Assembly: GCA_905339155.1 (NCBI GenBank)
Contig: CAJPFJ010000044.1
Coordinates: forward strand, 1 to 64,000
From: Methanosarcinales archaeon
GTDB taxonomy: Archaea > Halobacteriota > Methanosarcinia > Methanosarcinales > Methanoperedenaceae
Reading direction: 5' to 3'
DNA: 64,000 nucleotides
Every line of letters begins with the position of its first letter. Positions within the stretch are counted from its first letter, which is position 1. A program made the position numbers and the translations under genes. Shown piece after piece: positions 1 to 64,000 of the stretch. Below the pieces are notes generated by a model. It was given only the letters and a program-made list of their open reading frames with translations. It did no database searches and had not been told where the DNA came from.

Positions 1-67
1 AATAACCGTAATCTTTTTTAATTCTATCGAGCAATACAATATTGCCTATTGGGAAAGTTACATTTTC

Positions 68-659
68 ATGCAAGGTTATTCACAAAAACTTCTGAAATGT
101 AACTTCCCTTTTATAGGCTATCTGGCGAAGTCAAGTATTAAGCGCATTTGGAAAAGAAGGAAAGACAGGAACGCCTGAGTATTCAGAACTAAAGCGTAGG
201 TTTGGCTGGGAATGGAATGGGATGAGGCTGCATGAATACTATTTCGGGAATATGACCAGGGGCGGCAAAGCAATCGATAAAAGTACAAATTTCTACACAA
301 AGATTGTTGATGATTTTGGGTCGTACGAAAACTGGGAAAAGGATTTCAGGGCCGTGGGATCAATGCGCGGCATAGGCTGGGCAGTCCTGTACTATGACGG
401 GATGGCAGACCATCTCTTTAATGCATGGATAAATGAACACGATGTTGGTCATCTCTCCGGAGCGAGGCCTATGCTGGTCATGGATGCCTTTGAGCATGCA
501 TTCATGATTGATTACGGGCTGAAGCGAGCAGATTATATTGAGGCATTCTTTGAGGCGATTGACTGGACAATCGATCCGGATACAGATAAATGGATGTTTA
601 AATGGATGCGGATGAAAAACGAGACGGGAAGTAAGAAATATGAAAGCAGCACAAATTAA
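68..659 (+). pseudogene. sod: Fe/Mn superoxide dismutase, decayed copy (C-terminal two thirds readable)
   Basis: The open frame from about 117 to 659 encodes the bulk of an iron/manganese superoxide dismutase: it contains RRFGWEWNGMRLHEYYF, the GGKAI stretch, GIGWAVLYYD and the metal-ligand region WINEHDVGH followed by EHAFMIDYG. No start codon precedes this frame; it is closed by a stop at 114-116. The missing N-terminal part is still visible in another frame at 68-130 (GYSQKLLKCNF, then GYLAK), where an intact family member would read GLSDQLLKNHF and GYVTN. The gene therefore looks frameshifted and partly deleted near 118-135. An internal ATG at 222 would give only 145 residues and lose the N-terminal metal ligand. 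It overlaps the next gene by 20 bp. An assembly error in one or two bases is the alternative explanation. Confidence 0.7.
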
Positions 660-1572
660 TAAATACGGAGGTAGTGAGGTTGTTGAGATTAATAAAAATT
701 CACCAAAACCCGCTGCACCCCGAGGACAGCTTCTTGTCGAAGTATATGCAGCCGGGGTTAACCCGATCGATTGGAAAATCCGCGAAGGGTATATACCATT
801 GAAGTTCCCGGCAACTCTGGGTGGGGATTTCTCGGGATTTGTAGCGGATATCGGAGAAGGTGTTTCAGGTTTCAAAAAAGGTCTTGAGGTTTACGGGTAT
901 GCCAGCGTATTAGGCGGAGGATCAGGGTCGTTTGCAGAATTTGTTTTAGCAGATACAAAATTCATAGCTGTTAAACCAAAGACCATCACACATATTGAAG
1001 CTGGCGCATTGCCACTTACAGGGGTTAGCGCCTGGCAGGCACTCGTCGACCATATTGGTATCTCCAGGGGCAAAAAGATTCTTATCCATGGTGGCGCTGG
1101 TGGTATTGGGTCAATCGCCATCCAGCTTGCCAGGCACCTGGGAGCGTATGTGGCGACAACGGTTAGTGCGAAAGATATGGAATATGTCAAAGAACTTGGC
1201 GCAGACGAAGCAATAGATTATAAAAATCAGAAGTTTGAAGATATGTTACACAACTATGACGCAGTCTTTGACACGGTGGGTAGCGAGACATACATAAGAT
1301 CTTTCAAAGTGCTCAAGAAAGGCGGCACAATAGTTTCTATGTTAGAGCAGCCTCGTCCCGAACTAATGGAACAATACGGGGTAAATGCTATAGGACAATT
1401 GACACAGGTGAACAGTGAACGATTATCCAAACTGGCTGAACTCATCGATCAACGCGTTACCAAAGTGCATGTTGATAAAACATTTCCTCTGGAACAGGCA
1501 GGAGAAGCACTCGAATATCTGAAAAGTGGACACCTTCGAGGTAAGGTTGTCTTAAAGATGAAGAAAAACTAA
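640..1572 (+). CDS. Zinc-independent MDR oxidoreductase (NADPH:quinone reductase-like)
   Basis: A 310-residue member of the medium-chain dehydrogenase/reductase superfamily, quinone-oxidoreductase branch. The N-terminal GroES-like domain runs to about residue 125 (GVNPIDWKIREG, then ATLGGDFSG), followed by a Rossmann domain with the nucleotide-binding motif GGAGGIGSIA at about 151-160. No structural-zinc cysteine cluster is present, which places it with the zinc-free quinone/enone reductases rather than alcohol dehydrogenases. These enzymes reduce quinones or activated alkenes with NADPH; the substrate cannot be read from sequence. The start lies inside the end of the decayed sod frame with GGGAAGTAAG just upstream, so the two were probably co-transcribed. 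Its place beside oxidative-stress genes suggests a detoxification role. Confidence 0.88.
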   Translation: MKAAQINKYGGSEVVEINKNSPKPAAPRGQLLVEVYAAGVNPIDWKIREGYIPLKFPATLGGDFSGFVADIGEGVSGFKKGLEVYGYASVLGGGSGSFAEFVLADTKFIAVKPKTITHIEAGALPLTGVSAWQALVDHIGISRGKKILIHGGAGGIGSIAIQLARHLGAYVATTVSAKDMEYVKELGADEAIDYKNQKFEDMLHNYDAVFDTVGSETYIRSFKVLKKGGTIVSMLEQPRPELMEQYGVNAIGQLTQVNSERLSKLAELIDQRVTKVHVDKTFPLEQAGEALEYLKSGHLRGKVVLKMKKN

Positions 1573-1633
1573 ATCAGAAGTCTTCCACAAGCAGAAAATA
1601 TCTGGTAAGATGAATTTAAAGTAATGATTTAGA

Positions 1634-1669
1634 ATAATTTATATTAGTAATAATCATACAAACTACTTC
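1634..1669 (+). promoter_or_regulatory. TATA promoter of the flavoprotein gene (leaderless)
   Basis: TTTATATT at 1638-1645 lies about 25-30 bp upstream of the ATG at 1670, with no Shine-Dalgarno sequence between. That spacing puts transcription initiation at or next to the start codon, so a leaderless mRNA is inferred. Confidence 0.45.
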
Positions 1670-3034
1670 ATGGAAAAACTTGTTATAATCGGAAGTGGTT
1701 CAGGGGGCCTACCTGTAGCTTCTATGGTAGCTAAATTTAGAAAAAACCAGTATGATATTACGGTTATCACAAAAGATCCGGATATTGCTTACTCTCCCTG
1801 CGGCATTCCATACGTGCTTAAAGGTGATATCCCGTCGTATAAAGACCTTATTATGCATTCTGAAGAACACTATAAAGAGTCTGGAATAAAAATACTTACG
1901 AATACTTCTGTGGAGGAAATTGATACTCAAAAGAAGAGAATACGCTATAAAAGTACATGGCTTGGTTACAATTACCTGGTAATTGCCACAGGAACTGCCC
2001 AGAGAGTACCGAAAGTTAAAGGCATAGATCTTAATGGTGTGTTCAGTGCGCATATAAAAACCTTAAAAGAAGCTGAAAAATTTGAGGAATTTATTTTGAA
2101 TTCAAAAAAACCTTTAAAGGTTATAATGACAGGCTCAAGTTCCATCGACCTTGAATTTGCAACCGGGCTAAAAGAGCGCGGTCATGATATCATAATTGTT
2201 GAAAAAGCAGCACATTTGATGCCAGATAGACTGGATAGCGATATGGCAGAATACGTTAATAGATATCTGCATAGTATGGGTATCAGAGTAATCACTATGC
2301 ATGAGCTATCCGAAATAACAGGAACCGAGAAAATAGAATCGGTTAATTTTGGTGATTTGACTCTTCCTGCGGATTTATTGATGCTTGGAACAGATTTTAT
2401 GCCGGAGATAACTCTTGCAAAAAGTGCAGGTTTTGACACAGATAAATATGGAATAAATATTGATGAAAAAGCGCGGGCGCTTATAAAAGGCAAAGCTGCA
2501 GAAGGAGTATATGCTTCAGGGGCATGTGCTAATGCGATCAACATAGTGACTGGAAAACGGGATTTCATGTTCACAGGATCAACATCAATACAAAAATCAA
2601 GAATAATATCGGAGCAACTGCTTAGCATAGACGCCAGTATAAAAGGGAGTACTAATCCAAAGATTGCTGTACTCCGGGATCTGAATATTGGTACAGCAGG
2701 ATTAACAAAAGAGGAAGCAGAAAAACACAATATCGAAGTGAAAACTTGTGTAACTGAAGAAAAAAGCACAGCAAGATATTATCCTGGCGGCATCCCCGTT
2801 TATATGAAACTGCTTTTTGAAAAAAATTCTCTCAGGCTTATTGGAGCACAGATTGTATCCAAAGGATGTGGAATTAAAGAACGGATTGATACCTTGTCGA
2901 TTGCAATGAACTGCAGGCTTACGGCAAAGGAACTGGCGCACCTTGAAACCGCATATTCTCCTCCGGTATCACATATCCTTGATATAATGGTTGAATTGGC
3001 AAAAAGTGTGTGGTTTGAAAATAATATAAAATAA
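1670..3034 (+). CDS. FAD-dependent pyridine nucleotide-disulfide oxidoreductase (CoA-disulfide reductase / NADH oxidase type)
   Basis: A 454-residue flavoprotein. The FAD-binding GSGSGG motif is at residues 8-13 and the single redox cysteine is in YSPCGIPYV (Cys44), the arrangement of CoA-disulfide reductases and H2O-forming NADH oxidases, which use one cysteine instead of the CxxxxC pair. A second nucleotide-binding region, a further FAD segment (YASGACANA, about 282) and a dimerisation domain from about 325 follow. Such enzymes reduce CoA disulfide, polysulfide or O2 with NAD(P)H. The second dinucleotide-binding motif is unusual (TGSSSIDLEFA in place of GxGxxGxE), so cofactor preference is uncertain. 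The gene has its own promoter and sits among peroxide and superoxide defence genes. Confidence 0.88.
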   Translation: MEKLVIIGSGSGGLPVASMVAKFRKNQYDITVITKDPDIAYSPCGIPYVLKGDIPSYKDLIMHSEEHYKESGIKILTNTSVEEIDTQKKRIRYKSTWLGYNYLVIATGTAQRVPKVKGIDLNGVFSAHIKTLKEAEKFEEFILNSKKPLKVIMTGSSSIDLEFATGLKERGHDIIIVEKAAHLMPDRLDSDMAEYVNRYLHSMGIRVITMHELSEITGTEKIESVNFGDLTLPADLLMLGTDFMPEITLAKSAGFDTDKYGINIDEKARALIKGKAAEGVYASGACANAINIVTGKRDFMFTGSTSIQKSRIISEQLLSIDASIKGSTNPKIAVLRDLNIGTAGLTKEEAEKHNIEVKTCVTEEKSTARYYPGGIPVYMKLLFEKNSLRLIGAQIVSKGCGIKERIDTLSIAMNCRLTAKELAHLETAYSPPVSHILDIMVELAKSVWFENNIK

Positions 3035-3140
3035 AGCGGTTAAATCTTTTTGCTTCAGGGTTTTAAACCCGAAACCGAAAAGTACATAAAGCCTTTGGAA
3101 ACATAATGTATTTTGTGGGATTTTTCAGGAGTTAATCAAT

Positions 3141-3728
3141 ATGAAATTCAATGGAGTAAATCATCTTGCAATGGCAACAGGTGATATGGATAAAACCATA
3201 CTTTTCTGGCGTGATCTTCTCGGCATGCGCCTTGTAGCTGGTCTTGGACAGAAAGGTTATAGACATTACTTTTTTGAGATATCACCCTATGACCTGATAG
3301 CGTTCTTTGAGTGGGAAGGCGTTGAGCCGATGATAAAAAAGGAACACGGAAGACCTGTAAGCGGTAAGTTTGGTTTTGATCATGTCTCATTTGGGGTTGA
3401 GGAAGAAGAAGACCTGTGGGAACTAAAGGAGAAGCTTGAAGCAGCGGGTTTCTGGGTGTCGGATGTAATCGACCATGGTTTCATTCACTCTATTTACAGC
3501 TATGACCCTAATAACATTCCAGTTGAGTTCAGCCATAATGCGAGCGGCATCGATATCAGAAAGAATCCCAGAATGGGAGATGCACAACCAGTAAAATTAG
3601 CACTTGAAGGCTCGGAACCTCAGAAGAATAAATGGCCAAAAGTCAAGCGTGCAACACCAATTGGAGAGAGGATTGTCTATCCGGGTGTTGGAAGCGAACT
3701 TTTTCATGGGTACAGGAAAGGTGAGTGA
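3141..3728 (+). CDS. VOC-family (glyoxalase/dioxygenase fold) protein
   Basis: A 195-residue protein with a vicinal-oxygen-chelate domain. The N-terminal beta-alpha module begins FNGVNHLAMATGDMD and the second module contains FGFDHVSFGV; the histidines at the ends of these strands and the glutamate in NNIPVEFSHN are in the positions that bind metal in glyoxalases and extradiol dioxygenases. The C-terminal 50 residues are an extension outside the fold. The substrate is unknown. A start with AGGAGTTAATCAAT upstream supports 3141. The gene is followed by peroxiredoxin with a one-base gap, and the two form a likely operon from a promoter with TACATAAAG near 3082. Confidence 0.85.
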   Translation: MKFNGVNHLAMATGDMDKTILFWRDLLGMRLVAGLGQKGYRHYFFEISPYDLIAFFEWEGVEPMIKKEHGRPVSGKFGFDHVSFGVEEEEDLWELKEKLEAAGFWVSDVIDHGFIHSIYSYDPNNIPVEFSHNASGIDIRKNPRMGDAQPVKLALEGSEPQKNKWPKVKRATPIGERIVYPGVGSELFHGYRKGE

Positions 3729-3729
3729 A

Positions 3730-4251
3730 ATGAGTGCACAAATTGGCCAGAAAGCGCCTGATTTCAAAATGCAGGGAATCTTTAAAGGAGAGATCCGTGA
3801 TATACATCTTGAAGACTTTACAGGGAAATGGATTGTCCTTTTCTTTTATCCGGGGGATTTTACATTTGTCTGTCCTACAGAGGTAAAAGAGTTCAGTGTA
3901 AAAAATAATGAATTCAAAGAACTTGATGCCCATGTATTGGGCGTCAGCGTTGACAGTATTCATGCTCATAAGGCATGGATCAAAGAGCTTGGAGAGTTAA
4001 ATTATCCCCTGCTCAGTGATATAACTAAGGAAGTCAGCAGGAGATATGGCGTATTGATCCTGGATAAAGGTATAAGTCTTCGGGGAGCGTTCATCATAGA
4101 CCCTGAAGGTTCTCTCAGGTACATTGTGGTACACGATCTTGATATTGGCAGAAGTGTTGATGAGATTTTAAGAGTTTTGAAGGCTCTGCAGACCGGCGAA
4201 ATGTGCCCCGTGGAGTGGAGACCCGGAAAATCCACGCTGGGAAAAGTATAG
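3730..4251 (+). CDS. Peroxiredoxin (AhpC/TSA family, typical 2-Cys)
   Basis: A 173-residue thiol peroxidase. The peroxidatic cysteine is Cys48 in FTFVCPTEV, the threonine two residues later and the arginine of DIGRSVDE complete the usual active site, and the resolving cysteine is Cys159 in GEMCPVEW. The start at 3730 is preferred over an upstream in-frame ATG at 3709 because AAAGGTGAG is spaced correctly from 3730 and the family begins a few residues before the GQKAPDF motif. It removes H2O2 and organic hydroperoxides using a thioredoxin-type reductant; candidate partners in this window are the FTR-like proteins at 11.4-13.3 kb. It is coupled to the VOC gene just upstream. Confidence 0.95.
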   Translation: MSAQIGQKAPDFKMQGIFKGEIRDIHLEDFTGKWIVLFFYPGDFTFVCPTEVKEFSVKNNEFKELDAHVLGVSVDSIHAHKAWIKELGELNYPLLSDITKEVSRRYGVLILDKGISLRGAFIIDPEGSLRYIVVHDLDIGRSVDEILRVLKALQTGEMCPVEWRPGKSTLGKV

Positions 4252-4292
4252 GTATATGATAAAACCCGAGTGGCTTAAAATAGGAGTATAAT

Positions 4293-5123
4293 ATGTCAGA
4301 AGGATTACCAATATTCGGAAAAGAAGTGTTTGATACACTTTTCATAGGTTACAGAATTATGGTCACATTTGCGATAATCTCTATAATCATGTTCCTTGCA
4401 GGAATGTACTTGCAGTTAGCTAAATGGGGACAGGGCATCCCCGAAGGTGCAACAAAACCCCCTGGAGCATGGGGCACACTTAAATTAATCATTCATAGAA
4501 TCTTTGAGAAAGGTATTTACCCTGCTCTTGGAGTAATAGTCCTCGATGGTTTATTCCAGCGCAGAACCTGGCGAAGAAGAAAGACCGAATGGTTGATGCA
4601 TATATTCATTTTCTGGGGATGGTTCGGGTTGTTCATATTGACAATGACTGCTGCTGCAGCCGAATTCTATGGGCCGTTCATCCTGAATGAACCCGTAGGC
4701 CAGCCAAAATTATTTATCGATACATTTGCGGCTCTGAAAACCCCTAATCTCATATTTTCTTCAATGTTAACTATTGGAATAATTATAGCGATTATGAGAA
4801 GAATCTTTTTTGCAGATGTCCCACCTGCAAGATTCACAAGCGTTGATTGGATATCAATTACCGGGATTGCTATAGTTATATTATCAGGATTTCTTGCTTA
4901 TTATCTCAGGATAGATTATTATGGAATAACGGGGCGCATGTTAATCAGTCAATATGAATTTACAGTTCCTAAATTCTTCAATAATCATACAGTTATTTTT
5001 CATGAGGTATTTACCCTGCTGTTCTGCGTTGGTTATTTACCATACAGCAAACTCTTCCATATGTTTGTTACCCCGCTTGTAATTATGATGAACAAAGGTG
5101 GCTATGTTGAAGTTAATGTATAG
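4293..5123 (+). CDS. HdrE-like membrane cytochrome b (NarI-type gamma subunit)
   Basis: A 276-residue integral membrane protein with about five hydrophobic segments: IMVTFAIISIIMFLAGM (about 20-37), the segment around WLMHIFIFWGWFGLF (about 105-122), IFSSMLTIGIIIAI (about 150-165), WISITGIAIVILSGFLAYY (about 188-207) and EVFTLLFCVGYLPYSKLF (about 240-258). Histidines in WLMHIF, VIFHEVF and KLFHMF are candidate haem b ligands, as in HdrE and NarI. It lies 60 bp upstream of an HdrD-type gene, as hdrE lies beside hdrD in Methanosarcina. The pair would move electrons between a membrane quinone (methanophenazine or menaquinone) and a cytoplasmic thiol/disulfide or ferredoxin partner. It may be a paralogue of the catabolic HdrDE rather than that enzyme itself. 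Confidence 0.82.
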   Translation: MSEGLPIFGKEVFDTLFIGYRIMVTFAIISIIMFLAGMYLQLAKWGQGIPEGATKPPGAWGTLKLIIHRIFEKGIYPALGVIVLDGLFQRRTWRRRKTEWLMHIFIFWGWFGLFILTMTAAAAEFYGPFILNEPVGQPKLFIDTFAALKTPNLIFSSMLTIGIIIAIMRRIFFADVPPARFTSVDWISITGIAIVILSGFLAYYLRIDYYGITGRMLISQYEFTVPKFFNNHTVIFHEVFTLLFCVGYLPYSKLFHMFVTPLVIMMNKGGYVEVNV

Positions 5124-5183
5124 GGAAGATTGTTAGTCATATAACGAACAATATTTAAGCATAAATGAATATATAATAAAATC

Positions 5184-6494
5184 ATGGCAAAAAATAAACC
5201 TGCAATCTCGCTTGAAAATTTTACCCCCACACAACTGATGGAGTATGACGCTTGTACACGATGTGGTGAATGCGTCAAGTATTGTCCTACATATGATGGC
5301 CGAAATAAAGATCAGAATATCGAACCCAGAGATAAGATCCTGCGGTGGAGAGAGTTTGTAACAAGGAGTTATGGCTGGAAAGCCAGGCTCTTCGGACCTG
5401 CAGCTATTCCCCCTGAGGAAATTAAAAAGTACACGGATGACCTGTACAACTGCACAACTTGTGGAATGTGCGGCACTGTTTGCTGCGCTGGCATAGATAC
5501 TATAGAACTCTGGGAATCAAACCGCGCCAATCTCGTGAAGCATGGGACAGGACCTTATGGTAAGCAAAATCTCTTCCCAAAACTAATAGGAGAAGGACAT
5601 AATCCTTATATGAAACTGCAAAAAGACAGGCTTGCATGGATGACACCCGATATTAAAATAGCAGATAAATCGGATATCGCATACTTTATTGGCTGCACAG
5701 CAGGATACAACCAGCAGGTGCTTGGTGTCAGCACAGCAAGGATTTTGAACAAACTCAATGTTCCATTTATGGTACTTGGTGAAGATGAATGGTGCTGTGC
5801 CTCTGCACTCATAAGGACAGGGCAACAGCATTTAGGCGATGTGCCAAAACAAGCAGCACTGCATAATGTTGAAGCACTCAAAGCAAAAGGTGCAAAGAGA
5901 GTTATATTCGCATGCGCCGGATGTTTCAGGGCCGCCAGGATAGACTGGCCGCGAGCATATGGAAAAGAATTACCCTTTGAGGCAATTCACATGTCACAGT
6001 TCCTTGCAGAGCAGCTTAATGATGGAAAGATTAAATGGGAAAAGACGTTGAACAAGACTGTGGCCTATCATGACCCCTGCCATCTCGGAAGACATGTAGG
6101 CGTGTTTGAGGAGCCCAGAAACGTCCTTAAGAGTATGCCGGGCATCAAGCTTGTAGAAATGGAGAGAAACCGCAATGAACAGCGCTGCTGTGGTGCTGGT
6201 GGAGGCGTTAAAGCCGGCCTCCCTGACCTTGCACTTGCTGTTGCTAAAGATCGCATGAATGATGCCAAAGCAACAGGCGCCAAGGTATTGATCAGCACAT
6301 GCCCATTCTGCAGGCGTAACCTTCTTGATGGTAGAGATGACCTCAAGATGGATATGTACGTGGACGATCTTGTGGTTCTAACCGCAAACCTGATGGGGCT
6401 CTCAACAGATATCAAACCACCCGCACCGGGTGCCCCAAAAGAGAGCATCAGCGACCTGTTCAGGACCCAGACAATACCACCAAAAACAAAATAA
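5184..6494 (+). CDS. HdrD-like iron-sulfur subunit (two [4Fe-4S] clusters and two CCG domains)
   Basis: A 436-residue cytoplasmic protein. Two ferredoxin-type cluster motifs come first: [12 protein letters not shown] (about 24-35) and [12 protein letters not shown] (about 90-102). Two cysteine-rich CCG domains follow, with GCTAGYN...WCCAS around 168-200 and CHLGRHVG...RCCGAGGG around 293-333; these ligate the special [4Fe-4S] cluster of heterodisulfide reductase. Length and domain order match HdrD. The gene has its own AT-rich upstream region but follows the HdrE-like cytochrome directly, so the two products probably form one membrane complex. Because Methanosarcinales genomes carry several HdrD homologues, reduction of CoM-S-S-CoB is possible but not established. 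A degenerate fragment of a related gene lies at 23468-23640. Confidence 0.88.
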
Positions 6495-6522
6495 TAAGAG
6501 TTTATTGAAAGGAGGTTTTTAA

Positions 6523-7071
6523 ATGAAGAAAATGACAGAACAACATCTTATCAATGCGTTTGGAGGAGAAAGCCAGGCACATATGAGGTATTTACATTTT
6601 GCAGATCAGGCAGAAAAAGAAAAATTTAATAATCTGGCTCGCTTATTTCGTGCAATCGCCCATGCTGAATATATACATGCGGGAGACCATTACCGGGAGT
6701 TGAAACATCTGGATGGGGGATTTGTCGCAAATAGCATGGCCGCTTTTGGCCCGGGCGATTCAAAGAAAAACCTTAAACTGGCCATCGCTGGCGAGACATT
6801 TGAAATCGAGGAAATGTATCCTGTATACCTCGAAGTGGCAAAATTCCAGGGAGAAACAGGGGCACAAAAAAGTTTTGAATGGGCGTATGGCACTGAAAAA
6901 ATGCATAAGCAGCTTTATGAAAAAGCACTGGATTCGGTTAACTCCGGAAAGGACGTTAAACTCGGTCCGATCCAGGTTTGCGAAGTTTGCGGATATACAC
7001 TGGAAGGAGAAGCACCTGATAAATGTCCACTGTGCAATGCACCCAAAGAAAAATTTAGTGCATTTAAATAG
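6523..7071 (+). CDS. rbr: Rubrerythrin
   Basis: A 182-residue rubrerythrin. The N-terminal ferritin-like four-helix domain carries the di-iron glutamates in GESQAHMRY, AEYIHAGDHY and EIEEMYPVY, and the C-terminal rubredoxin domain has the paired motifs CEVCGY and CPLC (about 150-172) that bind one iron. It reduces H2O2 to water with electrons from rubredoxin-type donors and is a standard peroxide scavenger of anaerobes. An AAAGGAGG Shine-Dalgarno sequence lies ten bases before the ATG. It follows hdrD by 28 bp and precedes the YHS-FrhB gene by 22 bp, so all three may be expressed together. Confidence 0.95.
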   Translation: MKKMTEQHLINAFGGESQAHMRYLHFADQAEKEKFNNLARLFRAIAHAEYIHAGDHYRELKHLDGGFVANSMAAFGPGDSKKNLKLAIAGETFEIEEMYPVYLEVAKFQGETGAQKSFEWAYGTEKMHKQLYEKALDSVNSGKDVKLGPIQVCEVCGYTLEGEAPDKCPLCNAPKEKFSAFK

Positions 7072-7093
7072 CTTTAAAATGATTTAATCAGCA

Positions 7094-8290
7094 ATGCCAA
7101 TAGACCCCATCTGCAAGATACAGGTTGATGATAAAACCCCGTTCAAATCGGTTTATAAGAACAAGGAATATTATTTCTGCTCTGAGAATTGCACAAAGAA
7201 ATTCAATGAACTTGATAAAAGCGTAATCAGGGTCAGGCGGTCATTAAAAGATAAAGAACGCATATCATTCGGCAAGCTCAAGCGAGAAATCATTGACCCT
7301 GGCATCTGCACGCTATGCGGAGCCTGTGTAGCGAGCTGTGAAGTGTTAAATGTTGTTGGGGGAAAACCTGCCCTTATAGGGCCTTGCACTGCCTGCGGTG
7401 TATGCTACAACCAGTGCCCTCGCACCATAACCACGGAATCAAGCCTCATAGGGAATGTGCGAGATGTCTTTACAGCAAGGACAGTGCTGCCAGAGGTTAA
7501 AGGGCAAAACGGCGGAGTGGTCACATCAATGCTGCTCTATGGTCTTGAAGAAGGACTGATAGACAGCGCCGTTGTAACCGTGAAAAGCGAGGAAGAGCCC
7601 TGGAAACCAGTACCAATAATCGCGCAGACAAGGGAAGATATCCTGCGCTCACAAGGCTCCATATATGTGCATTCACTGACCATGGAAACCCTGATGAGCG
7701 CAATAAAAAGAGGCTCACGTTCCATCGGCTTTGTAGGTCCATCGTGCAACATCGACGCAGTTTATAAAATGCAGAATTCACCTTATGGATTGTTGCATAT
7801 GTTCATGCGAGCAAATATCCTGAAAATGGGTCTTTTCTGCATGGACACTTTCAATTATGAAGGTCTGAAAACCTTCCTCACTTCAAAGGGTATTCCATTA
7901 TCTGATGTTAAAGAGATGAAGATACGCAAAGGAAAATTCAGCGTCAAAACGGAGTCGGAGCATATCTTTCCTCTTAACGATATCGACGCATTCAGGAACG
8001 GTTCATGCACTGTCTGCACAGACCTGACAGCTGAGAAAGCTGACCTCTCTTTTGGCGGCGTGGGTTCAAAGGAAGGATACACCACTGTACTTGCCCGTAC
8101 CGGGCTAGGGCTTGAGCTTTTTAAGGATGCTGAGGATAGGGGGTATATTAAGATAGAGCCACTTGAGAGAGAGGGGTTTGAAAGAGTTCTGCGACAGGCA
8201 AGAGCCAAGAAAGTGCAGATGTACATGATAAAGAGAAGGGTTGAAACGGGTACCTTACCCATTCACTCCTCTATCGTGGGCGGAGAATAA
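7094..8290 (+). CDS. YHS-domain / FrhB-family F420 oxidoreductase fusion
   Basis: A 398-residue protein. Residues 1-45 form a YHS/TRASH-like metal-binding module (DPICKIQVD, then YYFCSENCTKKF). Two [4Fe-4S] motifs follow, CTLCGACVASC (about 72) and CTACGVCYNQCP (about 97). The remainder is the FrhB/FdhB/FpoF domain that binds FAD and coenzyme F420, with the signature NGGVVTSMLLYGL (about 138) and a late C-terminal cluster region containing GSCTVCTDL. The family oxidises F420H2 or reduces F420 and passes electrons through the Fe-S clusters. The YHS module fused in front is unusual and could bring in a metal or protein partner. Its 3' end overlaps the 3' end of the convergent ferritin-like gene by 28 bp. 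The redox partner is not identifiable from sequence. Confidence 0.87.
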   Translation: MPIDPICKIQVDDKTPFKSVYKNKEYYFCSENCTKKFNELDKSVIRVRRSLKDKERISFGKLKREIIDPGICTLCGACVASCEVLNVVGGKPALIGPCTACGVCYNQCPRTITTESSLIGNVRDVFTARTVLPEVKGQNGGVVTSMLLYGLEEGLIDSAVVTVKSEEEPWKPVPIIAQTREDILRSQGSIYVHSLTMETLMSAIKRGSRSIGFVGPSCNIDAVYKMQNSPYGLLHMFMRANILKMGLFCMDTFNYEGLKTFLTSKGIPLSDVKEMKIRKGKFSVKTESEHIFPLNDIDAFRNGSCTVCTDLTAEKADLSFGGVGSKEGYTTVLARTGLGLELFKDAEDRGYIKIEPLEREGFERVLRQARAKKVQMYMIKRRVETGTLPIHSSIVGGE

Positions 8291-8775
8291 CCGTACCATG
8301 AACCTTCCTGGCCCAGATGATACAATGCAGCTTCAAGAATCTCTTTGTGACCTTTCTCAAAAATCACGAGCTTTAAAAAAAGGTCTTTGCTTGATCTAAT
8401 GTCTGTTCTTTGAGCGCTCTTTGAATATAATTCAATAGACCTCTCTTCAGTTCTGATCCCAATTTTCAGAGCTTCCTGTGTTTCGGTTATGGTCATCGGC
8501 TCAAGTGATTCCGGGAAAACCCGCCTGGCTTGTTCCCTGTTCTTTTCATCCATCACCCCTTCTTCAATGGGTTTTCCTGATATCTGCAGGTACTCTTTCT
8601 CAAGTAGATGCTTGTGGTCCCCTTCATCCCTGGAAAGCCTTCTGAAAATCGATTTAGCATTTTCTTCCTCAACGATGTCACTAAATATCGAATAGTATTC
8701 CTGGCCATAGATCTCGATCGAAATCGCTTCTTTCAGAATATCAAGAATATTGCTTTGATTGTCCATATTATTCAC
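8263..8775 (-). CDS. Ferritin-like di-iron protein (rubrerythrin-related, no rubredoxin domain)
   Basis: A 170-residue, mostly helical protein with two similar halves. Each half carries a ferritin-like pattern: IEIYGQEYY with DEGDHKHLL in the first (about 16-55) and EERSIELYSKSA with FEKGHKEIL in the second (about 112-148). The glutamate and ExxH residues are placed to bind a di-iron site. It lacks the cysteines of a rubredoxin domain, so it may act as a ferritin-like sensor, iron store or oxidase rather than a classical peroxidase. It is transcribed convergently to the YHS-FrhB gene and divergently from wrbA, with an 84-bp shared upstream region. Confidence 0.82.
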   Translation of the reverse strand: MNNMDNQSNILDILKEAISIEIYGQEYYSIFSDIVEEENAKSIFRRLSRDEGDHKHLLEKEYLQISGKPIEEGVMDEKNREQARRVFPESLEPMTITETQEALKIGIRTEERSIELYSKSAQRTDIRSSKDLFLKLVIFEKGHKEILEAALYHLGQEGSWYGYSPPTIEE

Positions 8776-8859
8776 CCATTAAAGGTTGATTTCAAAAGAT
8801 AATAAAGATAGTGTAATGATTAAATAGTTTGCACACCATGCAATATTCTGGGAGTCTTT

Positions 8860-9486
8860 ATGGAAAAAAATAAATTGAACATACTTATCGTATTCTACAG
8901 CATGACCGGAAATGTTGCAAAACTGGCAAAAGCGGTAGCTGAAGGGGCGATGAGCGTTAAAGATACAGAAGTGAGAATTAGACAGGTTGAAGAGCTTATT
9001 CCCAAAGAGAAGTGGAACGACATTATGAAGAAAGTGAAAGAAGAACTGAAAGATATTCCAATTGCTTCAATGGGTGATCTGGAGTGGGCTGATGGCATAG
9101 CATTCGGAACTCCAACAAGATATGGCAATATGACGGCTCAGATGAAGGAATATATAGATGAGACCGGGGGCCTCTGGCAAAAAGGCGCTCTTGAGAACAA
9201 GGTGGCAGGCATCTTTACAAGCACAAGCACCCAGCACGGGGGTCAGGAAACAACAATAATTACTTCGATGGTACCACTATTTCATCTGGGAATGATCGTT
9301 GTGGGAATTCCATATTCTGAACAGAGGTTGTTCGCATTTGATTCGATATCAGGCGGCTCTCCATATGGTGCCTCTTCAATATCTGGACCGAAGGCCGATA
9401 GATCCCCTACTTCCAATGAACTCGAAATTGCAAAAACACTTGGCAGGAGAATAGCTGAGGTTAGCAGAAAGATTTCAGGGAAATAA
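8860..9486 (+). CDS. wrbA: NAD(P)H:quinone oxidoreductase, WrbA type
   Basis: A 208-residue flavodoxin-fold protein. The FMN phosphate loop is VFYSMTGNVAKLAKA near residues 11-25, the second FMN loop is GTPTRYGNMTAQMKEY, and the third is TSTSTQHGGQETT; the long insertion with ISGPKADRSPTSNE is characteristic of WrbA compared with short flavodoxins. These tetrameric flavoproteins reduce quinones by two electrons, avoiding semiquinone radicals. An AATATTCTGGGAGTC sequence precedes the ATG. It is the third or fourth redox-defence gene in this region, and ends just before a stretch of gene fragments. Confidence 0.93.
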   Translation: MEKNKLNILIVFYSMTGNVAKLAKAVAEGAMSVKDTEVRIRQVEELIPKEKWNDIMKKVKEELKDIPIASMGDLEWADGIAFGTPTRYGNMTAQMKEYIDETGGLWQKGALENKVAGIFTSTSTQHGGQETTIITSMVPLFHLGMIVVGIPYSEQRLFAFDSISGGSPYGASSISGPKADRSPTSNELEIAKTLGRRIAEVSRKISGK

Positions 9487-9494
9487 ATCATATA

Positions 9495-9631
9495 GGCAAC
9501 CTACATGCCTATGTTTTTGCGGATGTTCTCAGGAGGTATCTTGAATTTAAAGGCTACACCGTCCGGCATGTCATGAATATCACTGACCTTGATGACAAAA
9601 CTATCAGAGCCTCACAAGAGCAGGGCGTAAG
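9495..9631 (+). pseudogene. Fragment of cysteinyl-tRNA synthetase (HIGH-motif downstream region)
   Basis: This 137-bp block translates as AYVFADVLRRYLEFKGY followed by MNITDLDDKT and EQGV, and matches the intact cysS on the other strand at 14456-14592 with about 13 mismatches by eye, roughly 90% identity. Neither end of the gene is present and no start codon fits. It is joined without a gap to an fmdB fragment at 9632. Many of the differences are at third codon positions, so the copy was under selection for a time or comes from a related strain, and is not a fresh duplicate. Confidence 0.85.
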
Positions 9632-9757
9632 AATGAAGATTTCAGGGAAGTATCTTACGACGAGGCTATTTATGAAGCGGCAAAAACACTTGCCATATTA
9701 AAGAGGCCTCTTCTTTATGGCTGGGCTTCAGCGTCATGTGAAGCGCATGAAAAAGAA
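9632..9757 (+). pseudogene. Fragment of formylmethanofuran dehydrogenase subunit B gene
   Basis: About 126 bp encoding FREVSYDEAIYEAAKTLAI and LLYGWASASCEAHEK. It matches the intact fmdB at 25843-25968 with about ten mismatches, roughly 92% identity. It follows the cysS fragment directly and ends shortly before a stop; the phosphoribosyltransferase gene on the other strand begins its 3' end at 9770. No function is expected; it is a marker of past recombination. Confidence 0.85.
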
Positions 9758-9769
9758 GAAACCCGGGAA

Positions 9770-10447
9770 CTAGCAAATCTTCCCGATGATAGAAAGAACC
9801 TCCACATCCGAAAGGTCGTACCAGTTTCTGTACGCATCTGCCACTGCAAAAGAATTCCCGTACCTCACATTCAAGCATACAAGTTCATCCACTTCAGGAA
9901 GAACAAGCTCCACAGTTCTTTTTGAGGCTGTTGGAACAGCAACAATAATTTTCCCTGGCTTGTTTCTTTTTACAAAACTGACAGCAGCAAGCATCGTATA
10001 GCCAGAAGCAAGCCCGTCGTCTACAAGAATCACAATCCTGTCTTTCAAGACTGGAAAGGGTCTTCCTTCCCTGAAGACCTGATCTCGCCTTTTGATTACC
10101 TCTTTTGTCTTTTCAGCCTGCTCCCTTATCTCATCTTCGGTAAGATCAAGCTGGGCGAGCAATCCTTCATTTAAGATAATTTCCCCACCCAGCCCCAGTG
10201 CGCCAAAGCCTGCCTCGGGATTATAAGGTATCTGGAGCTTTCTCACTATCATTAAATCCATGGGAAGATGAAGCGCAACCGCTATCTCATGAGCCACGGG
10301 CACACCTCCTGAAGGGATTCCAAGGACTATGCCGCCAGAATCCCTGTAATGTACCAGTTTTCCAGCAATGAGGCTACCTGCTTCGGTTCTGTCTTCAAAG
10401 ACATGGATTTTATTTCTCAGAGAAACTTCTTCAATCAGCCTGCCCAT
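9770..10447 (-). CDS. Phosphoribosyltransferase domain protein
   Basis: A 225-residue type I phosphoribosyltransferase-fold protein. The PRPP-binding loop is VILVDDGLASGYTMLAAV (about 145-162), where acidic residues and the SG-T stretch hold the pyrophosphate and ribose-phosphate. The N-terminal half carries the GIPSGGVPVAHEIA segment (about 43-56) of the family that is often annotated 'phosphoribosyltransferase' without assigned substrate and that is found beside erythromycin-esterase-like or dienelactone-hydrolase-like genes. The 3' end abuts the chimeric fragments at 9495-9757. The DUF3303-like gene lies 2 bp upstream on the same strand, so the pair is one operon. The nucleobase substrate is unknown. 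Confidence 0.88.
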   Translation of the reverse strand: MGRLIEEVSLRNKIHVFEDRTEAGSLIAGKLVHYRDSGGIVLGIPSGGVPVAHEIAVALHLPMDLMIVRKLQIPYNPEAGFGALGLGGEIILNEGLLAQLDLTEDEIREQAEKTKEVIKRRDQVFREGRPFPVLKDRIVILVDDGLASGYTMLAAVSFVKRNKPGKIIVAVPTASKRTVELVLPEVDELVCLNVRYGNSFAVADAYRNWYDLSDVEVLSIIGKIC

Positions 10448-10449
10448 TG

Positions 10450-10749
10450 CTACATCTTTTCCATCATTTCCAGTGCTTCTTCAAGCGGCAGTGCGGGCGC
10501 TATATGGGGCACTCCTAACTCCCTGAACGGGTAGGTTATCTTCAGGATAGCTTCCTCGTTGGGGGCATCGAATATTGCTACAGAGATGTGCCTTCCGAGG
10601 AGGAGATACCTGCCTATCAGCTTCACTTCTTCGGGATATTTGAATTCTTTCCAGAGTTCAAGAAGCCGCGAAGTGTTCTCAGGCTGCCACTTAAACCACA
10701 GTATACACAGCAAAAACTCACCTCCTATAATTTGTATATAATCAGGCAT
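10450..10749 (-). CDS. Small DUF3303-like (ferredoxin-fold) protein
   Basis: A 99-residue protein with the pattern of DUF3303/dimeric alpha-beta barrel proteins: an initial beta strand LLCILWFKWQP, a helix ending in EEVKLIGRYLLLGRHISVAIFD as strand-turn-strand and a final helix LPLEEALEMMEKM. Such proteins are thought to form ferredoxin-like dimers; no catalytic role is known. It is the first gene of a two-gene operon with the phosphoribosyltransferase, with a TCACCTCC anti-sense Shine-Dalgarno (GGAGGTGA on the coding strand) near 10720, which could suggest a start inside the ORF at about 10710 rather than 10749. The start is therefore uncertain. Confidence 0.65.
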   Translation of the reverse strand: MPDYIQIIGGEFLLCILWFKWQPENTSRLLELWKEFKYPEEVKLIGRYLLLGRHISVAIFDAPNEEAILKITYPFRELGVPHIAPALPLEEALEMMEKM

Positions 10750-10765
10750 TATTTAAGGAATTCGG

Positions 10766-11056
10766 ATGAAGATTTTCTTCGCAGGCTCAATAAGAAGCGG
10801 CAGAAAACTTTTGCTTGGCTGTGAAGCTCATGGAAACATGGCAGTGAATGTACTGTTAACTCTTTTGGTCAGCATAATTTGGAATGAATTATTTTCTCAT
10901 TTTTTGCAACTTACAGCCTGTATATTATGGATCGGTCAAAAGAGAAGCGCAGTGTCCATGGAATGTGCCGTTCTGGATTTGACCGCTTGCCTGATAAAAG
11001 GTTTCTGGATTGCGGATTGTTATCATCAACTACTCCCTCCCTTTTTAAGACAATAG
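10766..11056 (+). pseudogene. Possible remnant beginning like nucleoside 2-deoxyribosyltransferase
   Basis: A 96-codon frame occupies the stretch between the DUF3303-like gene and the Rieske cluster. Only its first residues, MKIFFAGSIRSGRK, resemble a known family: nucleoside 2-deoxyribosyltransferases typically begin with this strand and GSIRGGR turn. The rest of the frame shows none of that family's later motifs and has no convincing structure. It is recorded as a likely truncated gene start followed by unrelated sequence. Nothing else was recognised in 10750-11050. Confidence 0.3.
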
Positions 11057-11090
11057 GAATTATATATTGCTATTATCAATAGTCCTATTG
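11051..11090 (+). promoter_or_regulatory. Inverted repeat bracketing the TATA box of the Rieske/FTR cluster
   Basis: CAATAGGA at 11051-11058 and its exact reverse complement TCCTATTG at 11083-11090 flank TTATATAT (11060-11067), the probable TATA box. The second arm covers the expected transcription start, and GGGAGA directly after it is the Shine-Dalgarno of the first Rieske gene at 11101. A dimeric regulator bound to both arms would control access to this promoter. Confidence 0.6.
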
Positions 11091-11100
11091 GGAGAATAAA

Positions 11101-11424
11101 ATGGAGAATGAATCTTCATGGGTTTATGCAATTGAAGAGAAAGAATTGAAGGAAAATAGTGCGAACATGGTATTTCAGAAGGGGTTACCGGTTCTTCTCA
11201 TCAAAAAGGCGGGTGAAATTTACGCCATATCGAACAAATGTGCGCATATGGCGTGTACATTAGCAGGTGGCACTTTACAAGACTTTATAATCAAATGTCC
11301 ATGCCATGACTGGAGATATGATGCCAGAACAGGCGAGTTTTTGGATGCAAAGGAAATTAAATTACCAGTTTATGAGTGGAAATCATCAGATGGAAAGATA
11401 TTTATAAATATCCAGGAGGGATAA
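11101..11424 (+). CDS. Rieske [2Fe-2S] ferredoxin
   Basis: A 107-residue soluble Rieske protein. The two cluster-binding motifs are CAHMACTLAGG (Cys and His, about 44-46) and CPCHDWRYD (Cys and His, about 63-66), the CxH...CxxH pattern. The remainder is the small beta-barrel of Rieske ferredoxins with no membrane anchor, so it is expected to be a cytoplasmic one-electron carrier similar to bacterial oxygenase ferredoxins or NirD. It opens a tight gene run on the plus strand to 13281. The promoter lies immediately upstream inside a 40-bp inverted-repeat element. Confidence 0.92.
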   Translation: MENESSWVYAIEEKELKENSANMVFQKGLPVLLIKKAGEIYAISNKCAHMACTLAGGTLQDFIIKCPCHDWRYDARTGEFLDAKEIKLPVYEWKSSDGKIFINIQEG

Positions 11425-11426
11425 TT

Positions 11427-11762
11427 ATCACGAAAGTATTCATGTACACCTTAAGTACATGCCCATGGTGCCGAAAAACAAAGCAGTTCTTCAGGGACAG
11501 TAATATTCCTTTTGATTATGTGGATTATGACCTCCAGGGGGAAGAAGAACAGGAGAAGATAATTGACGAAATGACAGTCGAATCAAGGAAAAAGGCTCTG
11601 AGATATCTTTTTCAAAAGATTGTGGATACTCTGGGGTACAAATTCAGCCCTGATGAGGAGATGGTTGATTTCTTACTGGAACAGGAAGTTATGCTGGAGC
11701 AAAAGCACGGCATTCCTATTGTCCATGTCAGGGACTCACTAAGAAACGGGAGGAAAATATGA
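11427..11762 (+). CDS. Glutaredoxin N-terminus joined to FTR-like N-terminal region; non-canonical start
   Basis: The product begins TKVFMYTLSTCPWCRKTK, the first beta-alpha-beta unit of a glutaredoxin with a CPWC active site. After about residue 45 the usual cis-proline and glycine half of glutaredoxin is missing; the frame continues with LGYKFSPDEEMVDFLLEQE, which resembles the N-terminal region of the ferredoxin:thioredoxin reductase catalytic chain. Where that family has CPC, this frame has VHV. The natural start would be the ATC at 11427, six bases after CCAGGAGGG; ATT at 11424 is another candidate, and the first ATG (11442) removes the first strand. The next ORF (11759) carries the rest of the FTR motifs in another frame. 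It may be a decayed chimera or a split protein. Confidence 0.6.
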   Translation: MTKVFMYTLSTCPWCRKTKQFFRDSNIPFDYVDYDLQGEEEQEKIIDEMTVESRKKALRYLFQKIVDTLGYKFSPDEEMVDFLLEQEVMLEQKHGIPIVHVRDSLRNGRKI

Positions 11763-11917
11763 AAATAGTCTGTCCCTGTATCCCTTTCCATAGGGAGCAT
11801 TTTGATGCCATCAAACGCTGCTGGTGCTTACTCTTTGTAACCAAGGATGTAATCAATCCTGATAAACTGAAACAGATTCCTTTTAATGAAATCAAAAGAG
11901 GGAAAAATGTTCGTTGA
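11759..11917 (+). CDS. Mini FTR-like protein carrying CPC and CWC motifs
   Basis: A 52-residue ORF that resembles the C-terminal half of the ferredoxin:thioredoxin reductase catalytic chain: VCPCIPFHREHFDAIKRCWC then LLFVTKDV. Intact FTR-beta has three motifs, CPC, CPC and CHC; only the second and third are here. The missing first part lies in a different frame in the preceding ORF, which ends four bases inside this one, so a single frameshift separates the two. Either the pair is a broken gene or the two short chains assemble. The ORF overlaps the following Rieske gene by 11 bp. Four of the expected cysteines are present, enough to bind a cluster, but the reactive disulfide would be incomplete. 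Confidence 0.5.
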   Translation: MKIVCPCIPFHREHFDAIKRCWCLLFVTKDVINPDKLKQIPFNEIKRGKNVR

Positions 11918-12296
11918 AGTGGCTAAAACGGATGAAATAGCGACCGGGGGCATGAAAGCATATGAAGTAAAAGGAAAGGAGATTGTTCTATGCAATTATG
12001 ACGGGAAAATTTATGCGGTCAGCAGAAGATGCGGTCATACTAATGCTCCCCTGGAAATGGGAACGCTGGAGGGCTATATTTTAACCTGCCCATTGCACCA
12101 TTCCCAGTTCGATATAACTACAGGCGAGATTTTAAGCGGCCCTGTTCCCGCCGATTTTGGAGAGGAACCAATACCGGAAAGTCTAATGAAATATTTCCAG
12201 AATGTTGGCATGCTCTTATCAAAGGTTAAGACTTATGATTTAGAAACTTATCCTGTTAAAGTTGAGGGGAATTCGATAACTGTGGACATGGATTAA
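11907..12296 (+). CDS. Rieske [2Fe-2S] ferredoxin, second paralogue
   Basis: A Rieske protein of 129 residues from the ATG at 11907 (an in-frame ATG at 11886 would add seven residues; GAGGGA six bases before 11907 favours the shorter form). The cluster motifs are RRCGHTNAPLEMG (CxH) and LTCPLHHSQFD (CxxH). Unlike the first Rieske gene product it has a C-terminal extension of about 40 residues (from GPVPADFGEE onward). It is cytoplasmic by sequence, with no signal peptide. Two different Rieske ferredoxins in one operon with FTR-type proteins suggest paired electron donors, though no oxygenase gene is present nearby. Confidence 0.9.
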   Translation: MFVEVAKTDEIATGGMKAYEVKGKEIVLCNYDGKIYAVSRRCGHTNAPLEMGTLEGYILTCPLHHSQFDITTGEILSGPVPADFGEEPIPESLMKYFQNVGMLLSKVKTYDLETYPVKVEGNSITVDMD

Positions 12297-12299
12297 TTT

Positions 12300-12707
12300 A
12301 TGAATGCAATGTCGAATGATAATGCAGAAGATAAATACATCCCTGGAGTATGTAACATTGGAAAATCGGAAATCAAAAGAAGAAAACAGGCAGGGTGGTC
12401 AGGATTGATCATCACAGTGATTCTCCTGGGTCTGCTTGTATATTTTGACGTGCCACGACCCTGGAGGCTTGTTATATTTATTCCAGCGATGATGACTGCG
12501 ATTGGTTTTCTTCAGGCGCATATGCATTTTTGTGCTTATTTCGGCATGCAGGGAGTTTTCAATTTTAGTCCTGAAATCGGAAAGACCGATACAGTAGAAC
12601 AGGCAGAGTTCCGTGCTATGGATCGGCGAAAGGCGTGGCAGATTATTACATACTCAGCAATTATAGGGGCTGTCATAGCTATCATATCCTATTATCTGCC
12701 TCTGTAG
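12300..12707 (+). CDS. Small integral membrane protein of unknown function (CNIG...R family)
   Basis: A 135-residue protein with hydrophobic segments at about 33-50 (SGLIITVILLGLLVYF), 55-75 (VIFIPAMMTAIGFLQ) and 113-133 (IITYSAIIGAVIAIISYY). The cytoplasmic N-terminus has VCNIGKSEIKRRKQAGW and the middle loop has HMHFCAYFGMQGVFNF, both conserved-looking blocks that I recall from uncharacterised bacterial and archaeal membrane proteins; no function is known to me. It begins 3 bp after the second Rieske gene. A second in-frame ATG at 12309 is possible. The histidines and cysteine in the middle block could bind haem or a cluster, but this is speculation. Confidence 0.75.
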   Translation: MNAMSNDNAEDKYIPGVCNIGKSEIKRRKQAGWSGLIITVILLGLLVYFDVPRPWRLVIFIPAMMTAIGFLQAHMHFCAYFGMQGVFNFSPEIGKTDTVEQAEFRAMDRRKAWQIITYSAIIGAVIAIISYYLPL

Positions 12708-12727
12708 CCGCAACCGAAGGAGAATTC

Positions 12728-12784
12728 ATGAAAATAATCAATAAAAATAAAATCGAAGCTATTAATTCATACGGAGGAACATGA
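12728..12784 (+). CDS. Possible 18-residue ORF translationally coupled to the FTR-rubredoxin gene
   Basis: A start codon at 12728 is preceded by CCGAAGGAGAATTC, a good Shine-Dalgarno at suitable spacing, and the short frame ends in TGA overlapping the ATG of the next gene at 12781 (ATGA). The peptide is lysine- and isoleucine-rich with no recognisable domain. It could be a leader peptide that couples translation, or a chance frame. Confidence 0.3.
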   Translation: MKIINKNKIEAINSYGGT

Positions 12785-13281
12785 GAACGGTTTCTGAGAT
12801 GTTTGCTGAAATGAAGAAAATCGCTGACGAGGAAGGCTACCAGTTCAACCCGGTCAAGGAAGAACTGAATGATATCTTGGAGGGTCTGTGGGATAACGAG
12901 CACAGGTACGGCTATCTTTCATGCCCCTGCCGCTTAGCAAGCGGCTTGCTGGCAGATGATATGGACATTATCTGCCCTTGTAACTACCGCGACGCTGATG
13001 TTGAGGAGTACGGTTGCTGCCTGTGCGTGCTGTATGTGAGCGATGACTGGATAAGCGGGAAGAAGAAGCATGATCCGATACCGGAGCGGCGCCCGCTGGA
13101 ATATTATGAGAAAGGTTATCCGAGCATTATGGAACAAAAAGGAGCAGGAGGAAAAGAAATTGCTCAGGTCTATCGATGTAATGTGTGCGGTTATCTCTGC
13201 GCAAGGGAGGAACCGCCAGATCTCTGCCCGGTTTGCAGGGCGAAGAAGGAGAGGTTTGAGGAGTTTGAAATGAAGGGATAA
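12781..13281 (+). CDS. Ferredoxin:thioredoxin reductase catalytic chain fused to rubredoxin
   Basis: A 166-residue two-domain protein. Residues 1-110 are FTR-beta: an N-terminal helix with EEGYQFNPVKEELND, then the three cysteine motifs SCPCRLA (about 48), IICPCNY (about 65) and GCCLCVLY (about 77), which bind a [4Fe-4S] cluster next to the redox-active disulfide. Residues 130-166 are a rubredoxin-type domain with CNVCGY and CPVC binding one iron. The fusion suggests that electrons come from the rubredoxin centre instead of a separate plant-type ferredoxin. Its likely targets are thioredoxin-type proteins. A GGAGGAAC Shine-Dalgarno directly precedes the ATG. It is the last gene in the Rieske/FTR run. 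Confidence 0.88.
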   Translation: MRTVSEMFAEMKKIADEEGYQFNPVKEELNDILEGLWDNEHRYGYLSCPCRLASGLLADDMDIICPCNYRDADVEEYGCCLCVLYVSDDWISGKKKHDPIPERRPLEYYEKGYPSIMEQKGAGGKEIAQVYRCNVCGYLCAREEPPDLCPVCRAKKERFEEFEMKG

Positions 13282-13314
13282 GGGTTCAGATAGGGATGAG
13301 AGCATAAAAAGAGG

Positions 13315-14709
13315 CTATTTTTTCCTCCACCTTACCCCTTCCTTTGTATCCTCCAGCACAATACCCATATCCTCCAGCCTTTTTCTTATCTCATCAGCAC
13401 GCTTGAAGTTTTTTCTTTCCCTGGCTTTTTCCCTCTCTTCAATAAGCGCTTCTATATCTCCTGAGAGCACTCCTTTTTCTTTAAGCGTCATGATGCCCAA
13501 AACCGCATCGAATTTGAGCATAAGTTCATAAACAGCCTTTGCGCTCTCAGAGCTCAAATCATCTTTTTCTATGGCAGCATTAACTTCACCTACCATGTCG
13601 AAGATGGATGCAAAGGCCCCGGGAGTGTTAAGGTCGTTATCCATTTCGGTCTCAAAACGCTGCGCATGCCTGCTGGTTAGCATTGTTATTTCCTCATTAC
13701 TTTTGGATTTTGAATTATAACCCTTAAGCCTTTCAACGAACTGATTTAACCTGTTAAGGATATTCGAGGCATGTTCGATAGATTCCCATGTGAAGTTAAG
13801 TCTTGACCTGTAGTGCGAGAATACGAACAAATACCGCAGAGCCTCTGGCCTATAGCCTCTATTCATCACGTCTCTCAGGGTAATAATATTCCCCAGGCTC
13901 TTGGACATCTTCTTATTATCAACGAGCAGGTGTTCGCAGTGCATCCAGTATCTTACGAATTTCTGCCCTGTCGCAGCCTCGCTCTGGGCTATCTCGTTCT
14001 GATGATGGGGAAAAATGTTATCTATGCCGCCTGTATGGATATCTATGATTGCGCCGAGATATTTAATGGACATAGCAGAGCATTCGATATGCCAGCCCGG
14101 TCTTCCTTCACCAATTTCGGTCACCCAGAAAGGCTCACCCTCTTTCTTTTCCTTCCATAACGCAAAGTCGCGCACATCTTCCTTCTCATATTCATCCGCT
14201 TCAACCGTAGCCCCGGGCTTTATCCGGGATATGTCTATCTTTGCAAGTTTCCCGTAATCAGGAAATTCATTCACCTTAAAATAAACAGATCCATCTTTCC
14301 GATAAGCATAGTCCTTATCAAGTAATAATTTGACCATATCCGCCATTTCATTTATGTGGTCGGTGACCCTGGGATAAACATCTGCCCTCTTGATCCTGAG
14401 AAGGTCGATATCCTCAAAGAAAAACCTGATGTACTTATCTGTATATTCTCTGAGGCTTACGCCCTGCTCTTTTGATGCCCTGATAGTCTTATCATCAAGA
14501 TCAGTGATATTCATGACTTGCCGGACGGTGTAGCCTTTAAATTCAAGATATCGCCTGAGAACGTCCGCAAAAACATAGGCACGGAGGTTACCGATGTGGG
14601 CGAAACCATAAACCGTAGGGCCGCAGGAATATATGCCAGCGAATTTATCTTTCAAAGGAACAAAAACCTCTTTTTCGCCTGATAATGTGTTGTAAAACTT
14701 TAGAGCCAT
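13315..14709 (-). CDS. cysS: Cysteinyl-tRNA synthetase
   Basis: A 464-residue class I aminoacyl-tRNA synthetase of normal length. The HIGH motif appears as FAHIGNLRAY (about 36-45), the KMSKS loop as KKMSKSLGN (about 267-275), and zinc ligands include SCGPTVYG near residue 28 and the later WHIECSAM and HQNEIAQSE. It charges tRNA-Cys. A C-terminal helical domain (EEREKARERKNFKRADEI) contacts the anticodon. The gene is probably single-transcribed or linked with the CBS protein 25 bp upstream. A 137-bp piece of a near-identical gene is present at 9495-9631. Confidence 0.97.
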   Translation of the reverse strand: MALKFYNTLSGEKEVFVPLKDKFAGIYSCGPTVYGFAHIGNLRAYVFADVLRRYLEFKGYTVRQVMNITDLDDKTIRASKEQGVSLREYTDKYIRFFFEDIDLLRIKRADVYPRVTDHINEMADMVKLLLDKDYAYRKDGSVYFKVNEFPDYGKLAKIDISRIKPGATVEADEYEKEDVRDFALWKEKKEGEPFWVTEIGEGRPGWHIECSAMSIKYLGAIIDIHTGGIDNIFPHHQNEIAQSEAATGQKFVRYWMHCEHLLVDNKKMSKSLGNIITLRDVMNRGYRPEALRYLFVFSHYRSRLNFTWESIEHASNILNRLNQFVERLKGYNSKSKSNEEITMLTSRHAQRFETEMDNDLNTPGAFASIFDMVGEVNAAIEKDDLSSESAKAVYELMLKFDAVLGIMTLKEKGVLSGDIEALIEEREKARERKNFKRADEIRKRLEDMGIVLEDTKEGVRWRKK

Positions 14710-14734
14710 TTATTCTTAGACCTTGAGAAAATAA

Positions 14735-15142
14735 CTAAATACTCCCCTTGCCAATTTCCTTAACAATGTCGCTTGCGCTGACTATGCCAGCAGGCATCTG
14801 AGGCTCACTCAAATCTTTGCCCATCACCAGTAACCTGTGGATGTGTTTCTCATTCATCACATCCGCAGCTTCCCCAAGAGTTGTCTCAGGTCTGATAGCC
14901 TCTACATGCGGGGTCATTATCTCCTCCGCTGTCAAAAGCTCCCAGTTCAGTTTTCCAAAATGACAAAGCACATCACACTCCGAGACGATTCCCATGACCC
15001 CTCTCTCCGGACTTTTCACAGCAACTCCAGATACCTCTTCTCTGGCCATAATCTTCGAAATTTCCCTGATCGAGAGCGTGGCAGGAACCATTACCACTCT
15101 TTTCGTCATTATATCCTTGAGCAACTTTACTTTCTTTTTCAA
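14735..15142 (-). CDS. CBS-domain pair protein
   Basis: A 135-residue protein made of two CBS domains: the first begins IMTKRVVMVPATLSIREI and contains EEVSGVAVKSPERGVMGIV, the second begins EIMTPHVEAIRPETTLGEA and contains HIHRLLVMG with GIVSASDIVKEI. CBS pairs bind adenosine nucleotides and often regulate other proteins; standalone versions are common in archaea. The ligand and partner are unknown. It lies upstream of cysS on the same strand with a 25-bp gap. GGAGGTTAGG on the coding strand precedes the start. Confidence 0.9.
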   Translation of the reverse strand: MKKKVKLLKDIMTKRVVMVPATLSIREISKIMAREEVSGVAVKSPERGVMGIVSECDVLCHFGKLNWELLTAEEIMTPHVEAIRPETTLGEAADVMNEKHIHRLLVMGKDLSEPQMPAGIVSASDIVKEIGKGSI

Positions 15143-15469
15143 AACCTAACCTCCTAAGTTAAGTGTTTAGTATTTATACAAATAGATGTCGTAGAAAATA
15201 ATTAGCCTTTTATGTTCCCAACAGGTTTTAACTCAACCACCTTCTTAGACATTTATCGGATAAGATAAAATCTGTTTCTGAAAGTTATACGAATTTTTTG
15301 AAAAATCGATACCGGTAGTCTTTTGGAATTGTGGTGATGTAATTATATGGTGTGGAGGACTGCCAGACTCTCGATTGATGATAAAAAAATTCTTCAGGCA
15401 CATTTTCAATTTCTTTTTTTGAACCTTTCTATATAAAAAGTTGGAAAAATTATCAAATATATATATAAA
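15143..15469. other. Intergenic region, 327 bp
   Basis: AT-rich sequence between the start of the CBS gene and the end of the VOC gene. It should hold the promoter of the CBS-cysS pair near 15165-15185 (TTTAGTATTTATAC on the plus strand). No gene, RNA or repeat was recognised; the short frame starting at about 15346 has no resemblance to known proteins. Confidence 0.4.
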
Positions 15470-15850
15470 TTATTTTGCTTCTTCCCATAGGCCCATCACA
15501 TTATCTTCCGGATCCATAAATTCCGCATAAAAACCCATATCTCCAACAGCCGTTTTTGGCGTGATTGTCTTGCCCCCGGATTTATTTATCTTTTTCAAAT
15601 AGTCGTCTATTGAAGAAACTTCTATAGTAATTTCTGGATATTCTTCTGGAGATTCTCTCACATACAACGCTCCATTGATTGCGCCAGGTTCTAAAGGAAT
15701 CTCATTCTCATCAGTCTCGACTGTTTTTACTATTTGATATTGGGTATGTTTTGGAATCTGTGTTATTTCCCATCCGAAAATATCGGAATAGAATTTGTTT
15801 GCTCTTTTCATCTCATTTACAGGCAAATGAAAATGTACCACTTGGTCCAT
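15470..15850 (-). CDS. VOC-family protein
   Basis: A 126-residue single-domain VOC protein of the bleomycin-resistance/glyoxalase type. It begins VVHFHLPVNEMKRANKFYSD, has FGWEITQIPK, and ends with MGFYAEFMDPEDNVMGLWEE; these are the two beta-alpha modules of the fold. The histidine of VVHFHLP and the glutamate of GLWEE sit where metal ligands usually lie. It is clearly related to the protein at 31261-31689 (same VVHFEMPAKD, FGWQTE and MLEP layout). The substrate is unknown. A Shine-Dalgarno-like AGGAGTTAATT lies on the coding strand upstream of 15850. Confidence 0.88.
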   Translation of the reverse strand: MDQVVHFHLPVNEMKRANKFYSDIFGWEITQIPKHTQYQIVKTVETDENEIPLEPGAINGALYVRESPEEYPEITIEVSSIDDYLKKINKSGGKTITPKTAVGDMGFYAEFMDPEDNVMGLWEEAK

Positions 15851-16293
15851 AATTAACTCCTATATTTCCTATATTTTTGTTAACTTCTCTTCTTTTCGCT
15901 TTTATTTCTTTCATTTGGTTCATAACCGATTTTCATTATTCTTAAATTTCAATATATCAACCCCCTTTCCTTTCTTTAACCTTTTAACTTGACTTTCTCA
16001 GATTAAATCCATATTGTAACTTGTTATAATAGGCAAATCAATATAATTGAGGCTCACTCGACTTTTACCTCTTTTTCTAGACCCGGCATTCTTCAAATTT
16101 TCTAAAATCATTCAATCTGTCTGCCATTATTTAAAACCTCCACAATTAGTATCTTTCAGGATGGTACTTAAAATTAACGATATTGTTCAGTCGCGAAAAA
16201 ATGTTCCCAAAGAGATTTTGGGGTTATGATATATTGGCAAGAGATAAGGTATAAAAACCTTTGATGTCATACTTAATTACGGGGTGTTAAAAT
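15851..16293. other. Intergenic region, 443 bp, with a promoter for the sod remnant
   Basis: Low-GC sequence in which no gene was recognised on either strand. At its right end GGTATAAAAAC (16248-16258) is a good TATA box about 45 bp before the ATG at 16294, and GGGGTG near 16281 is a possible Shine-Dalgarno, so the truncated sod copy still has a promoter. The frame 16047-16229 shows no protein-like features. Confidence 0.45.
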
Positions 16294-16497
16294 ATGGCAT
16301 ACGAACCAAAAAATTTTGATAGCTTACTTGGCACCAAAGGATTGAGCGACCAGTTGCTGAAGAACCATTTCATGCTGTATCAGGGCTATGTAACGAACAC
16401 AAATAAAATAGCAGGTACATTAAATGCGTTTGAATAATTTTGGAACAAGAAAAAACCTTCGTCCCGGAACTTGCAAAATTAGAGTACTCATAGGTGA
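16294..16497 (+). pseudogene. sod: Fe/Mn superoxide dismutase, N-terminal fragment
   Basis: The frame from 16294 encodes 47 residues typical of the start of archaeal Fe-superoxide dismutase: GLSDQLLKNHFMLYQGYVTN followed by TNKIAGTLNAFE, then a stop at 16435-16437. In a shifted frame the sequence continues with EKTFVPELAKLE, corresponding to the next family block, and then runs into the radical SAM gene. The C-terminal catalytic part is absent. The promoter and Shine-Dalgarno are intact. It is not simply the missing 5' piece of the copy at the left edge, because both contain the LNAF/LSAF segment, so these are remnants of two sod genes. Confidence 0.8.
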
Positions 16498-16502
16498 AGT
16501 CA

Positions 16503-17504
16503 ATGATAAAAGAGGGCGTACTTTTCGACCAGCTTCCAAATAACAGAGCAAGATGCAATGTCTGTTCTCACAGGTGCAATATAGGGGAGGGCAAGATAGG
16601 GATATGTGGAACCCGGAAAAATATTAGCGGGAAAGTCCATTCAATAATTTATAATACTGTATCCAGTGAGGCAGTTGACCCGATAGAGAAAAAACCTCTA
16701 TATCATTTCCTTCCGGGCACGCTCTCTTACTCTCTTGGCGCTATAGGATGTAATTTCAGGTGCGAGCATTGCCAGAACTGGAACATCTCGCAGGTCAAAC
16801 TGGAGGAGTCGTACACAATGGAGATAACACCTGAGGAGGCGGTCAGGCGAGCAAAAGCTTCGGGATGTAAATCCATTTCCTGGACGTATAACGAGCCTGC
16901 AATATGGCATGAATATACATATGACAGCGCGGTTCTGGCCGAAAAGGCGGGGCTGAGGACAGTGTATGTAACAAATGGCTATATCACCCCTGAGGCGTTG
17001 CAGCGCATCTCGCACTATCTTGATGCATACCGTGTAGATATCAAATCGTTTTCCGAGAATTTCTATAGAAAAGTATGCGGTGCGAGACTTGCGCCGGTTC
17101 TAGAATCGACAAGAATGGCAAAAGAACTTGGCATGCATGTTGAAGTTATAACGCTCATCATCCCGGGAAGAAACGATTCCCCGGAGGAGATCAGGCAGCT
17201 TGTGAAATGGATGCATGATAATCTCGGAGAGAACACGCCCATCCATTTCACGAGATTCCATCCAATGTACCAGATAACAGACATGTATTCGACACCTGTG
17301 GAGATGCTCGAGATAGCACATGATATAGCAAAGAAAGAGGGGATGCGGTTTGTTTATATAGGGAATGTGCCGGGGCATAAGTATGAGAATACTTATTGTC
17401 CGGAGTGCAATGCTTTGCTGATAGATCGCACGGCGTTTACCATAAGTGAGTATAATATAAAGGAAGGAAAATGCCCCAGGTGCGGGGAAAAGATACCGAT
17501 ATAG
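16503..17504 (+). CDS. Radical SAM protein of the AmmeMemoRadiSam system type
   Basis: A 333-residue radical SAM enzyme. The N-terminus holds an extra cysteine set (CNVCSHRCNIGEG and GICGTR), followed by the radical SAM cluster motif CNFRCEHCQNW (about 80-90), then the SAM-binding region with SWTYNEPAIW. The C-terminal end has a zinc-ribbon pair CPECNALL and CPRCGEKI. This matches the family named for genomic association with AMMECR1 and Memo genes and is related to pyruvate formate-lyase activases. The chemical reaction is not known. Neither AMMECR1 nor Memo is in this window. ATG at 16503 with AGGTGA five bases before is preferred to the GTG at 16494. Confidence 0.9.
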   Translation: MIKEGVLFDQLPNNRARCNVCSHRCNIGEGKIGICGTRKNISGKVHSIIYNTVSSEAVDPIEKKPLYHFLPGTLSYSLGAIGCNFRCEHCQNWNISQVKLEESYTMEITPEEAVRRAKASGCKSISWTYNEPAIWHEYTYDSAVLAEKAGLRTVYVTNGYITPEALQRISHYLDAYRVDIKSFSENFYRKVCGARLAPVLESTRMAKELGMHVEVITLIIPGRNDSPEEIRQLVKWMHDNLGENTPIHFTRFHPMYQITDMYSTPVEMLEIAHDIAKKEGMRFVYIGNVPGHKYENTYCPECNALLIDRTAFTISEYNIKEGKCPRCGEKIPI

Positions 17505-17627
17505 AATATATGAAGGGCTTGCAAATCAAGATTTATGAGAATGCAGACTAACATAAATATGAAATGTGAAGTAGATTGACTAAAATAATTGCAGAACATA
17601 AGGGCAGGGGAATTATAGGGGGATGGC

Positions 17628-18053
17628 ATGCCGTATAGATATCTTGAGAATATTGCAACTGCGGACGCAGCTTTTGAAGTGGAGGGACGGACACTGGAAG
17701 AACTCTTCAGGGATGCTGCAATTGCCACTTTTGAGGTTATGGTTGATGCAAAGAGCGTGGAGCTGAGGATTACAAAGGAAATTGAGCTTAAGAACGAAGC
17801 TGTTGATAATTTGTTATTCGACTGGATCTCGGAACTGGTCTACCTGAAGGATGCTGATGCTCTCATATTTAGCAAATTTGAAATAAATATTAAAAAAAAT
17901 GATCTGTATGAACTCAAGGCAACGGCATCGGGTGAGACTATCAACCAGGAAAAACACATTCTCAGATCTGATGTTAAGGCTGTTACCTATCATATGTTCG
18001 AAGTTAAAAAAGAAAAGGAAAACTGGACTGCCAGGGTTGTTCTTGATATATAA
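17628..18053 (+). CDS. Archease
   Basis: A 141-residue archease. It begins PYRYLENIATADAAFEVEG, with acidic metal-binding residues in the positions normally occupied by HTADI/D and a later NLLFDWISELVYL and the terminal ARVVLDI, where the last aspartate completes the calcium site. The usual His of the HTAD motif appears as ATAD here, a minor difference. Archease promotes guanylylation and multiple turnover of the RNA ligase RtcB, whose gene begins 44 bp downstream; the two form an operon, as in many archaea. The intron-containing tRNA-Gly at 52258 is one expected substrate of the pathway. Confidence 0.93.
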   Translation: MPYRYLENIATADAAFEVEGRTLEELFRDAAIATFEVMVDAKSVELRITKEIELKNEAVDNLLFDWISELVYLKDADALIFSKFEINIKKNDLYELKATASGETINQEKHILRSDVKAVTYHMFEVKKEKENWTARVVLDI

Positions 18054-18097
18054 TAACTATAATATATAATAAAATATAAGAATCAATTGGGGGTAGA

Positions 18098-19540
18098 ATG
18101 GAAATAAAAAAGATATCTGACTATATATGGGAAATACCTGCTACAGAGAAAGAAGGAATGCTTGTACCTGCAAGGATATACGCGACCGAGAAGCTTATGC
18201 GCGAGATGGATGCCGGAGTACTCGATCAGGTGACAAATGTAGCATGCCTTCCGGGAATACAGAAATACGCATACTGTATGCCTGACGGTCACATGGGATA
18301 TGGCTTCCCGATAGGCGGGGTGGCGGCTTTCTCGAAGGAGGACGGGGTGATATCCCCGGGCGGGATAGGTTTTGACATAAACTGCGGGATGAGGCTTATA
18401 AGGACGGATCTGACTGTAAGCGATGTCGCACCCAGGATACGGGATCTTGTGAATTTGATGTTCGAGATAGTGCCGGCAGGCGTGGGGAGCAAAGGATTAG
18501 TGAAGCTCTCTGTAGAGGAGTTCAAGCGGGTAATGGCCTGCGGCGTTGGCTGGTGCATCGAGAAAGGTTACGGGTGGGAAGAAGACAGGGAAAGGATCGA
18601 AGAGAATGGATGCATACAGGGGGCAGACCCGTCGAAGATAAGCGAGAAGGCCATAAGCAGGGGAATATCCCAGCTTGGAACCCTGGGTTCAGGGAACCAT
18701 TATCTTGAGATACAGATAGTCACGCCCGGAAAGATATTCGATAAGGCCGCAGCCAGAGCATTCGGGATATTTGAGAACCAGGTCGTTATTATGGTGCACT
18801 GCGGCTCCAGGGGCTTTGGGCACCAGGTCGCAACTGATTACCTGCGCATTTTTGATACTGCCATGAAGAAGTACGGGATTACTGTCAGGGACAGGGAACT
18901 TGCTTGTGCCCCTTTTAACTCGCCTGAAGGGCAAGATTACTTCAAAGCAATGAAATGCGCCGCAAATGCTGCATTCGCAAACCGCCAGGTGATAGTCCAC
19001 AGGATAAGGCAAGGGTTTGGCAGGATATTCGGGAGAAAGCCTGAGGATATGGGAATGCGCATAATATACGATGTGGCGCATAACGTCGCAAAATTGGAGA
19101 CGCATGAGGTCGATGGGGTAGAGAAAGAACTTGTAGTGCACAGGAAAGGGTCTACACGCTGCTTCGGTCCGGGAAGGAGGGAGGTGCCGGAGATTTACAG
19201 GAGTATAGGTCAGCCCGTAATAGTGGGAGGCTCCATGGAGACTGGCTCGTATCTTCTTGTTGGTACGGAAAAAGCCATGACGGAGACATTTGGCTCCACG
19301 ATGCACGGTTCGGGAAGAACGATGTCAAGAACAAAGGCGAAAAAGGGAGTTATGGGCGCTGAGCTAAAGAAGAAGATGGAGGAAGCAGGGATTATAGTCA
19401 AAGCTGTTTCCATGTCAGGTCTGGCTGAAGAAGCAGGGTTTGCGTACAAGAATATCTCAGAAGTGGTTGACACGATGGAGATGGCCGGAATTTCAAGGAA
19501 GGTGGTTGAGCTAAAACCAATAGGGAACATAAAAGGGTAA
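18098..19540 (+). CDS. rtcB: tRNA-splicing RNA ligase RtcB
   Basis: A 480-residue RtcB of standard length without an intein. Recognisable motifs are YCMPDGHMGYGFPIGGVA (about 67-84), DINCGMRLIRTD (about 95-106) with the metal-binding cysteine, GTLGSGNHYLEIQ (about 194-206), HCGSRGFGHQ (about 232-241) and the C-terminal HGSGRTMSR (about 406-414) that supports GMP-histidine formation. It joins 2',3'-cyclic phosphate and 5'-hydroxyl ends of tRNA exons using GTP and Mn2+. It follows archease in one operon and would complete splicing of the tRNA-Gly(CCC) at 52258-52363 after cleavage by the splicing endonuclease, which is not in the window. Confidence 0.97.
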   Translation: MEIKKISDYIWEIPATEKEGMLVPARIYATEKLMREMDAGVLDQVTNVACLPGIQKYAYCMPDGHMGYGFPIGGVAAFSKEDGVISPGGIGFDINCGMRLIRTDLTVSDVAPRIRDLVNLMFEIVPAGVGSKGLVKLSVEEFKRVMACGVGWCIEKGYGWEEDRERIEENGCIQGADPSKISEKAISRGISQLGTLGSGNHYLEIQIVTPGKIFDKAAARAFGIFENQVVIMVHCGSRGFGHQVATDYLRIFDTAMKKYGITVRDRELACAPFNSPEGQDYFKAMKCAANAAFANRQVIVHRIRQGFGRIFGRKPEDMGMRIIYDVAHNVAKLETHEVDGVEKELVVHRKGSTRCFGPGRREVPEIYRSIGQPVIVGGSMETGSYLLVGTEKAMTETFGSTMHGSGRTMSRTKAKKGVMGAELKKKMEEAGIIVKAVSMSGLAEEAGFAYKNISEVVDTMEMAGISRKVVELKPIGNIKG

Positions 19541-19733
19541 TTTTTCTCACGTTATTTCTGATAAGAATAAAAAATTGTTTAATGCCCTATCACTTGCGCC
19601 TCTTTTCCAAATCTGCTCAATAATCGCGAGGATGCTTCCCTCAGGGATTAATAGTTCTGTGCGCCTACCAGGTAACCGGCTTCTTTTAGCATGCCTATCT
19701 CCGATTTCTATATATTTAGTTAGCGTTTGATAT

Positions 19734-20381
19734 ATGAATAATACTATGAAAAGGATTGTACCGAAAAAAATTGAGCGTTACTGCGCAGAAAACACAACTC
19801 CAGAATCGCAGCTTCTGCGCCAACTTGTGTCAGAGACCTATGCAAGTACGGAATTCCCAGAAATGCAGATAGGACATCTTGAAGGTGCATTTCTGCGTAT
19901 GCTTATCCGCCTCGTCAGTGCAAAGCGAATACTTGAACTAGGGACGTTTACCGGGTACAGTGCACTTGTTATGGCAGAAGCGTTGCCAGAGGATGGGAAA
20001 TTGATTACGTGCGACATCGATCCTGATGTAACAGAAATCGCAAAAAGATACTGGAGTCGAAGTCCGCACGGGAAGAAAATAGAACTTAAACTTGGCAATG
20101 CACTTGAGACGCTCAAAACCATTGAAGGTTCTTTCGACGTGGTGTTCATAGATGCGGATAAGAAGAATTATATTAATTACTGGGAGTTGTGCATGCCAAA
20201 AACCCATTCTAGTAGTTTATTTATTGTCGACAATGTACTCTGGAGCGGAAGTGTTCTTGACCCGAAAAATGAAACCGATATGGCAATTGCAGCGTTCAAC
20301 AGGCACGTGTATGAAGATAAACGTGTGGAGGTTGTAATGCTACCTGTCCGAGATGGAGTGACTCTGGCTTGGAGGTTCTGA
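19734..20381 (+). CDS. SAM-dependent O-methyltransferase (class I, caffeoyl-CoA OMT-like)
   Basis: A 215-residue methyltransferase of the family 3 O-methyltransferases. Motif I is ILELGTFTGYSALVMAEALP (about 63-82), the following acid is CDIDPD, and the catechol-type active-site region is VVFIDADKKNYINYWE (about 136-151) with IVDNVLWSGSV. Bacterial and archaeal members methylate catechol-like or other diol groups; the substrate is not evident. It starts about 190 bp after rtcB, behind TATATATTTAG near 19710, and ends 33 bp before the NDH-2-like gene, which may be co-transcribed. Confidence 0.92.
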   Translation: MNNTMKRIVPKKIERYCAENTTPESQLLRQLVSETYASTEFPEMQIGHLEGAFLRMLIRLVSAKRILELGTFTGYSALVMAEALPEDGKLITCDIDPDVTEIAKRYWSRSPHGKKIELKLGNALETLKTIEGSFDVVFIDADKKNYINYWELCMPKTHSSSLFIVDNVLWSGSVLDPKNETDMAIAAFNRHVYEDKRVEVVMLPVRDGVTLAWRF

Positions 20382-20413
20382 GGACTATAGACTTATACTT
20401 TGGATACAGGATA

Positions 20414-21700
20414 ATGAAAGTGGGATTTATTAAAAGGAATAAGCAAAATGAACATCATAGAGTAGTGATTTTAGGTGCAGGTTTTGGAGGTTTGTGGGCA
20501 ACAAAAACCCTTGTCCACTATCCTGTGGATGTATGCCTTATAGATCAAAACAATTATCATACTTTCTTACCCCTATTATACCAGGTTGCATCAGCGGAAC
20601 TGGAACCTGAAGATATAGCTTATCCTGTTAGAAGTATTATTCGCAAATTCCTAAATGTTCATTTTTTACTTGCAAAAGTAAATAAAATTGATCTTAAAGC
20701 ACAAATTATAGAAACAGATATTTGTATGATCTCTTATGATTTTCTGATCCTTTCCATGGGAAGTATAACACATTTTTTCGGCGTTAAAGGATATGAATAT
20801 GTGTACCCTCTTAAAACTCTTGAACAGGGCATAAATCTTCGTAATCAAATCCTGACCTGCTTTGAAAGAGCATTATATGAGCCAGATGAGGAACTCCAAA
20901 AAAGTTTGCTAACCTTTGTTATTGTAGGGGGTGGTTCAACAGGAGTGGAATTTGCAGGTACACTTGCTGAATTGGTTTATGGTCGCATGAAAAAGGATTA
21001 TAGGAATCTGGACTTCAAAAAAGTCAAGTTGATCCTTCTGGAAGCAGGTGAAAGACTACTTCCAAACCTGCCAGATCGTCTCGGTAATTATGCACTTTCC
21101 AGGCTTAATAAGATAGAAGTGGAGGTTCGCTTTAATTCAAAGGTTAGCGAAGTCAGACCTGATGAATTAAAACTTATCGATGGCTCTATAATTCAGACTC
21201 ATACCATAGCATGGACAGCAGGGGTAAGAGGTGAGCCTGAACTAAAAAATTGGGGATTACCTACGAATTCAAATGGGAGAGTGACCGTTCTGAATACACT
21301 TCAAGTTCCTGGTTATCCCAATGTATATGCAGTGGGAGACCTTGCATATTTAGAGGAAGATGGACATCCACTACCTATGGTTGCACCTGTTGCAATCCAG
21401 CAGGGAGTAGCAGCAGGAAAGAATATTGCCCTTCAGATTTCCAATGAACCTCCAGTACCCTTCCATTACAGGGATCAGGGCACTATGGTGGTTATAGGAC
21501 GAAATGCAGCAGTGGCTTATCTATTTAACCGCTTCTATTTCACAGGATTCCTTGCCTGGATTATCTGGCTGGCTATACACCTGTTCAGACTTATTGGTTT
21601 TCGGAACAGATTCTTGGTTTTGATCAACTGGGCCTGGGATTATATCTATTATGAGCGTGTTGTCCGCCTCATATTGCCCACTAAATCATCATCTCCTTGA
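20414..21700 (+). CDS. NDH-2 type FAD-dependent NADH dehydrogenase
   Basis: A 428-residue flavoprotein from the ATG at 20414. FAD binding is shown by VVILGAGFGGLWA near residue 17-29 and the later YAVGDLAYLE (about 303), and NAD binding by FVIVGGGSTGVEFAG (about 174-188). The active-site segment YHTFLPLLYQVASAELEP is characteristic of type II NADH:quinone oxidoreductases. The hydrophobic C-terminal segment (GFLAWIIWLAIHLFRLIGF) would anchor the protein at the membrane, so it probably passes electrons from NADH to menaquinone or methanophenazine without pumping protons. The upstream TTG at 20369 is unlikely because the family starts close to the FAD motif. Confidence 0.92.
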   Translation: MKVGFIKRNKQNEHHRVVILGAGFGGLWATKTLVHYPVDVCLIDQNNYHTFLPLLYQVASAELEPEDIAYPVRSIIRKFLNVHFLLAKVNKIDLKAQIIETDICMISYDFLILSMGSITHFFGVKGYEYVYPLKTLEQGINLRNQILTCFERALYEPDEELQKSLLTFVIVGGGSTGVEFAGTLAELVYGRMKKDYRNLDFKKVKLILLEAGERLLPNLPDRLGNYALSRLNKIEVEVRFNSKVSEVRPDELKLIDGSIIQTHTIAWTAGVRGEPELKNWGLPTNSNGRVTVLNTLQVPGYPNVYAVGDLAYLEEDGHPLPMVAPVAIQQGVAAGKNIALQISNEPPVPFHYRDQGTMVVIGRNAAVAYLFNRFYFTGFLAWIIWLAIHLFRLIGFRNRFLVLINWAWDYIYYERVVRLILPTKSSSP

Positions 21701-21718
21701 CAATTGTAAGGAGGCATG

Positions 21719-21871
21719 TTACAAATGTATTACTTTCATTTCAAATCCGCATTTTTCACATACATACGCATCGGTACCGCCCAGGGTTATCAGGATTATT
21801 CCTTTTTTAAAATCCGCAGGATGACCGGGAGCTTTTTTACTCCCATGGCTAAATAATTCCTTTTGATTCAC
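21719..21871 (-). CDS. Possible 50-residue zinc-ribbon-like small protein (GTG start)
   Basis: A short frame on the minus strand, GTG at 21871, ending just after YVCEKCGFEMKVIHL. It contains one CxxC and the sequence PGHPADFKKGIILITLGG. It could be a small redox or zinc protein; only half of a zinc ribbon is visible, so it could also be a remnant of a longer gene. It lies immediately downstream of the FrhB-like gene on the same strand. Confidence 0.35.
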   Translation of the reverse strand: MNQKELFSHGSKKAPGHPADFKKGIILITLGGTDAYVCEKCGFEMKVIHL

Positions 21872-21892
21872 CGGGCGTTAATGTTATAGGAG

Positions 21893-23391
<1,499 letters not shown>

Positions 23392-23467
23392 TCAATATTT
23401 TGCCTCTGAAGGACTGAATTTAGCAACGGATTGCCCCCGTTTTTCATTGGCAATGCTGCTCAAAGGT

Positions 23468-23640
23468 ATGGGGGGTTATGCTCCTCCCCTATGAGCTTTG
23501 GAGAAAAGGCTCTGCTTGCCGTAAGGGCCTATTCTGCGCAAAACAAGATTTGCAAGATTTTCTTCCCAGAGCTCTATGGTATCTTTACCTGCATAGCATA
23601 CTGTGCCGCACATACAGCAGGCTTTTATCTCTCTGCTCGA
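23468..23640 (-). pseudogene. Fragment of an HdrD-like gene
   Basis: Minus-strand translation gives [20 protein letters not shown], then [11 protein letters not shown], matching the second cluster region of the intact HdrD-like protein at 5184-6494 ([11 protein letters not shown]...[11 protein letters not shown]). In a second frame the homology continues with KLIGEEHNP, so a base insertion near 23495 adds a frameshift. About 55 codons remain of some 430. Confidence 0.8.
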
Positions 23641-23666
23641 TAGCCTGATCATTATTTCTTCCGGCA

Positions 23667-23890
23667 CTCCCCGAAGTCAAGCGAATGGTTATTGGCAAGA
23701 GAGTCGTAATATATTCCGGCGATTTTGAGAACATCGATTGCATGCGGATCTGCCCTGAAGAAAAACATCTGATCTTTTCAGAAGCGGTAGAGTATCTCCC
23801 CACACATAGGAAGCTCCCATGCCTTATCATCTCATTTAAGAGTTGCCCGAGAATTACATCTCCTGTGAAGGCAAGCCCCCATCTACACAT
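23667..23890 (-). pseudogene. Fragment of a CapA-family (poly-gamma-glutamate synthesis-like) gene
   Basis: The minus strand contains FTGDVILGQLLNEMIRHG in one frame, WGDTLPLLKRSDVF in the next, and FRADPHAIDVLKIAGIYYDS with [11 protein letters not shown] afterward. These are the successive motifs of CapA-type metallophosphatase-fold proteins, in which GDVMLGR and NNH bind metals. Frameshifts and an internal deletion separate the blocks, and the gene stops where the HdrD fragment begins. Confidence 0.7.
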
Positions 23891-24002
23891 CGATATTCAT
23901 TGCAATATGATTGATGACTTCCTTATTAACAATTATCTTACGCGAACCGCAAGCTTTTATTATCACAGGACAATATTGATTTGAGAAATAAAGAGTGGGA
24001 AT

Positions 24003-24905
24003 ATGATTCTTGTGACAGGCGGAACAGGATTTGTGGGAATGCATCTGATGAAAAGACTGGCTTCGGAAAGAATTCAAACACGATGCCTTGTGCGAAAAAC
24101 CTCTGATATTGAAAAATTGAAAGACCCTGTAATAGAAGTAGCATATGGCGATGTACTTGATAAAGAGTCCCTGAAAAAAGCAGTGGAAGGCATGGAAACC
24201 GTGATACATCTTGTGGGCATTATCGTTGAGAAAAAAAGCGCAACCTTCGAGATAATCCATACCCAGGGAACGAAAAACCTCGTAGAAGTGAGCAAGGCGG
24301 CAGGTGTTAAACGTTTTATCTACATCAGTGCCCTGGGCGCGCGGGAAAATGCGAGAAGCAGGTACCATAAAACAAAGTGGGAAGCAGAGAGAGCGGTGAT
24401 AAACAGCGGCATGGAATACGTCATCTTCAGACCATCGATAATGATCGGCGAGGGGGGTGAATTTATTACAATGCTCTCCAGGATCGTGCGCCGGGCACCG
24501 ATAATACCAATAATAGACGGGGAAAGCAAGGTGGCGCCGATCTATGTTGAAAATACCGTGGACTGCATAATAAAATCACTTACCGATCCGAAAACAACCA
24601 ACCGGATATTTGAGATTGCCGGACCTGACCGGATAACATATAAAGAGCTTTTTCTTATATTAATGGAAGTTCTTGATGTCGATAAACCAACACTTCAAAT
24701 ACCAATTACCTTCATGTGGCCTGCTGCATCTATTCTTGAAAGAGTAATGGAAAAACCACCCATAACAACCCAGCAGTTGATCATGCTACAGGAAGATAAC
24801 ATATGCGATATAAGGGAAATGAAGGAAGTTTTTGACCTTAAACTCGTATCTTTCAGGGAAGCTTTAAAGACATTTTTGACTACCAAAGGGAGGGGAAAAC
24901 CATGA
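24003..24905 (+). CDS. NAD(P)-binding epimerase-like protein (NDUFA9-like extended SDR)
   Basis: A 300-residue extended/atypical short-chain dehydrogenase. The nucleotide-binding motif is VTGGTGFVGMHLMKRL (about 4-19), with VIHLVGII at about 69 and the catalytic-like region YISALGARENARSRYHKTK (Tyr/Lys about 121-125). The C-terminal half matches the substrate domain of complex I NDUFA9-like proteins and NmrA-like epimerases. In archaea such genes are often single and of unknown function, or linked to sugar nucleotide or lipid metabolism. It overlaps the M24 peptidase gene by 4 bp, and that gene overlaps fmdB by 4 bp, so the three are one operon. Confidence 0.87.
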   Translation: MILVTGGTGFVGMHLMKRLASERIQTRCLVRKTSDIEKLKDPVIEVAYGDVLDKESLKKAVEGMETVIHLVGIIVEKKSATFEIIHTQGTKNLVEVSKAAGVKRFIYISALGARENARSRYHKTKWEAERAVINSGMEYVIFRPSIMIGEGGEFITMLSRIVRRAPIIPIIDGESKVAPIYVENTVDCIIKSLTDPKTTNRIFEIAGPDRITYKELFLILMEVLDVDKPTLQIPITFMWPAASILERVMEKPPITTQQLIMLQEDNICDIREMKEVFDLKLVSFREALKTFLTTKGRGKP

Positions 24906-25639
24906 ATAAAATCGAACTTTCGGATAAAGATCTGGAAGGATACATTGCAGCAAGAAGCTTCACCAGAGCAATTGGTGATGAGATAGTGAGCAAAATCAAA
25001 GTTGGCATGACGGAAAAAGAGGCAGAGGAAGCTGCATCTGAAGTTTTCAATAAAAATGATATCAAGCAGCACTGGCACATGCCTATCATTGGTGTGGGTG
25101 AAGGAAGCACAAAATTAAAAAGCGCATATGCTCTTATCTCGAGCTACTTCACTAAACATACGCGAATTCTGAGGGAGAATGATATTGTCTTGATAGACAT
25201 CGCTCCTGTATACAACGGCTATCCGGCAGATTATACAATAAACCATGTAATGGGTAACAATCCTGACATAGAAGCTTTGGCTTCTTACGCGCGTGAGGTT
25301 TCAATCAAGATTGCCGAGCATTTAAAAGAGGAAATGATCGTGGCAGATGTGTTCCACTGGGCCCAGGAGCTTATACGAAAAAACCCTGACTATACTCTGG
25401 CATATCCTCCCTTTATTTCCATGGGTCACCGTTTATGCAGGATACCTCCACTATGGCAGAAATTTCCAGAAGCCGGACTTAATTATTTGCTCTTCAAAAC
25501 CAGAGGGCCTTTCATTACATCAAGCAATAACACCCTTATGAATGGACTCTGGACAATCGAGCCTTATCTGATACACAAAGATCGGGCTGCCAAATTCGAG
25601 CAGCTTGTATATATTGGAAAGGAGACAGTAATTTTATGA
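24902..25639 (+). CDS. M24-family metallopeptidase-like protein (Xaa-Pro dipeptidase fold)
   Basis: A 245-residue protein with the pita-bread fold of M24 peptidases. The N-terminal helix has ARSFTRAIGDEIVSKIKVGM, metal-binding aspartates appear in NDIVLIDIAPVYNGYPADYT (about 98-117), and the later histidine and glutamates appear in FISMGHRLCRIPP and GLWTIEPYL. The usual distal HGxGH motif is altered to MGHRL, so peptidase activity is uncertain. It could process a peptide or have been adapted to another metal-dependent reaction. It is translationally coupled on both sides (ATGA overlaps) to the NDUFA9-like gene and fmdB, an unexpected partnership. Confidence 0.78.
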   Translation: MNKIELSDKDLEGYIAARSFTRAIGDEIVSKIKVGMTEKEAEEAASEVFNKNDIKQHWHMPIIGVGEGSTKLKSAYALISSYFTKHTRILRENDIVLIDIAPVYNGYPADYTINHVMGNNPDIEALASYAREVSIKIAEHLKEEMIVADVFHWAQELIRKNPDYTLAYPPFISMGHRLCRIPPLWQKFPEAGLNYLLFKTRGPFITSSNNTLMNGLWTIEPYLIHKDRAAKFEQLVYIGKETVIL

Positions 25640-26970
25640 AAACTGTGATAACAGATGCTCTGTGTACTTTTTGCGGTTGTTTATGCGATGATATAATGAT
25701 CGTAGTGGAGGATAACAAGATAATTGAAGCAAAACATGCCTGCATCCTTGGCTCAGCAAAAATATTGGGGCAATGTAGACTTGGGGCGAAAAATATAGGA
25801 ACGCATCTAACGATAAAAGAACCTCTGATGCGGACTGACAAAAATGAAGATTTCAGGGAAGTATCTTACGACGAGGCTATCGATGAAGCAGCAAGAGTAC
25901 TTGCCATATCAAAGAGACCTCTTCTTTATGGCTGGGCTTCAGCGTCATGTGAAGTGCATGAAAAAGGAATTCTTCTGGCAGAAGAACTCGGCGCGATAAT
26001 AGATAATACTTCATCTGTGTGCCACGGTCCCACTGGACTTGCAATTCATGAGAAAGGGATGCCAAGCGCAACCCTTGGACAGATAAAGAACCGCTCGGAT
26101 GTTATTGTGTTCTGGGGCTGCAATCCTGTCCAGGCACATCCAAGACACATGAGCCGTTATTCAACTTTTTCCAGGGGATTTTTCACAGAGAAAGGCAGGA
26201 AAGGACGCAAGATCATTTCTGTGGATGTCCGGAAAACCCATACGTCTGGTGTGGCAGATGAATATGTGGAAGTGCAGCAGGGAAGCGATTATCTGGTAAT
26301 TTCTGCACTCAGAGCGATACTTTCAGGTAATCCAGATGTTGTACCCGATAAAGTGGGCAATGTTACTAAAGAACAACTTATAAAAATCATCGATATATTA
26401 AAATCTGCAAAGTTCGGCGTGATATTCTTTGGGATGGGACTCACCCAGAGTGAATCAAGGTATAAGAATATTGATAATGCTATTTCACTGGTCACAGAAT
26501 TGAACTCATTTACGAAATTTGTGCTCATGCCCATGCGGGGTCACTACAATGTGGCGGGGTTCAATCAGGTGTGCACCTGGGAAACTGGTTTTCCCACTGC
26601 AGTTGATTTCTCACGAGGTGCACCGTATTATAATCCGGGCGAGACAGCCGCCAATGATGTGCTTTACAGGAAGGAAGTGGATGCCGCGATGATCATAGCA
26701 GCAGATGCAGCCGCACATTTCCCTGCAAATTCAGTAAGAGAGCTTGCAAAAATCCCGCTCATCCAGATCGATCCTCACTGGAATTCAACGACTGAGATAG
26801 CCAATGTGGTTATACCGACGGCAATGTGCGGCATTGAGGCAGAAGGTACGGCTTACAGGATGGATGGGGTCTCTCTCAGGCTCAGGAAAATGATTGACTC
26901 AAATCATCCAACTGATGAAGAAGTTCTCTTGAAACTGATAAAACGTGTCAAAGGGATAAAGAATGACTGA
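25636..26970 (+). CDS. fmdB: Formylmethanofuran dehydrogenase subunit B (molybdopterin catalytic subunit)
   Basis: A 444-residue protein. The N-terminal [4Fe-4S] motif is CTFCGCLCDD (about 10-19), the metal-coordinating cysteine is in SSVCHGPTGLA (about 132), and the pterin-binding segments include VIVFWGCNPVQAHPRHM, VDVRKTHTS and MPMRGHYNVAGFNQVC. It matches the tungsten/molybdenum subunit that catalyses CO2 reduction to (or formation from) formate in formylmethanofuran dehydrogenase. The ligand is cysteine, not selenocysteine. None of the other subunits (FmdA, C, D) is beside it, which is unusual; it may be a standalone paralogue. The 3' end overlaps a short frame starting ATGACTG that has no continuation. 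A 126-bp fragment of a related gene is at 9632-9757. Confidence 0.92.
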   Translation: MKTVITDALCTFCGCLCDDIMIVVEDNKIIEAKHACILGSAKILGQCRLGAKNIGTHLTIKEPLMRTDKNEDFREVSYDEAIDEAARVLAISKRPLLYGWASASCEVHEKGILLAEELGAIIDNTSSVCHGPTGLAIHEKGMPSATLGQIKNRSDVIVFWGCNPVQAHPRHMSRYSTFSRGFFTEKGRKGRKIISVDVRKTHTSGVADEYVEVQQGSDYLVISALRAILSGNPDVVPDKVGNVTKEQLIKIIDILKSAKFGVIFFGMGLTQSESRYKNIDNAISLVTELNSFTKFVLMPMRGHYNVAGFNQVCTWETGFPTAVDFSRGAPYYNPGETAANDVLYRKEVDAAMIIAADAAAHFPANSVRELAKIPLIQIDPHWNSTTEIANVVIPTAMCGIEAEGTAYRMDGVSLRLRKMIDSNHPTDEEVLLKLIKRVKGIKND

Positions 26971-27043
26971 TCTCAGATATATGGCGTCAATAAAGCTTCT
27001 TCAAGAAAGCCCCTATCCGGGCAATTTTGAGCATAATCTATTA

Positions 27044-27229
27044 TCAAAATACATATTTTATTTCCCCATTTTTAGGTTCGTATGCTTCACCATGAAATTT
27101 AAGATGCTCAATACAATCAAATATAACTTCTCTACCAAGTCCTTTCATAGCGGCTTCAGAGACAACTTTTTCAATACTGGCACCTCTTCCATTCTGATTA
27201 TTTATAATCAGAGTAATGATTGACTGCAT
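27044..27229 (-). pseudogene. Winged-helix fragment like the C-terminus of MCM helicase or RPA
   Basis: Minus-strand frame of about 61 residues: GRGASIEKVVSEAAMKGLGR then LKFHGEAYEPKNGEIKYVF. The pattern of a helix, a recognition helix and a wing ending in EGxIYEPxxGxxK is that of the C-terminal winged-helix domain of archaeal MCM (or an RPA-like) protein. There is no room for the rest of such a gene, so this is a fragment or a small standalone domain. Upstream in the same frame it runs without a clear start into the adjacent membrane-protein remnant. Confidence 0.5.
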
Positions 27230-27238
27230 GCGTTCCTG

Positions 27239-27500
27239 TTGGCTGGGTTGGTAATGCTGTTTATAATAGCGCTTATGCTCTCCACTCTTTTCGTTTCATT
27301 CACTGTAGGTAAAAAGATTCTTGACCAGTTTAAACTTAAGGCTGGTGATATCTGGACATTCATCATCGGTTTCATTATTCTAAGCCTTCTCTTCAGAATC
27401 CCTTCTCTTCAGAATCCCTTATGTTGGCGGGTTAATCCAGATTATAGCAGTCTGTTTGGGTTTTGGAGCGGTTTGTTATTCACTGCTTGAGGTCTTAACT
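27239..27500 (+). pseudogene. C-terminal membrane segment of a polymer-forming-like protein, frameshifted
   Basis: The frame opens just after a stop at 27221 with no proper start and encodes AGLVMLFIIALMLSTLFVSF, then VGKKILDQF and a second hydrophobic segment. After a 16-bp tandem duplication the natural continuation, IPYVGGLIQIIAVCLGFGAV, shifts frame. Two hydrophobic hairpins with a VGKKIL linker and IPYVGxL resemble the tail of polymer-forming cytoskeletal (bactofilin-like) membrane proteins. After the shift the frame runs into the following VOC gene with no stop of its own. Confidence 0.6.
27385..27420. repeat. 16-bp tandem duplication
   Basis: The unit CTCTTCAGAATCCCTT is present twice in direct tandem, with CCTT also preceding it, making 2.25 copies over 36 bp. 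Sixteen is not a multiple of three, so the repeat frameshifts the membrane-protein frame it lies in. Confidence 0.95.
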
Positions 27501-27575
27501 CATAGAGACTCATCGCAAACTATTTTAAGAATTAGAACCAATCGTAATCGTGAGTGTAAAAATTTGGAGGTTAGT

Positions 27576-28046
27576 ATGAAATCAAAAGCCATTCCGGAAG
27601 GTTTTCATTCGCTCATAACTGATCTGGTTGTGCGCGATGTGAAGGCAGCAGTTGAATTTTACGAACGTGCATTTGGTGCAAAGAAACGCCGGGTCTTTCA
27701 TGGGTCTGATGGAAGCATCGTCCATGCGGAGATTCAGATCGGTGATTCGATACTAATGCTATCTCCTGAGTTCCCTGAACATAACGTCTTCTCACCCCAA
27801 TCGCCAGGAGGCGGTGCAAGTGCCAGCATGTTCATGTATGTTGAGGATGTCGATGCCGTCTTTGCGAAAGCTGTTTCCTCAGGCGCCACTGTAACCATGC
27901 CACTCGCGGATGTATTCTGGGGCGACCGCGCAGGCGGTATTGTTGACCCATTCGGTCACCGCTGGATGCTGGCTACGCATATTAAGGATTTATCTGATGA
28001 GGAGTTAGAAAAGGCTGCGAAGGCGATGTTTACCAACAAGTCTTGA
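27576..28046 (+). CDS. VOC-family protein, PhnB-like
   Basis: A 156-residue protein that starts at 27576, where TTTGGAGG lies five bases before the ATG; a longer in-frame extension is not coding. It has ITDLVVRDVKAAVEFYERAF, a strand VHAEIQIGDSILMLSPE, and FWGDRAGGIVDPFGHRWM, which is the standard layout of PhnB/glyoxalase-like VOC proteins. The final segment THIKDLSDEELEKAAKAMF is also typical. Bacterial PhnB-like proteins are mostly of unknown substrate. It is first in a run of similar small genes to 33781, several coupled by short spacing, that together look acquired from bacteria. Confidence 0.9.
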   Translation: MKSKAIPEGFHSLITDLVVRDVKAAVEFYERAFGAKKRRVFHGSDGSIVHAEIQIGDSILMLSPEFPEHNVFSPQSPGGGASASMFMYVEDVDAVFAKAVSSGATVTMPLADVFWGDRAGGIVDPFGHRWMLATHIKDLSDEELEKAAKAMFTNKS

Positions 28047-28050
28047 CTGA

Positions 28051-28479
28051 ATGACATTTCAACCCCAGCATATCAGTGTTTCGATTAACCGCCCGGCAAC
28101 TGAAGTCTACGAGTTTGTTTCGAATCCTGAGAACCTGCCAAAATGGGCAGCAGGACTCAGCGGTTCGATAAGAAAGGTCGGTGAGGACTGGATAGCTGAC
28201 TCTCCAATGGGAACAATCAAAGTTAAATTCGCTGATAAAAACGAGTTTGGCGTTTTGGATCACGATGTCACTTTACTGTCCGGGGTTAAAATATATAACC
28301 CAATGCGCGTTTTCCCGAACAGCGATGGTAGTGAATTAATTTTTACATTGTACCGGCGTCAGGACATGTCAGAAAAAATGTTTGACGAAGACGCAAAGGC
28401 AGTCACGAGGGACCTGCATAAGTTAAAGACCCTGCTTGAATACAACAGCCTGAAAAAAGAAGGAGATCCCGATGACTGA
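28051..28479 (+). CDS. SRPBCC (START/Bet v1-like) domain protein
   Basis: A 142-residue polyketide cyclase/dehydrase-type protein. It opens with QHISVSINRPATEVYEFVSN, the first strand and helix of the fold, then NLPKWAAGL, a central sheet with MGTIKVKFADKNEFGVLDHD and a final long helix MFDEDAKAVTRDLHKLKTL. The helix-grip fold forms a cavity for hydrophobic ligands. Its substrate is unknown. It follows the VOC gene by 4 bp and overlaps the next gene by 8 bp, so it belongs to that operon. Confidence 0.87.
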   Translation: MTFQPQHISVSINRPATEVYEFVSNPENLPKWAAGLSGSIRKVGEDWIADSPMGTIKVKFADKNEFGVLDHDVTLLSGVKIYNPMRVFPNSDGSELIFTLYRRQDMSEKMFDEDAKAVTRDLHKLKTLLEYNSLKKEGDPDD

Positions 28480-28849
28480 GACGTCTCATCGTGAAATTGC
28501 CATATCGTTTCTGAAGCTTGCTGCTTCAGGAAAAGTGCGAGAAGCCTACACCAGATATGTCAGCCTGAATTTCCAGCATCACAATCCTTTCTTCCGTGGC
28601 GACCGTGAATCGCTGATGCTCGCAATGGAGGAAAATGCGACTAAAAATCCGGATAAAAAACTAGAGATCAAACTCACTCTTGAAGATAGAAACATGGTGG
28701 CGACTTACTCCCATGTGCAACAAAGTCCGGAAGATTCTGGAGGAGCTGTAGTTCATATTTTCCGCTTTGAGGACGATCACATCGTCGAGATGTGGGATAT
28801 AGGACAGGCTGTGCCAGAAGACTCTCCAAACAAGAATGGCATGTTTTGA
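28472..28849 (+). CDS. SnoaL/NTF2-like protein
   Basis: A 125-residue cone-shaped-fold protein of the SnoaL-like group. Distinguishing segments are FLKLAASGKVREAYTRYVS, NFQHHNPFFRGDRESL, and the C-terminal strands VVHIFRFEDDHIVEMWDIGQ with AVPEDSPNKNG. The HHNP and EMWDI motifs are found in the bacterial SnoaL-like 'nuclear transport factor 2 family' proteins often near PhnB genes. Activity is unknown. It overlaps the SRPBCC gene by 8 bp (translational coupling). The amidase remnant starts 33 bp after its end. Confidence 0.87.
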   Translation: MTETSHREIAISFLKLAASGKVREAYTRYVSLNFQHHNPFFRGDRESLMLAMEENATKNPDKKLEIKLTLEDRNMVATYSHVQQSPEDSGGAVVHIFRFEDDHIVEMWDIGQAVPEDSPNKNGMF

Positions 28850-28882
28850 TACATCAAAAAGAAAATTTAGAAAAAATGCATT

Positions 28883-29462
28883 ATGACGCAAAATTATCAA
28901 TATGCCAGTATACGTGAAATAAGTGTGCTCATTCGGGTGCAAAAAATTTCCCATGTAGAAGTTGTACAAGCTTGCCTGAAGCGAATTGAGGAGCTTGATC
29001 CGAAGCTCAATGCATTCATTACAGTTCTTGCAGATCAAGCCCTTAAGCAGGCAAAAGACGCCGAGGCAGAGATAAAAGCTGGCAACTGGCGCAGCCCATT
29101 GCATGGCATTCCGGTTGGCATCAAGGACTTCTACGATACTGCCGGCATTAAAACAACCGCTGCCTTTGAACATTTCAAAGACCGCGTACCCACAAAAGAC
29201 GCGGTAGGGGTAGCTAAACTCAAAGAAGCAGGTGCGATCATTATCGGAAAAACGAATATGCATAAGCTGGGCATGGGTACGAGTGGGCTTGATAGCTACT
29301 TTGGACCAGTACATAACCCATGGAACTCTGAGTATATTCCTGGTGGCTCGTCGTCAGGATCGGCAGCTGCAGATTGTCGGTAAACCCTGGGATGATGCGA
29401 CTGTGCTTCGCTTTGCGTATCAGTACCAAATTGCAACTGATTATGGCAAGAATCATCCGATG
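28883..29462 (+). pseudogene. Amidase (GatA-like) with internal deletion
   Basis: The first 165 codons are a normal amidase N-terminus: HGIPVGIKDFYDTAGIKTTA with the catalytic lysine, then YIPGGSSSGSAAA with the cis-serine. The frame then breaks at 29363-29371 within GCAGCTGCA, and directly afterwards a second frame reads LQIVGKPWDDATVLRFAYQY, which is the usual C-terminus of these enzymes. About 270 codons between the two points are missing, including the nucleophilic serine region. A short repeated GCTGCA at the junction suggests deletion by slippage or microhomology. No active enzyme can result. Confidence 0.88.
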
Positions 29463-29634
29463 TTAAAATTACGAAAAATCCTTATACCATTGAACACATA
29501 ATTATCTTATTAGTGGGGGAATCTGTATGAAAATGAATCCTGTCGTGCATTTTGAAATGCCGGCAAAAGATAAGAACCGTATGAGGAATTTTTATGAGAC
29601 TGCCTTCGGATGGCAGACGGAACAGCTTGGTAAT
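29461..29634 (+). repeat. Direct repeat with 31194-31367
   Basis: About 174 bp, beginning TGTTAAAATT and running through TTGGTAA, is repeated at 31194-31367 with few differences (for example A for G at 29471 and T for C at 29478). It contains the leader CACATAATTATCTTATTAG and the start of a VOC gene. This is the longest nearly identical repeat noticed in the window. Confidence 0.9.
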
Positions 29635-29760
29635 GGTTTGGCCGACGGTGATTGGCGAAATGATGAAAAATGGCACCCGTGAGCAGTTCGATCGGGTAAC
29701 GCAGGCATATTGCAGATGAAGAAATTCGATATTGCGAAATTAAAGAAAGCATACGAGGAA
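29463..29760 (+). pseudogene. Chimeric VOC/PhnB remnant
   Basis: Positions 29461-29633 copy the upstream region and first 35 codons of the VOC gene at 31261 almost exactly, including its leader. The product starts MNPVVHFEMPAKDKNRMRNF. The next block, 29634-29758, instead matches the end of a PhnB-like protein like that at 32392-33309: PTVIGEMMKNGTREQFDRV and KKFDIAKLKKAYEE, split by a one-base deletion near 29712. The composite has a start with GTGGGGG upstream but ends after a few dozen residues. It follows the truncated amidase and precedes an intact DUF1428 gene. Confidence 0.85.
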
Positions 29761-29771
29761 GGTGAAGGAAC

Positions 29772-30152
29772 ATGGCAAAATACGTAGATGGATTTGTATT
29801 TGTAGTACCAAAGGATAAAATTGCCCAGTACAAGAAAATGGCAGAAGAGGGTGCCCGTGTATGGATGAGATACGGAGCGCTTGAATACATGGAATGCATG
29901 GGAGAAGACCTTGTCGCAAAGGAAATGGACGGTATGAAGCCACTTGCATTTACTGAAATGGCAAAAGCAAAACCAAATGAAACTGTTTGGTTCTCATTTA
30001 TTGTTTATAAGTCAAGAAAGCACCGCGATGAAGTCAACACTAAAGTGATGGAAGAGATGAATAAACAAAAGGAAAAATACAAAGATGTTTCGATGCCATT
30101 TGATATGGAGCGCTTTGCTTACGGGGGTTTTGAGGTTGTAGTTGAGGGATAA
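29772..30152 (+). CDS. DUF1428 family protein
   Basis: A 126-residue protein with the hallmarks of DUF1428: it starts YVDGFVFVVPKDKIAQYKKM, then EEGARVWMRYGALEYMECMGE, and ends MERFAYGGFEVVVEG. The fold is a dimeric ferredoxin-like alpha/beta barrel; no activity is established. In bacteria the gene often stands beside PhnB-like and SRPBCC genes, exactly as here. AAGGTGAAGGAAC precedes the start at suitable distance. It is intact, in contrast to the chimeric sequence directly upstream. Confidence 0.93.
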   Translation: MAKYVDGFVFVVPKDKIAQYKKMAEEGARVWMRYGALEYMECMGEDLVAKEMDGMKPLAFTEMAKAKPNETVWFSFIVYKSRKHRDEVNTKVMEEMNKQKEKYKDVSMPFDMERFAYGGFEVVVEG

Positions 30153-30201
30153 GATCGGAAAGGTTGCTTCAACAGTATAAAAACTAAGGCGGATTATTTT
30201 T

Positions 30202-30534
30202 ATGAATCAAGGTATCAAAACTATCATCTATCCCGTCAAAGACCTGGCCCATGCAAAGGCGCTTTTCAACAAGCTTCTGGGTATCGAGCCTTATGTGGAT
30301 GAGAAGTATTATGTTGGCTTTAGGATTGGAGACCAAGAAATAGGGTTAGATCCTAACGGTCACAAACAAGGCATGACAGGTTACTATCATGTAGACAACA
30401 TTAAGAAAAGTCTACAGTCATTGTTAGACGCTGGCGCACAAGTACAGCAAGAGGTCAAAGATGTGGGCGGGGGTAGACTGACTGCGTTTGTAAAAGATGT
30501 AGATGGTAACATTATCGGGCTTATTCAGGAATGA
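30202..30534 (+). CDS. VOC-family protein (short)
   Basis: A 110-residue single VOC domain: IKTIIYPVKDLAHAKALFNK, LLGIEPYVDEKYYVGFRIG, then YYHVDNIKKSLQSLLDAGA and AFVKDVDGNIIGLIQE. The two beta-alpha modules are complete and the usual metal ligands are partly conserved (glutamate in the last strand, but no obvious histidine in the first), so metal dependence is uncertain. Function unknown. It continues the run of small acquired genes. Confidence 0.88.
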   Translation: MNQGIKTIIYPVKDLAHAKALFNKLLGIEPYVDEKYYVGFRIGDQEIGLDPNGHKQGMTGYYHVDNIKKSLQSLLDAGAQVQQEVKDVGGGRLTAFVKDVDGNIIGLIQE

Positions 30535-30550
30535 AAATTTTCCGCGACTT

Positions 30551-31048
30551 ATGAGCAAAAACTCGACCCGCATCAGTCAACACATAAACGCGCCGCGCGC
30601 GAGAGTCTACAGCGCGCTTGTTGACGCGAATGTGATCGCTAAGTGGAAGGTGCCAGACGGAATGACCGGTCATGTGCATGAATTCGATGCCCGTGAGGGC
30701 GGCTCAATCCGTATCTCGCTTACATACGATGAGCCGACCGGAATAGGCAAAACGACTGCGCACACTGACACGTACCAGGGCCGTTTCGTGAAGCTGGTGC
30801 CCAACGAGCTGGTCATCGAAGTGGACGAATTCGAGACGGCAGTTCCCGCGCTGCGCGGCGAGATGACAATCACGATTACGCTCACCGATGCAGACGGCGG
30901 CACCGATGTCCTCGCCGTGCACGAAGGGTTACCGCCTGGAGTGTCGACCGCCGACAACGAGATCGGCTGGCGAATGGCACTCTCGAAACTCGCGGCGCTT
31001 GTCGAGGCGGGAAAAGAAAAAAAGAATTTGCCGCCAAAGAGCAAATAA
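30551..31048 (+). CDS. AHSA1/SRPBCC family protein
   Basis: A 165-residue SRPBCC protein of the activator-of-Hsp90 ATPase-like (AHSA1) subgroup. It begins STRISQHINAPRARVYSALV, then WKVPDGMTGHVHEFDAREGG and YQGRFVKLVPNELVIEV, and ends with a helix EIGWRMALSKLAALVEA. These are standard for bacterial SRPBCC proteins of this type. The start at 30551 replaces a longer in-frame extension; it lies 16 bp after the previous gene. The coding sequence is visibly richer in G and C than its neighbours (for example the run GCGCCGCGCGCG around 30588), which suggests recent transfer from a high-GC donor. Confidence 0.88.
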   Translation: MSKNSTRISQHINAPRARVYSALVDANVIAKWKVPDGMTGHVHEFDAREGGSIRISLTYDEPTGIGKTTAHTDTYQGRFVKLVPNELVIEVDEFETAVPALRGEMTITITLTDADGGTDVLAVHEGLPPGVSTADNEIGWRMALSKLAALVEAGKEKKNLPPKSK

Positions 31049-31141
31049 TAAGGGAAAAGTTATTATGGGGATGTTAAACGCGATGGGAAGTGGAAAGGAG
31101 CTTTCCAACAACATTCACGTATCCAAACGACAGGGTAAATT

Positions 31142-31264
31142 ATGAAAAAAGACTTCTCCCGACTGACAAGATCCCGTTACCTAATGCCTTCATTTGTTAA
31201 AATTGCGAAAAATTCTTATACCATCGAACACATAATTATCTTATTAGTGGGGGAATCTGTATGA
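31142..31264 (+). pseudogene. Truncated gene start, possibly YdeI-like
   Basis: A 40-residue frame begins MKKDFSRLTRSRYLMPSFVK; the RYxMPxFV segment resembles the beginning of YdeI/OmpD-associated family proteins. After FVK the sequence changes to the leader of the repeat shared with 29461, and the frame stops at 31262-31264, overlapping the next ATG. The gene body is missing. Assignment of the family is tentative. Confidence 0.4.
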
Positions 31265-31689
31265 ATATGAATCCTGTCGTGCATTTTGAAATGCCGGCAA
31301 AAGATAAGAACCGTATGAGGAATTTTTATGAGACTGCTTTCGGCTGGCAGACAGAACAGCTTGGTAAAGAGATGGGCGAATATGTTCTGGTCACCACCAC
31401 CGAAAGCGATGAGAAAACCGGTCTTCCCAAAAGACCCGGCGCCATAAACGGCGGCTTTTACCAGAGGACAGATGATCCTCTGTCTCAGTACCCGTCAGTC
31501 GTCATTGCAGTTGACGATATTAAAGAGGCGATGAAAAAGGTGGAAGAAGCAGGCGGAAAAGTGCTGAGTGGACAAGTGCCCGGAAAACCTGATGATATTC
31601 CCGGTGTCGGACTTTATGCGTCATTCATAGACACCGAAGGCAACCGCGTGAGCATGCTCGAGCCAGTGCCCATGCAATCGGAGGAATAA
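31261..31689 (+). CDS. VOC-family protein
   Basis: A 142-residue VOC domain protein: PVVHFEMPAKDKNRMRNFYE, FGWQTEQLGKEMGEYVLVTT, GAINGGFYQRTDD, and the C-terminal LYASFIDTEGNRVSMLEPVP. The histidine of VVHFEMP and the glutamate of MLEP are plausible metal ligands. It is closely related to the protein at 15470-15850, and its first 35 codons plus leader are duplicated at 29461. A strong Shine-Dalgarno (GTGGGGG) precedes the ATG. Function unknown. Confidence 0.92.
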   Translation: MNMNPVVHFEMPAKDKNRMRNFYETAFGWQTEQLGKEMGEYVLVTTTESDEKTGLPKRPGAINGGFYQRTDDPLSQYPSVVIAVDDIKEAMKKVEEAGGKVLSGQVPGKPDDIPGVGLYASFIDTEGNRVSMLEPVPMQSEE

Positions 31690-31707
31690 AATAAAGGAGA
31701 AACGATT

Positions 31708-32370
31708 ATGAGAAAACTTGTTGTAACCACATTTATAACGCTCGACGGGGTTATGCAGGCGCCCGGCGGGCCGGAGGAGGACACTTCCGGCGGTTTCAAA
31801 TATGGCGGATGGACTGTTCCTTATTTTGACGAATTTTCAAGCAAGGTCATGGCAGAGCAGATGAAGCAACCCTTTGCGTTGCTGTTGGGCAGAAAAACCT
31901 TTGAGATTTTCGCTTCATTTTGGCCGCAGAATGAAGACAAATGGCCCGGCGTTAATGATGCGACCAAGTACATGGTTTCAACCACTTCTGACTTACCTGA
32001 GTGGAAAAATTCAGTTTTGATAAAAGGTGACGTTGTCGAAGAAATTAAAAAATTGAAAGCCCAAAACGGTCCCAATTTGCAGGTTTACGGCAGCAGCGTA
32101 CTGGTTCAAACGCTTATGAAATACGATTTAGTGGATGAATTTTGGCTCAAGATATTTCCCATCACGCTCGGTTCAGGAAAGCGCTTGTTCGGCGAAGGAA
32201 CACAACCAGCCAGTCTCAGACTCATCGATAGCAAAATTTCCACCACTGGTGTCATCATCGCGACATATATACCGGCCGGAGAACTCAAGACCGGATCGTT
32301 TGCGCTTGATGATCCGGGTGAAGCGGAAATTGAAAGACGAAAACGACTTGCCGATGAGGACAAAGCATAG
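31708..32370 (+). CDS. Dihydrofolate reductase-like (RibD C-terminal) protein
   Basis: A 220-residue protein of the RibD C-terminal/dihydrofolate-reductase-like family. Typical segments are RKLVVTTFITLDGVMQAPGG, LLGRKTFEIFASFWP (about 54-68), LQVYGSSVLVQTLMKYDLVD (about 118-137) and the terminal TTGVIIATYIPAG. These proteins bind NADPH; the bacterial members beside PhnB-like genes are of unknown substrate and are not the biosynthetic DHFR. GAAAAGGAGAAACG eight bases upstream supports the start. It is part of the bacterial-type cluster. Confidence 0.93.
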   Translation: MRKLVVTTFITLDGVMQAPGGPEEDTSGGFKYGGWTVPYFDEFSSKVMAEQMKQPFALLLGRKTFEIFASFWPQNEDKWPGVNDATKYMVSTTSDLPEWKNSVLIKGDVVEEIKKLKAQNGPNLQVYGSSVLVQTLMKYDLVDEFWLKIFPITLGSGKRLFGEGTQPASLRLIDSKISTTGVIIATYIPAGELKTGSFALDDPGEAEIERRKRLADEDKA

Positions 32371-32391
32371 GAAGAAATAAGAGATAAAATT

Positions 32392-33309
32392 ATGGCAGCC
32401 ATCAAACAAAAAATCACACCGAATCTATGGTTTGACCGCCAGGCCGAAGAAGCGGCGAAATTTTACACCTCCATCTTCAAAAATTCCAGGATCGGCAAGA
32501 TAACACGCGCCAGCAAAGCAGGTTTCGAAATTCACGGCCTGCCTGAGGGCACGGTATTGACCATTGAGTTTGAGATCGAAGGACAAAAATTCATTGCGGT
32601 AAATGGCGGACCGCTATTCAAATTCACGCCAGCTGTATCATTTCTTATCGCTTGCAACACGAAGGAGGAAGTCGATGCGATATGGGAAAAACTGTCTGAA
32701 GGGGGTACGGCGCTCATGGAACTTGGCGAATATCCATTCAGCGAAAAATATGGATGGACGCAGGACAGGTACGGTCTTTCGTGGCAGGTGATGTTCATGG
32801 GCGATCAAAAAATGAAACAGAAAATCACTCCGACACTTATGTTTGTCGGCGAGCAGTGCGGGAAAGCAGAAGCTGCGATCAAATTTTACACATCGGTGTT
32901 CAACAATGCGCAAATTGGCAACATCCTGCGCTACGGCAAAGGCGAAGAACCTGACAAAGAAGGATCAATAAAGCATGCCGCCTTCACGCTTGAGAATCAG
33001 GATTTTGCCGCCATGGATAGCGCTTATAAACACGACTTTACCTTCAATGAGGCCATTTCGTTTATGGTTGAATGCGAGACCCAGGAAGAAATTGACTACT
33101 ACTGGGAGAAACTCACCGCAGATGGAGGGCAAGAAAGTATGTGCGGCTGGCTCAAGGATCAGTTCGGTGTATCATGGCAGGTCGCTCCCACAATCCTGGG
33201 TGAGATGCTGCGAGACCAAGATAAAGAGAAGGTGGAACGCGTTACCAATGCGTTCCTGAAAATGAAAAAGTTTGACATCAGGGAATTAAAGAAAGCATAC
33301 GAGGGATAA
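32392..33309 (+). CDS. Tandem PhnB/VOC protein (two domains fused)
   Basis: A 305-residue protein consisting of two copies of the PhnB-like (3-demethylubiquinone-9 methyltransferase-like) VOC domain. The first begins KQKITPNLWFDRQAEEAAKF and ends near GLSWQVMFMG (about 133-142); the second begins QKITPTLMFVGEQCGKAEAA and ends with GVSWQVAPTILGEMLR and KKFDIRELKKAYEG. Single-domain forms are usually about 150-160 residues, so this is a head-to-tail fusion. The activity is unknown despite the historical name. A degenerate copy of its last 40 codons forms part of the chimera at 29634-29758. Confidence 0.92.
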   Translation: MAAIKQKITPNLWFDRQAEEAAKFYTSIFKNSRIGKITRASKAGFEIHGLPEGTVLTIEFEIEGQKFIAVNGGPLFKFTPAVSFLIACNTKEEVDAIWEKLSEGGTALMELGEYPFSEKYGWTQDRYGLSWQVMFMGDQKMKQKITPTLMFVGEQCGKAEAAIKFYTSVFNNAQIGNILRYGKGEEPDKEGSIKHAAFTLENQDFAAMDSAYKHDFTFNEAISFMVECETQEEIDYYWEKLTADGGQESMCGWLKDQFGVSWQVAPTILGEMLRDQDKEKVERVTNAFLKMKKFDIRELKKAYEG

Positions 33310-33352
33310 ATAACAAACGAACAACATCATTAAAAGTTAAGGAGAAAACACT

Positions 33353-33781
33353 ATGACAAAATTAAACACCTACCTCAATTTTGCGGGCAATACGGAAGAA
33401 GCGTTTAACTTTTATAAATCCGTTTTTGGCGGAGAGTTTACGTCTGTTTTCCGATTCAAGGATATGCCTATGGAAGGCGTAAATATCCCGAAAGAGGAAG
33501 AAAACAAAATCCTGCACATCAGCTTGCCAGTTGGTAAAGACAACGTGTTAATGGCGACCGATTCTCTTGAATCGCTCGGACAGAAACTGACGCAAGGCAA
33601 CAATGTTTACATTTCAGTCCACCCGGAAAGCAAAGAAGAGGCGGACAGGATATTTAACGCTCTTTCCGCTGGCGGCACGATCGAGATGCCTATCTCCGAT
33701 CAGATGTGGGGCGACTACTACGGTAGTTTTGAAGATAAGTTCGGAGTGCAGTGGATGGTGATTTATACCTATCCGAAATGA
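33353..33781 (+). CDS. PhnB-like VOC protein
   Basis: A 142-residue PhnB-family protein: KLNTYLNFAGNTEEAFNFYK, FGGEFTSVFRFKDMP, and the ending MWGDYYGSFEDKFGVQWMVI. It has the layout of well-studied but functionally undefined bacterial PhnB-like dimers. AAGGAGAAAACACT upstream is a good ribosome-binding site. It closes the small-protein cluster; the following 170 bp lead into the trp operon promoter. Confidence 0.93.
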   Translation: MTKLNTYLNFAGNTEEAFNFYKSVFGGEFTSVFRFKDMPMEGVNIPKEEENKILHISLPVGKDNVLMATDSLESLGQKLTQGNNVYISVHPESKEEADRIFNALSAGGTIEMPISDQMWGDYYGSFEDKFGVQWMVIYTYPK

Positions 33782-33929
33782 GCGAAATAAAGCCAAAAAA
33801 GTAGACTACTCGATGAATTTTTTAACTGTCAAAGTAGGTTATCAGACAGGTTATTTGAAACGATTTTTATTTTTATTAACTTTAATTTTATATATTTCCA
33901 CATAAATACATACCCATCAGAATTCAATA

Positions 33930-33981
33930 TCTTTAAATATAATGAACATAATTGTACATCAATGTACTAAAACGTACAATT
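33930..33981 (+). promoter_or_regulatory. trp promoter with three TGTACA-type boxes
   Basis: TTTAAATATAAT at 33933-33944 is the TATA region. TGTACA (33953-33958), TGTACT (33963-33968) and CGTACA (33973-33978) follow at exact 10-bp spacing, and the outer pair forms the palindrome AATTGTAC...GTACAATT (33950-33981). The TGTACA 'TRP box' is the established binding site of TrpY, the tryptophan-dependent repressor of Methanothermobacter. Boxes at this location cover the start of transcription, so repression is expected. Confidence 0.75.
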
Positions 33982-33993
33982 AGACTGATACCT

Positions 33994-34764
33994 ATGCACC
34001 AGATAATCGATGAAATAATTGCATCAACAAAAAACAGGATCCCTTTTGATTCAAATCCAATTAAAAAGCGAATAACTTCAAGAGATTTCAAAAAGATCAT
34101 CAAGGATAAAAAGCAAAAGGGTCTCATTCCATTGATCTCAGAGATAAAACCATCATCTCCGACTCGCTTTTTCAGGAATGTTTCGCCACAGGAAGCAGCT
34201 GATATTGCAGGTCAGATGGAATCTGCCGGTGCGGCGGCGATATCTGTACTTACGGAGCCGGATTTCTTTAAAGGCAGTATCCAGAACCTGATATCTGTCA
34301 GGGAGAATGTTAAAATTCCGGTACTTAGAAAAGATTTTATTATCAATAAGAACCAGATCCATGAAGTAGAAAGCGATTTAATACTATTGATCGCAGGAAT
34401 CCTGGGTAATGAACTGGATGATTTCGTGAATGAAGCAATATCCTCAGGCAGGAAGCCTCTTGTTGAAGTGCATAACAGTGATGAACTTGAAAACGCACTC
34501 GCAACGCGGACAAATATGATCGGGATCAATAACAGGGATCTTACTACGATGAAAGTTGATATTACAACCACGCAAGACCTGGCGCCTCTTATCAGCAACA
34601 GGATAATAATAAGTGAAAGCGGGATATCATCACCAAATGATGCAGTCCGTATGATATCCGCAGGCGCTGATGCGATACTTGTGGGAACATCCATAATGCA
34701 GGGAAATGTTTACGAAGAGACTTACGAATTAGTACATGCATTGAACACTAAAAAGGGTAATTGA
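33994..34764 (+). CDS. trpC: Indole-3-glycerol-phosphate synthase
   Basis: A 256-residue TIM-barrel enzyme, starting at 33994 because the upstream TTG frame is in the operator. Conserved blocks are LISEIKPSSPTRF (about 48-60), ISVLTEPDFFKGS, PVLRKDFIINKNQI (about 111-124), ILGNELDDF, GINNRDL (about 180-186) and ISESGISSPNDA (about 208-219). It closes the indole ring in tryptophan synthesis, producing the substrate of TrpA. It heads a trpC-trpB-trpA operon; trpD, E, F and G are not in the window. A repetitive AAGGATAATTAAG spacer separates it from trpB. Confidence 0.95.
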   Translation: MHQIIDEIIASTKNRIPFDSNPIKKRITSRDFKKIIKDKKQKGLIPLISEIKPSSPTRFFRNVSPQEAADIAGQMESAGAAAISVLTEPDFFKGSIQNLISVRENVKIPVLRKDFIINKNQIHEVESDLILLIAGILGNELDDFVNEAISSGRKPLVEVHNSDELENALATRTNMIGINNRDLTTMKVDITTTQDLAPLISNRIIISESGISSPNDAVRMISAGADAILVGTSIMQGNVYEETYELVHALNTKKGN

Positions 34765-34809
34765 GAAAAGAATAATTAAGAAGGATAATTAAGAAGGATA
34801 AATAAGAAT

Positions 34810-35994
34810 ATGACACATAAGCTTGAGTCCAAATTTGGCAAATATGGCGGGCAGTTCGTACCTGAAGTATTGATGCCTGCACTTGTTGAGCTTACTGAAT
34901 ACTATAACAAGTATAGAGATGACGCTGTTTTTAATGATGAACTGGATTATTATCTCCGGGATTTTGCAGGCCGCCCATCACCGTTATATTTTGCAAGGAG
35001 ATTGAGCAAGGAATATGGTGTAAAGATATACTTAAAACGTGAAGACCTCGTCCACGGCGGCGCCCATAAATTGAATAATACGCTTGGCCAGGGATTACTT
35101 GCAAAATACATGGGAAAAAAAAGGATTATCGCCGAGACGGGCGCTGGCCAGCATGGCACAGCATGTGCAATGGCGGGCGCAGCATTTGATATAAAGACCG
35201 AGGTTTACATGGGCGAAAGGGATACTGTGCGCCAGCGCATGAATGTTTACAGGATGGAATTGATGGGAACAAAGGTCATTCCGGTAAAAAGCGGTTCACA
35301 GACATTAAAGGATGCAATTAATGAAGCAATGCGCGACTGGGTGGCAAATGTAGAGACAACGCATTACATGATCGGCTCGGTAGTCGGGCCGCACCCATTC
35401 CCGACAATGGTGAGGGATTTCCAGAGCGTCATAGGGAAAGAGGTACGGACACAGATACTTGAAAAGGAGGGCAGGTTCCCCGACTCCATAGTAGCATGCA
35501 CAGGCGGGGGCAGCAATGCCATGGGTATATTTCATCCCTTCATAGAAGAAGACGTTGACCTGTTCGCAGTAGAAGCAGGAGGAAGCGGAATGAAAACAAC
35601 AGAAAAAGAGGCGCTTCATTCAGCAACTCTTTGCACAGGTGAAGATGGGATTCTTCATGGTATGCGTACAAAGGTGCTCCAGAATAAACACGGACAGATA
35701 CTTGAATCAAGCTCGATCGCAGCAGGCCTTGATTATGCAGGGGTTGGTCCTGAACTTGCGTACCTGGCTGATATTGGGCGCCTTAAACCATGCAATTCAA
35801 TGGATAGTGAAGCTCTTCTTGCATTCCATGACCTTTGCAGGTTTGAAGGGATCATACCGGCGCTTGAATCATCCCATGCAGTGGCGTATGTCAAGAAAGC
35901 GGCAGCACAAGGAGAGCTTGGAGATATTGTTGTTATCAATATTTCAGGACGAGGCGACAAAGACCTTGATACAGTTATGGGGATGAGAAAATGA
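34810..35994 (+). CDS. trpB: Tryptophan synthase beta subunit
   Basis: A 394-residue PLP enzyme of the classical TrpB1 type. The PLP lysine is in [13 protein letters not shown] (about 81-93), the substrate-loop glutamate in [11 protein letters not shown] (about 107-117), and the phosphate-binding glycine stretch is [10 protein letters not shown] (about 232-241), with the serine/glycine tail [11 protein letters not shown]. It condenses indole with serine. Overlap with trpA by 4 bp (ATGA) supports stoichiometric synthesis with its partner. Confidence 0.97.
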
Positions 35995-36791
35995 GGATAG
36001 AGGAGAAATTCAAAGAGCTTAAAGCGAGAAAAGAAGGCGCCCTGATCGCATATATCTGTGCTGGCGACCCCACGCCGCTAAACACAAAAGAATATGTCAC
36101 AGCACTTGTCAGGGGCGGAGCCGATATCATTGAACTTGGACTTGCGTTCTCAGACCCGGTTGCTGATGGCCCCACGATCCAGGCTGGCATCCAGAGGGCG
36201 CTTGATGGTGGTATGACACCTGATATTTATTTCAGGACGATCGCTTCGCTAAAACTGCATATTCCGCTTGTCGTGATGACCTATTATAATCTCATATTCA
36301 AACGCGGCCTCGAAAAATTTGCAAAAGACTGCGCTGCATCAGGGATATCAGGAATAATAGTTCCTGATCTTCCGCCTGAAGAATCAGATGAACTCCAGCA
36401 GGTATGCAAAGAGAACGAGATAGATCTTATTTATTTTGTGGCTCCAACGACAACTGAAGAAAGAATGAACCGGATACTTAAAGAAGGAACAGGTTTTATC
36501 TATCTTGTGGCACGGCTTGGTGTTACTGGCGTGCGGTCAGATGTTGCTGGTTCGACACGCGAACTTATTGAACGGGTAAAGACCTCCACACCCAAAGCTG
36601 TGGGATTTGGTATATCGAATGGGAAGCAAGCGGCGCAAATAATCCGCGCCGGGGCTGACGGTGTTATCGTTGGGTCGGCATTCGTGGATATTATCGCAAA
36701 AGGTAAAGATGTGCCGGCATTGCTTGAGGCGCTGGCGCGGGAGTTGAAGCAAGGGGCAGTGGCGGGTAAGAAAGAAAACAGGACTTTTTAG
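35991..36791 (+). CDS. trpA: Tryptophan synthase alpha subunit
   Basis: A 266-residue TIM-barrel enzyme. The catalytic glutamate and aspartate are in [20 protein letters not shown] (about 45-64), the loop [12 protein letters not shown] is at about 173-184 and the phosphate-binding [11 protein letters not shown] is near 205. It cleaves indole-3-glycerol phosphate and channels indole to TrpB. The start overlaps trpB by 4 bp. Its 3' end overlaps the convergent CMD-family gene by 4 bp, so no space is left for a separate terminator. Confidence 0.97.
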
Positions 36792-37090
36792 CCAAATAAT
36801 TCCTTGAGCGCCTGTGCGGCTGTGTAAACGCAGCCCACGCCGCTCAGATATTGTGCAACTCTTAACGCTTCTGTTATCTCTTCTTTCGTGGCTCCGGCTT
36901 CCATTGCCTGTTGAGCGAGGGATTTTACACCCAGGACAGTTCCATAGGATGCATCAAAAGCCATGCCTATCAGTAACTTGAATTTTCGGGGCAATGCGCC
37001 GTCAGAAAAAACAAATTCACTGGAATTTTCAAGGTGCTTAAGAAGTTTTGGGTCTAATTTTTCATAAATTTTTAAGGGGTGTTCGGTCAT
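36788..37090 (-). CDS. Carboxymuconolactone decarboxylase-family (AhpD-like) protein, CxxC absent
   Basis: A CMD-family protein of 100 residues from the ATG at 37090. The typical helices are PLKIYEKLDPKLLKHLEN, LPRKFKLLIGMAFDASYG, GVKSLAQQAMEAGATKEEIT and RVAQYLSGVGCVYTAAQAL. Active AhpD-type members have a CxxCxxxH motif where this protein has FDASYGTVLGV, so peroxidase activity is unlikely and a structural, sensory or decarboxylase-like role is possible. The promoter lies upstream around 37125 with a perfect palindrome between the TATA region and the start codon, so autoregulation or stress control is possible. Confidence 0.85.
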   Translation of the reverse strand: MTEHPLKIYEKLDPKLLKHLENSSEFVFSDGALPRKFKLLIGMAFDASYGTVLGVKSLAQQAMEAGATKEEITEALRVAQYLSGVGCVYTAAQALKELFG

Positions 37091-37101
37091 ATTATCACTC
37101 C

Positions 37102-37116
37102 AATCCAAATTGGATT
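37102..37116. promoter_or_regulatory. Palindrome upstream of the CMD gene
   Basis: AATCCAA at 37102-37108 and TTGGATT at 37110-37116 are exact reverse complements around a central A. The element is 12 bp upstream of the start at 37090, downstream of the probable promoter (CATATTATG on the minus strand, near 37124-37132), a standard repressor position. Confidence 0.5.
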
Positions 37117-37299
37117 AAGTCATCATAATATGTTTGGTTCCTGGATAATTGTTACAATTTTGTTCACTAAGTTGTGCCATCAACTTCGCACTTTCGCAAT
37201 ATCTTTAAATGCGCAGGTATCCCGGTTTCGATGCTCACAGGGTAATGGGATTGCAGTTTTTAGCATGGTATCTTGCAGATCTCAGGTTTTATCAAAAAC

Positions 37300-37344
37300 T
37301 TTCGTAAATATATTTATATAAATAGATCATATTAAACTCCTATA
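37300..37344 (+). promoter_or_regulatory. Promoter of the FtsZ-family gene
   Basis: AATATATTTATATAAATAG (37304-37322) is a strong AT-rich TATA region about 22-40 bp upstream of the ATG at 37345. ACTCCTATA just before the start is not a Shine-Dalgarno, so a leaderless or short-leader mRNA is likely. Confidence 0.5.
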
Positions 37345-38313
37345 ATGAAAGAAGAATTTACGGAAATAATCGAAGCATCAAGACCAACTGTAACTGTTAT
37401 CGGTCTTGGGGGAGCGGGAAATAATATCATAACATTCCTTTCTGAAAAAAACATTGCCGGTGCAAAAATCATTGCGGCAAATTCTGATATCAGCCATCTT
37501 ATACTTCAGAAAGCTGACAAATTAATGCTCCTCGGAAAAAAACGAAGCAAGGGTAAAGGATGCGGGGGATTCCCGGAAGTTGGGGCAGAATGCGCCCGCG
37601 AAAGTACGGAAGATATAAGAAAAGAACTTGAAGGAGCAAATATCGTATTTATCGTCGCAGGTCTTGGGGGTGGGACAGGCACAGGTTCTGCTCCGGTCGT
37701 TGCTGAAATTTCACGTTCCATGGGCGCACTCACAATAGCCTGCCTGACAATGCCCTTTGAAATTGAGTCCTTGAGGCGCGAAAACGCCAAAAAAGCCATT
37801 CGCGCTCTTACAGGAACATGTGATTCAGTCGTTTTGATAGATAACTCAAAACTCAGGCAAGCAGCAGGAAACCTGCCTCTAAAGGCGGCTTTTGCCGTGG
37901 CAAATTCGTTAATCGGGGCATTCATTAAAAGTGTTACTGAAACCATCACCATCCCGAGCCTTATGAACCTTGATTTTGCTGATTTAAAAGCGGTGCTTGA
38001 AAAAGGAGGTGTTTCCTCATTCGGGATCGGGGAATCAGAAGGTCCGGACCGCGTACAAAAAGCAGTATTAAAAGCAGTATCCGCTCCTCTTCTGGATATT
38101 CCTAACCTTGGATCTGCGCATGGTCTGCTGATCCATATCAATGGCGGGCAGGACCTGACGCTTGAAGAAGTGGCGCATGTCGGTGAATTAATGGCGAAAC
38201 AGTTGCCAGGTACAAAAAGAATAATCTGGGGCGCCAATGTGGATGAGACCATGACCGGGCGCATCCGCATCATGGCATTGTTCGCAAGTGTCGGCAACCC
38301 TTTTGGGGAATAA
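37345..38313 (+). CDS. FtsZ-family tubulin homologue, second paralogue
   Basis: A 322-residue FtsZ-type GTPase. The nucleotide-binding loops are VIGLGGAGNNII (about 18-29), AGLGGGTGTGSAPVV (about 106-120, the tubulin signature) and TMPFEIESLRRENAKKAI. The synergy loop MNLDFADLKAVLEKGG (about 207-222) needed for GTP hydrolysis is intact. Compared with the FtsZ at 48276 it is shorter by about 60 residues, lacks the long C-terminal tail that recruits partners, and has a divergent N-terminal region with a GKKRSKGKGCGG insert instead of GLGAGG. It may be an archaeal FtsZ2- or FtsZ3-like paralogue or a regulatory homologue. It stands alone between divergent and convergent neighbours, not in a division cluster. 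Confidence 0.9.
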   Translation: MKEEFTEIIEASRPTVTVIGLGGAGNNIITFLSEKNIAGAKIIAANSDISHLILQKADKLMLLGKKRSKGKGCGGFPEVGAECARESTEDIRKELEGANIVFIVAGLGGGTGTGSAPVVAEISRSMGALTIACLTMPFEIESLRRENAKKAIRALTGTCDSVVLIDNSKLRQAAGNLPLKAAFAVANSLIGAFIKSVTETITIPSLMNLDFADLKAVLEKGGVSSFGIGESEGPDRVQKAVLKAVSAPLLDIPNLGSAHGLLIHINGGQDLTLEEVAHVGELMAKQLPGTKRIIWGANVDETMTGRIRIMALFASVGNPFGE

Positions 38314-38321
38314 AGAAGATT

Positions 38322-39557
38322 CTAGGCGGCTTTCATTTTTTGCGCGAACTGCCTTCCGAATTCTACGCATTTCTCAAGTTCCTCTTTCGAAGGCTGCCAT
38401 TTGAATTTTATACCTTCCTGAAGGATCTTTACCTTTGCTTTTTCGAGCGTTTCCTCAATAAGCTTGACATTTTCACCGCTCCATCCGTATGACCCGAAAG
38501 CTGCGCCAACTTTATTTTTAAACTTCAATCCCTTAAGGTCTTCAAGTATTGGCTTTATAGTTGGCAAAAGACCATTATTCAACGCTGGTGAACCGATAAT
38601 AATACCTTTTGTCTTAAAAACTTCTGTAAGCACATCGTTCCTGTCACAAACTGCCATATTGAAAAATTTGTATTTCACACCTTCTTTTTCAAGTCCATCA
38701 GCAATAGCCTGCCCCATTTTTTCCGTGGCTTTCCACATAGTATCATATATGATCACGGCAGAACCATCATTTTTTCCCTGCGCCCATTCATAATATTTAT
38801 TCACTATCTGGAGAGGATCTTTCCTCCAGATTATTCCGTGACTGGGCGCAATAATATCCACCGGGATGTTCAATTTCTTGAATTCGTCTATTTTCCTGGT
38901 GACAAGGTCACTGAAAGGTGTGAGGATATTTGCATAGAATTTTATTGCTTCCTGATACACCTCTATTTCATCAACTTCATCATTGAAACGGGAAGAGGAC
39001 GCAAAGTGCATGCCAAATGCATCATTTGGCATCAATATATTTTTACCTGTAAGATATGTGAACATGCTGTCTGGCCAATGAAGCATTGGTGCAGTTACGA
39101 AAACGAGGCTGTTTTTCCCCAGGCTTATGCTATCGCCTGTCTTTACAACCTTGAAATTCCAGTCTTCATGATAATGCTTGGGAATACTCTCCCTTCCTTT
39201 TTCCGAAACCACAACAGTCGCTTTTGGGATAAGCTTCATCAATTCAGGAAGCCCTCCCGAATGGTCAACCTCGGCATGGTTTGCTATCACGTAATCGATC
39301 TTCTTTACATCGATGATCTTCTCGATGTTCTTAATCATCTCTTGAGAATAAGGGCTCCAGACTGTGTCCACGAGAGCTACTTTTTCATCAATTATAAGGT
39401 ATGCATTATAAGTCGTGCCCCTGTGCGTTGAATATTCATGCCCGTGAAACTGCTTGATATTCCAATCCACGAATCCAACCCAGTAAACGCCTTCTTTTAA
39501 TTCCACTGTCGTATATATCACTCCGGTTTTTTCTATAATAGACTGCTGTATTGACAT
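38322..39557 (-). CDS. fprA: Flavodiiron protein (F420H2 oxidase, FprA type), copy 1
   Basis: A 411-residue two-domain protein. The N-terminal metallo-beta-lactamase domain has the di-iron ligands in NHAEVDHSGGLPE (about 91-103) with the further APMLHWPDSM and DAFGMHFAS. The C-terminal flavodoxin domain has VIIYDTMWKATEKMGQAI (FMN phosphate loop, about 269-286) and IIGSPALNNGLLPT. In methanogens FprA reduces O2 to water with F420H2. It is one of two in this window (the other at 55276-56472, similar in length and motif). The 3' end is 8 bp from the end of the FtsZ paralogue gene on the opposite strand. Confidence 0.94.
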   Translation of the reverse strand: MSIQQSIIEKTGVIYTTVELKEGVYWVGFVDWNIKQFHGHEYSTHRGTTYNAYLIIDEKVALVDTVWSPYSQEMIKNIEKIIDVKKIDYVIANHAEVDHSGGLPELMKLIPKATVVVSEKGRESIPKHYHEDWNFKVVKTGDSISLGKNSLVFVTAPMLHWPDSMFTYLTGKNILMPNDAFGMHFASSSRFNDEVDEIEVYQEAIKFYANILTPFSDLVTRKIDEFKKLNIPVDIIAPSHGIIWRKDPLQIVNKYYEWAQGKNDGSAVIIYDTMWKATEKMGQAIADGLEKEGVKYKFFNMAVCDRNDVLTEVFKTKGIIIGSPALNNGLLPTIKPILEDLKGLKFKNKVGAAFGSYGWSGENVKLIEETLEKAKVKILQEGIKFKWQPSKEELEKCVEFGRQFAQKMKAA

Positions 39558-39637
39558 TTTAGTGTTGATTCTATTAAAGGCTATCTTTGGTCTTAAAAGA
39601 GATTATATCAGTAGATAACTATGAAGATATATTATAT

Positions 39638-40348
39638 ATGGAACAGGACAGGATACAGGCTATTGATTTTATAAAAGGGATTGATATAGTATTCATGGTA
39701 TTGTTCAATTATTCTATCACTCTGGATTATTTCAATTTGATAAGGATACCCTCTAATTATTTATACCGCTACCTCCTTCCTATTTCTATTGCTTCTATTT
39801 TTATTTTCATATCAGGTGTTCTGGCTTATGTAAGCTATGAAAAACAAAAGGAAAAAATATCCCGGAAGTATTTCATACGGGGAATGAAGCTTCTTTTTTA
39901 TTCATTAATAATAACCTTATTCACTTATGTTTTTGTACCCCGTAATACAATATTTTTCGGCATACTGCATTTCTTTGCAGTTTCCTCTTTTCTCATACCA
40001 ATTTTTATAAAGTATAATAAGCTAAACCTGATAGCTGGCTTATTGCTTATTCTATCAGGTGTTTATTTACAAAATCAAACTTTTGGCTTTTCATACCTCC
40101 TCTGGCTTGGTTTCATTCCTGAAGACTTTTCCACATTCGATTATTTTCCACTGATACCATGGCTGGGTGTCATTTTACTGGGTGTTTATTATGGGAGATA
40201 TATCGTTGAAAAAACCGAAACAATAAAATTTACAGGCGGATTTTCAACTATATTCAAATTTTTGGGTAAACATTCGTTTACTGTTTATTTAATTCACCAA
40301 CCTCTACTTATAATGTTTTTAATCGCTTTTGGTTTTAAATTATTTTAG
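39638..40348 (+). CDS. Multi-pass membrane protein of the DUF1624/acyltransferase type
   Basis: A 236-residue, strongly hydrophobic protein with about seven to eight membrane segments. The opening RIQAIDFIKGIDIVFMVLFN (about 4-23) and the closing GKHSFTVYLIHQPLLIMFLI (about 210-229) are the signatures of the heparan-alpha-glucosaminide acetyltransferase-like/DUF1624 family, which moves acyl groups across membranes; the histidine in LIHQP is conserved in the group. Its acceptor is unknown, perhaps a surface glycan or lipid. The ATG at 39638 is chosen over an upstream in-frame start at 39587. It lies divergent from fprA. Confidence 0.75.
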   Translation: MEQDRIQAIDFIKGIDIVFMVLFNYSITLDYFNLIRIPSNYLYRYLLPISIASIFIFISGVLAYVSYEKQKEKISRKYFIRGMKLLFYSLIITLFTYVFVPRNTIFFGILHFFAVSSFLIPIFIKYNKLNLIAGLLLILSGVYLQNQTFGFSYLLWLGFIPEDFSTFDYFPLIPWLGVILLGVYYGRYIVEKTETIKFTGGFSTIFKFLGKHSFTVYLIHQPLLIMFLIAFGFKLF

Positions 40349-40425
40349 CGTCTCAATAAAATGAAATGTATAAAAATTGGACCGCTACGAAATAATTTAG
40401 TACATGGAAATGAATCTAAGAATAG

Positions 40426-40761
40426 ATGAAAGATACAATTATTTCATTAATTAAAAAAAACAGGAACAATTATTTCTTGAAAAATAAAATTGAGCTAAAA
40501 TGCAAATGTGGATTTTCCGAAAAAGTCACTTATTATGATTTTCTTTCCATGGGGGAATTTGATATCGGACAAACCACCCAGACAATCAGTACATACATTT
40601 CCGAATCTATATACGATGAAACGATCCGGGTAACCCCGCTTAATTTATCAAGGAAATGTCCGGTATGCGGTGAAGGAATAACAGCGATTTTCCCGATCTC
40701 ACTTGAAAATCTTATTCCGATGCTGCAGATGGCGCCTCCCGATCTTCTTATGTATGGGTGA
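40426..40761 (+). CDS. Small CpXC-like zinc protein
   Basis: A 111-residue protein with two cysteine pairs, KCKCGFSEK (about 26-34) and KCPVCGEG (about 77-84), separated by a beta-rich stretch. The layout resembles CpXC/zinc-ribbon proteins that probably bind one zinc. It ends with a proline-rich C-terminus PMLQMAPPDLLMYG. No function can be assigned. It is 4 bp from the nitroreductase gene and may be co-transcribed with it. Confidence 0.7.
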   Translation: MKDTIISLIKKNRNNYFLKNKIELKCKCGFSEKVTYYDFLSMGEFDIGQTTQTISTYISESIYDETIRVTPLNLSRKCPVCGEGITAIFPISLENLIPMLQMAPPDLLMYG

Positions 40762-40765
40762 TAAA

Positions 40766-41284
40766 ATGGATACGATCGAAGCTATTAAATCAAGACGCAG
40801 TGTACGTGGATTTACTGATGAAAATGTGAGTGATGAGATAGTTACGAAAATCCTGGGAGCCGGAAGATGGGCGCCATCGGGTTTGAATAACCAGCCATGG
40901 CGATTTATCATAGTTCGTGAAACTGATACAAAGGCCGCGTTATCAAATCTTACCAAATATGGCCCTACTTTTAAAAATGCACCCCTTTTGATAGTTGTTT
41001 TCCTGGACAAGGACCACATGTACAATTATGTAAAAGATGTCCTGTCAATAGGCGCATGTATCCAGAATATGCTCCTTGCCATACATTGTCTTGGGCTTGG
41101 TGGTGTGTGGCTTGGCGAGATACTGGAGAATAAAGAAAAGGTCAATAAAGTCCTCCAAGCTCCGGATTCATATGAATTAATGGCTGTAGTGGCCCTGGGG
41201 CATCCTATCGCAAAGAAAAGGATTTCAGAAAGGAAAGAACTTGATCAACTAATTTTCCTGGAAAAATTCGGGAAAAGCTGGTAA
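40766..41284 (+). CDS. Nitroreductase-family protein
   Basis: A 172-residue FMN protein. It begins MDTIEAIKSRRSVRGF, with the FMN-phosphate arginines, followed by GAGRWAPSGLNNQPWRFIIV (about 33-52) and the later DVLSIGACIQNMLLAIH and LGLGGVWLGEI. Those are standard for NAD(P)H- or F420-dependent nitroreductases and related dehydrogenases. The substrate is not evident. GGTGATAAA before ATG 40766 is the likely Shine-Dalgarno; the upstream in-frame starts at 40703 and 40754 overlap the preceding gene. Confidence 0.92.
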   Translation: MDTIEAIKSRRSVRGFTDENVSDEIVTKILGAGRWAPSGLNNQPWRFIIVRETDTKAALSNLTKYGPTFKNAPLLIVVFLDKDHMYNYVKDVLSIGACIQNMLLAIHCLGLGGVWLGEILENKEKVNKVLQAPDSYELMAVVALGHPIAKKRISERKELDQLIFLEKFGKSW

Positions 41285-41433
41285 AGCTTATCGTTTTTTA
41301 TTTAATAAACATTGTATGGTAATAATGATAAGTACAATAATATAATTAACGGTTAATAATATATATCATGGGGTTTATTTACATATTGTTAACGATTTAT
41401 CTGAATAATCGCTTACATAAAAGGAGGAATAAA

Positions 41434-41580
41434 ATGATAGTTTCACCATACTGCCAAAAACATGATATGGCAATAAGACTTCTAACGATTTCTCACTGTG
41501 AAAGGCGGCAAGATGAAGATTGTGAAGCCGGCCAGTGTGAACATTTTGGAATGCGGTTTTATTCTAAAAATGGTTTTTAA
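41434..41580 (+). CDS. Small Cys/His-rich protein
   Basis: A 48-residue protein with AAAAGGAGGAATAAA directly upstream, one of the best ribosome-binding sites in the window. It contains YCQKHDMAIRLL, SHCERR, DEDCEAGQCEHFG, giving four cysteines and three histidines that could bind a zinc ion or cluster. I do not recognise the family. It is likely expressed from a promoter near 41340 (TAATATATATCATGG). The 3' neighbour is the convergent aldolase. Confidence 0.6.
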   Translation: MIVSPYCQKHDMAIRLLTISHCERRQDEDCEAGQCEHFGMRFYSKNGF

Positions 41581-41617
41581 TTTTTAAACCATTTTCTTAT
41601 TTTATTTTAGCAAGGCA

Positions 41618-42802
41618 TCATTCGTATCCTGCAAATCTCGCCTGTATCAGCTTCCTGTGGAACTCCAGTCTTTTGATAACATCATTCACTGCACTGGCGG
41701 CTTCTAACCCTTCTTTAACTGGTAAACCCCAGATGTTTCTCCCATAAATGCCGCCTTCAGCGCCTGCTTTCATGACGATTTCCGTTTGTTTTACCAGGCT
41801 CTGGGTTGGATTACCTGGCTGTTTTGGCCCACCTGAGAAAATAACAATGGAATGAGGAGCGGCCTGCACAACAATGCTTGCCCTGAATATTTCCTGCTGG
41901 GATGTAAATGTGGTTTCTGCATTTTTTGGTTCAAGGTATTTGTAAGCGATCATGCTTGAATTCTTTTTTGCCAGGCCCTCGATATGAGAATCATATGCTC
42001 TCCGGTTGTCAGGCTTTACCTTTGCCGGATATTTGGTCTTGACAATATCTGCTCCCAGTAATCCGGAGGCTATCGAAACAGCGTAATGTGTCCAGTACAG
42101 GCTGTCAGCCTGCGTCACACCCTGGAATTCACCTTCTTTGTCCTTGAATTTGTTTTTCTGGTCTAATCCCAGCCCCCTTGCATAAGCCCAGACCACAGCT
42201 ACAAGACCCACATCATGAGCCTTCCTTATGAGTTCTGCGGCTCTCTCAAAGTCTGCTTTTATGTGTTCCCCACCCGGGTATATTGTCAAACCGATTGCCG
42301 ACGCGCCGTACTTGAGCGCTTCTTCAATTGTGCCTACAGTTGACATAAATCCAGCGCTCTGTGGCTGCGAAATGTGTCCATCGATCTTGTAAATCAAAGG
42401 AATATCCGGCCTGAATAAGCGCTTAAACTGCCTTACATTGCCAGGATGCAGGACATATCCGGAAAAATTGCCGCAATTCACCAATTCTGCAATAGCCCGC
42501 ATGTCTGCCGAACCTTTTCCCCTCAGGTTTATTTCTTCTGCGCCCGCCACATCATTTTCCCAGAGGAATTCATGACCCGGACCATGCTCGGAGCTTTTCT
42601 GGTCAAAAGGCATGAAAAGGGCTGTACCATTCCCCGGACCCTGGGAATAAAGCATGCGGTAAAGGTTTGCTTCAACTCCGCTTTCTAAAAATTGCATTTT
42701 CTCAAGTCTTGGCCGCAAAGCTACATTTTTCTCAATGTCGATCTTAAGATCAGCTTCATCAATATGTTTCTTAGAATTCATTAACGTTTGAACGAATGCC
42801 AT
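41618..42802 (-). CDS. Class I fructose-bisphosphate aldolase-like protein (DeoC/FbaB fold)
   Basis: A 394-residue protein of the archaeal-type class I aldolase family (FbaB/DhnA/LsrF group). Key segments are LFMPFDQKSSEHGPG, IGLTIYPGGEH (about 173-183), DIVKTKYPAKV (about 254-264, with the Schiff-base lysine candidate) and VIFSGGPKQPGNP followed by GIYGRNIWG near 350-365, the phosphate-binding end of the barrel. It probably cleaves or forms fructose 1,6-bisphosphate in gluconeogenesis. It is longer than the usual 260-300 residue form because of extra N-terminal sequence and an insertion after the third strand. It may instead be a paralogue such as 2-amino-3,7-dideoxy-D-threo-hept-6-ulosonate synthase, but length favours aldolase. 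Confidence 0.82.
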   Translation of the reverse strand: MAFVQTLMNSKKHIDEADLKIDIEKNVALRPRLEKMQFLESGVEANLYRMLYSQGPGNGTALFMPFDQKSSEHGPGHEFLWENDVAGAEEINLRGKGSADMRAIAELVNCGNFSGYVLHPGNVRQFKRLFRPDIPLIYKIDGHISQPQSAGFMSTVGTIEEALKYGASAIGLTIYPGGEHIKADFERAAELIRKAHDVGLVAVVWAYARGLGLDQKNKFKDKEGEFQGVTQADSLYWTHYAVSIASGLLGADIVKTKYPAKVKPDNRRAYDSHIEGLAKKNSSMIAYKYLEPKNAETTFTSQQEIFRASIVVQAAPHSIVIFSGGPKQPGNPTQSLVKQTEIVMKAGAEGGIYGRNIWGLPVKEGLEAASAVNDVIKRLEFHRKLIQARFAGYE

Positions 42803-42885
42803 AGTAATTCCCTCTATTTTCTTTTTTCAGATATTTTATCTTCATCTTCTTTAAATGTTTCCGGATATTAAAAATATAACGTTTT

Positions 42886-43653
42886 TTAACATCTATTTCC
42901 AGTCTTATCAAAACAAGCAAAATAAAGGCATTCTTCCCTCGATATCTTCGGGATATCCACACTGCCATCTATAAATACACAAGGAGCTTCCCTGATAAGC
43001 ACTGCCGGGGTGCTCTCATCAGCTTCACCCATGATTATTTGCGCTGCAGAAACAAGGTTATCTGCAGTGGCGCGCCTTGTAATTAGAAGCGGTTTTCCAA
43101 AAAGGTCTTTGCGTCCCCGGATATCTTCAACCGGCTCGATACCTGCACAGCCAAGCGCAATACCCACACATCCAAGACGCAGCGGCTGCGTTCGGCTATC
43201 GCCCACAATTACCGCAATATTGCAATTGAATTTTTTCATAAGCTTTTTCCTGATCTTAACTGCGCTCTCCTTTGGGTCATCCGGAAGCAGAACAACATAA
43301 CCTTCAGGAGCATTTGAATTATCGATACCTGCGCTTGGTGAGAGTACACCTTTTGTAATAGTAACGACCACACCCGGTATCCCTCCAAGGATTTCCTCTG
43401 ATTCCCTTATTATCAGCTCCATTTTCCGTGGGTCATTTTGGTATATCTTTGAGAGTTCAATGGCTTTCTTTGAGGGTTTGACCTCCTCTAAATTTACGAC
43501 ACGACCTTCTGCTGTTGCGACCGCAGATTCTGCAAGGACAAAAATATCATTTTCCTGCGGTGTTATGCTTGCGGTTTCCATAGCATCACACAAAACTTCT
43601 GCGATATCATCGCCGGGTACTATAAGAGGTGTTTTTATACCGATTAACTGCAT
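42886..43653 (-). CDS. cofE: Coenzyme F420-0:L-glutamate ligase
   Basis: A 255-residue enzyme that adds glutamates to F420-0. It begins IGIKTPLIVPGDDIAEVL, contains the pocket segments DIFVLAESAVATAEGRVV (about 38-55), GVLSPSAGIDNSNAPEGYVV (about 105-124), VIVGDSRTQPLRLGCVGIAL (about 153-172) and ITRRATADNLVSAAQII, which are the family's GTP- and metal-binding regions. The presence of this gene is strong evidence that the organism makes coenzyme F420, matching the FrhB and FprA genes here. It has an AT-rich leader upstream and no close operon partner. Confidence 0.95.
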   Translation of the reverse strand: MQLIGIKTPLIVPGDDIAEVLCDAMETASITPQENDIFVLAESAVATAEGRVVNLEEVKPSKKAIELSKIYQNDPRKMELIIRESEEILGGIPGVVVTITKGVLSPSAGIDNSNAPEGYVVLLPDDPKESAVKIRKKLMKKFNCNIAVIVGDSRTQPLRLGCVGIALGCAGIEPVEDIRGRKDLFGKPLLITRRATADNLVSAAQIIMGEADESTPAVLIREAPCVFIDGSVDIPKISREECLYFACFDKTGNRC

Positions 43654-43744
43654 GTTTTCAATTCCTTTTGCGTTGGTTTTATTTGACTTATGAGATTGTG
43701 TATTATTTTTTTATTTGAAAAAGATATTCTGCAGCATCATTACT

Positions 43745-44986
43745 CTATATGAACTCCTTCATGATCTTAATCGCACAAAAATCCCCGCACATGGTACAGG
43801 GTCCCTCCTCCGGCGCCAACTCCCTTGCCCTGTCGCTGTCAATAGCATATTTCATCTGCCCTTCCCAGTCAAGCATCGCCCTTTTTCTTGCAAGGCTCCT
43901 GTCCCTTTGCGCAGGCCCGTATTTGATTGAGTCGCCAATATGTGCTGCTATCTTAAAAGCAATGAGACCTTCCCGTACCTGTTCGGGGCATGGAAGACCG
44001 AGGTGCTCAGATGGCGTTATATAACACAGGTAATCAGCCCCCGCTCCGGCTGCCAGGCTTGCGCCGACGCTTCCTGCAATATGATCATATCCCACAGCAA
44101 CATCAGTAGGAAGCGGCCCGGCAACAAAGAGAGGATGACAGGATTGTTTTTTATGGAACCTGACATACTCAGCTATCCTGTCAGCCCTGACATGTCCGCC
44201 CATTCCTTCTATTATTACCTGGACGCCAGCCCCATTTGCAATTTTTGCAAGTTTAACATTCTGTTTTATCTCTGCAATTTGTGCTTTATCCCGTTTATCA
44301 TGTATGCATCCACTTCTCATGGTATTGCCAAGCGAGAGCACGATATCATGCTCCCTGAGTATTTCCAGGACATCCTCAAAATTCGAAATGAAAGGATTTT
44401 CACAATCATTAAGCATCATATAAGCGCTTGTTATTGATCCGCCTTTTGATACAACACCCATTATGCGTTTTCCTTTTTTCATTATATCGAGTGTTTTCTT
44501 ATCGATGCAGTGAAGAACAAAAGAACTAATGCCTTCATCAGCTTGCTTTTTTAAGTTCTTGATGAAATCATCACAATTAAGGTTCCCAAGACCTTTTTCG
44601 GCCGCAGCCTGGTAAATTGGAACAGTTGTTATGGGAAGCGTTGTATTTTCCATTACCAACTTTCGAATATGGGAAATATTCCCGCCCATAGAAAGATCAG
44701 TTATAGTGTCAGCGCCATACTTCTGTGCAATGCGGGCTTTTTTTACCTCTTCATCCGGATCGATCTTTAAGGTAGATGTACCTAAATTTACATTGACTTT
44801 TGTCAGGAGGCCTTTACCGATGCCAACAGACACATCGCCATTATTATTCCCTCTATTCATTATTATGACACTTCCATTTGAAATATGCGAAATGAGGGTA
44901 TCAATATCAATATTTTCATTCCTTGCGACTGCTTCCATTTGTTTTGTTGCGGTTCCATCCCTTGCATGTTCAAGCTGCGTTGTCAT
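43745..44986 (-). CDS. thiC: Phosphomethylpyrimidine synthase (ThiC)
   Basis: A 413-residue radical SAM-type ThiC. The C-terminal cluster motif is CTMCGDFCAIK (about 400-410), and substrate contacts include RGNNNGDVSVGIG, DTITDLSMGGNI (about 94-105), SLGNTMRSGC and GPLPTDVAVGYDH (about 290-302). It converts aminoimidazole ribotide to the thiamin pyrimidine. It is shorter than bacterial ThiC because archaeal forms lack the long N-terminal domain. The start overlaps metF by 4 bp, so it is the last gene of a folP-metV-metF-thiC operon. No THI-element-like structure was recognised upstream. Confidence 0.95.
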   Translation of the reverse strand: MTTQLEHARDGTATKQMEAVARNENIDIDTLISHISNGSVIIMNRGNNNGDVSVGIGKGLLTKVNVNLGTSTLKIDPDEEVKKARIAQKYGADTITDLSMGGNISHIRKLVMENTTLPITTVPIYQAAAEKGLGNLNCDDFIKNLKKQADEGISSFVLHCIDKKTLDIMKKGKRIMGVVSKGGSITSAYMMLNDCENPFISNFEDVLEILREHDIVLSLGNTMRSGCIHDKRDKAQIAEIKQNVKLAKIANGAGVQVIIEGMGGHVRADRIAEYVRFHKKQSCHPLFVAGPLPTDVAVGYDHIAGSVGASLAAGAGADYLCYITPSEHLGLPCPEQVREGLIAFKIAAHIGDSIKYGPAQRDRSLARKRAMLDWEGQMKYAIDSDRARELAPEEGPCTMCGDFCAIKIMKEFI

Positions 44987-45861
44987 ATTAAGCCTGCCAT
45001 TTCGAGCAATTTGCCCGTATTTTCATGATTTCCTATAGGCATAATATGGACACCGTCACACATTGTTCGTAATTCTTTTATTATTTCCGCAGTAATTTTC
45101 ATGCCTTCAATTTCAGGATTTTTTGCGTCTTTTATCTGTTTGATCATATCATCAGGAACTCTTATACCGGGAACCTTGTTGAGAAAAAGCGCGCTCCTTT
45201 CTGATATAAAAGGTATTACCCCGGCGATTATCTTTATTTGTTTTGATTGTTTTGACCTTATTTCATCGGTTTTTTCGATAAATTCAGAAAATCTTGTTAC
45301 ATCAAATACAGCCTGTGTTTGAAGAAAACTTGCTCCCATTTTTATTTTTTTCCTGAGCTTTAAAAGTCCTGCTTCACCTAATTCAGTATTTGTTACAGCG
45401 CCCGGGCAGAAATCCGTACGTCCTTCAAGTTTATTTCCCGAAAGATCAATTCCCTGGTTGAGCTTCTGTATAATTCCAAGAAGCTGCACAGAGTCAAGAT
45501 CGTAAACCGGTTTTGCTCCTTCATGATCGCCTTTTGAAGGATGGTCTCCTGACATCACGAGCACATTTCTTATTCCAAGAGCCCAGGCCCCCATAAGGTC
45601 AGACTGGAGCGCAAGCCTGTTCCTGTCCCTGCAGGTGATGTGCATAATTGTTTCAAAACCTTTTTCCTGGAGGATACTGCATGCTGCAAGTGGGCTCATC
45701 CTCATAACAGCCCTCTGGTTATCAGTCACATTTACAGCGTCAGCCATATCTTTTAACAGGGTAGCGTCTCTTACCATCCGGGATGTATCTGTTCCTTTTG
45801 GAGGGCTGATCTCTGCTGTGATCATGAATTTTCCGGATCGTAATTTTGAAATGAAGCTCAC
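44983..45861 (-). CDS. metF: 5,10-methylenetetrahydrofolate reductase
   Basis: A 292-residue TIM-barrel flavoprotein. Landmarks are FMITAEISPPKGTD (about 12-25), NVTDNQRAVMRMS (about 43-55) with the folate/flavin contacts, RNVLVMSGDHPSKGDHEGA (about 96-114) for FAD binding, and the final CDGVHIMPIGNHE. It reduces methylene-tetrahydrofolate (or, in some archaea, methylene-H4MPT) to the methyl form. It overlaps metV upstream and thiC downstream by 4 bp each. The combination with MetV is typical of ferredoxin- or NADH-dependent MetFV rather than single MetF. Confidence 0.92.
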   Translation of the reverse strand: MSFISKLRSGKFMITAEISPPKGTDTSRMVRDATLLKDMADAVNVTDNQRAVMRMSPLAACSILQEKGFETIMHITCRDRNRLALQSDLMGAWALGIRNVLVMSGDHPSKGDHEGAKPVYDLDSVQLLGIIQKLNQGIDLSGNKLEGRTDFCPGAVTNTELGEAGLLKLRKKIKMGASFLQTQAVFDVTRFSEFIEKTDEIRSKQSKQIKIIAGVIPFISERSALFLNKVPGIRVPDDMIKQIKDAKNPEIEGMKITAEIIKELRTMCDGVHIMPIGNHENTGKLLEMAGLI

Positions 45862-46487
45862 GTTTTTTTCACCCTGGCTTTTTTCATGTGGTCTTTTGGC
45901 TCATGGATATTTTCTATATTTTCAAGTTTCCCGAGATTTTTTAGCCTTTCAAATATCTTGTCCCAGGCACACAAGCGTTTATCAACTTCGCATTTCCCCT
46001 CAAACGCGCCGCCGCAAGGCCCATTCAATAAACTTTTTGGGCACTGGATAACTGGACAGATCCCCCCGTATAGCCAGATTGTGCAATCCCCGCATATGGC
46101 GCATTGTTCTGTTACGACTTCATTACAGCATACTCCCCCAAGGGATTCAGTATCAAGAGCAGGATAAACCTGCAACCCCGCAAATCCTGAGATCACAGAA
46201 ACGCCTCCCCCGCATGACAATACAAGGAGAGCGTCAGACATCTTAATATCCGGATTCTGTGACAATATATCGTTCCATGAATTAATACTGCAAGCTGAAC
46301 TTAAAACCGTCCATCCGGTAATATTTTTTTTTCCTGCAGCTCCAAGTTTTTTTTTCATGTCAATAACTTCAGGTTCTCCGCCAACGTGCTGTTTTTTCGC
46401 GCATTTACCGCAGCCGATTATGAAAATGTTTTTTTCACTGAGCATTTGCAGGATATCATCAAATTCTTTTTGCCTTGAAATTATCAT
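45858..46487 (-). CDS. metV: Methylenetetrahydrofolate reductase C-terminal / MetV-like protein
   Basis: A 209-residue protein with an N-terminal domain IIGCGKCAKKQHVGGEPEVID and many cysteines in the second half: CAICGDCTIWLYGGICP, CPKSLLNGPCGG and EVDKRLCAWDKIF. This is the zinc/iron-sulfur MetV subunit that partners MetF in acetogens and several archaea. The GPCGG motif is a marker of the family. It would form a complex with MetF (4-bp overlap) and probably contacts the electron donor. It is followed on the upstream side by folP with a 2-bp gap, making one transcript of four genes. Confidence 0.9.
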   Translation of the reverse strand: MIISRQKEFDDILQMLSEKNIFIIGCGKCAKKQHVGGEPEVIDMKKKLGAAGKKNITGWTVLSSACSINSWNDILSQNPDIKMSDALLVLSCGGGVSVISGFAGLQVYPALDTESLGGVCCNEVVTEQCAICGDCTIWLYGGICPVIQCPKSLLNGPCGGAFEGKCEVDKRLCAWDKIFERLKNLGKLENIENIHEPKDHMKKARVKKT

Positions 46488-46489
46488 TC

Positions 46490-47710
46490 TTATCTTGAAT
46501 ATTTAAAAAAAGGATCGTTGTTCTTATTCATCAATTCGGTCAGCATATCTGCAATTGTGGGAAGCTCTCTTACCTGGCGACGTATTTTATTTATAAGACG
46601 TTCAACCTGGAGCTGTGTTCCTGAAATTATGAGACTCAATTTCCGGGTTTCATGAGAAACAGCTTCACGCGTTAGGGCTGCATCTCCGCCTCTAGCCAGC
46701 ATCTCCTGCTTGATTATTAATGCTTCGGTTGTGCTTATATTATTGATCAAAATATTCAGGATCAAAGTCTTTTTCTTCATTATTTGACTTCCAGTTGACG
46801 TCACACCTATCGAAAGCATCGCTTTCTGGCTATCATCAATATTTTTGATTTCAAGTAATTCAGCTTCAATACTTCCTGATCTAACTGCGGGATTCCTTGC
46901 TCTTGCTGCTTGCGCTACCCTTACGGCGTCCAATGTTGGCGCTACATCATGAGTTCGTATTATGTGCGCTCCATTTCTTACTGCAATTGCTGTTGCTGCA
47001 AGGCTTCCGTAAAGCCTCTCTGTTGCAGGTTTGTTCAATGTATCACCAATGAAGGATTTTCGGGATATTGCCGCTAATATGGGTTTTTTAAAAATCCTGA
47101 GTCTTTTGAGATTATCAATTGTCTCGTAATCATAGATAGGGAGCTTCCCGGGAGTCCATTTTCCAATCGCAGGGTCGATGATAATTGAATCAGGCGAAAT
47201 TCCACAATTCTCGGCCCGTTCAATTATTCTTCCCAGCGACTCAATAATTGCATTCATTCCCACAGGATCACCCGGAATATTATTGCTTGCCATTAATATC
47301 ACAGGGCAGGCGTATTTTGCAGCCAGGTCTATCATTTTTTCATCAGCCGTGAAGCCGCTCACATCGTTTATGATCTTTGCGCCGGCGACAAGCGCTTCTT
47401 CTGCAAGGTCTGAAAACATCGTATCCACTGAAACAGGCACAGGAATATCAGCAAGGGCGCAAATTGCAGGTATCAGGCGGGAGCGTTCTTCATCTTTTGA
47501 TATCTTGGCTGCAAGAGGCCAGGTTGAACGCGCGCCAACATCGATAAGATCGGCGCCTTCATCTATCATTTTGAGGGCAGCTTCACGCACATGAAGGGGT
47601 GAAACCACGGAATTTTTATAAAAAGACTCTTTGCCAAGATTTATTACTCCCATTATCCTTACAGGTTGATCGTCCCCTACTTTCAATCCTGCAATGGTTT
47701 TTTCTATCAC
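46490..47710 (-). CDS. folP: Dihydropteroate synthase-type protein (pterin-binding TIM barrel)
   Basis: A 406-residue protein. The first 270 residues form the pterin-binding barrel: IMGVINLGKESFYKNS (about 19-34), GADLIDVGARSTWP (about 52-65), VSVDTMFSDLAEEAL, GAKIINDVSGFTAD, IIDPAIGKW and AAISRKSFIG. The last 130 residues are a separate domain with alpha/beta character (GVTSTGSQIMKKKTLILNIL onward). In archaea this family synthesises the pterin-benzoate bond of methanopterin-type cofactors. The C-terminal extension resembles the dihydropteroate-synthase-related proteins of methanogens. It is the first gene of the four-gene one-carbon operon and lies divergent from the RHH-ftsZ pair. Confidence 0.88.
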   Translation of the reverse strand: MIEKTIAGLKVGDDQPVRIMGVINLGKESFYKNSVVSPLHVREAALKMIDEGADLIDVGARSTWPLAAKISKDEERSRLIPAICALADIPVPVSVDTMFSDLAEEALVAGAKIINDVSGFTADEKMIDLAAKYACPVILMASNNIPGDPVGMNAIIESLGRIIERAENCGISPDSIIIDPAIGKWTPGKLPIYDYETIDNLKRLRIFKKPILAAISRKSFIGDTLNKPATERLYGSLAATAIAVRNGAHIIRTHDVAPTLDAVRVAQAARARNPAVRSGSIEAELLEIKNIDDSQKAMLSIGVTSTGSQIMKKKTLILNILINNISTTEALIIKQEMLARGGDAALTREAVSHETRKLSLIISGTQLQVERLINKIRRQVRELPTIADMLTELMNKNNDPFFKYSR

Positions 47711-47859
47711 GTTTTAACCTAATACTTTTTACAGTTATAAAAATGTAACCTTATGTTTCTATTTTTAAAAAAATTCAACTCTGTTGATTGATATTCAATG
47801 CGCCCGATTTCGGATGAGATGAAAACAAAATTCCATGATAATAATGATATCACGAATCG

Positions 47860-47945
47860 ATACTTTTATATATCATAGCGTCAGACAGTATGTCAGACAA
47901 CTGTCATACAAGTGTCGCACAAATGGCGTACAATTGTAGCAACTT
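47860..47945 (+). promoter_or_regulatory. TATA box and five 11-bp-spaced direct repeats before the RHH-ftsZ pair
   Basis: CTTTTATATATCAT (47863-47876) is the TATA region. GTCAGACA (47880-47887), GTCAGACA (47892-47899), GTCATACA (47903-47910), GTCGCACA (47914-47921) and GGCGTACA (47925-47932) follow, spaced 12, 11, 11 and 11 bp, so all sit on about the same face of the helix. A degenerate sixth, GTAGCAAC, begins at 47936. The array covers the predicted transcription start, fitting a cooperative repressor such as the downstream ribbon-helix-helix protein. Confidence 0.75.
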
Positions 47946-48014
47946 TTGATGACCCCGTCTAAAACTATGAAAATCTCAGGGTTCATCAAACCTCCCACAG
48001 GGAGCTACCAAAAT

Positions 48015-48263
48015 ATGCAAAGAATTACACTAAGGCTCCCGGAACAGCAATTAAAAATGATCGACATGTTAGTTGAGTTTGGCGAATTTCCGTCCGCTAG
48101 CGAAGCAATCAGGACGGCTATAAGAGATTTAATCGATCAAAGAAGTGAAAAATTGGTTGGCAGGATGCAATTATTTGACAGGGCAAAAGAGCAGTCAAAG
48201 AATGCAGAGTCATTCTTGCGCTTAAAAGAAGAACAAGAGAAGGAATATAAGACAATCATCTGA
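48015..48263 (+). CDS. Ribbon-helix-helix regulator upstream of ftsZ (CdrS-like)
   Basis: A short DNA-binding protein: MQRITLRLPEQQLKMIDMLV gives the antiparallel strand and first helix, and GEFPSASEAIRTAIRDLIDQ the second helix of an RHH fold. It then has a charged helical tail of about 40 residues. Two upstream in-frame starts (47949 and 47967) would add 16-22 residues; 48015 best matches the family's N-terminus. In haloarchaea a similar small RHH protein, CdrS, is next to ftsZ2 and regulates division genes; here it precedes ftsZ by 12 bp, so the same arrangement exists. Repeats 80-130 bp upstream are candidate autoregulatory sites. Confidence 0.83.
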   Translation: MQRITLRLPEQQLKMIDMLVEFGEFPSASEAIRTAIRDLIDQRSEKLVGRMQLFDRAKEQSKNAESFLRLKEEQEKEYKTII

Positions 48264-48275
48264 GGGGATGAATAT

Positions 48276-49430
48276 ATGGAATCATTTGTACAGGACGCAT
48301 TAAAATTTAAAGAAAAGGAACAACTTTTCAAGCAGGCGGCATGTGGCTCGTCTGAAGAGATGGATGAATTTGGAACACCAAAGATCGTTGTAGTCGGATG
48401 CGGCGGGGGCGGTAATAATACAGTGAATCGTCTTTACAATATTGGCGTTGCAGGTGCAGATACTATTGCGATAAACACAGATAAGATCCATCTGGATATC
48501 ACCCAGGCAGATAAGAAGATCTTGATCGGCAAATCAATAACAAGGGGATTGGGCGCAGGCGGGTTCCCGGAAGTCGGAAGAAGAGCGGCCGAACTTGCAA
48601 GGGGAACACTCGAAGATGTTCTGAAGGATGCAAACCTTGTATTCGTCACAGCAGGCATGGGCGGCGGAACAGGAACAGGTGTCGCGCCAGTAGTCGCACA
48701 GGTCGCAAAAGACCAGGGCGCAATAGTTATCGGAATGGTCACAAGCCCGTTCAAGGTTGAGCGCTCAAGGATGTTTAAGGCTGAGGAAGGTTTGGATGAA
48801 CTGAGAAAAGCAGCAGATACCGTAATAGTTCTCGATAATAACAGGCTTCTTGATTATGTTCCCAACCTGCCAATTGACCAGGCATTCTCAGTAATGGACC
48901 AGTTGATATCTGAAACCGTGAAAGGTATAACCGAAACAATCACCCAGCCGTCATTGATAAACCTGGACTACGCAGATGTCAGGGCTATAATGAAGGGCGG
49001 AGGACTTGCAGTAATGCTTGTCGGCGAGGCAAAGGGACAGGATAAGGCAAAGGAAGTAGTAAGAGCTGCTTTGAACCATCCGCTGCTTGATGTGGATACA
49101 AAGGGAGCAACTGGTTGCCTGCTCCACATAACTGGTGGAACCGATATGTCTCTCCATGAGGCAGAACAGATCGCTTCATCCCTTACTTATGAACTCGACT
49201 CACATGCAAATGTTATATGGGGCGCAAGGGTAAAGAAGGAATATGAGGGCAAGGTACGCTGCATGGCGATCATGACAGGTATCCATTCAGCGCAGATCAT
49301 GGGGCCAAAGGCAGACAGCAATCCAATGAGAAACAGCGCCTCTTCGGTAGAACAGAAAATCAAAGTGGCAGTAGCATCTACCAGGAATAATAGCAGGAAC
49401 AGGGGCTCAATAATCGACCAGATCTTTTGA
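48276..49430 (+). CDS. ftsZ: Cell division protein FtsZ
   Basis: A 384-residue FtsZ. The GTP-binding loops are [15 protein letters not shown] (about 36-50), [15 protein letters not shown] and the tubulin signature [14 protein letters not shown] (about 127-140); the catalytic synergy loop is [12 protein letters not shown] (about 227-238). The C-terminal linker and tail (about 340-384, low complexity, ending RGSIIDQIF) could bind partners. It forms the division ring. It is the second gene after the RHH regulator and is followed by a strong hairpin terminator, so the transcript is probably just this pair. Confidence 0.97.
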
Positions 49431-49461
49431 TGATTTCGATAAAAGTGTAACGCAGGTATAT

Positions 49462-49494
49462 ATCCGACAATATTTTTGTCGGATTTCTTTTTTT
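49462..49494 (+). terminator. Hairpin and T-run after ftsZ
   Basis: ATCCGACA (49462-49469) pairs with TGTCGGAT (49477-49484) around a 7-base loop, followed by TTTCTTTTTTT to 49494. The stem is eight perfect pairs ending in a T-rich run, suitable for termination on the plus strand. Confidence 0.75.
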
Positions 49495-49557
49495 AGCTCG
49501 CGATATTTTTGGTTATCGGTATATTTAAAATATTTGAGGTCATCTACAAAAGGTATC

Positions 49558-51222
49558 ATGAGAAGCGACAATATCAAAAAAGGACTTGAGCGCGCCCCCC
49601 ACAGGTCTTTGTTAAAAGCAGTCGGGCTGACAGATGAAGAAATGTCTTTGCCTTTTATAGGAGTTGTGAATTCCTGGAATGAGATCATACCCGGTCATAT
49701 TCATCTTGATAAGCTTGCGCAGGCTGTGAAAGCCGGAATTCGAATGGCGGGCGGCGTCCCATTTGAATTCAATACTATCGGGGTATGCGATGGTATAGCA
49801 ATGGGGCATACCGGCATGAAGAACTCACTCCCCAGCAGGGAAATAATAGCGGACAGCATCGAAGTGATGGTGGAAGCGCACCAGTTCGACGGAATGGTCA
49901 TGATACCAACATGCGATAAGATCGTTCCAGGACATCTCATGGCTGCCGGGCGTCTTGATATACCCACTATAGTTGTAACAGGCGGGCCTATGATGCCCGG
50001 GATCGTGGGTGATGAACCACGCGATTTAATATCACTGTTCGAAGCTGTAGGAGAACGCCAGAATAATAAGATATCAGACCAGGAATTAAAGATCCTTGAG
50101 GATTGTTCCTGTTGCGGAGCCGGTTCTTGTGCAGGACTATTCACTGCCAATACAATGGCATGCGTTACCGAGGCGCTTGGCCTGAGTCTTCCCGGATGCG
50201 GAACAGCGCATGCAGTAGATGCAAAAAAAACAAGGATCGCAAAGCATTCAGGTATGAAGATACTTGAACTTGTTGAAAAGGGAATAACAGCTCGATCCAT
50301 AGTAACTAAGGCGTCACTTGACAATGCAATACGCATTGATATGGCAATCGGAGGAAGCACAAATACCGCGCTCCATTTACCTGCAATAGCCCTTGAATAC
50401 GGTCTTACCCTCCCGCTTTCGAGATTCGATGAAATCAGCAAAGAGACACCTCACCTGATCAATCTGCGGCCAGGCGGGAATAGATATCTGATCGACTTTG
50501 AACGAGCAGGTGGAGTGCCAGCGATACAGGAGCGCCTGAGATCGAAACTTTACATGGATACATTGACAGTAACAGGAAAAAATCTGGATGGAAACCTGAA
50601 AGAGTACATTATCATAAATCAGTGCGCAAATAAGGAGATCATTGCGAGCGTTGATTCTCCAGTCCATGCAGAAGGCGGGATCGCTGTATTGCGAGGAAAC
50701 CTTGCTCCTGATGGCTCTGTAATAAAACAGACCGCAGTCAGCCGGAAAATGTTAAAACATTCAGGACCCGTCCGGGTTTTTGAGAGTGAAGAACAGGCTA
50801 TGGCAGCCATAATGGCAAAGAATATCAAACCAGGCGAGTGCCTTGTGATCAGGTACGAGGGACCAAAAGGCGGTCCGGGAATGCGCGAGATGCTTTCTGC
50901 AACAGCAGCAATAGCCGGTATGGGACTTATTGACTCTGTTGCTCTTATCACAGATGGCCGATTCTCCGGCGGAACACGTGGACTCTGTATTGGTCATGTT
51001 TCACCTGAGGCAGCAGTAGGTGGGCCAATAGCTCTTGTCCGTGAAGGAGATATCATTGAAATAGATATACCAGGGCGAATATTGAACCTTAAGATCTCAA
51101 AAGAAGAGTTTGATAAAAGGCATAGATCATGGAAGCCCCCGGTGCCAAAAGTCACAAAAGGATATCTTGCGCGATACCAGAAAATGGTAGGGTCGGCGGA
51201 TAAAGGCGCTGTGATACAGTGA
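49558..51222 (+). CDS. ilvD: Dihydroxy-acid dehydratase
   Basis: A 554-residue enzyme starting at 49558, where [19 protein letters not shown] matches the family N-terminus (an upstream in-frame start at 49534 is not supported). Iron-sulfur and substrate motifs are ATVEEP-equivalent [10 protein letters not shown] (about 116-125), [18 protein letters not shown] (about 184-201), [12 protein letters not shown] (about 264-275) and [14 protein letters not shown] (about 467-480). It dehydrates 2,3-dihydroxy acids in valine and isoleucine synthesis. It is the first gene of a short run with the PhzF gene; ilvB, N and C are not nearby. Confidence 0.96.
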
Positions 51223-51239
51223 GTAAAAATTAAAAGAAA

Positions 51240-52124
51240 ATGGGAAATCTTACCTTTTATATAGTTGATGTATTTGCAGAAGAGAAATTTACTGGCAACC
51301 AGCTCGCTATAGTGAAAGATGCTGATGGGCTATCGAATATCAAGATGCAGCAAATTGCCAGGGAGATCAATTTTTCAGAAACTACCTTTATTCTATCAAA
51401 TGAAAAAAGAAATGGCGGATATGATGTTCGCATTTTCACACCGAAAGAAGAGGTTCCCTTTGCGGGTCATCCAGCGCTGGGGACTGCTTATGTAATACAA
51501 CACGAGATAATCAAAAAACCTGTTGAAACGATCATTCTTAATTTTAAGATCGGTCAGATCCCGGTCAATCTCAATGATATCAGAGGAGTTTTATGGATGA
51601 AACAGAAGTCTGCGACATTGGGGATGGTTTTTGATGCCGGGATTATCTCCGATGTTTTAAATATCGATGCATCAGATATTGATCACATTTATCCGGTCCG
51701 GGAAGTTTCCACAGGATTGCCATTTATCATTGTTCCCATTAAAACGCTGGAGGCTTTGAAAAAGAGCAGGATCGACAGGGAAAAATATTTTGAATTAATA
51801 AGAAATTCGCATGCAAAAGCGCTTCTGGTTTTCTGTCCTGAAACGATACAAGCGGAAAATGACATAAATGTCAGGGTTTTTGCGCAATATTATGGTATAA
51901 CCGAAGATCCTGCAACGGGAAGTGGAAACGGATGCCTTGCCGGATATCTTGTGAAATACAATTATTTTAAAAGCAGGAAAATCGATATTCGAGTTGAACA
52001 AGGGTTTGAAATAGGAAGGCCATCATTGATCTATTTGAGAGGAGAAGAAAAGGTTGGGGAAATTGAGGTACTCGTTGGCGGAAAAGTGCAAATAGTCGCA
52101 AGTGGAGAATTCGTAGATATATGA
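51240..52124 (+). CDS. PhzF-family isomerase-like protein
   Basis: A 294-residue protein of the PhzF/diaminopimelate epimerase-like fold: LTFYIVDVFAEEKFTGNQLA (about 4-23), the active-site glutamate in NFSETTF (about 44-50), FAGHPALGTAYVI (about 75-87) and the second-domain GITEDPATGSGNGCLAGYL (about 219-237). It belongs to the widespread 'PhzF family phenazine biosynthesis-like' proteins, almost all of unknown substrate. It follows ilvD by 17 bp and may share its transcript. The next 130 bp lead to the tRNA gene. Confidence 0.92.
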   Translation: MGNLTFYIVDVFAEEKFTGNQLAIVKDADGLSNIKMQQIAREINFSETTFILSNEKRNGGYDVRIFTPKEEVPFAGHPALGTAYVIQHEIIKKPVETIILNFKIGQIPVNLNDIRGVLWMKQKSATLGMVFDAGIISDVLNIDASDIDHIYPVREVSTGLPFIIVPIKTLEALKKSRIDREKYFELIRNSHAKALLVFCPETIQAENDINVRVFAQYYGITEDPATGSGNGCLAGYLVKYNYFKSRKIDIRVEQGFEIGRPSLIYLRGEEKVGEIEVLVGGKVQIVASGEFVDI

Positions 52125-52257
52125 TATCATTTCCAGTCTGGCAATACAATGAAAGTAGATACAATGATCCTGCCCAGGTTTGGCCTTGACAAAAAGTTAA
52201 ATAAACAATAACGTATGTATATGGCTTGAATTATTATCTGGCAAATTGGTTCATAGT

Positions 52258-52363
52258 GCGGCTGTGGTCTAGTGGCTATGACAGGGGCTTCCCAAGAACT
52301 TTTGCAATAATAGCAAAAATCAGGAAACAGCCTCTAACCCGGGTTCAAATCCCGGCAGCCGCA
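52258..52363 (+). tRNA. tRNA-Gly(CCC) with a 34-nt intron
   Basis: The acceptor stem GCGGCTG (52258-52264) pairs with CAGCCGC (52356-52362), the T arm is CCGGG/TTCAAAT/CCCGG, and the anticodon stem GGGGC pairs with GCCTC at 52330-52334. The anticodon CCC is at 52291-52293. The intron is 52295-52328, after position 37. It folds as a bulge-helix-bulge: TTCC (52289-52292) pairs with GGAA (52323-52326), with three-base bulges CAA and ACA at the two splice sites and an intron hairpin TTTTGC/GCAAAA. The exons total 72 nt. CCA is not encoded. Confidence 0.95.
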
Positions 52364-52421
52364 TTGCAGAAGCGATTTTTAAGAAGGTATATCTTCATAT
52401 AATTCAATTTTAAATCATATT

Positions 52422-52628
52422 ATGAATGAAGGTAATAATAGAGGAACTATTAAAGTCGGACTAAATGTCGGGGTAGTTTTAAAGCAAGATCAAAGAAGTG
52501 GAAAAATAACTCGAGGCATTGTAAAGAGAATTTTGACTAATTCTTCCCACCACCCGCATGGCATAAAAGTTGAATTGGAAAATGGGCTGGTTGGAAGAGT
52601 GAAAGAAATTCATTTAAGTCCGGTATGA
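52422..52628 (+). CDS. YwbE family protein
   Basis: A 68-residue protein with the YwbE pattern: GTIKVGLNVGVVLKQDQRSG (about 8-27), KITRGIVKRILTNSSHHPHG and IKVELENGLVGRVKEI. The family is present in bacteria and archaea, has a small beta-barrel and no known function, though its basic and HHPHG-containing sequence suggests nucleic-acid or ribosome contact. It is 60 bp after the tRNA. It stands alone between the tRNA and the proA promoter. Confidence 0.92.
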   Translation: MNEGNNRGTIKVGLNVGVVLKQDQRSGKITRGIVKRILTNSSHHPHGIKVELENGLVGRVKEIHLSPV

Positions 52629-52699
52629 TCGAAATACAAATCTATAAGAAATCATCTGATGTAAAAGAACCTCACTTATAACAATTAAGGTTTCCGATC

Positions 52700-54049
52700 A
52701 TGTCCAAAGATATCCTCACCAAAGTCCAACTTGCAAAAAGCGCTTCCATCCCCCTGGCAAGCGTTTCCGGTTCCATCAAGAACAGCGCACTTGCTGCAAT
52801 GGCACAGGCGCTTGATTCAAACAGAGAGAAAGTAATCTTGGCCAACAAAATTGACACAGCAGCGGCAGAAAAACTCGCCAGGGCCGGCAAGCTCTCAGGT
52901 TCACTTGTCAAAAGGCTGAAGCTTGACGATACAAAAATAGATGAGATGATAGCAGGCGTCAGGGATGTCCTGAAATTTGATGATCCTGTCGGAAAAACAC
53001 TTTGCGCCCTTGAACTTGATAGCGGTCTTGAACTGTACCAGGTAAGCTGTCCCATAGGATTGATAGGGGTCATATTTGAATCCCGTCCTGATGTCGTTGC
53101 GCAGATTATGTCGCTATGCTTAAAGAGTGGGAATGCCACAATATTCAAGGGCGGAAGCGAGGCAGGTAATTCCAACAGGGCGATATTTGATGTGCTCATC
53201 GGCGCTATCGAAAGCACAGAAGGGATGCCGCATGGCGCATTTGCTCTTATGGAAACCAGGGAAGAAGTAAACGAGATGCTAAAACTTGATGATTACATCA
53301 ATCTCATCATTCCCAGAGGCTCAAATGAGTTCGTGAAATACATCCAGGATAACACCCGGATTCCAGTGTTGGGTCATTCATCCGGTATATGCCATGTTTA
53401 TGTAGATAATGAAGCTGACATGAAAAAGGCGCTTGATGTTTGTTATGATTCAAAAGTCCAGTACGCTGCGGTCTGCAATGCGATGGAAACACTGCTTGTC
53501 CATAAAGATATTGCAGGGACTTTTCTTCCGGATATGGGAAAGAAATACGATTCAGCAGGAGTAGAACTAAGATGCGATGAGCGATCATTCGATATTCTTC
53601 AAAATATGGGCTTCCTGAAGGCAATGATCCATGCTACGGAAGAGGACTGGAAAACGGAGTACAATGACCTGATACTATCAATAAAAATAGTGGATTCGAT
53701 AGAAGAAGCCATCGACCATATCAACAAATATGGGTCACATCATACCGATGCCATCATTACTGAAAGCAAAAACACAGCCAGCAGGTTCATAGACCTTGTT
53801 GACTCATCCAGCGTGATGTGGAATGCATCTACTCGCTTTGCAGACGGATTCCGTTACGGAAAAGGTGCCGAAGTTGGCATTAGTACTAACAAGATACATG
53901 CTCGCGGGCCTGTTGGGATGGAAGGGTTGCTTATATATAAGTATGCACTTCTGGGTAATGGTCATAAGGTTGCGGATTATGTGGGAAAGAATGCCAGGAA
54001 ATACACCCATAAAAAACTAAAAGCAGAACTGTCCGAAAAAATGGGATGA
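52700..54049 (+). CDS. proA: Gamma-glutamyl phosphate reductase
   Basis: A 449-residue aldehyde-dehydrogenase-fold enzyme. It contains IGVIFESRPDVVAQI (about 120-134), the nucleotide-binding LKSGNATIFKGGSEAGNSNR (about 141-160), the catalytic cysteine in YAAVCNAMETLL (about 255-266) and the C-terminal RFADGFRYGKGAEVGISTN. It reduces gamma-glutamyl phosphate to the semialdehyde in proline synthesis. It is slightly longer than usual (typically about 415-430). It overlaps proB by 4 bp, with proA first, the reverse of the common bacterial order. Confidence 0.96.
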   Translation: MSKDILTKVQLAKSASIPLASVSGSIKNSALAAMAQALDSNREKVILANKIDTAAAEKLARAGKLSGSLVKRLKLDDTKIDEMIAGVRDVLKFDDPVGKTLCALELDSGLELYQVSCPIGLIGVIFESRPDVVAQIMSLCLKSGNATIFKGGSEAGNSNRAIFDVLIGAIESTEGMPHGAFALMETREEVNEMLKLDDYINLIIPRGSNEFVKYIQDNTRIPVLGHSSGICHVYVDNEADMKKALDVCYDSKVQYAAVCNAMETLLVHKDIAGTFLPDMGKKYDSAGVELRCDERSFDILQNMGFLKAMIHATEEDWKTEYNDLILSIKIVDSIEEAIDHINKYGSHHTDAIITESKNTASRFIDLVDSSSVMWNASTRFADGFRYGKGAEVGISTNKIHARGPVGMEGLLIYKYALLGNGHKVADYVGKNARKYTHKKLKAELSEKMG

Positions 54050-55194
54050 ATATGGACTCAATTGAAAATATTGACCGTAAAGACCTTTTTAAATACCTGA
54101 AAAAAATCGTCCTGAAAATCGGTACATCTTCATTATCAAATGAAGATGGGAGCTTTAACCGCAGGCTGACCGAAGACATCGCAAACCAGGTGGCACATCT
54201 TAGAAAACTCGGAAAAACCGTGATAATCGTAAGCTCTGGAGCCATAGGTATCGGTGTCATCGAGTTAAAAATGCCAGCGCATCCCAGGGAGATCCCGCTT
54301 CGCCAGGCCGCCGCAGCCGTAGGCCAGAACATCCTTATGCAGGAATGGATGAACGCATTCAATAAACATGACCTCAAAGTTGCGCAGATACTGTTGACAT
54401 ACGAGGCTTTCTCCAACAGGATGACCTATCTTAACCTTAGAAACAGCATTTCGGCACTGCTTGATGCAGGTGTAGTTCCAATCATAAATGAAAACGACCC
54501 TATTTGTGTGCATGAAATAGAGGCGACATTCGGTGATAATGACAAGCTTTCGGCAATGGTTGCAAGCAAGGTTGAGGCAGAACTTCTTATACTTTTATCG
54601 GATATCGATGGATTATACAATAAGAACCCAAAAAAGAATGAGGATGCTTCTCTTATTAGCATTGTAGAAAAAATCACGCCCGAAATTGAAAGTTACGGTG
54701 GAAGCCCCACAAGCACAAAAGGTGTGGGCGGGATGAGGACAAAAATAGAGGCAGCCAAAATTACCTCTATAGCGGGATGCCATATGATAATCGCTAACAG
54801 TGCCATCGATGATGTGGTGATCAAAGTCATAAGTGGTGAGAATATCGGCACGCTGTTCCTTGCCAGGGATAGGAAATCCAGGAACCGGACGCGCTGGATA
54901 ATCTTATCTAAGACATCGGGAAAATTAATTGTTGATAAAGGCGCAAAGGATGCGGTTAAAAAAGGTATGGGGCTTCTGCCTTCGGGCATTGTCAGGGTCG
55001 CGGGGATGTTTGACCGCGGGGATATTATCGAGATAGAGAGCGAGGGAAAGGTATTTGCCAAAGGGATCACTGATTATACATCGTCTGAGCTTGCAAGTAT
55101 CAAAGGCAAGCATTCGGAAATGATCGAAAAGATACTCGGGGTTAAGAATTATGACGAAGTCGTGAGGAAAAGCAATATTGGATTGATGCCGTGA
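54046..55194 (+). CDS. proB: Glutamate 5-kinase with PUA domain
   Basis: A 382-residue kinase. The amino-acid kinase domain has IVLKIGTSSL (about 21-30), VIIVSSGAIGIGV (about 59-71), PIINENDPIC (about 144-153), FGDNDKLSAMVA and KGVGGMRTKIEAAK (about 224-237). Residues from about 280 form a PUA domain (SGKLIVDKGAKDAVKKGMGL). It phosphorylates glutamate as the first step of proline synthesis and is expected to be inhibited by proline through the kinase domain. It is translationally coupled to proA and is the last gene in the operon. Confidence 0.96.
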   Translation: MNMDSIENIDRKDLFKYLKKIVLKIGTSSLSNEDGSFNRRLTEDIANQVAHLRKLGKTVIIVSSGAIGIGVIELKMPAHPREIPLRQAAAAVGQNILMQEWMNAFNKHDLKVAQILLTYEAFSNRMTYLNLRNSISALLDAGVVPIINENDPICVHEIEATFGDNDKLSAMVASKVEAELLILLSDIDGLYNKNPKKNEDASLISIVEKITPEIESYGGSPTSTKGVGGMRTKIEAAKITSIAGCHMIIANSAIDDVVIKVISGENIGTLFLARDRKSRNRTRWIILSKTSGKLIVDKGAKDAVKKGMGLLPSGIVRVAGMFDRGDIIEIESEGKVFAKGITDYTSSELASIKGKHSEMIEKILGVKNYDEVVRKSNIGLMP

Positions 55195-55275
55195 CAATCT
55201 ACTCCCATTCCCAATTATCGGGTTTTAAGAATTGCCCTCTCCTATCTTTTTTGCGCCTCGGCACACCCGCACAAA

Positions 55276-56472
55276 CTAAGCTTTGACAATTGAAGCTATC
55301 TTCTGCCCCAGAGTATAGCACTTAGCCATGTCCTGCTCGTCAGGCCTGAAATTGACTTCCAGCGACTCGATCGGCTCGTATCCTGACGACTTCAATTTCT
55401 CATTTACCGCTTTTACCCCCCCGCCTCCCCAGCCGTAGGAGCCGAAGGTCGTCCAGAGCTTGTTCTTTGGCCGCAAGCCCATCAGGTAGGTCAGAAAGCC
55501 CCCAACAGTGGGGAACATCCCATTGTGCAGCGTAGGTGAACCTATAATGATGGCTCTGCTTTCAAGCACTTCCTTTACTATTTCACTCCACTCATTCCTG
55601 CGCAGGTGAAAGAGAGATACTTCCACGCCTGAATCAGCTACGCCCCTCAGGATTTCCTGCGCCATTAACTCAGTGCTATTCCACATGGTATCATAAATGA
55701 TAAGCACTTTCTGTTTCGATATCCCTTTGGACCATGAAAGATATGCATCGATTATTTTGCCTGGATTTTTCCATATCATGCCGTGCGATGGCGCTATCAT
55801 TTTTATCTCAATGCCAAGTTTCTGGATCTCCTCAAGCTTTTTAAGGATAATATTTCCAAACGGCATCAGGATATTGGCATAATACTTCGCTGCTTCGTCC
55901 ATCACAGTATCGCATTCATACCCTATAAGGCTACACATCTCTTCCTCGAACCTGAACGATGTGGCAATGTGTTGTCCGAATCCGTCGTTGGAAAGCAGTA
56001 TTTTATCTTCCTTCAGATAAGTGAACATGCTGTCAGGCCAGTGGAGCATCGGCACTGTGATAAAGGACAGGGTCTTTTTTCCAAGTGCCAGTTCATCACC
56101 TGTTTTGACAGTCCTGAAATTCCAGTTGCCTCTATAATATCGGAGCAATCCATGTTTCCCCTTTTCAGTGGCTATGACCTGCGCATTTACTGCTATCTTC
56201 ATGATTTCCGGCAGGGAGCTGGAATGGTCCATCTCAACATGGTTTGAGATGACATAATCTATTTTTGAAGGGTCTATGATTTCTTTTATCCTTTCGACCA
56301 TTTCCTCGCTAAAACCGTGTTTTACGGTGTCAACCAGCGCTATTCTTTCATCCACAATCAGATAAGCATTGTATGTTCCCCCGCGCGGCGTTGTGTAGCC
56401 GTGAAAATCTCGAAGGTTCCAATCTATGACACCTACCCAGTAAACTCCATCGGTTAATTGTATCCTGGTCAT
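55276..56472 (-). CDS. fprA: Flavodiiron protein (F420H2 oxidase, FprA type), copy 2
   Basis: A 398-residue homologue of the protein at 38322-39557. The di-iron site is in NHVEMDHSSSLPE (about 87-99) plus VPMLHWPDSM and DGFGQHIATS, and the flavodoxin domain has LIIYDTMWNSTELMAQEI (FMN loop, about 256-273) with IIGSPTLHNGMFPTVGGF. The ligand residues H, E, D and H are complete, so O2 reduction with F420H2 is expected. It has a longer promoter region with TATTTCAATATATTTAG near 56495 on the minus strand side. Two copies imply that O2 (or NO) defence matters to this organism. Confidence 0.94.
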   Translation of the reverse strand: MTRIQLTDGVYWVGVIDWNLRDFHGYTTPRGGTYNAYLIVDERIALVDTVKHGFSEEMVERIKEIIDPSKIDYVISNHVEMDHSSSLPEIMKIAVNAQVIATEKGKHGLLRYYRGNWNFRTVKTGDELALGKKTLSFITVPMLHWPDSMFTYLKEDKILLSNDGFGQHIATSFRFEEEMCSLIGYECDTVMDEAAKYYANILMPFGNIILKKLEEIQKLGIEIKMIAPSHGMIWKNPGKIIDAYLSWSKGISKQKVLIIYDTMWNSTELMAQEILRGVADSGVEVSLFHLRRNEWSEIVKEVLESRAIIIGSPTLHNGMFPTVGGFLTYLMGLRPKNKLWTTFGSYGWGGGGVKAVNEKLKSSGYEPIESLEVNFRPDEQDMAKCYTLGQKIASIVKA

Positions 56473-56566
56473 TGTTACTCTCCTATCTTTGATATTTCAA
56501 TATATTTAGTATTTTGCATCAGCCTGAGAAAAGTCGGTTTATCCGTAAATTGATATTTTAAAAAGA

Positions 56567-56761
56567 TTATTCTTCTGGAGTTTCCAGTGAAGCCAAATAT
56601 TCCTCGTATGTTTCATTTGGTCTTCTTGTATATACAATCGTTGAATCTTTTTGTTCTTTCTTTCCAGAACCAGAACTTCTTGAGATCCATCCACTTTTCT
56701 GTTTCTTCTTTTCTCCGTTTAATTTCTGGTGTTTTGAAGATGTTTGGTTTTTGTCGCTCAT
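56567..56761 (-). CDS. Small charged protein of unknown function
   Basis: A 64-residue product from ATG 56761 (an in-frame ATG lies three codons upstream). It is basic and serine/glutamine/lysine-rich in its first 45 residues (SSKHQKLNGEKKKQKSGW), then has TIVYTRRPNETYEEYLASLE. The tail looks like a short helix of conserved type; nothing identifies a function. Its promoter shares the 16-bp sequence CATAATATGTTTGGTT (56773-56788, plus strand) with the CMD gene at 37.1 kb. Composition suggests a disordered RNA- or ribosome-binding peptide. Confidence 0.55.
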   Translation of the reverse strand: MSDKNQTSSKHQKLNGEKKKQKSGWISRSSGSGKKEQKDSTIVYTRRPNETYEEYLASLETPEE

Positions 56762-56925
56762 AATTAACATTCCATAATATGTTTGGTTTGTGAAGCTATA
56801 AAGGAATATCGTGAAAAAAAAAAGCTATTTCAACTTTTCTAATTATCGCGCCGATTAAGGTTGAAAAAAAACACTGCCTGAACGCCAATTTCATATAGGT
56901 TCCTGCTTATTACAGCATAGATATT

Positions 56926-57966
56926 ATGGCCAATGTTGCAATCATAGGAAGTGAAAAATCAGGCAGGACAAGCCTTGTAGGAAAGCTAGGGAAAAAAGGC
57001 ACTGAGTCCGATATAACACTCTACAATTTTGTTAAAGGGGACAGGATATATTCGTTCGTGGATGCAATCGGTTATCCATCCTCCTTTAAAACGCTTATAC
57101 AGGCGATCAATCTTTCGGATATCGCACTTGTCTGCGTTCCTTCAAGCGGCCTTAATGCGCAGGTGGGAGAGTGCATCATTGCTCTTGACCTGCTGGGCAA
57201 TAAACGCGGATTATTCGTAATAACAATGTCGGATAAATCCAATCCTGCCGCTATTTCGGAATTATCTGAAAAAATTAAGACAATCGCAAAAGGTACAAAC
57301 CTTGAAAAATGGGAGACTATTGCAGTTTCGAATACGACCTTCGAGGGTCTTGAGAGTCTCAAGGAAAAAATTTTCGCACTCAGTGAAGAGGTGCGAAATG
57401 CATATGCTGCAAAGAAAGACCAGCCGCCAAGGATCATAGTTGACCACTTCTTTAATGTCACAGGTATGGGATGTGTTGTGCTGGGAATCGTGACGCAGGG
57501 TACTATCAAGGAACATGACAAGTTGACGCTCTATCCAACAGAGAGACAAACAGAAATTCGCTCAATACAGAGTAACGATGTTGATATGAAATCAGCTCCT
57601 GCCGGAACAAGAGTGGGACTTGCGCTAAAAGGAGTGCAGTCCAAGGAATTTGACCGCGGGTATATGATATCCCAGAAAGAGGAAATCTCTTCGAAATTCA
57701 ATTTGAAATGCCACCTTACAAAATTCACACCAGGATTGGGTGTGGGCGATGCAGTCCACCTTTTTGCCGGACTCCAGGATATTCCTGCAACCATCACAGG
57801 CATGACGATCGCTGGAAAAGACGCAACGCAGGCGCCTCCTGGTTCTGATTGCAATGTTGTGTTAACAACGCAAAATAACATTGCATATAGCAAAAATGAC
57901 CGCCTTCTTATTGTCCAGCTCAATAATCCAAAACAGAGGCTTGTTGCTGGTTGCGATGTCGTATAG
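56926..57966 (+). CDS. SelB-like / EF-Tu-family GTPase paralogue with degenerate G motifs
   Basis: A 346-residue translational-GTPase-like protein. The P-loop is GSEKSGRTS (about 8-16): the invariant Lys is replaced by Arg. DAIG near 46 could act as the G3 motif, but the NKxD motif is replaced by TMSDKSN near 105. A domain like EF-Tu domain 2 follows, with IIVDHFFNVTGMGCVVLGIV (about 169-188), and a domain-3-like end QLNNPKQRLVAG. In overall layout it matches the SelB-like (SelBL) family described in archaea, whose function is unclear. It lies between single genes, with a near-leaderless start (TATTACAGCATAG upstream). Confidence 0.8.
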   Translation: MANVAIIGSEKSGRTSLVGKLGKKGTESDITLYNFVKGDRIYSFVDAIGYPSSFKTLIQAINLSDIALVCVPSSGLNAQVGECIIALDLLGNKRGLFVITMSDKSNPAAISELSEKIKTIAKGTNLEKWETIAVSNTTFEGLESLKEKIFALSEEVRNAYAAKKDQPPRIIVDHFFNVTGMGCVVLGIVTQGTIKEHDKLTLYPTERQTEIRSIQSNDVDMKSAPAGTRVGLALKGVQSKEFDRGYMISQKEEISSKFNLKCHLTKFTPGLGVGDAVHLFAGLQDIPATITGMTIAGKDATQAPPGSDCNVVLTTQNNIAYSKNDRLLIVQLNNPKQRLVAGCDVV

Positions 57967-58072
57967 ATTCATAAGAAATATGAGACTTTTTAATTTATTA
58001 CGTGTTTTGCAGTACCAGGATTTGTAATGGTTCTTTGCCCATCCCCTTCATTTCCAGAAGAAAAGATTATAA

Positions 58073-58633
58073 TCATTTCATCGAACTCTTCTTGCTTTCA
58101 GGGTCATTTACAAGTTTTTTAGTGGGATAGAGCTGCCGCATCAGGATAAATCGTTTACGATCTATGATGTTTTGTTTAAATAAGTAGAATAAATACACCA
58201 TATTCTCATTTTGTTTGTAATTTTTGACTGTTTTATAACATTGGTCAAGAAGAGGGGGGATTTCAAGAGCATCTTTCACAGCCATAAGCAGGCCATCCAG
58301 TGTAACAGGTTTCATTAGATAATCAGACACATTGGATAATCGAAGCACATCATTGATCCTGGGTATTTTTGATGTTATCACAACAATTGGCATATCCGGA
58401 TTATTCATTTTTATTTTTTTGATCAAATCCCATCCATCCATATCAGTTAGTTCGATATCCATCAAAACCATATCAGGTTTATTTTTTTTAATTCCCGAAA
58501 GACACCCTTTTCCCGTAAATGTTGTGGTGACTATGTAGTCATTTTCATCCGATAGAAGCATTTCTGCAAACAGATCAGCTATATCCGGCTCACTGTTAAC
58601 GACCTGTATTGACTTTGATTTTTCTTTACTCAT
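58073..58633 (-). CDS. Response regulator receiver protein
   Basis: A 186-residue protein with a receiver domain in the first 125 residues: IQVVNSEPDIADLFAEML, the phosphoacceptor aspartate in VLMDIELTDMDGWDLIKKI (about 56-74), VVITSKIP with the switch Thr/Ser (about 86-93) and DYLMKPVTLDGLL with the conserved lysine (about 108-120). The remaining 60 residues (YKQNENMVYLFYLFKQNIID and after) are not a known DNA-binding domain. No histidine kinase gene is adjacent. It probably interacts with other signalling proteins. Its promoter faces a repeat-rich region (58640-58770). Confidence 0.9.
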   Translation of the reverse strand: MSKEKSKSIQVVNSEPDIADLFAEMLLSDENDYIVTTTFTGKGCLSGIKKNKPDMVLMDIELTDMDGWDLIKKIKMNNPDMPIVVITSKIPRINDVLRLSNVSDYLMKPVTLDGLLMAVKDALEIPPLLDQCYKTVKNYKQNENMVYLFYLFKQNIIDRKRFILMRQLYPTKKLVNDPESKKSSMK

Positions 58634-58699
58634 ATTATTTTATTGTGAGAACACACAAATATAAGGTTAGGTATGATTGATATTCACAAACATTACAAA

Positions 58700-58765
58700 T
58701 TAAGTGAGATGTAGTGAGATAAATTTTCACATTTGTGATAGTGTGTTCTTTTTATCTCACTCATC
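58700..58765. promoter_or_regulatory. GTGAGAT repeat and inverted-repeat array
   Basis: GTGAGAT occurs at 58704-58710 and 58714-58720, 10 bp apart, and the 11-bp arm AGTGAGATAAA (58713-58723) is exactly reverse-complemented at 58751-58761 (TTTATCTCACT). Inside it lies TCACATTTGTGA (58727-58738). It sits between the response regulator (minus) and the propeller protein (plus), with CTTATATCT near 58766 and AACCTTATATTT near 58666 (minus strand) as the two divergent TATA boxes. Confidence 0.6.
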
Positions 58766-58919
58766 CTTATATCTGTATGTAGCCTTCAAAGAAGAGAACC
58801 CCTATATCGATTTATGTCAATATTCCACCTTTTGTCAGGATCGGTTACAGGGGGATTTTTTTCATTAATCTTCATAGTGCTGGAAAATTATAAATATTAA
58901 CTGCTTCCATAATATTATT

Positions 58920-60224
58920 ATGAGGGCTATGGTCAGGATCTTTATTTTATTTATTTTGACATTGAGTTTAATCGTTAGTTCAGCACAATGTGAATCCCTG
59001 AAAAACCTGATAGAAGTTGGCATTTTCACAACAGACGACCCTCATGATGCCGAATTCTATAAGGAATACATGTTTATTGCTGATGGAAACTCCCTCCTTG
59101 TATACAATGTAAGCAACCCTGAAAAGCCCAGGTCAGTAAATAAAGTTACAGATTTTGATGGCAGGGTTTATGGGATAACTATTCTGGAAGACCGCATGTA
59201 TATGGCATCAGGTCCAAGCTGGATATATGTGCTCAATATCAGTGATCCTGAAAATCCAACAAAATTACGCCAGATCCATAATCTGGACAATGCAAATGAT
59301 GTTGCAGTAACTGAAAAATATATGTATGTCGCTGATACAAACACTGGACTTCTTATTTTTAATTTTAGCAATCGAATAAATCCAGGACTTGCCGGAATGT
59401 TCTATGTCTTAAAATCCAATATTAGTGGAACTCTTCAAGGATGGGCGGGGATATCAATTGAAGTTTCAGGAAATTATGTGTTCCTGAGTGCGGAAAAAAG
59501 AGCCGGATTTTATATTATTGATGTATCCGATCCGGAAAAACCAGAAGAAGTCTTTCATTCCCTCGGAAAAAACGTATATGACATAGCTATACAAGGAAAT
59601 AATGTTTATCTTGCCAGGGCTGATGGGACATCAGAATATAACCTGCTGGATGTCAGCAACCCTTACGCACCAAATAATACCGATACTTTTTTTATCAATG
59701 AAATAAAAGATAGAGCAGCTATTGCTATCCATCCATCTGGTGATTATATCTATGCGGCATCGGGTGACACATGGCATATCTTCAAAGTCCCTGATACCAT
59801 TCCTCCGCAGATAATAATCGAAAGACCAGTGCATGGTGAAATATTTTCAAAACAAGTAATTAACATCTCAGGTACTGCTTCTGATAAAAATGGAATCAAT
59901 GAAGTTCTGGTAAATGGGAACTTTTCTGGAAGAGAGTTATGGGATCAAACGGTCAAGCTTCAAGAAGGGACAAATAATATTACAATAACTGCATGGGATA
60001 CGAATGGGAATAATATTGCAGAAAAAATCCAGGTGATATACAGTCCTTCGGTACAACCGGCTACACCCATACAAACAATTATTTCCAGCCCATCGCCAAT
60101 AAGGACTGGTGAAATCCCGAAAGATACTGTGAAAAAGCCTTTTTCTTATAATATTATATTGATTCCAATTATCTTTTTTATAACCATAACTTTTATTTAC
60201 TGGATAACCAAACTAAAAAAATAA
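58920..60224 (+). CDS. Secreted/anchored LVIVD-repeat beta-propeller protein
   Basis: A 434-residue surface protein. It has an N-terminal signal peptide (MRAMVRIFILFILTLSLIVS, residues 1-20), then at least six propeller-type repeats: LLVYNVSNPEKP, IYVLNISDPENP, LLIFNFSNRINP, FYIIDVSDPEKP and YNLLDVSNPYAP are the repeat cores. A glucodextranase-like/Big-type beta domain follows (DTIPPQIIIERPVHG to IQVIY, about 296-376), and a C-terminal transmembrane anchor, IILIPIIFFITITFIYWI (about 410-427). It is expected to face the outside. It probably binds a partner or sugar; the LVIVD family has no established enzyme activity. Confidence 0.88.
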   Translation: MRAMVRIFILFILTLSLIVSSAQCESLKNLIEVGIFTTDDPHDAEFYKEYMFIADGNSLLVYNVSNPEKPRSVNKVTDFDGRVYGITILEDRMYMASGPSWIYVLNISDPENPTKLRQIHNLDNANDVAVTEKYMYVADTNTGLLIFNFSNRINPGLAGMFYVLKSNISGTLQGWAGISIEVSGNYVFLSAEKRAGFYIIDVSDPEKPEEVFHSLGKNVYDIAIQGNNVYLARADGTSEYNLLDVSNPYAPNNTDTFFINEIKDRAAIAIHPSGDYIYAASGDTWHIFKVPDTIPPQIIIERPVHGEIFSKQVINISGTASDKNGINEVLVNGNFSGRELWDQTVKLQEGTNNITITAWDTNGNNIAEKIQVIYSPSVQPATPIQTIISSPSPIRTGEIPKDTVKKPFSYNIILIPIIFFITITFIYWITKLKK

Positions 60225-60275
60225 TTTTGCCTCAAGCCAAGATTATTTAGATTCAACCATGCATCCATCCACCTA

Positions 60276-60797
60276 TCAACAAATATAACTCGCGCTTCCC
60301 CTGTCAAAACCACCCACAAGTTCCATTTTGAACTCATCCGGCTGCCAGGTTGCACCAGGATAAACGAGATTATGGAAAAAGTGCGCCGTATTCGCAGCGA
60401 TCTTTGTCGCAAGATGCTCCTCCCCGAATACCCCCTTTGTGATACTATGGGCCATCTGCCTGACACCGCTTTCATCCATATAGCCCAGTGTATGCAGGTA
60501 TTCATGGAGAAGGACATGGAAAGCATAAGGTTTGTAAAGCTCAAGTCTTGTCTCTTTTATTCTCTCAAGAGGGATCTTATTCATAACAATAACATTTGAG
60601 CCAACTGGATAGAAAGCCCCGAAAAATCCTTCTGGATGATTACCAAGATTGGCAAGTCCCAGCATCAGGCCTCCACGGCTTTTTCTTTGGCATTCCCATA
60701 CCGCAGCCTTCACCACTTCAAAGATGTCTGGCAGGGTTTTTGCATTTTCAAGGCGGGTATTGAAGTCTTTCCTTGGTTTGAAATTTTCAGGGATCAT
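60276..60797 (-). CDS. SprT-like zinc metalloprotease-type protein
   Basis: A 173-residue protein with the zinc-binding motif HEYLHTLGYMDES (HExxH at about 113-117) and no signal peptide. The N-terminal half (FNTRLENAKTLPDIFEVVKA, GLMLGLANLGNHPEGFFGAF) is characteristic of a group of archaeal proteins with the SprT-like or zincin fold. A third ligand may be His129 region in QMAHSIT. The function is unknown, but an HExxH and the archaeal distribution suggest a protease or structural zincin. It is divergent from the methyltransferase gene with 150 bp between. Confidence 0.78.
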   Translation of the reverse strand: MIPENFKPRKDFNTRLENAKTLPDIFEVVKAAVWECQRKSRGGLMLGLANLGNHPEGFFGAFYPVGSNVIVMNKIPLERIKETRLELYKPYAFHVLLHEYLHTLGYMDESGVRQMAHSITKGVFGEEHLATKIAANTAHFFHNLVYPGATWQPDEFKMELVGGFDRGSASYIC

Positions 60798-60947
60798 TTT
60801 TTGTAGTTTTTCCTATTTGGGTTTATTCGTTTGAATACGAACATTGTTAGATTGATGATGGGTAAATAAATAGTTACTGGTTGAGCATGATTTTAATAGG
60901 GATGAGTTATAAAAGGATTTGAGTTTACTCTGAAAGAAGGGACGTAT

Positions 60948-61775
60948 ATGGACGAAAAGCAACTCAAAGCAATGTTAAAAGAGACTTTCGACACAGTATC
61001 CGGTGGATACGACAGCGAAGCTCTCCGCTTCTTTCAGGCAAGCGCTGAGCACATGCCTGTCCTTCTAGGATTGCAAGGCAACGAGAATGTGCTCGATGTT
61101 GCCTGTGGAACCGGGAATGCGGCACTGGCTATAGCTAAATTTCTGGCGACTGGACAGGTAACAGCCGTGGATTTCTCATCAGGCATGCTCGATCAGGCAC
61201 GGCGTAAGGCGGCTTCACTCGATGTCCGCAATGTCGAGTTCATAGAGCGTGACATGCAAAATCTGAAATTCTCAGACGGTCTCTTCGATGTCGCGGTTTG
61301 CGCCTTCGGAATCTTCTTTGTCGAGGATATGGAAAACCAGCTTTCGCACATCGCGTCTGCGGTCAAGCCTGGCGGCAGGATCATGATCTCCAATTTTCAG
61401 GAAAACTACTTTCATCCCTTGAAGGACATGTTCTACGAACGGCTTGAGGCATACGGTGTGCAGATGCCCCCACAGACCTGGAAACGCATTGCGTCTGAGA
61501 TGGGCTGCATGCAGCTTTTTGAGCATGCAGGGCTTACGAATATCATCGTCACCCGGAAAAACGTGGGCTATCATCTGGACAGCGCACAACAGTGGTGGGA
61601 TGTAGTCTGGAACGCAGGGTTCCGCAGGATGGTGAGCCAGCTTTCCACGAAAGACCAGGAACGGTTCAAACGCGAGCATTTGGACGAAGTTGAAACCCTC
61701 AGAACCAGGGACGGCATATGGCTGGACGTGGGTGTGCTGTTCACCAGTGGGAAGAGGGGTTGGATTAGGAAATGA
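60948..61775 (+). CDS. Class I SAM-dependent methyltransferase (UbiE/MenG-like)
   Basis: A 275-residue methyltransferase. SAM binding is shown by ENVLDVACGTGNAALAIAKF (about 44-63) and AVDFSSGMLDQARRKAAS (about 72-89), then FDVAVCAFGIFFVEDMEN and the substrate-side GGRIMISNFQEN (about 147-158). It resembles the UbiE/COQ5 branch that methylates quinones, but several copies exist in such genomes and the substrate cannot be decided. The region upstream has GAGTTATAAAAGG near 60904, a good TATA box 40 bp before the start. Confidence 0.9.
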   Translation: MDEKQLKAMLKETFDTVSGGYDSEALRFFQASAEHMPVLLGLQGNENVLDVACGTGNAALAIAKFLATGQVTAVDFSSGMLDQARRKAASLDVRNVEFIERDMQNLKFSDGLFDVAVCAFGIFFVEDMENQLSHIASAVKPGGRIMISNFQENYFHPLKDMFYERLEAYGVQMPPQTWKRIASEMGCMQLFEHAGLTNIIVTRKNVGYHLDSAQQWWDVVWNAGFRRMVSQLSTKDQERFKREHLDEVETLRTRDGIWLDVGVLFTSGKRGWIRK

Positions 61776-61798
61776 AGATAAAAATATCTTATGCAAGG

Positions 61799-62989
61799 TT
61801 AATTAACATTTTCCAACAGTCTTTCCGAGCATCTTGCCAGCCGTTTAATTCCCTCTTCAATTTGCTCTTCATCAGAATTAGAAAAATTCAATCTCAACGT
61901 GTTAATTCTGCTACTATCATAAACATAAAATGGATTGCCAGGGACGAATGCAACATTCTCTTTAACTGCAAGCTCAAATAGATCCATTGATGAAACCCTC
62001 CCGGGAAGCGTTACCCATATAAACATCCCGCCTTCTGGTTTTGTATATCTGACTTCCTTTGGAAAGTACTCAGCTATCATGTCAATCATCAAATCTCGCC
62101 GTTTTCCATAAGCAACCCTTATTTTCATAATGTGTTCGTCTATATCGTTATCCATCAGGTACTGATTAACAATCCTCTGCGAAAGGTAATTCGAATGCAA
62201 GTCGGCAGCCTGCTTAACGACAATCAATTTCTCCATTATTTCTTTTCCGGCGCATATCCATCCGATTCTCAATCCCGGGGAGATTATTTTCGAAAACGAA
62301 CCTAAAAGAATTATATTATCCAGATAATTCCTGATGGAAGGCAAATCTTCCCCCGTAAATCTCAATTCACCATATGCATTATCCTCAACACAGATGACGT
62401 TATGCTTTTCGAGAATATTGGCAACATCTTTTCTTTTTTGCCCGGAGTAGGTAATCCCGGATGGATTCTGGAAATTTGGAATGGTGTAAAGGAGCTTTGC
62501 ATTATCTTCTCTTAGCGCTTTATCCAGTAAATCAGTGTCTATTCCATCATCGAGAAGAGGAACAGGCCGAAAATTTGGTTCAAAGATAGAAAATGCTTGA
62601 ATGGCTCCCAGGTATCCAGGTCTCTCGATAATAACTCTATCTCCTTTGTTCAAGAAAACCTTTCCAATTAAGTCAATACCCTGCTGCGAACCATTTGTAA
62701 TTAATATCTCGTCAGGTTCTATCTTTAACCCGCTCTTTATAAGATATCTTTCAGCAATGAACTCTCTTAAAGGTAAATATCCTTCACTCGTACTGTATTG
62801 AAGAACATTCCTGCCATCATTCTCCAAAACCTTTTTGGAAGCTGATGCAATTTCTTCCACCGGGAAAAAGCCAGGGTTTGGTAGTCCACCGGCGAATGAT
62901 ATCACTTCCGGTTGTTGTGTAACTTTCAATATCTCCCTGATGAAAGACTTACGGGTATTCTTCATTCTGTCAGCAAATGTATTTTTCAT
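61799..62989 (-). CDS. PLP-dependent aminotransferase (class I/II, LysN/2-aminoadipate type)
   Basis: A 396-residue fold-type I enzyme. Key blocks are ISFAGGLPNPGFFPVEEIA (about 30-48), LITNGSQQGIDLIGKVFL, TIPNFQNPSGITYSGQKR (about 170-187), CVEDNAYGELRF (about 200-211, with the PLP aspartate) and LGSFSKIISPGLRIGW (about 229-244) containing the Schiff-base lysine. It resembles multi-substrate aminotransferases of the MocR/LysN type such as 2-aminoadipate or aromatic aminotransferase. The substrate could be a branched, aromatic or dicarboxylic amino acid. Not linked to neighbours. Confidence 0.93.
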   Translation of the reverse strand: MKNTFADRMKNTRKSFIREILKVTQQPEVISFAGGLPNPGFFPVEEIASASKKVLENDGRNVLQYSTSEGYLPLREFIAERYLIKSGLKIEPDEILITNGSQQGIDLIGKVFLNKGDRVIIERPGYLGAIQAFSIFEPNFRPVPLLDDGIDTDLLDKALREDNAKLLYTIPNFQNPSGITYSGQKRKDVANILEKHNVICVEDNAYGELRFTGEDLPSIRNYLDNIILLGSFSKIISPGLRIGWICAGKEIMEKLIVVKQAADLHSNYLSQRIVNQYLMDNDIDEHIMKIRVAYGKRRDLMIDMIAEYFPKEVRYTKPEGGMFIWVTLPGRVSSMDLFELAVKENVAFVPGNPFYVYDSSRINTLRLNFSNSDEEQIEEGIKRLARCSERLLENVN

Positions 62990-63214
62990 GAATGTGTCCT
63001 TTAAATATTCAATCTGAGTTAAGTATTTCTATGATGGTAGATCCTGCTGAAATAGCAAATAGTCGATGAAAACGCTTTCATCACATGGCGCATTGTTACG
63101 AGATTGGTTTAAATCTCTTCGAGAAAAATTACAATCACTGATTTTTGGATTGTGCCATTAAAAAAGCTATGCATTATTTATATGAGCACAGACTCTTTAA
63201 TATTGGGAGTTATT

Positions 63215-63433
63215 ATGAAAGTTAGTGAATTAATAGAAGAATTCGTTCCGTGTGAAATATGTGGAAATAATGATTTAGAAAATTTTTATTTCTATGTTTT
63301 GATGAATGAGAGTTCCCAAGCATACGTAAAATGTTGTGAATGCGAAGAGATATACTATTCTACAAGAGCCAGAAAAAATCTTGTAAAGGCCCACACACTT
63401 TTAGTACAAAGTTGGCAGAAAAAGAGTGGCTAA
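63215..63433 (+). CDS. Small zinc-finger-like protein
   Basis: A 72-residue protein from the ATG at 63215. FVPCEICGNNDLENFYFYVL and YVKCCECEEIYYSTRAR provide two CxxC/CCxC pairs that could bind one zinc ion. The C-terminal segment (KNLVKAHTLLVQSWQKK) is helical. It resembles other small archaeal zinc ribbons that accompany transcription or RNA proteins, but nothing specific is recognisable. It is flanked by AT-rich sequence and followed by a transposase-like remnant. Confidence 0.6.
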   Translation: MKVSELIEEFVPCEICGNNDLENFYFYVLMNESSQAYVKCCECEEIYYSTRARKNLVKAHTLLVQSWQKKSG

Positions 63434-63500
63434 ATCGTATGCAGCCTGAGGATTTCCGGGGATTGACACCACTTTCTATGGTCACATCGATCCATGAATA
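63415..63500 (+). pseudogene. Possible C-terminal remnant of a Tn3-like transposase
   Basis: A short frame reads WLNRMQPEDFRGLTPL and, after a one-base shift, FYGHIDP. Tn3-type transposase ends have the pattern of LxPLxxxHIxPYG. No other part of such an element, and no terminal inverted repeats, was found, so the assignment is weak. Confidence 0.3.
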
Positions 63501-63646
63501 CTTGCTGGAAGAGGAAGGGCATCAAGGGTTAAAGAGCATTGTAAAGGACTGCTAAGTGATATCCTGAAAGAAAATAAAGCTGTTCACTTTGAATACAAAA
63601 AAAGAAAAACTATCTGCCAGGCCGGCTGGCAAACAGTGATGAAATT

Positions 63647-64000
63647 TTACCTGGAAAAAGAGCTATCTCCTTTTTCATTCATCTGTCTCATTGCCTCTTC
63701 GTACTCAAGAGGATGCTCGTGTTTCATCTGTTCCTCTGAAAGGTTGCCTGTAAGCCATGCTTTTGACATAGGGAATACTTCAGGGGAGTAATGAACATTC
63801 CACCAGTGAACAATAAATATGAACAGCGTAGCCAGTAATGCTTCATCTGTGTGAACGATAGTGGAAAGATGCACATAAGCATATGGAATTACTTCCATAG
63901 CCTGGAATGGATATAGCATTATTAGGCCAGTTACGCAAAGCATTACCATTCCCCAGAATGCGCCCCAGTAATCAAATTTCTCTTTCCAGCTATATCTTCC
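63647..64000 (-). CDS. b-type cytochrome membrane subunit, 5' part outside the window
   Basis: The C-terminal 118 residues of a membrane cytochrome run off the right edge; the frame is open through 64000 with YSWKEKFDYWGAFWG ahead of the first ATG at 63949. Two membrane segments contain MVMLCVTGLIMLYPFQAM and LLATLFIFIVHWWN, with histidines at YVHLSTIVHTDE and FIVHWWNVHY that could bind haem. The tail after SKAWLTGNLSEEQMKHEH is cytoplasmic. It resembles the b-type membrane subunits of formate dehydrogenase/thiosulfate reductase type complexes; partner genes would be to the right. Confidence 0.75.
   Translation of the reverse strand, partial: GRYSWKEKFDYWGAFWGMVMLCVTGLIMLYPFQAMEVIPYAYVHLSTIVHTDEALLATLFIFIVHWWNVHYSPEVFPMSKAWLTGNLSEEQMKHEHPLEYEEAMRQMNEKGDSSFSR

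Follow-up and report, generated by a model that had tools for sequence, protein, structure and literature searches.

The pairing of the RHH protein CdrS with FtsZ2 is already known, as are RHH operator arrays as a kind. The closest described network is that of the haloarchaea, in which activation of ftsZ1 and ftsZ2 has been attributed to CdrS (PMC8406309, PMC7439475) and CdrL has been mapped to the cdrS-ftsZ2 promoter of Halobacterium (PMC7439475). In ChIP-seq of Haloferax volcanii CdrS, the site at ftsZ1 mapped to -50 and the motif was symmetric; the published list of targets includes genes of the ftsZ1, hisB and PRC-domain types, with the cdrS promoter itself missing from the list (PMC8406309). 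Archaeal viruses encode RHH proteins that shut down their own promoters by occluding them and that form oligomers along the DNA (PMC5569661). The open-licence literature yielded no earlier report of an array with a GTC-N-GAC unit and 11-bp spacing on a cdrS promoter, and no report of a CdrS operator outside the haloarchaea, the ChIP motif being derived from a single haloarchaeon. Here we describe such an array at the cdrS-ftsZ promoter of a Methanosarcinales archaeon, within a 64,000-nucleotide stretch (the window).

The array and the genes it precedes

The features of the promoter, leader and genes are as follows.

47865..47872, + strand: TATA-like element TTTATATA of the cdrS-ftsZ promoter, recognised by sequence; a TATA-like element also lies 5' of the array in relatives
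47880..47886, + strand: unit 1, GTCAGAC, 3' of the TATA box and 5' of the predicted start site; kept in relatives
47892..47898, + strand: unit 2, GTCAGAC, a 12-bp step from unit 1
47903..47909, + strand: unit 3, GTCATAC, an 11-bp step
47914..47920, + strand: unit 4, GTCGCAC, an 11-bp step
47925..47931, + strand: unit 5, GGCGTAC, an 11-bp step
47936..47942, + strand: unit 6, GTAGCAA, degenerate, an 11-bp step; relatives have a GTATGCC-type terminal unit in its place
47945..47990, + strand: leader hairpin TTTGATGACCCC/GGGTTCATCAAA (also given as TTTGATGA/TCATCAAA), accessory
about 47992..48006, + strand: CTCCC-ACA-GGGAG hairpin over the presumed cdrS ribosome-binding site, accessory
48015..48263, + strand: cdrS-like RHH gene of 82 aa, encoding the presumed binding protein; Pfam RHH_1 above cut-off
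48276..49430, + strand: ftsZ, FtsZ2-type; TIGR00065 equivalog above cut-off

The array comprises five good units and a degenerate sixth, all 3' of the TATA box, between 47880 and 47942; TGATGAC at 47947 would be a seventh, but is doubtful. The unit is a degenerate 7-bp palindrome, GTC-N-GAC, with GTC and GAC forming the palindromic halves, and a matrix built from 377 units gives the consensus G T C A/T G/T A C A n n T. This palindromic form suits a symmetric RHH dimer. The transcription start site, inferred from the usual archaeal TATA-to-start distance, is predicted at about 47892-47897, with unit 1 on its 5' side and the remaining units 3' of it; since the cdrS ATG lies at 48015, the array occupies the core promoter and the early 5' leader and does not adjoin the start codon. 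The initial annotation had described five GTC-x-x-ACA repeats with an 11-12-bp period over the predicted transcription start. The period is borne out by steps of 12, 11, 11, 11 and 11 bp, as is the position, given that the units flank or cover the predicted start; the repeat had been correctly read, but the palindrome describes the unit better, and the five good units become six when the degenerate one is included.

With a chain score that rewards 11-bp steps between units, the array scores 13.5, against a maximum of 7.5 in 20,000 dinucleotide shuffles and 5 at the second-best spot in the window, and chaining at other periods from 7 to 16 gives no more than 8.5. Across the whole of the source genome, for which our statements are based on pattern searches, a three-unit pattern with up to two mismatches finds the array and one weak, unrelated place. 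Because the units are degenerate, a generic repeat finder picks up no more than the GTCAGACA pair at the array and misses the rest of it. A bacterial promoter scan was set aside as not applicable to archaea.

The product of the gene that follows is a short protein with a single RHH domain (PF01402, 26.7 bits against a cut-off of 20.5), whose start ATG at 48015 is conserved (MQRITLRLPEQQ). Its best NCBIfam match is CdrS, NF058555 (E 1.4e-16), at 60.2 bits against a cut-off of 100, so that the equivalog assignment is not met; as NF058555 is named for the halobacterial protein, we refer to the gene as a CdrS-family homologue and not as an equivalog member. The AlphaFold model has a strand region at its N terminus, followed by helices at residues 10-21 and 28-81; its closest folds are the RHH domains of ParD and NikR, and sequence and fold searches of the PDB with the product return only generic RHH relatives. 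In alignments there is little or no variation at residues R3, T5 and R7 of the N-terminal strand, the positions with which RHH proteins read DNA. No close relative was found encoded in plasmid records. The gene is separated by 12 bp from ftsZ on the same strand, an adjacency kept in relatives, and the two presumably form one operon; 5' of cdrS lies a divergent gene for dihydropteroate synthase, so that the locus does not have the cdrL-adjacent arrangement. A terminator-like hairpin, ATCCGACAATATTTTTGTCGGAT followed by a T run, lies 3' of ftsZ (window 49462-49484, + strand).

The window also carries a second FtsZ-family gene (37345-38313, + strand, 322 aa) with tubulin GTPase and FtsZ_C domains. 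FtsZ-family matches number eight in the source genome, nine in G044, five in G041 and three or four in each of the other genomes searched. The array was not found at any of the FtsZ paralogues checked, including FtsZ1 in CdrS-bearing methanogens and ANME.

Of the two leader hairpins, the one at 47945-47990 is common only to the nearest relatives (L002-L004, L011, L012 and L016), and the CTCCC-NNN-GGGAG form of the other is retained in most loci of the same family (relatives L001-L028), which hints at an extra translational control of cdrS. No Rfam family covering the leader was matched.

Conservation across archaea and decay with cdrS

RHH-ftsZ loci were gathered from the same order, from named genomes (ANME-2, GoM-Arc1, Methanosarcinaceae, Methanocellales and Methanoregula included) and from many families of the phylum; the named near relatives of the source genome are Candidatus Methanoperedens species. 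Helically phased units 3' of a TATA-like element are present in every CdrS-bearing family examined in the order and the phylum, with two or three up to about ten units per promoter. In a set of 89 non-redundant cdrS-ftsZ promoters, unit-to-unit distances peak at 11, 22, 33, 44 and 55 bp (195, 160, 117, 79 and 75 pairs, respectively), against an expectation of 3.1 pairs at 11 bp and of two to three across the five peak distances, and control stretches within ftsZ gave 0 pairs at 11 bp, 6 at 22 bp and 0 at 33 bp. Beyond this phylum, at least one exact unit is found in all 24 non-redundant RHH loci of the probable Thermoplasmatota (the phylum of G504), with 39 exact units against 2.7 expected and pairs at 10-11 bp; several of these loci show no ftsZ inside the fetched stretch. 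In outline, the array is conserved in what is probably a second phylum.

The array is also largely confined to cdrS. Exact two-unit matches in 60 relatives all lie at cdrS, and one-mismatch matches away from it in the same genomes are scattered, with a frequency close to that of a reversed control. The other three-unit matches in relatives fall at VapB/PIN toxin-antitoxin promoters, at unrelated genes and in gene interiors, and were rejected as a CdrS regulon. In three such VapB/PIN promoters (L248, L249 and L250), GTAAGAC and GTCTTAC stand 22 bp apart with a degenerate site in the middle, and these are probably antitoxin operators.

Taking a score of at least 6 as the threshold for co-occurrence, the array is present at 71 of the 73 non-haloarchaeal CdrS loci, the exceptions being L125 and L189, as against 2 of the 24 ftsZ2 loci that lack CdrS (Fisher 2e-17, a value that is only descriptive because the sequences are related). 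The latter come from 30 ftsZ2 loci taken from genomes that initially lacked a close CdrS hit: six proved to have a diverged RHH gene together with at least part of the array, and the remaining 24 lack an intact RHH gene. Both of the loci among these 24 that pass the threshold (L216 and L221) contain a cdrS remnant with several frameshifts next to an intact ftsZ, and in both the array is decayed and the TATA region unchanged. These pseudogene loci amount to a natural knock-out of cdrS. The array hence tracks the presence of an intact cdrS and decays with it.

The unit at haloarchaeal CdrS targets

Of 21 haloarchaeal ftsZ1 promoters, 14 contain two exact units 11 bp apart and 19 contain at least one exact unit. 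The pair lies immediately 5' of the TATA region; its distance of about 52 nt from the expected start fits the -50 of CdrS ChIP-seq (PMC8406309). In five Haloferacaceae genomes, belonging to Haloprofundus (assigned by plasmid similarity) and to another genus closest to Haloferax, exact GTCNGAC-N4-GTCNGAC occurs at 24 sites, against none for the reversed pattern. These pairs are found at ftsZ1 in all five genomes and at hisB and a PRC-domain gene in a single genome each. The match of the unit to the published CdrS motif rests on position and target genes, and not on a motif logo. Among the remaining pairs, several recur 5' of conserved genes of unknown function and a few lie inside genes. The recurrent exact pairs include those 5' of genes for DUF6432 (L359, L360, L363) and DUF7562 (L364, L365) proteins, which may be regarded as candidate CdrS targets in the Haloferacaceae.

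The haloarchaeal cdrS promoter carries a variant, GTAAGAC-N4-GTCTTAC, in the start-site region at 14 of 16 loci when small variants are allowed. It is absent from the array of the window, which does not therefore qualify as a CdrL-type operator. The haloarchaeal cdrS promoters (L177-L204) contain further single copies near -185, -57 and -25 of the cdrS start, which possibly constitute a looping operator for CdrL.

Predicted function and relation to known systems

The analysis establishes the array, its palindromic unit, their phasing and conservation, the dependence on cdrS, the near uniqueness of the array and the match to haloarchaeal CdrS targets. The conserved phasing, the loss in the absence of cdrS and the occurrence of the same pair at haloarchaeal targets suggest that the GTC-N-GAC unit is very probably the recognition site of CdrS, its binding being inferred. 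On the same evidence we regard it as highly probable that the array is an autoregulatory operator through which CdrS represses cdrS-ftsZ, with binding, cooperativity and repression all inferred. The locus has the properties expected of an autoregulatory RHH operator, namely several phased symmetric sites in the RHH gene's own promoter and dependence of these sites on the cognate gene (71/73 against 2/24). CdrS dimers would bind palindromic units one helical turn (11 bp) apart, and neighbouring dimers would share one face of the DNA, where they could bind cooperatively. With unit 1 between the TATA box and the start and the others 3' of it, a filled array should block the recruitment of RNA polymerase or initiation. 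Abundant CdrS would thereby lower cdrS-ftsZ transcription and tie the supply of FtsZ to the level of CdrS.

The initial annotation had proposed autoregulation of a CdrS-like switch, an archaeal division operator outside the haloarchaea, and phylogenetic footprinting in Methanosarcinales as a means of checking it. The footprinting was passed strongly in all CdrS-bearing families examined; the array is kept in Methanosarcinales as anticipated, but reaches far beyond that order. The proposal is supported: the footprinting and the co-occurrence with cdrS speak for a division operator outside the haloarchaea, and the published haloarchaeal ChIP-seq targets speak independently for its link to CdrS, with binding and the sign of regulation inferred.

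Repression is suggested by the way the array spans the predicted start, but its sign of action is not certain here, given that haloarchaeal CdrS has been described as an activator. An alternative, which appears unlikely without being negligible, is that CdrS uses the array as a positive or dual element, low occupancy activating and full occupancy repressing. It draws support from the reported activation of ftsZ1 and ftsZ2 (PMC8406309, PMC7439475), from the archaeal viral RHH protein AvtR, which activates and represses according to its concentration, and from the variation in unit quality along the array; however, the haloarchaeal ftsZ1 pair occupies the usual activator position 5' of the TATA box, whereas the units in the window all lie 3' of it, over the predicted start, in the usual position of a repressor. 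A further reservation about autoregulation by CdrS is that it has not been seen in the one clade tested, since the cdrS promoter is missing from the ChIP-seq list and CdrL is the reported binder there.

The example of CdrL on the cdrS-ftsZ2 promoter of Halobacterium (PMC7439475), together with three RHH-like matches from a profile search of the source genome, could also be taken to mean that another RHH protein or an unrelated factor occupies the array in place of CdrS. This is improbable: the neighbouring gene upstream is that for dihydropteroate synthase and not cdrL, CdrL has been reported as restricted to Halobacteria, the array follows cdrS across genomes and decays with it, and the GTC-N-GAC unit marks the published types of CdrS target in haloarchaea. 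The cell-division setting and the fact that phased RHH arrays are typical of plasmid partition sites (ParG, omega) might point to a centromere-like or nucleoid-organising site, a reading with very little to sustain it when the array lies in a promoter, just 3' of a TATA-like element and 5' of cdrS, with one array per genome and no partition ATPase gene recognised among the neighbours read. Equally poor are the prospects of the repeats acting in the RNA leader, through structure or translational control, for despite most units lying 3' of the predicted start and a foldable leader with a hidden ribosome-binding site, unit 1 is upstream of that start, the units are helically phased and palindromic, and the foldable part lies 3' of the array, is not common to other families and has no Rfam match.

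If CdrS does regulate its own operon through this array, as we favour, a conserved, readily recognised and nearly single-copy operator on cdrS-ftsZ yields a concrete prediction of negative feedback through cooperative binding; checking it would require only an 80-bp DNA and a single small protein, and scans of further archaeal genomes could use GTC-N-GAC as the recognition unit. The array may also suggest a possible origin of the haloarchaeal CdrL/CdrS network. We tentatively propose, as a possibility that falls short of a favoured conclusion, that the GTC-N-GAC array is an ancestral feedback switch of archaeal FtsZ-based division that predates the split between Halobacteriota and, probably, Thermoplasmatota, and that was rewired in haloarchaea. 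In the course of such rewiring, the operator of the cdrS promoter would have been altered and handed to CdrL, and the CdrS unit pair would have been relocated to an activating position at several promoters, that of ftsZ1 among them.

Among known systems, the ParD-type antitoxins and NikR, which are the nearest solved folds, share the RHH fold and dimeric DNA binding, but cdrS has neither a toxin partner nor a nickel domain and is paired with ftsZ. The bacterial proteins MetJ, Arc and omega likewise bind tandem palindromic or pseudo-palindromic RHH sites cooperatively; they differ in that the unit is 8 bp for MetJ and 7 bp for omega, and in having targets unrelated to division. The viral repressors F55, SvtR and AvtR are small RHH proteins that control their own promoters from positions covering the start site or the BRE, with proposed oligomerisation along DNA and, in F55, tandem repeats with an 11-base consensus (PMC5569661). 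Their genes are viral, their recognition sequences are different and their repeats are at most a few, whereas the cdrS arrays have up to about ten phased units and belong to a cellular division operon. The haloarchaeal CdrS/CdrL-FtsZ2 network resembles the present locus in its protein family, the cdrS-ftsZ2 gene order and the 11-bp geometry of 7-bp sites (PMC7439475, PMC8406309). Its cdrS promoter, however, has GTAAGAC-N4-GTCTTAC with distant single sites and is bound by CdrL, while its CdrS acts elsewhere and appears to activate; the locus in the window, by contrast, has a longer GTCNGAC array on the cdrS promoter itself, with no adjoining cdrL.
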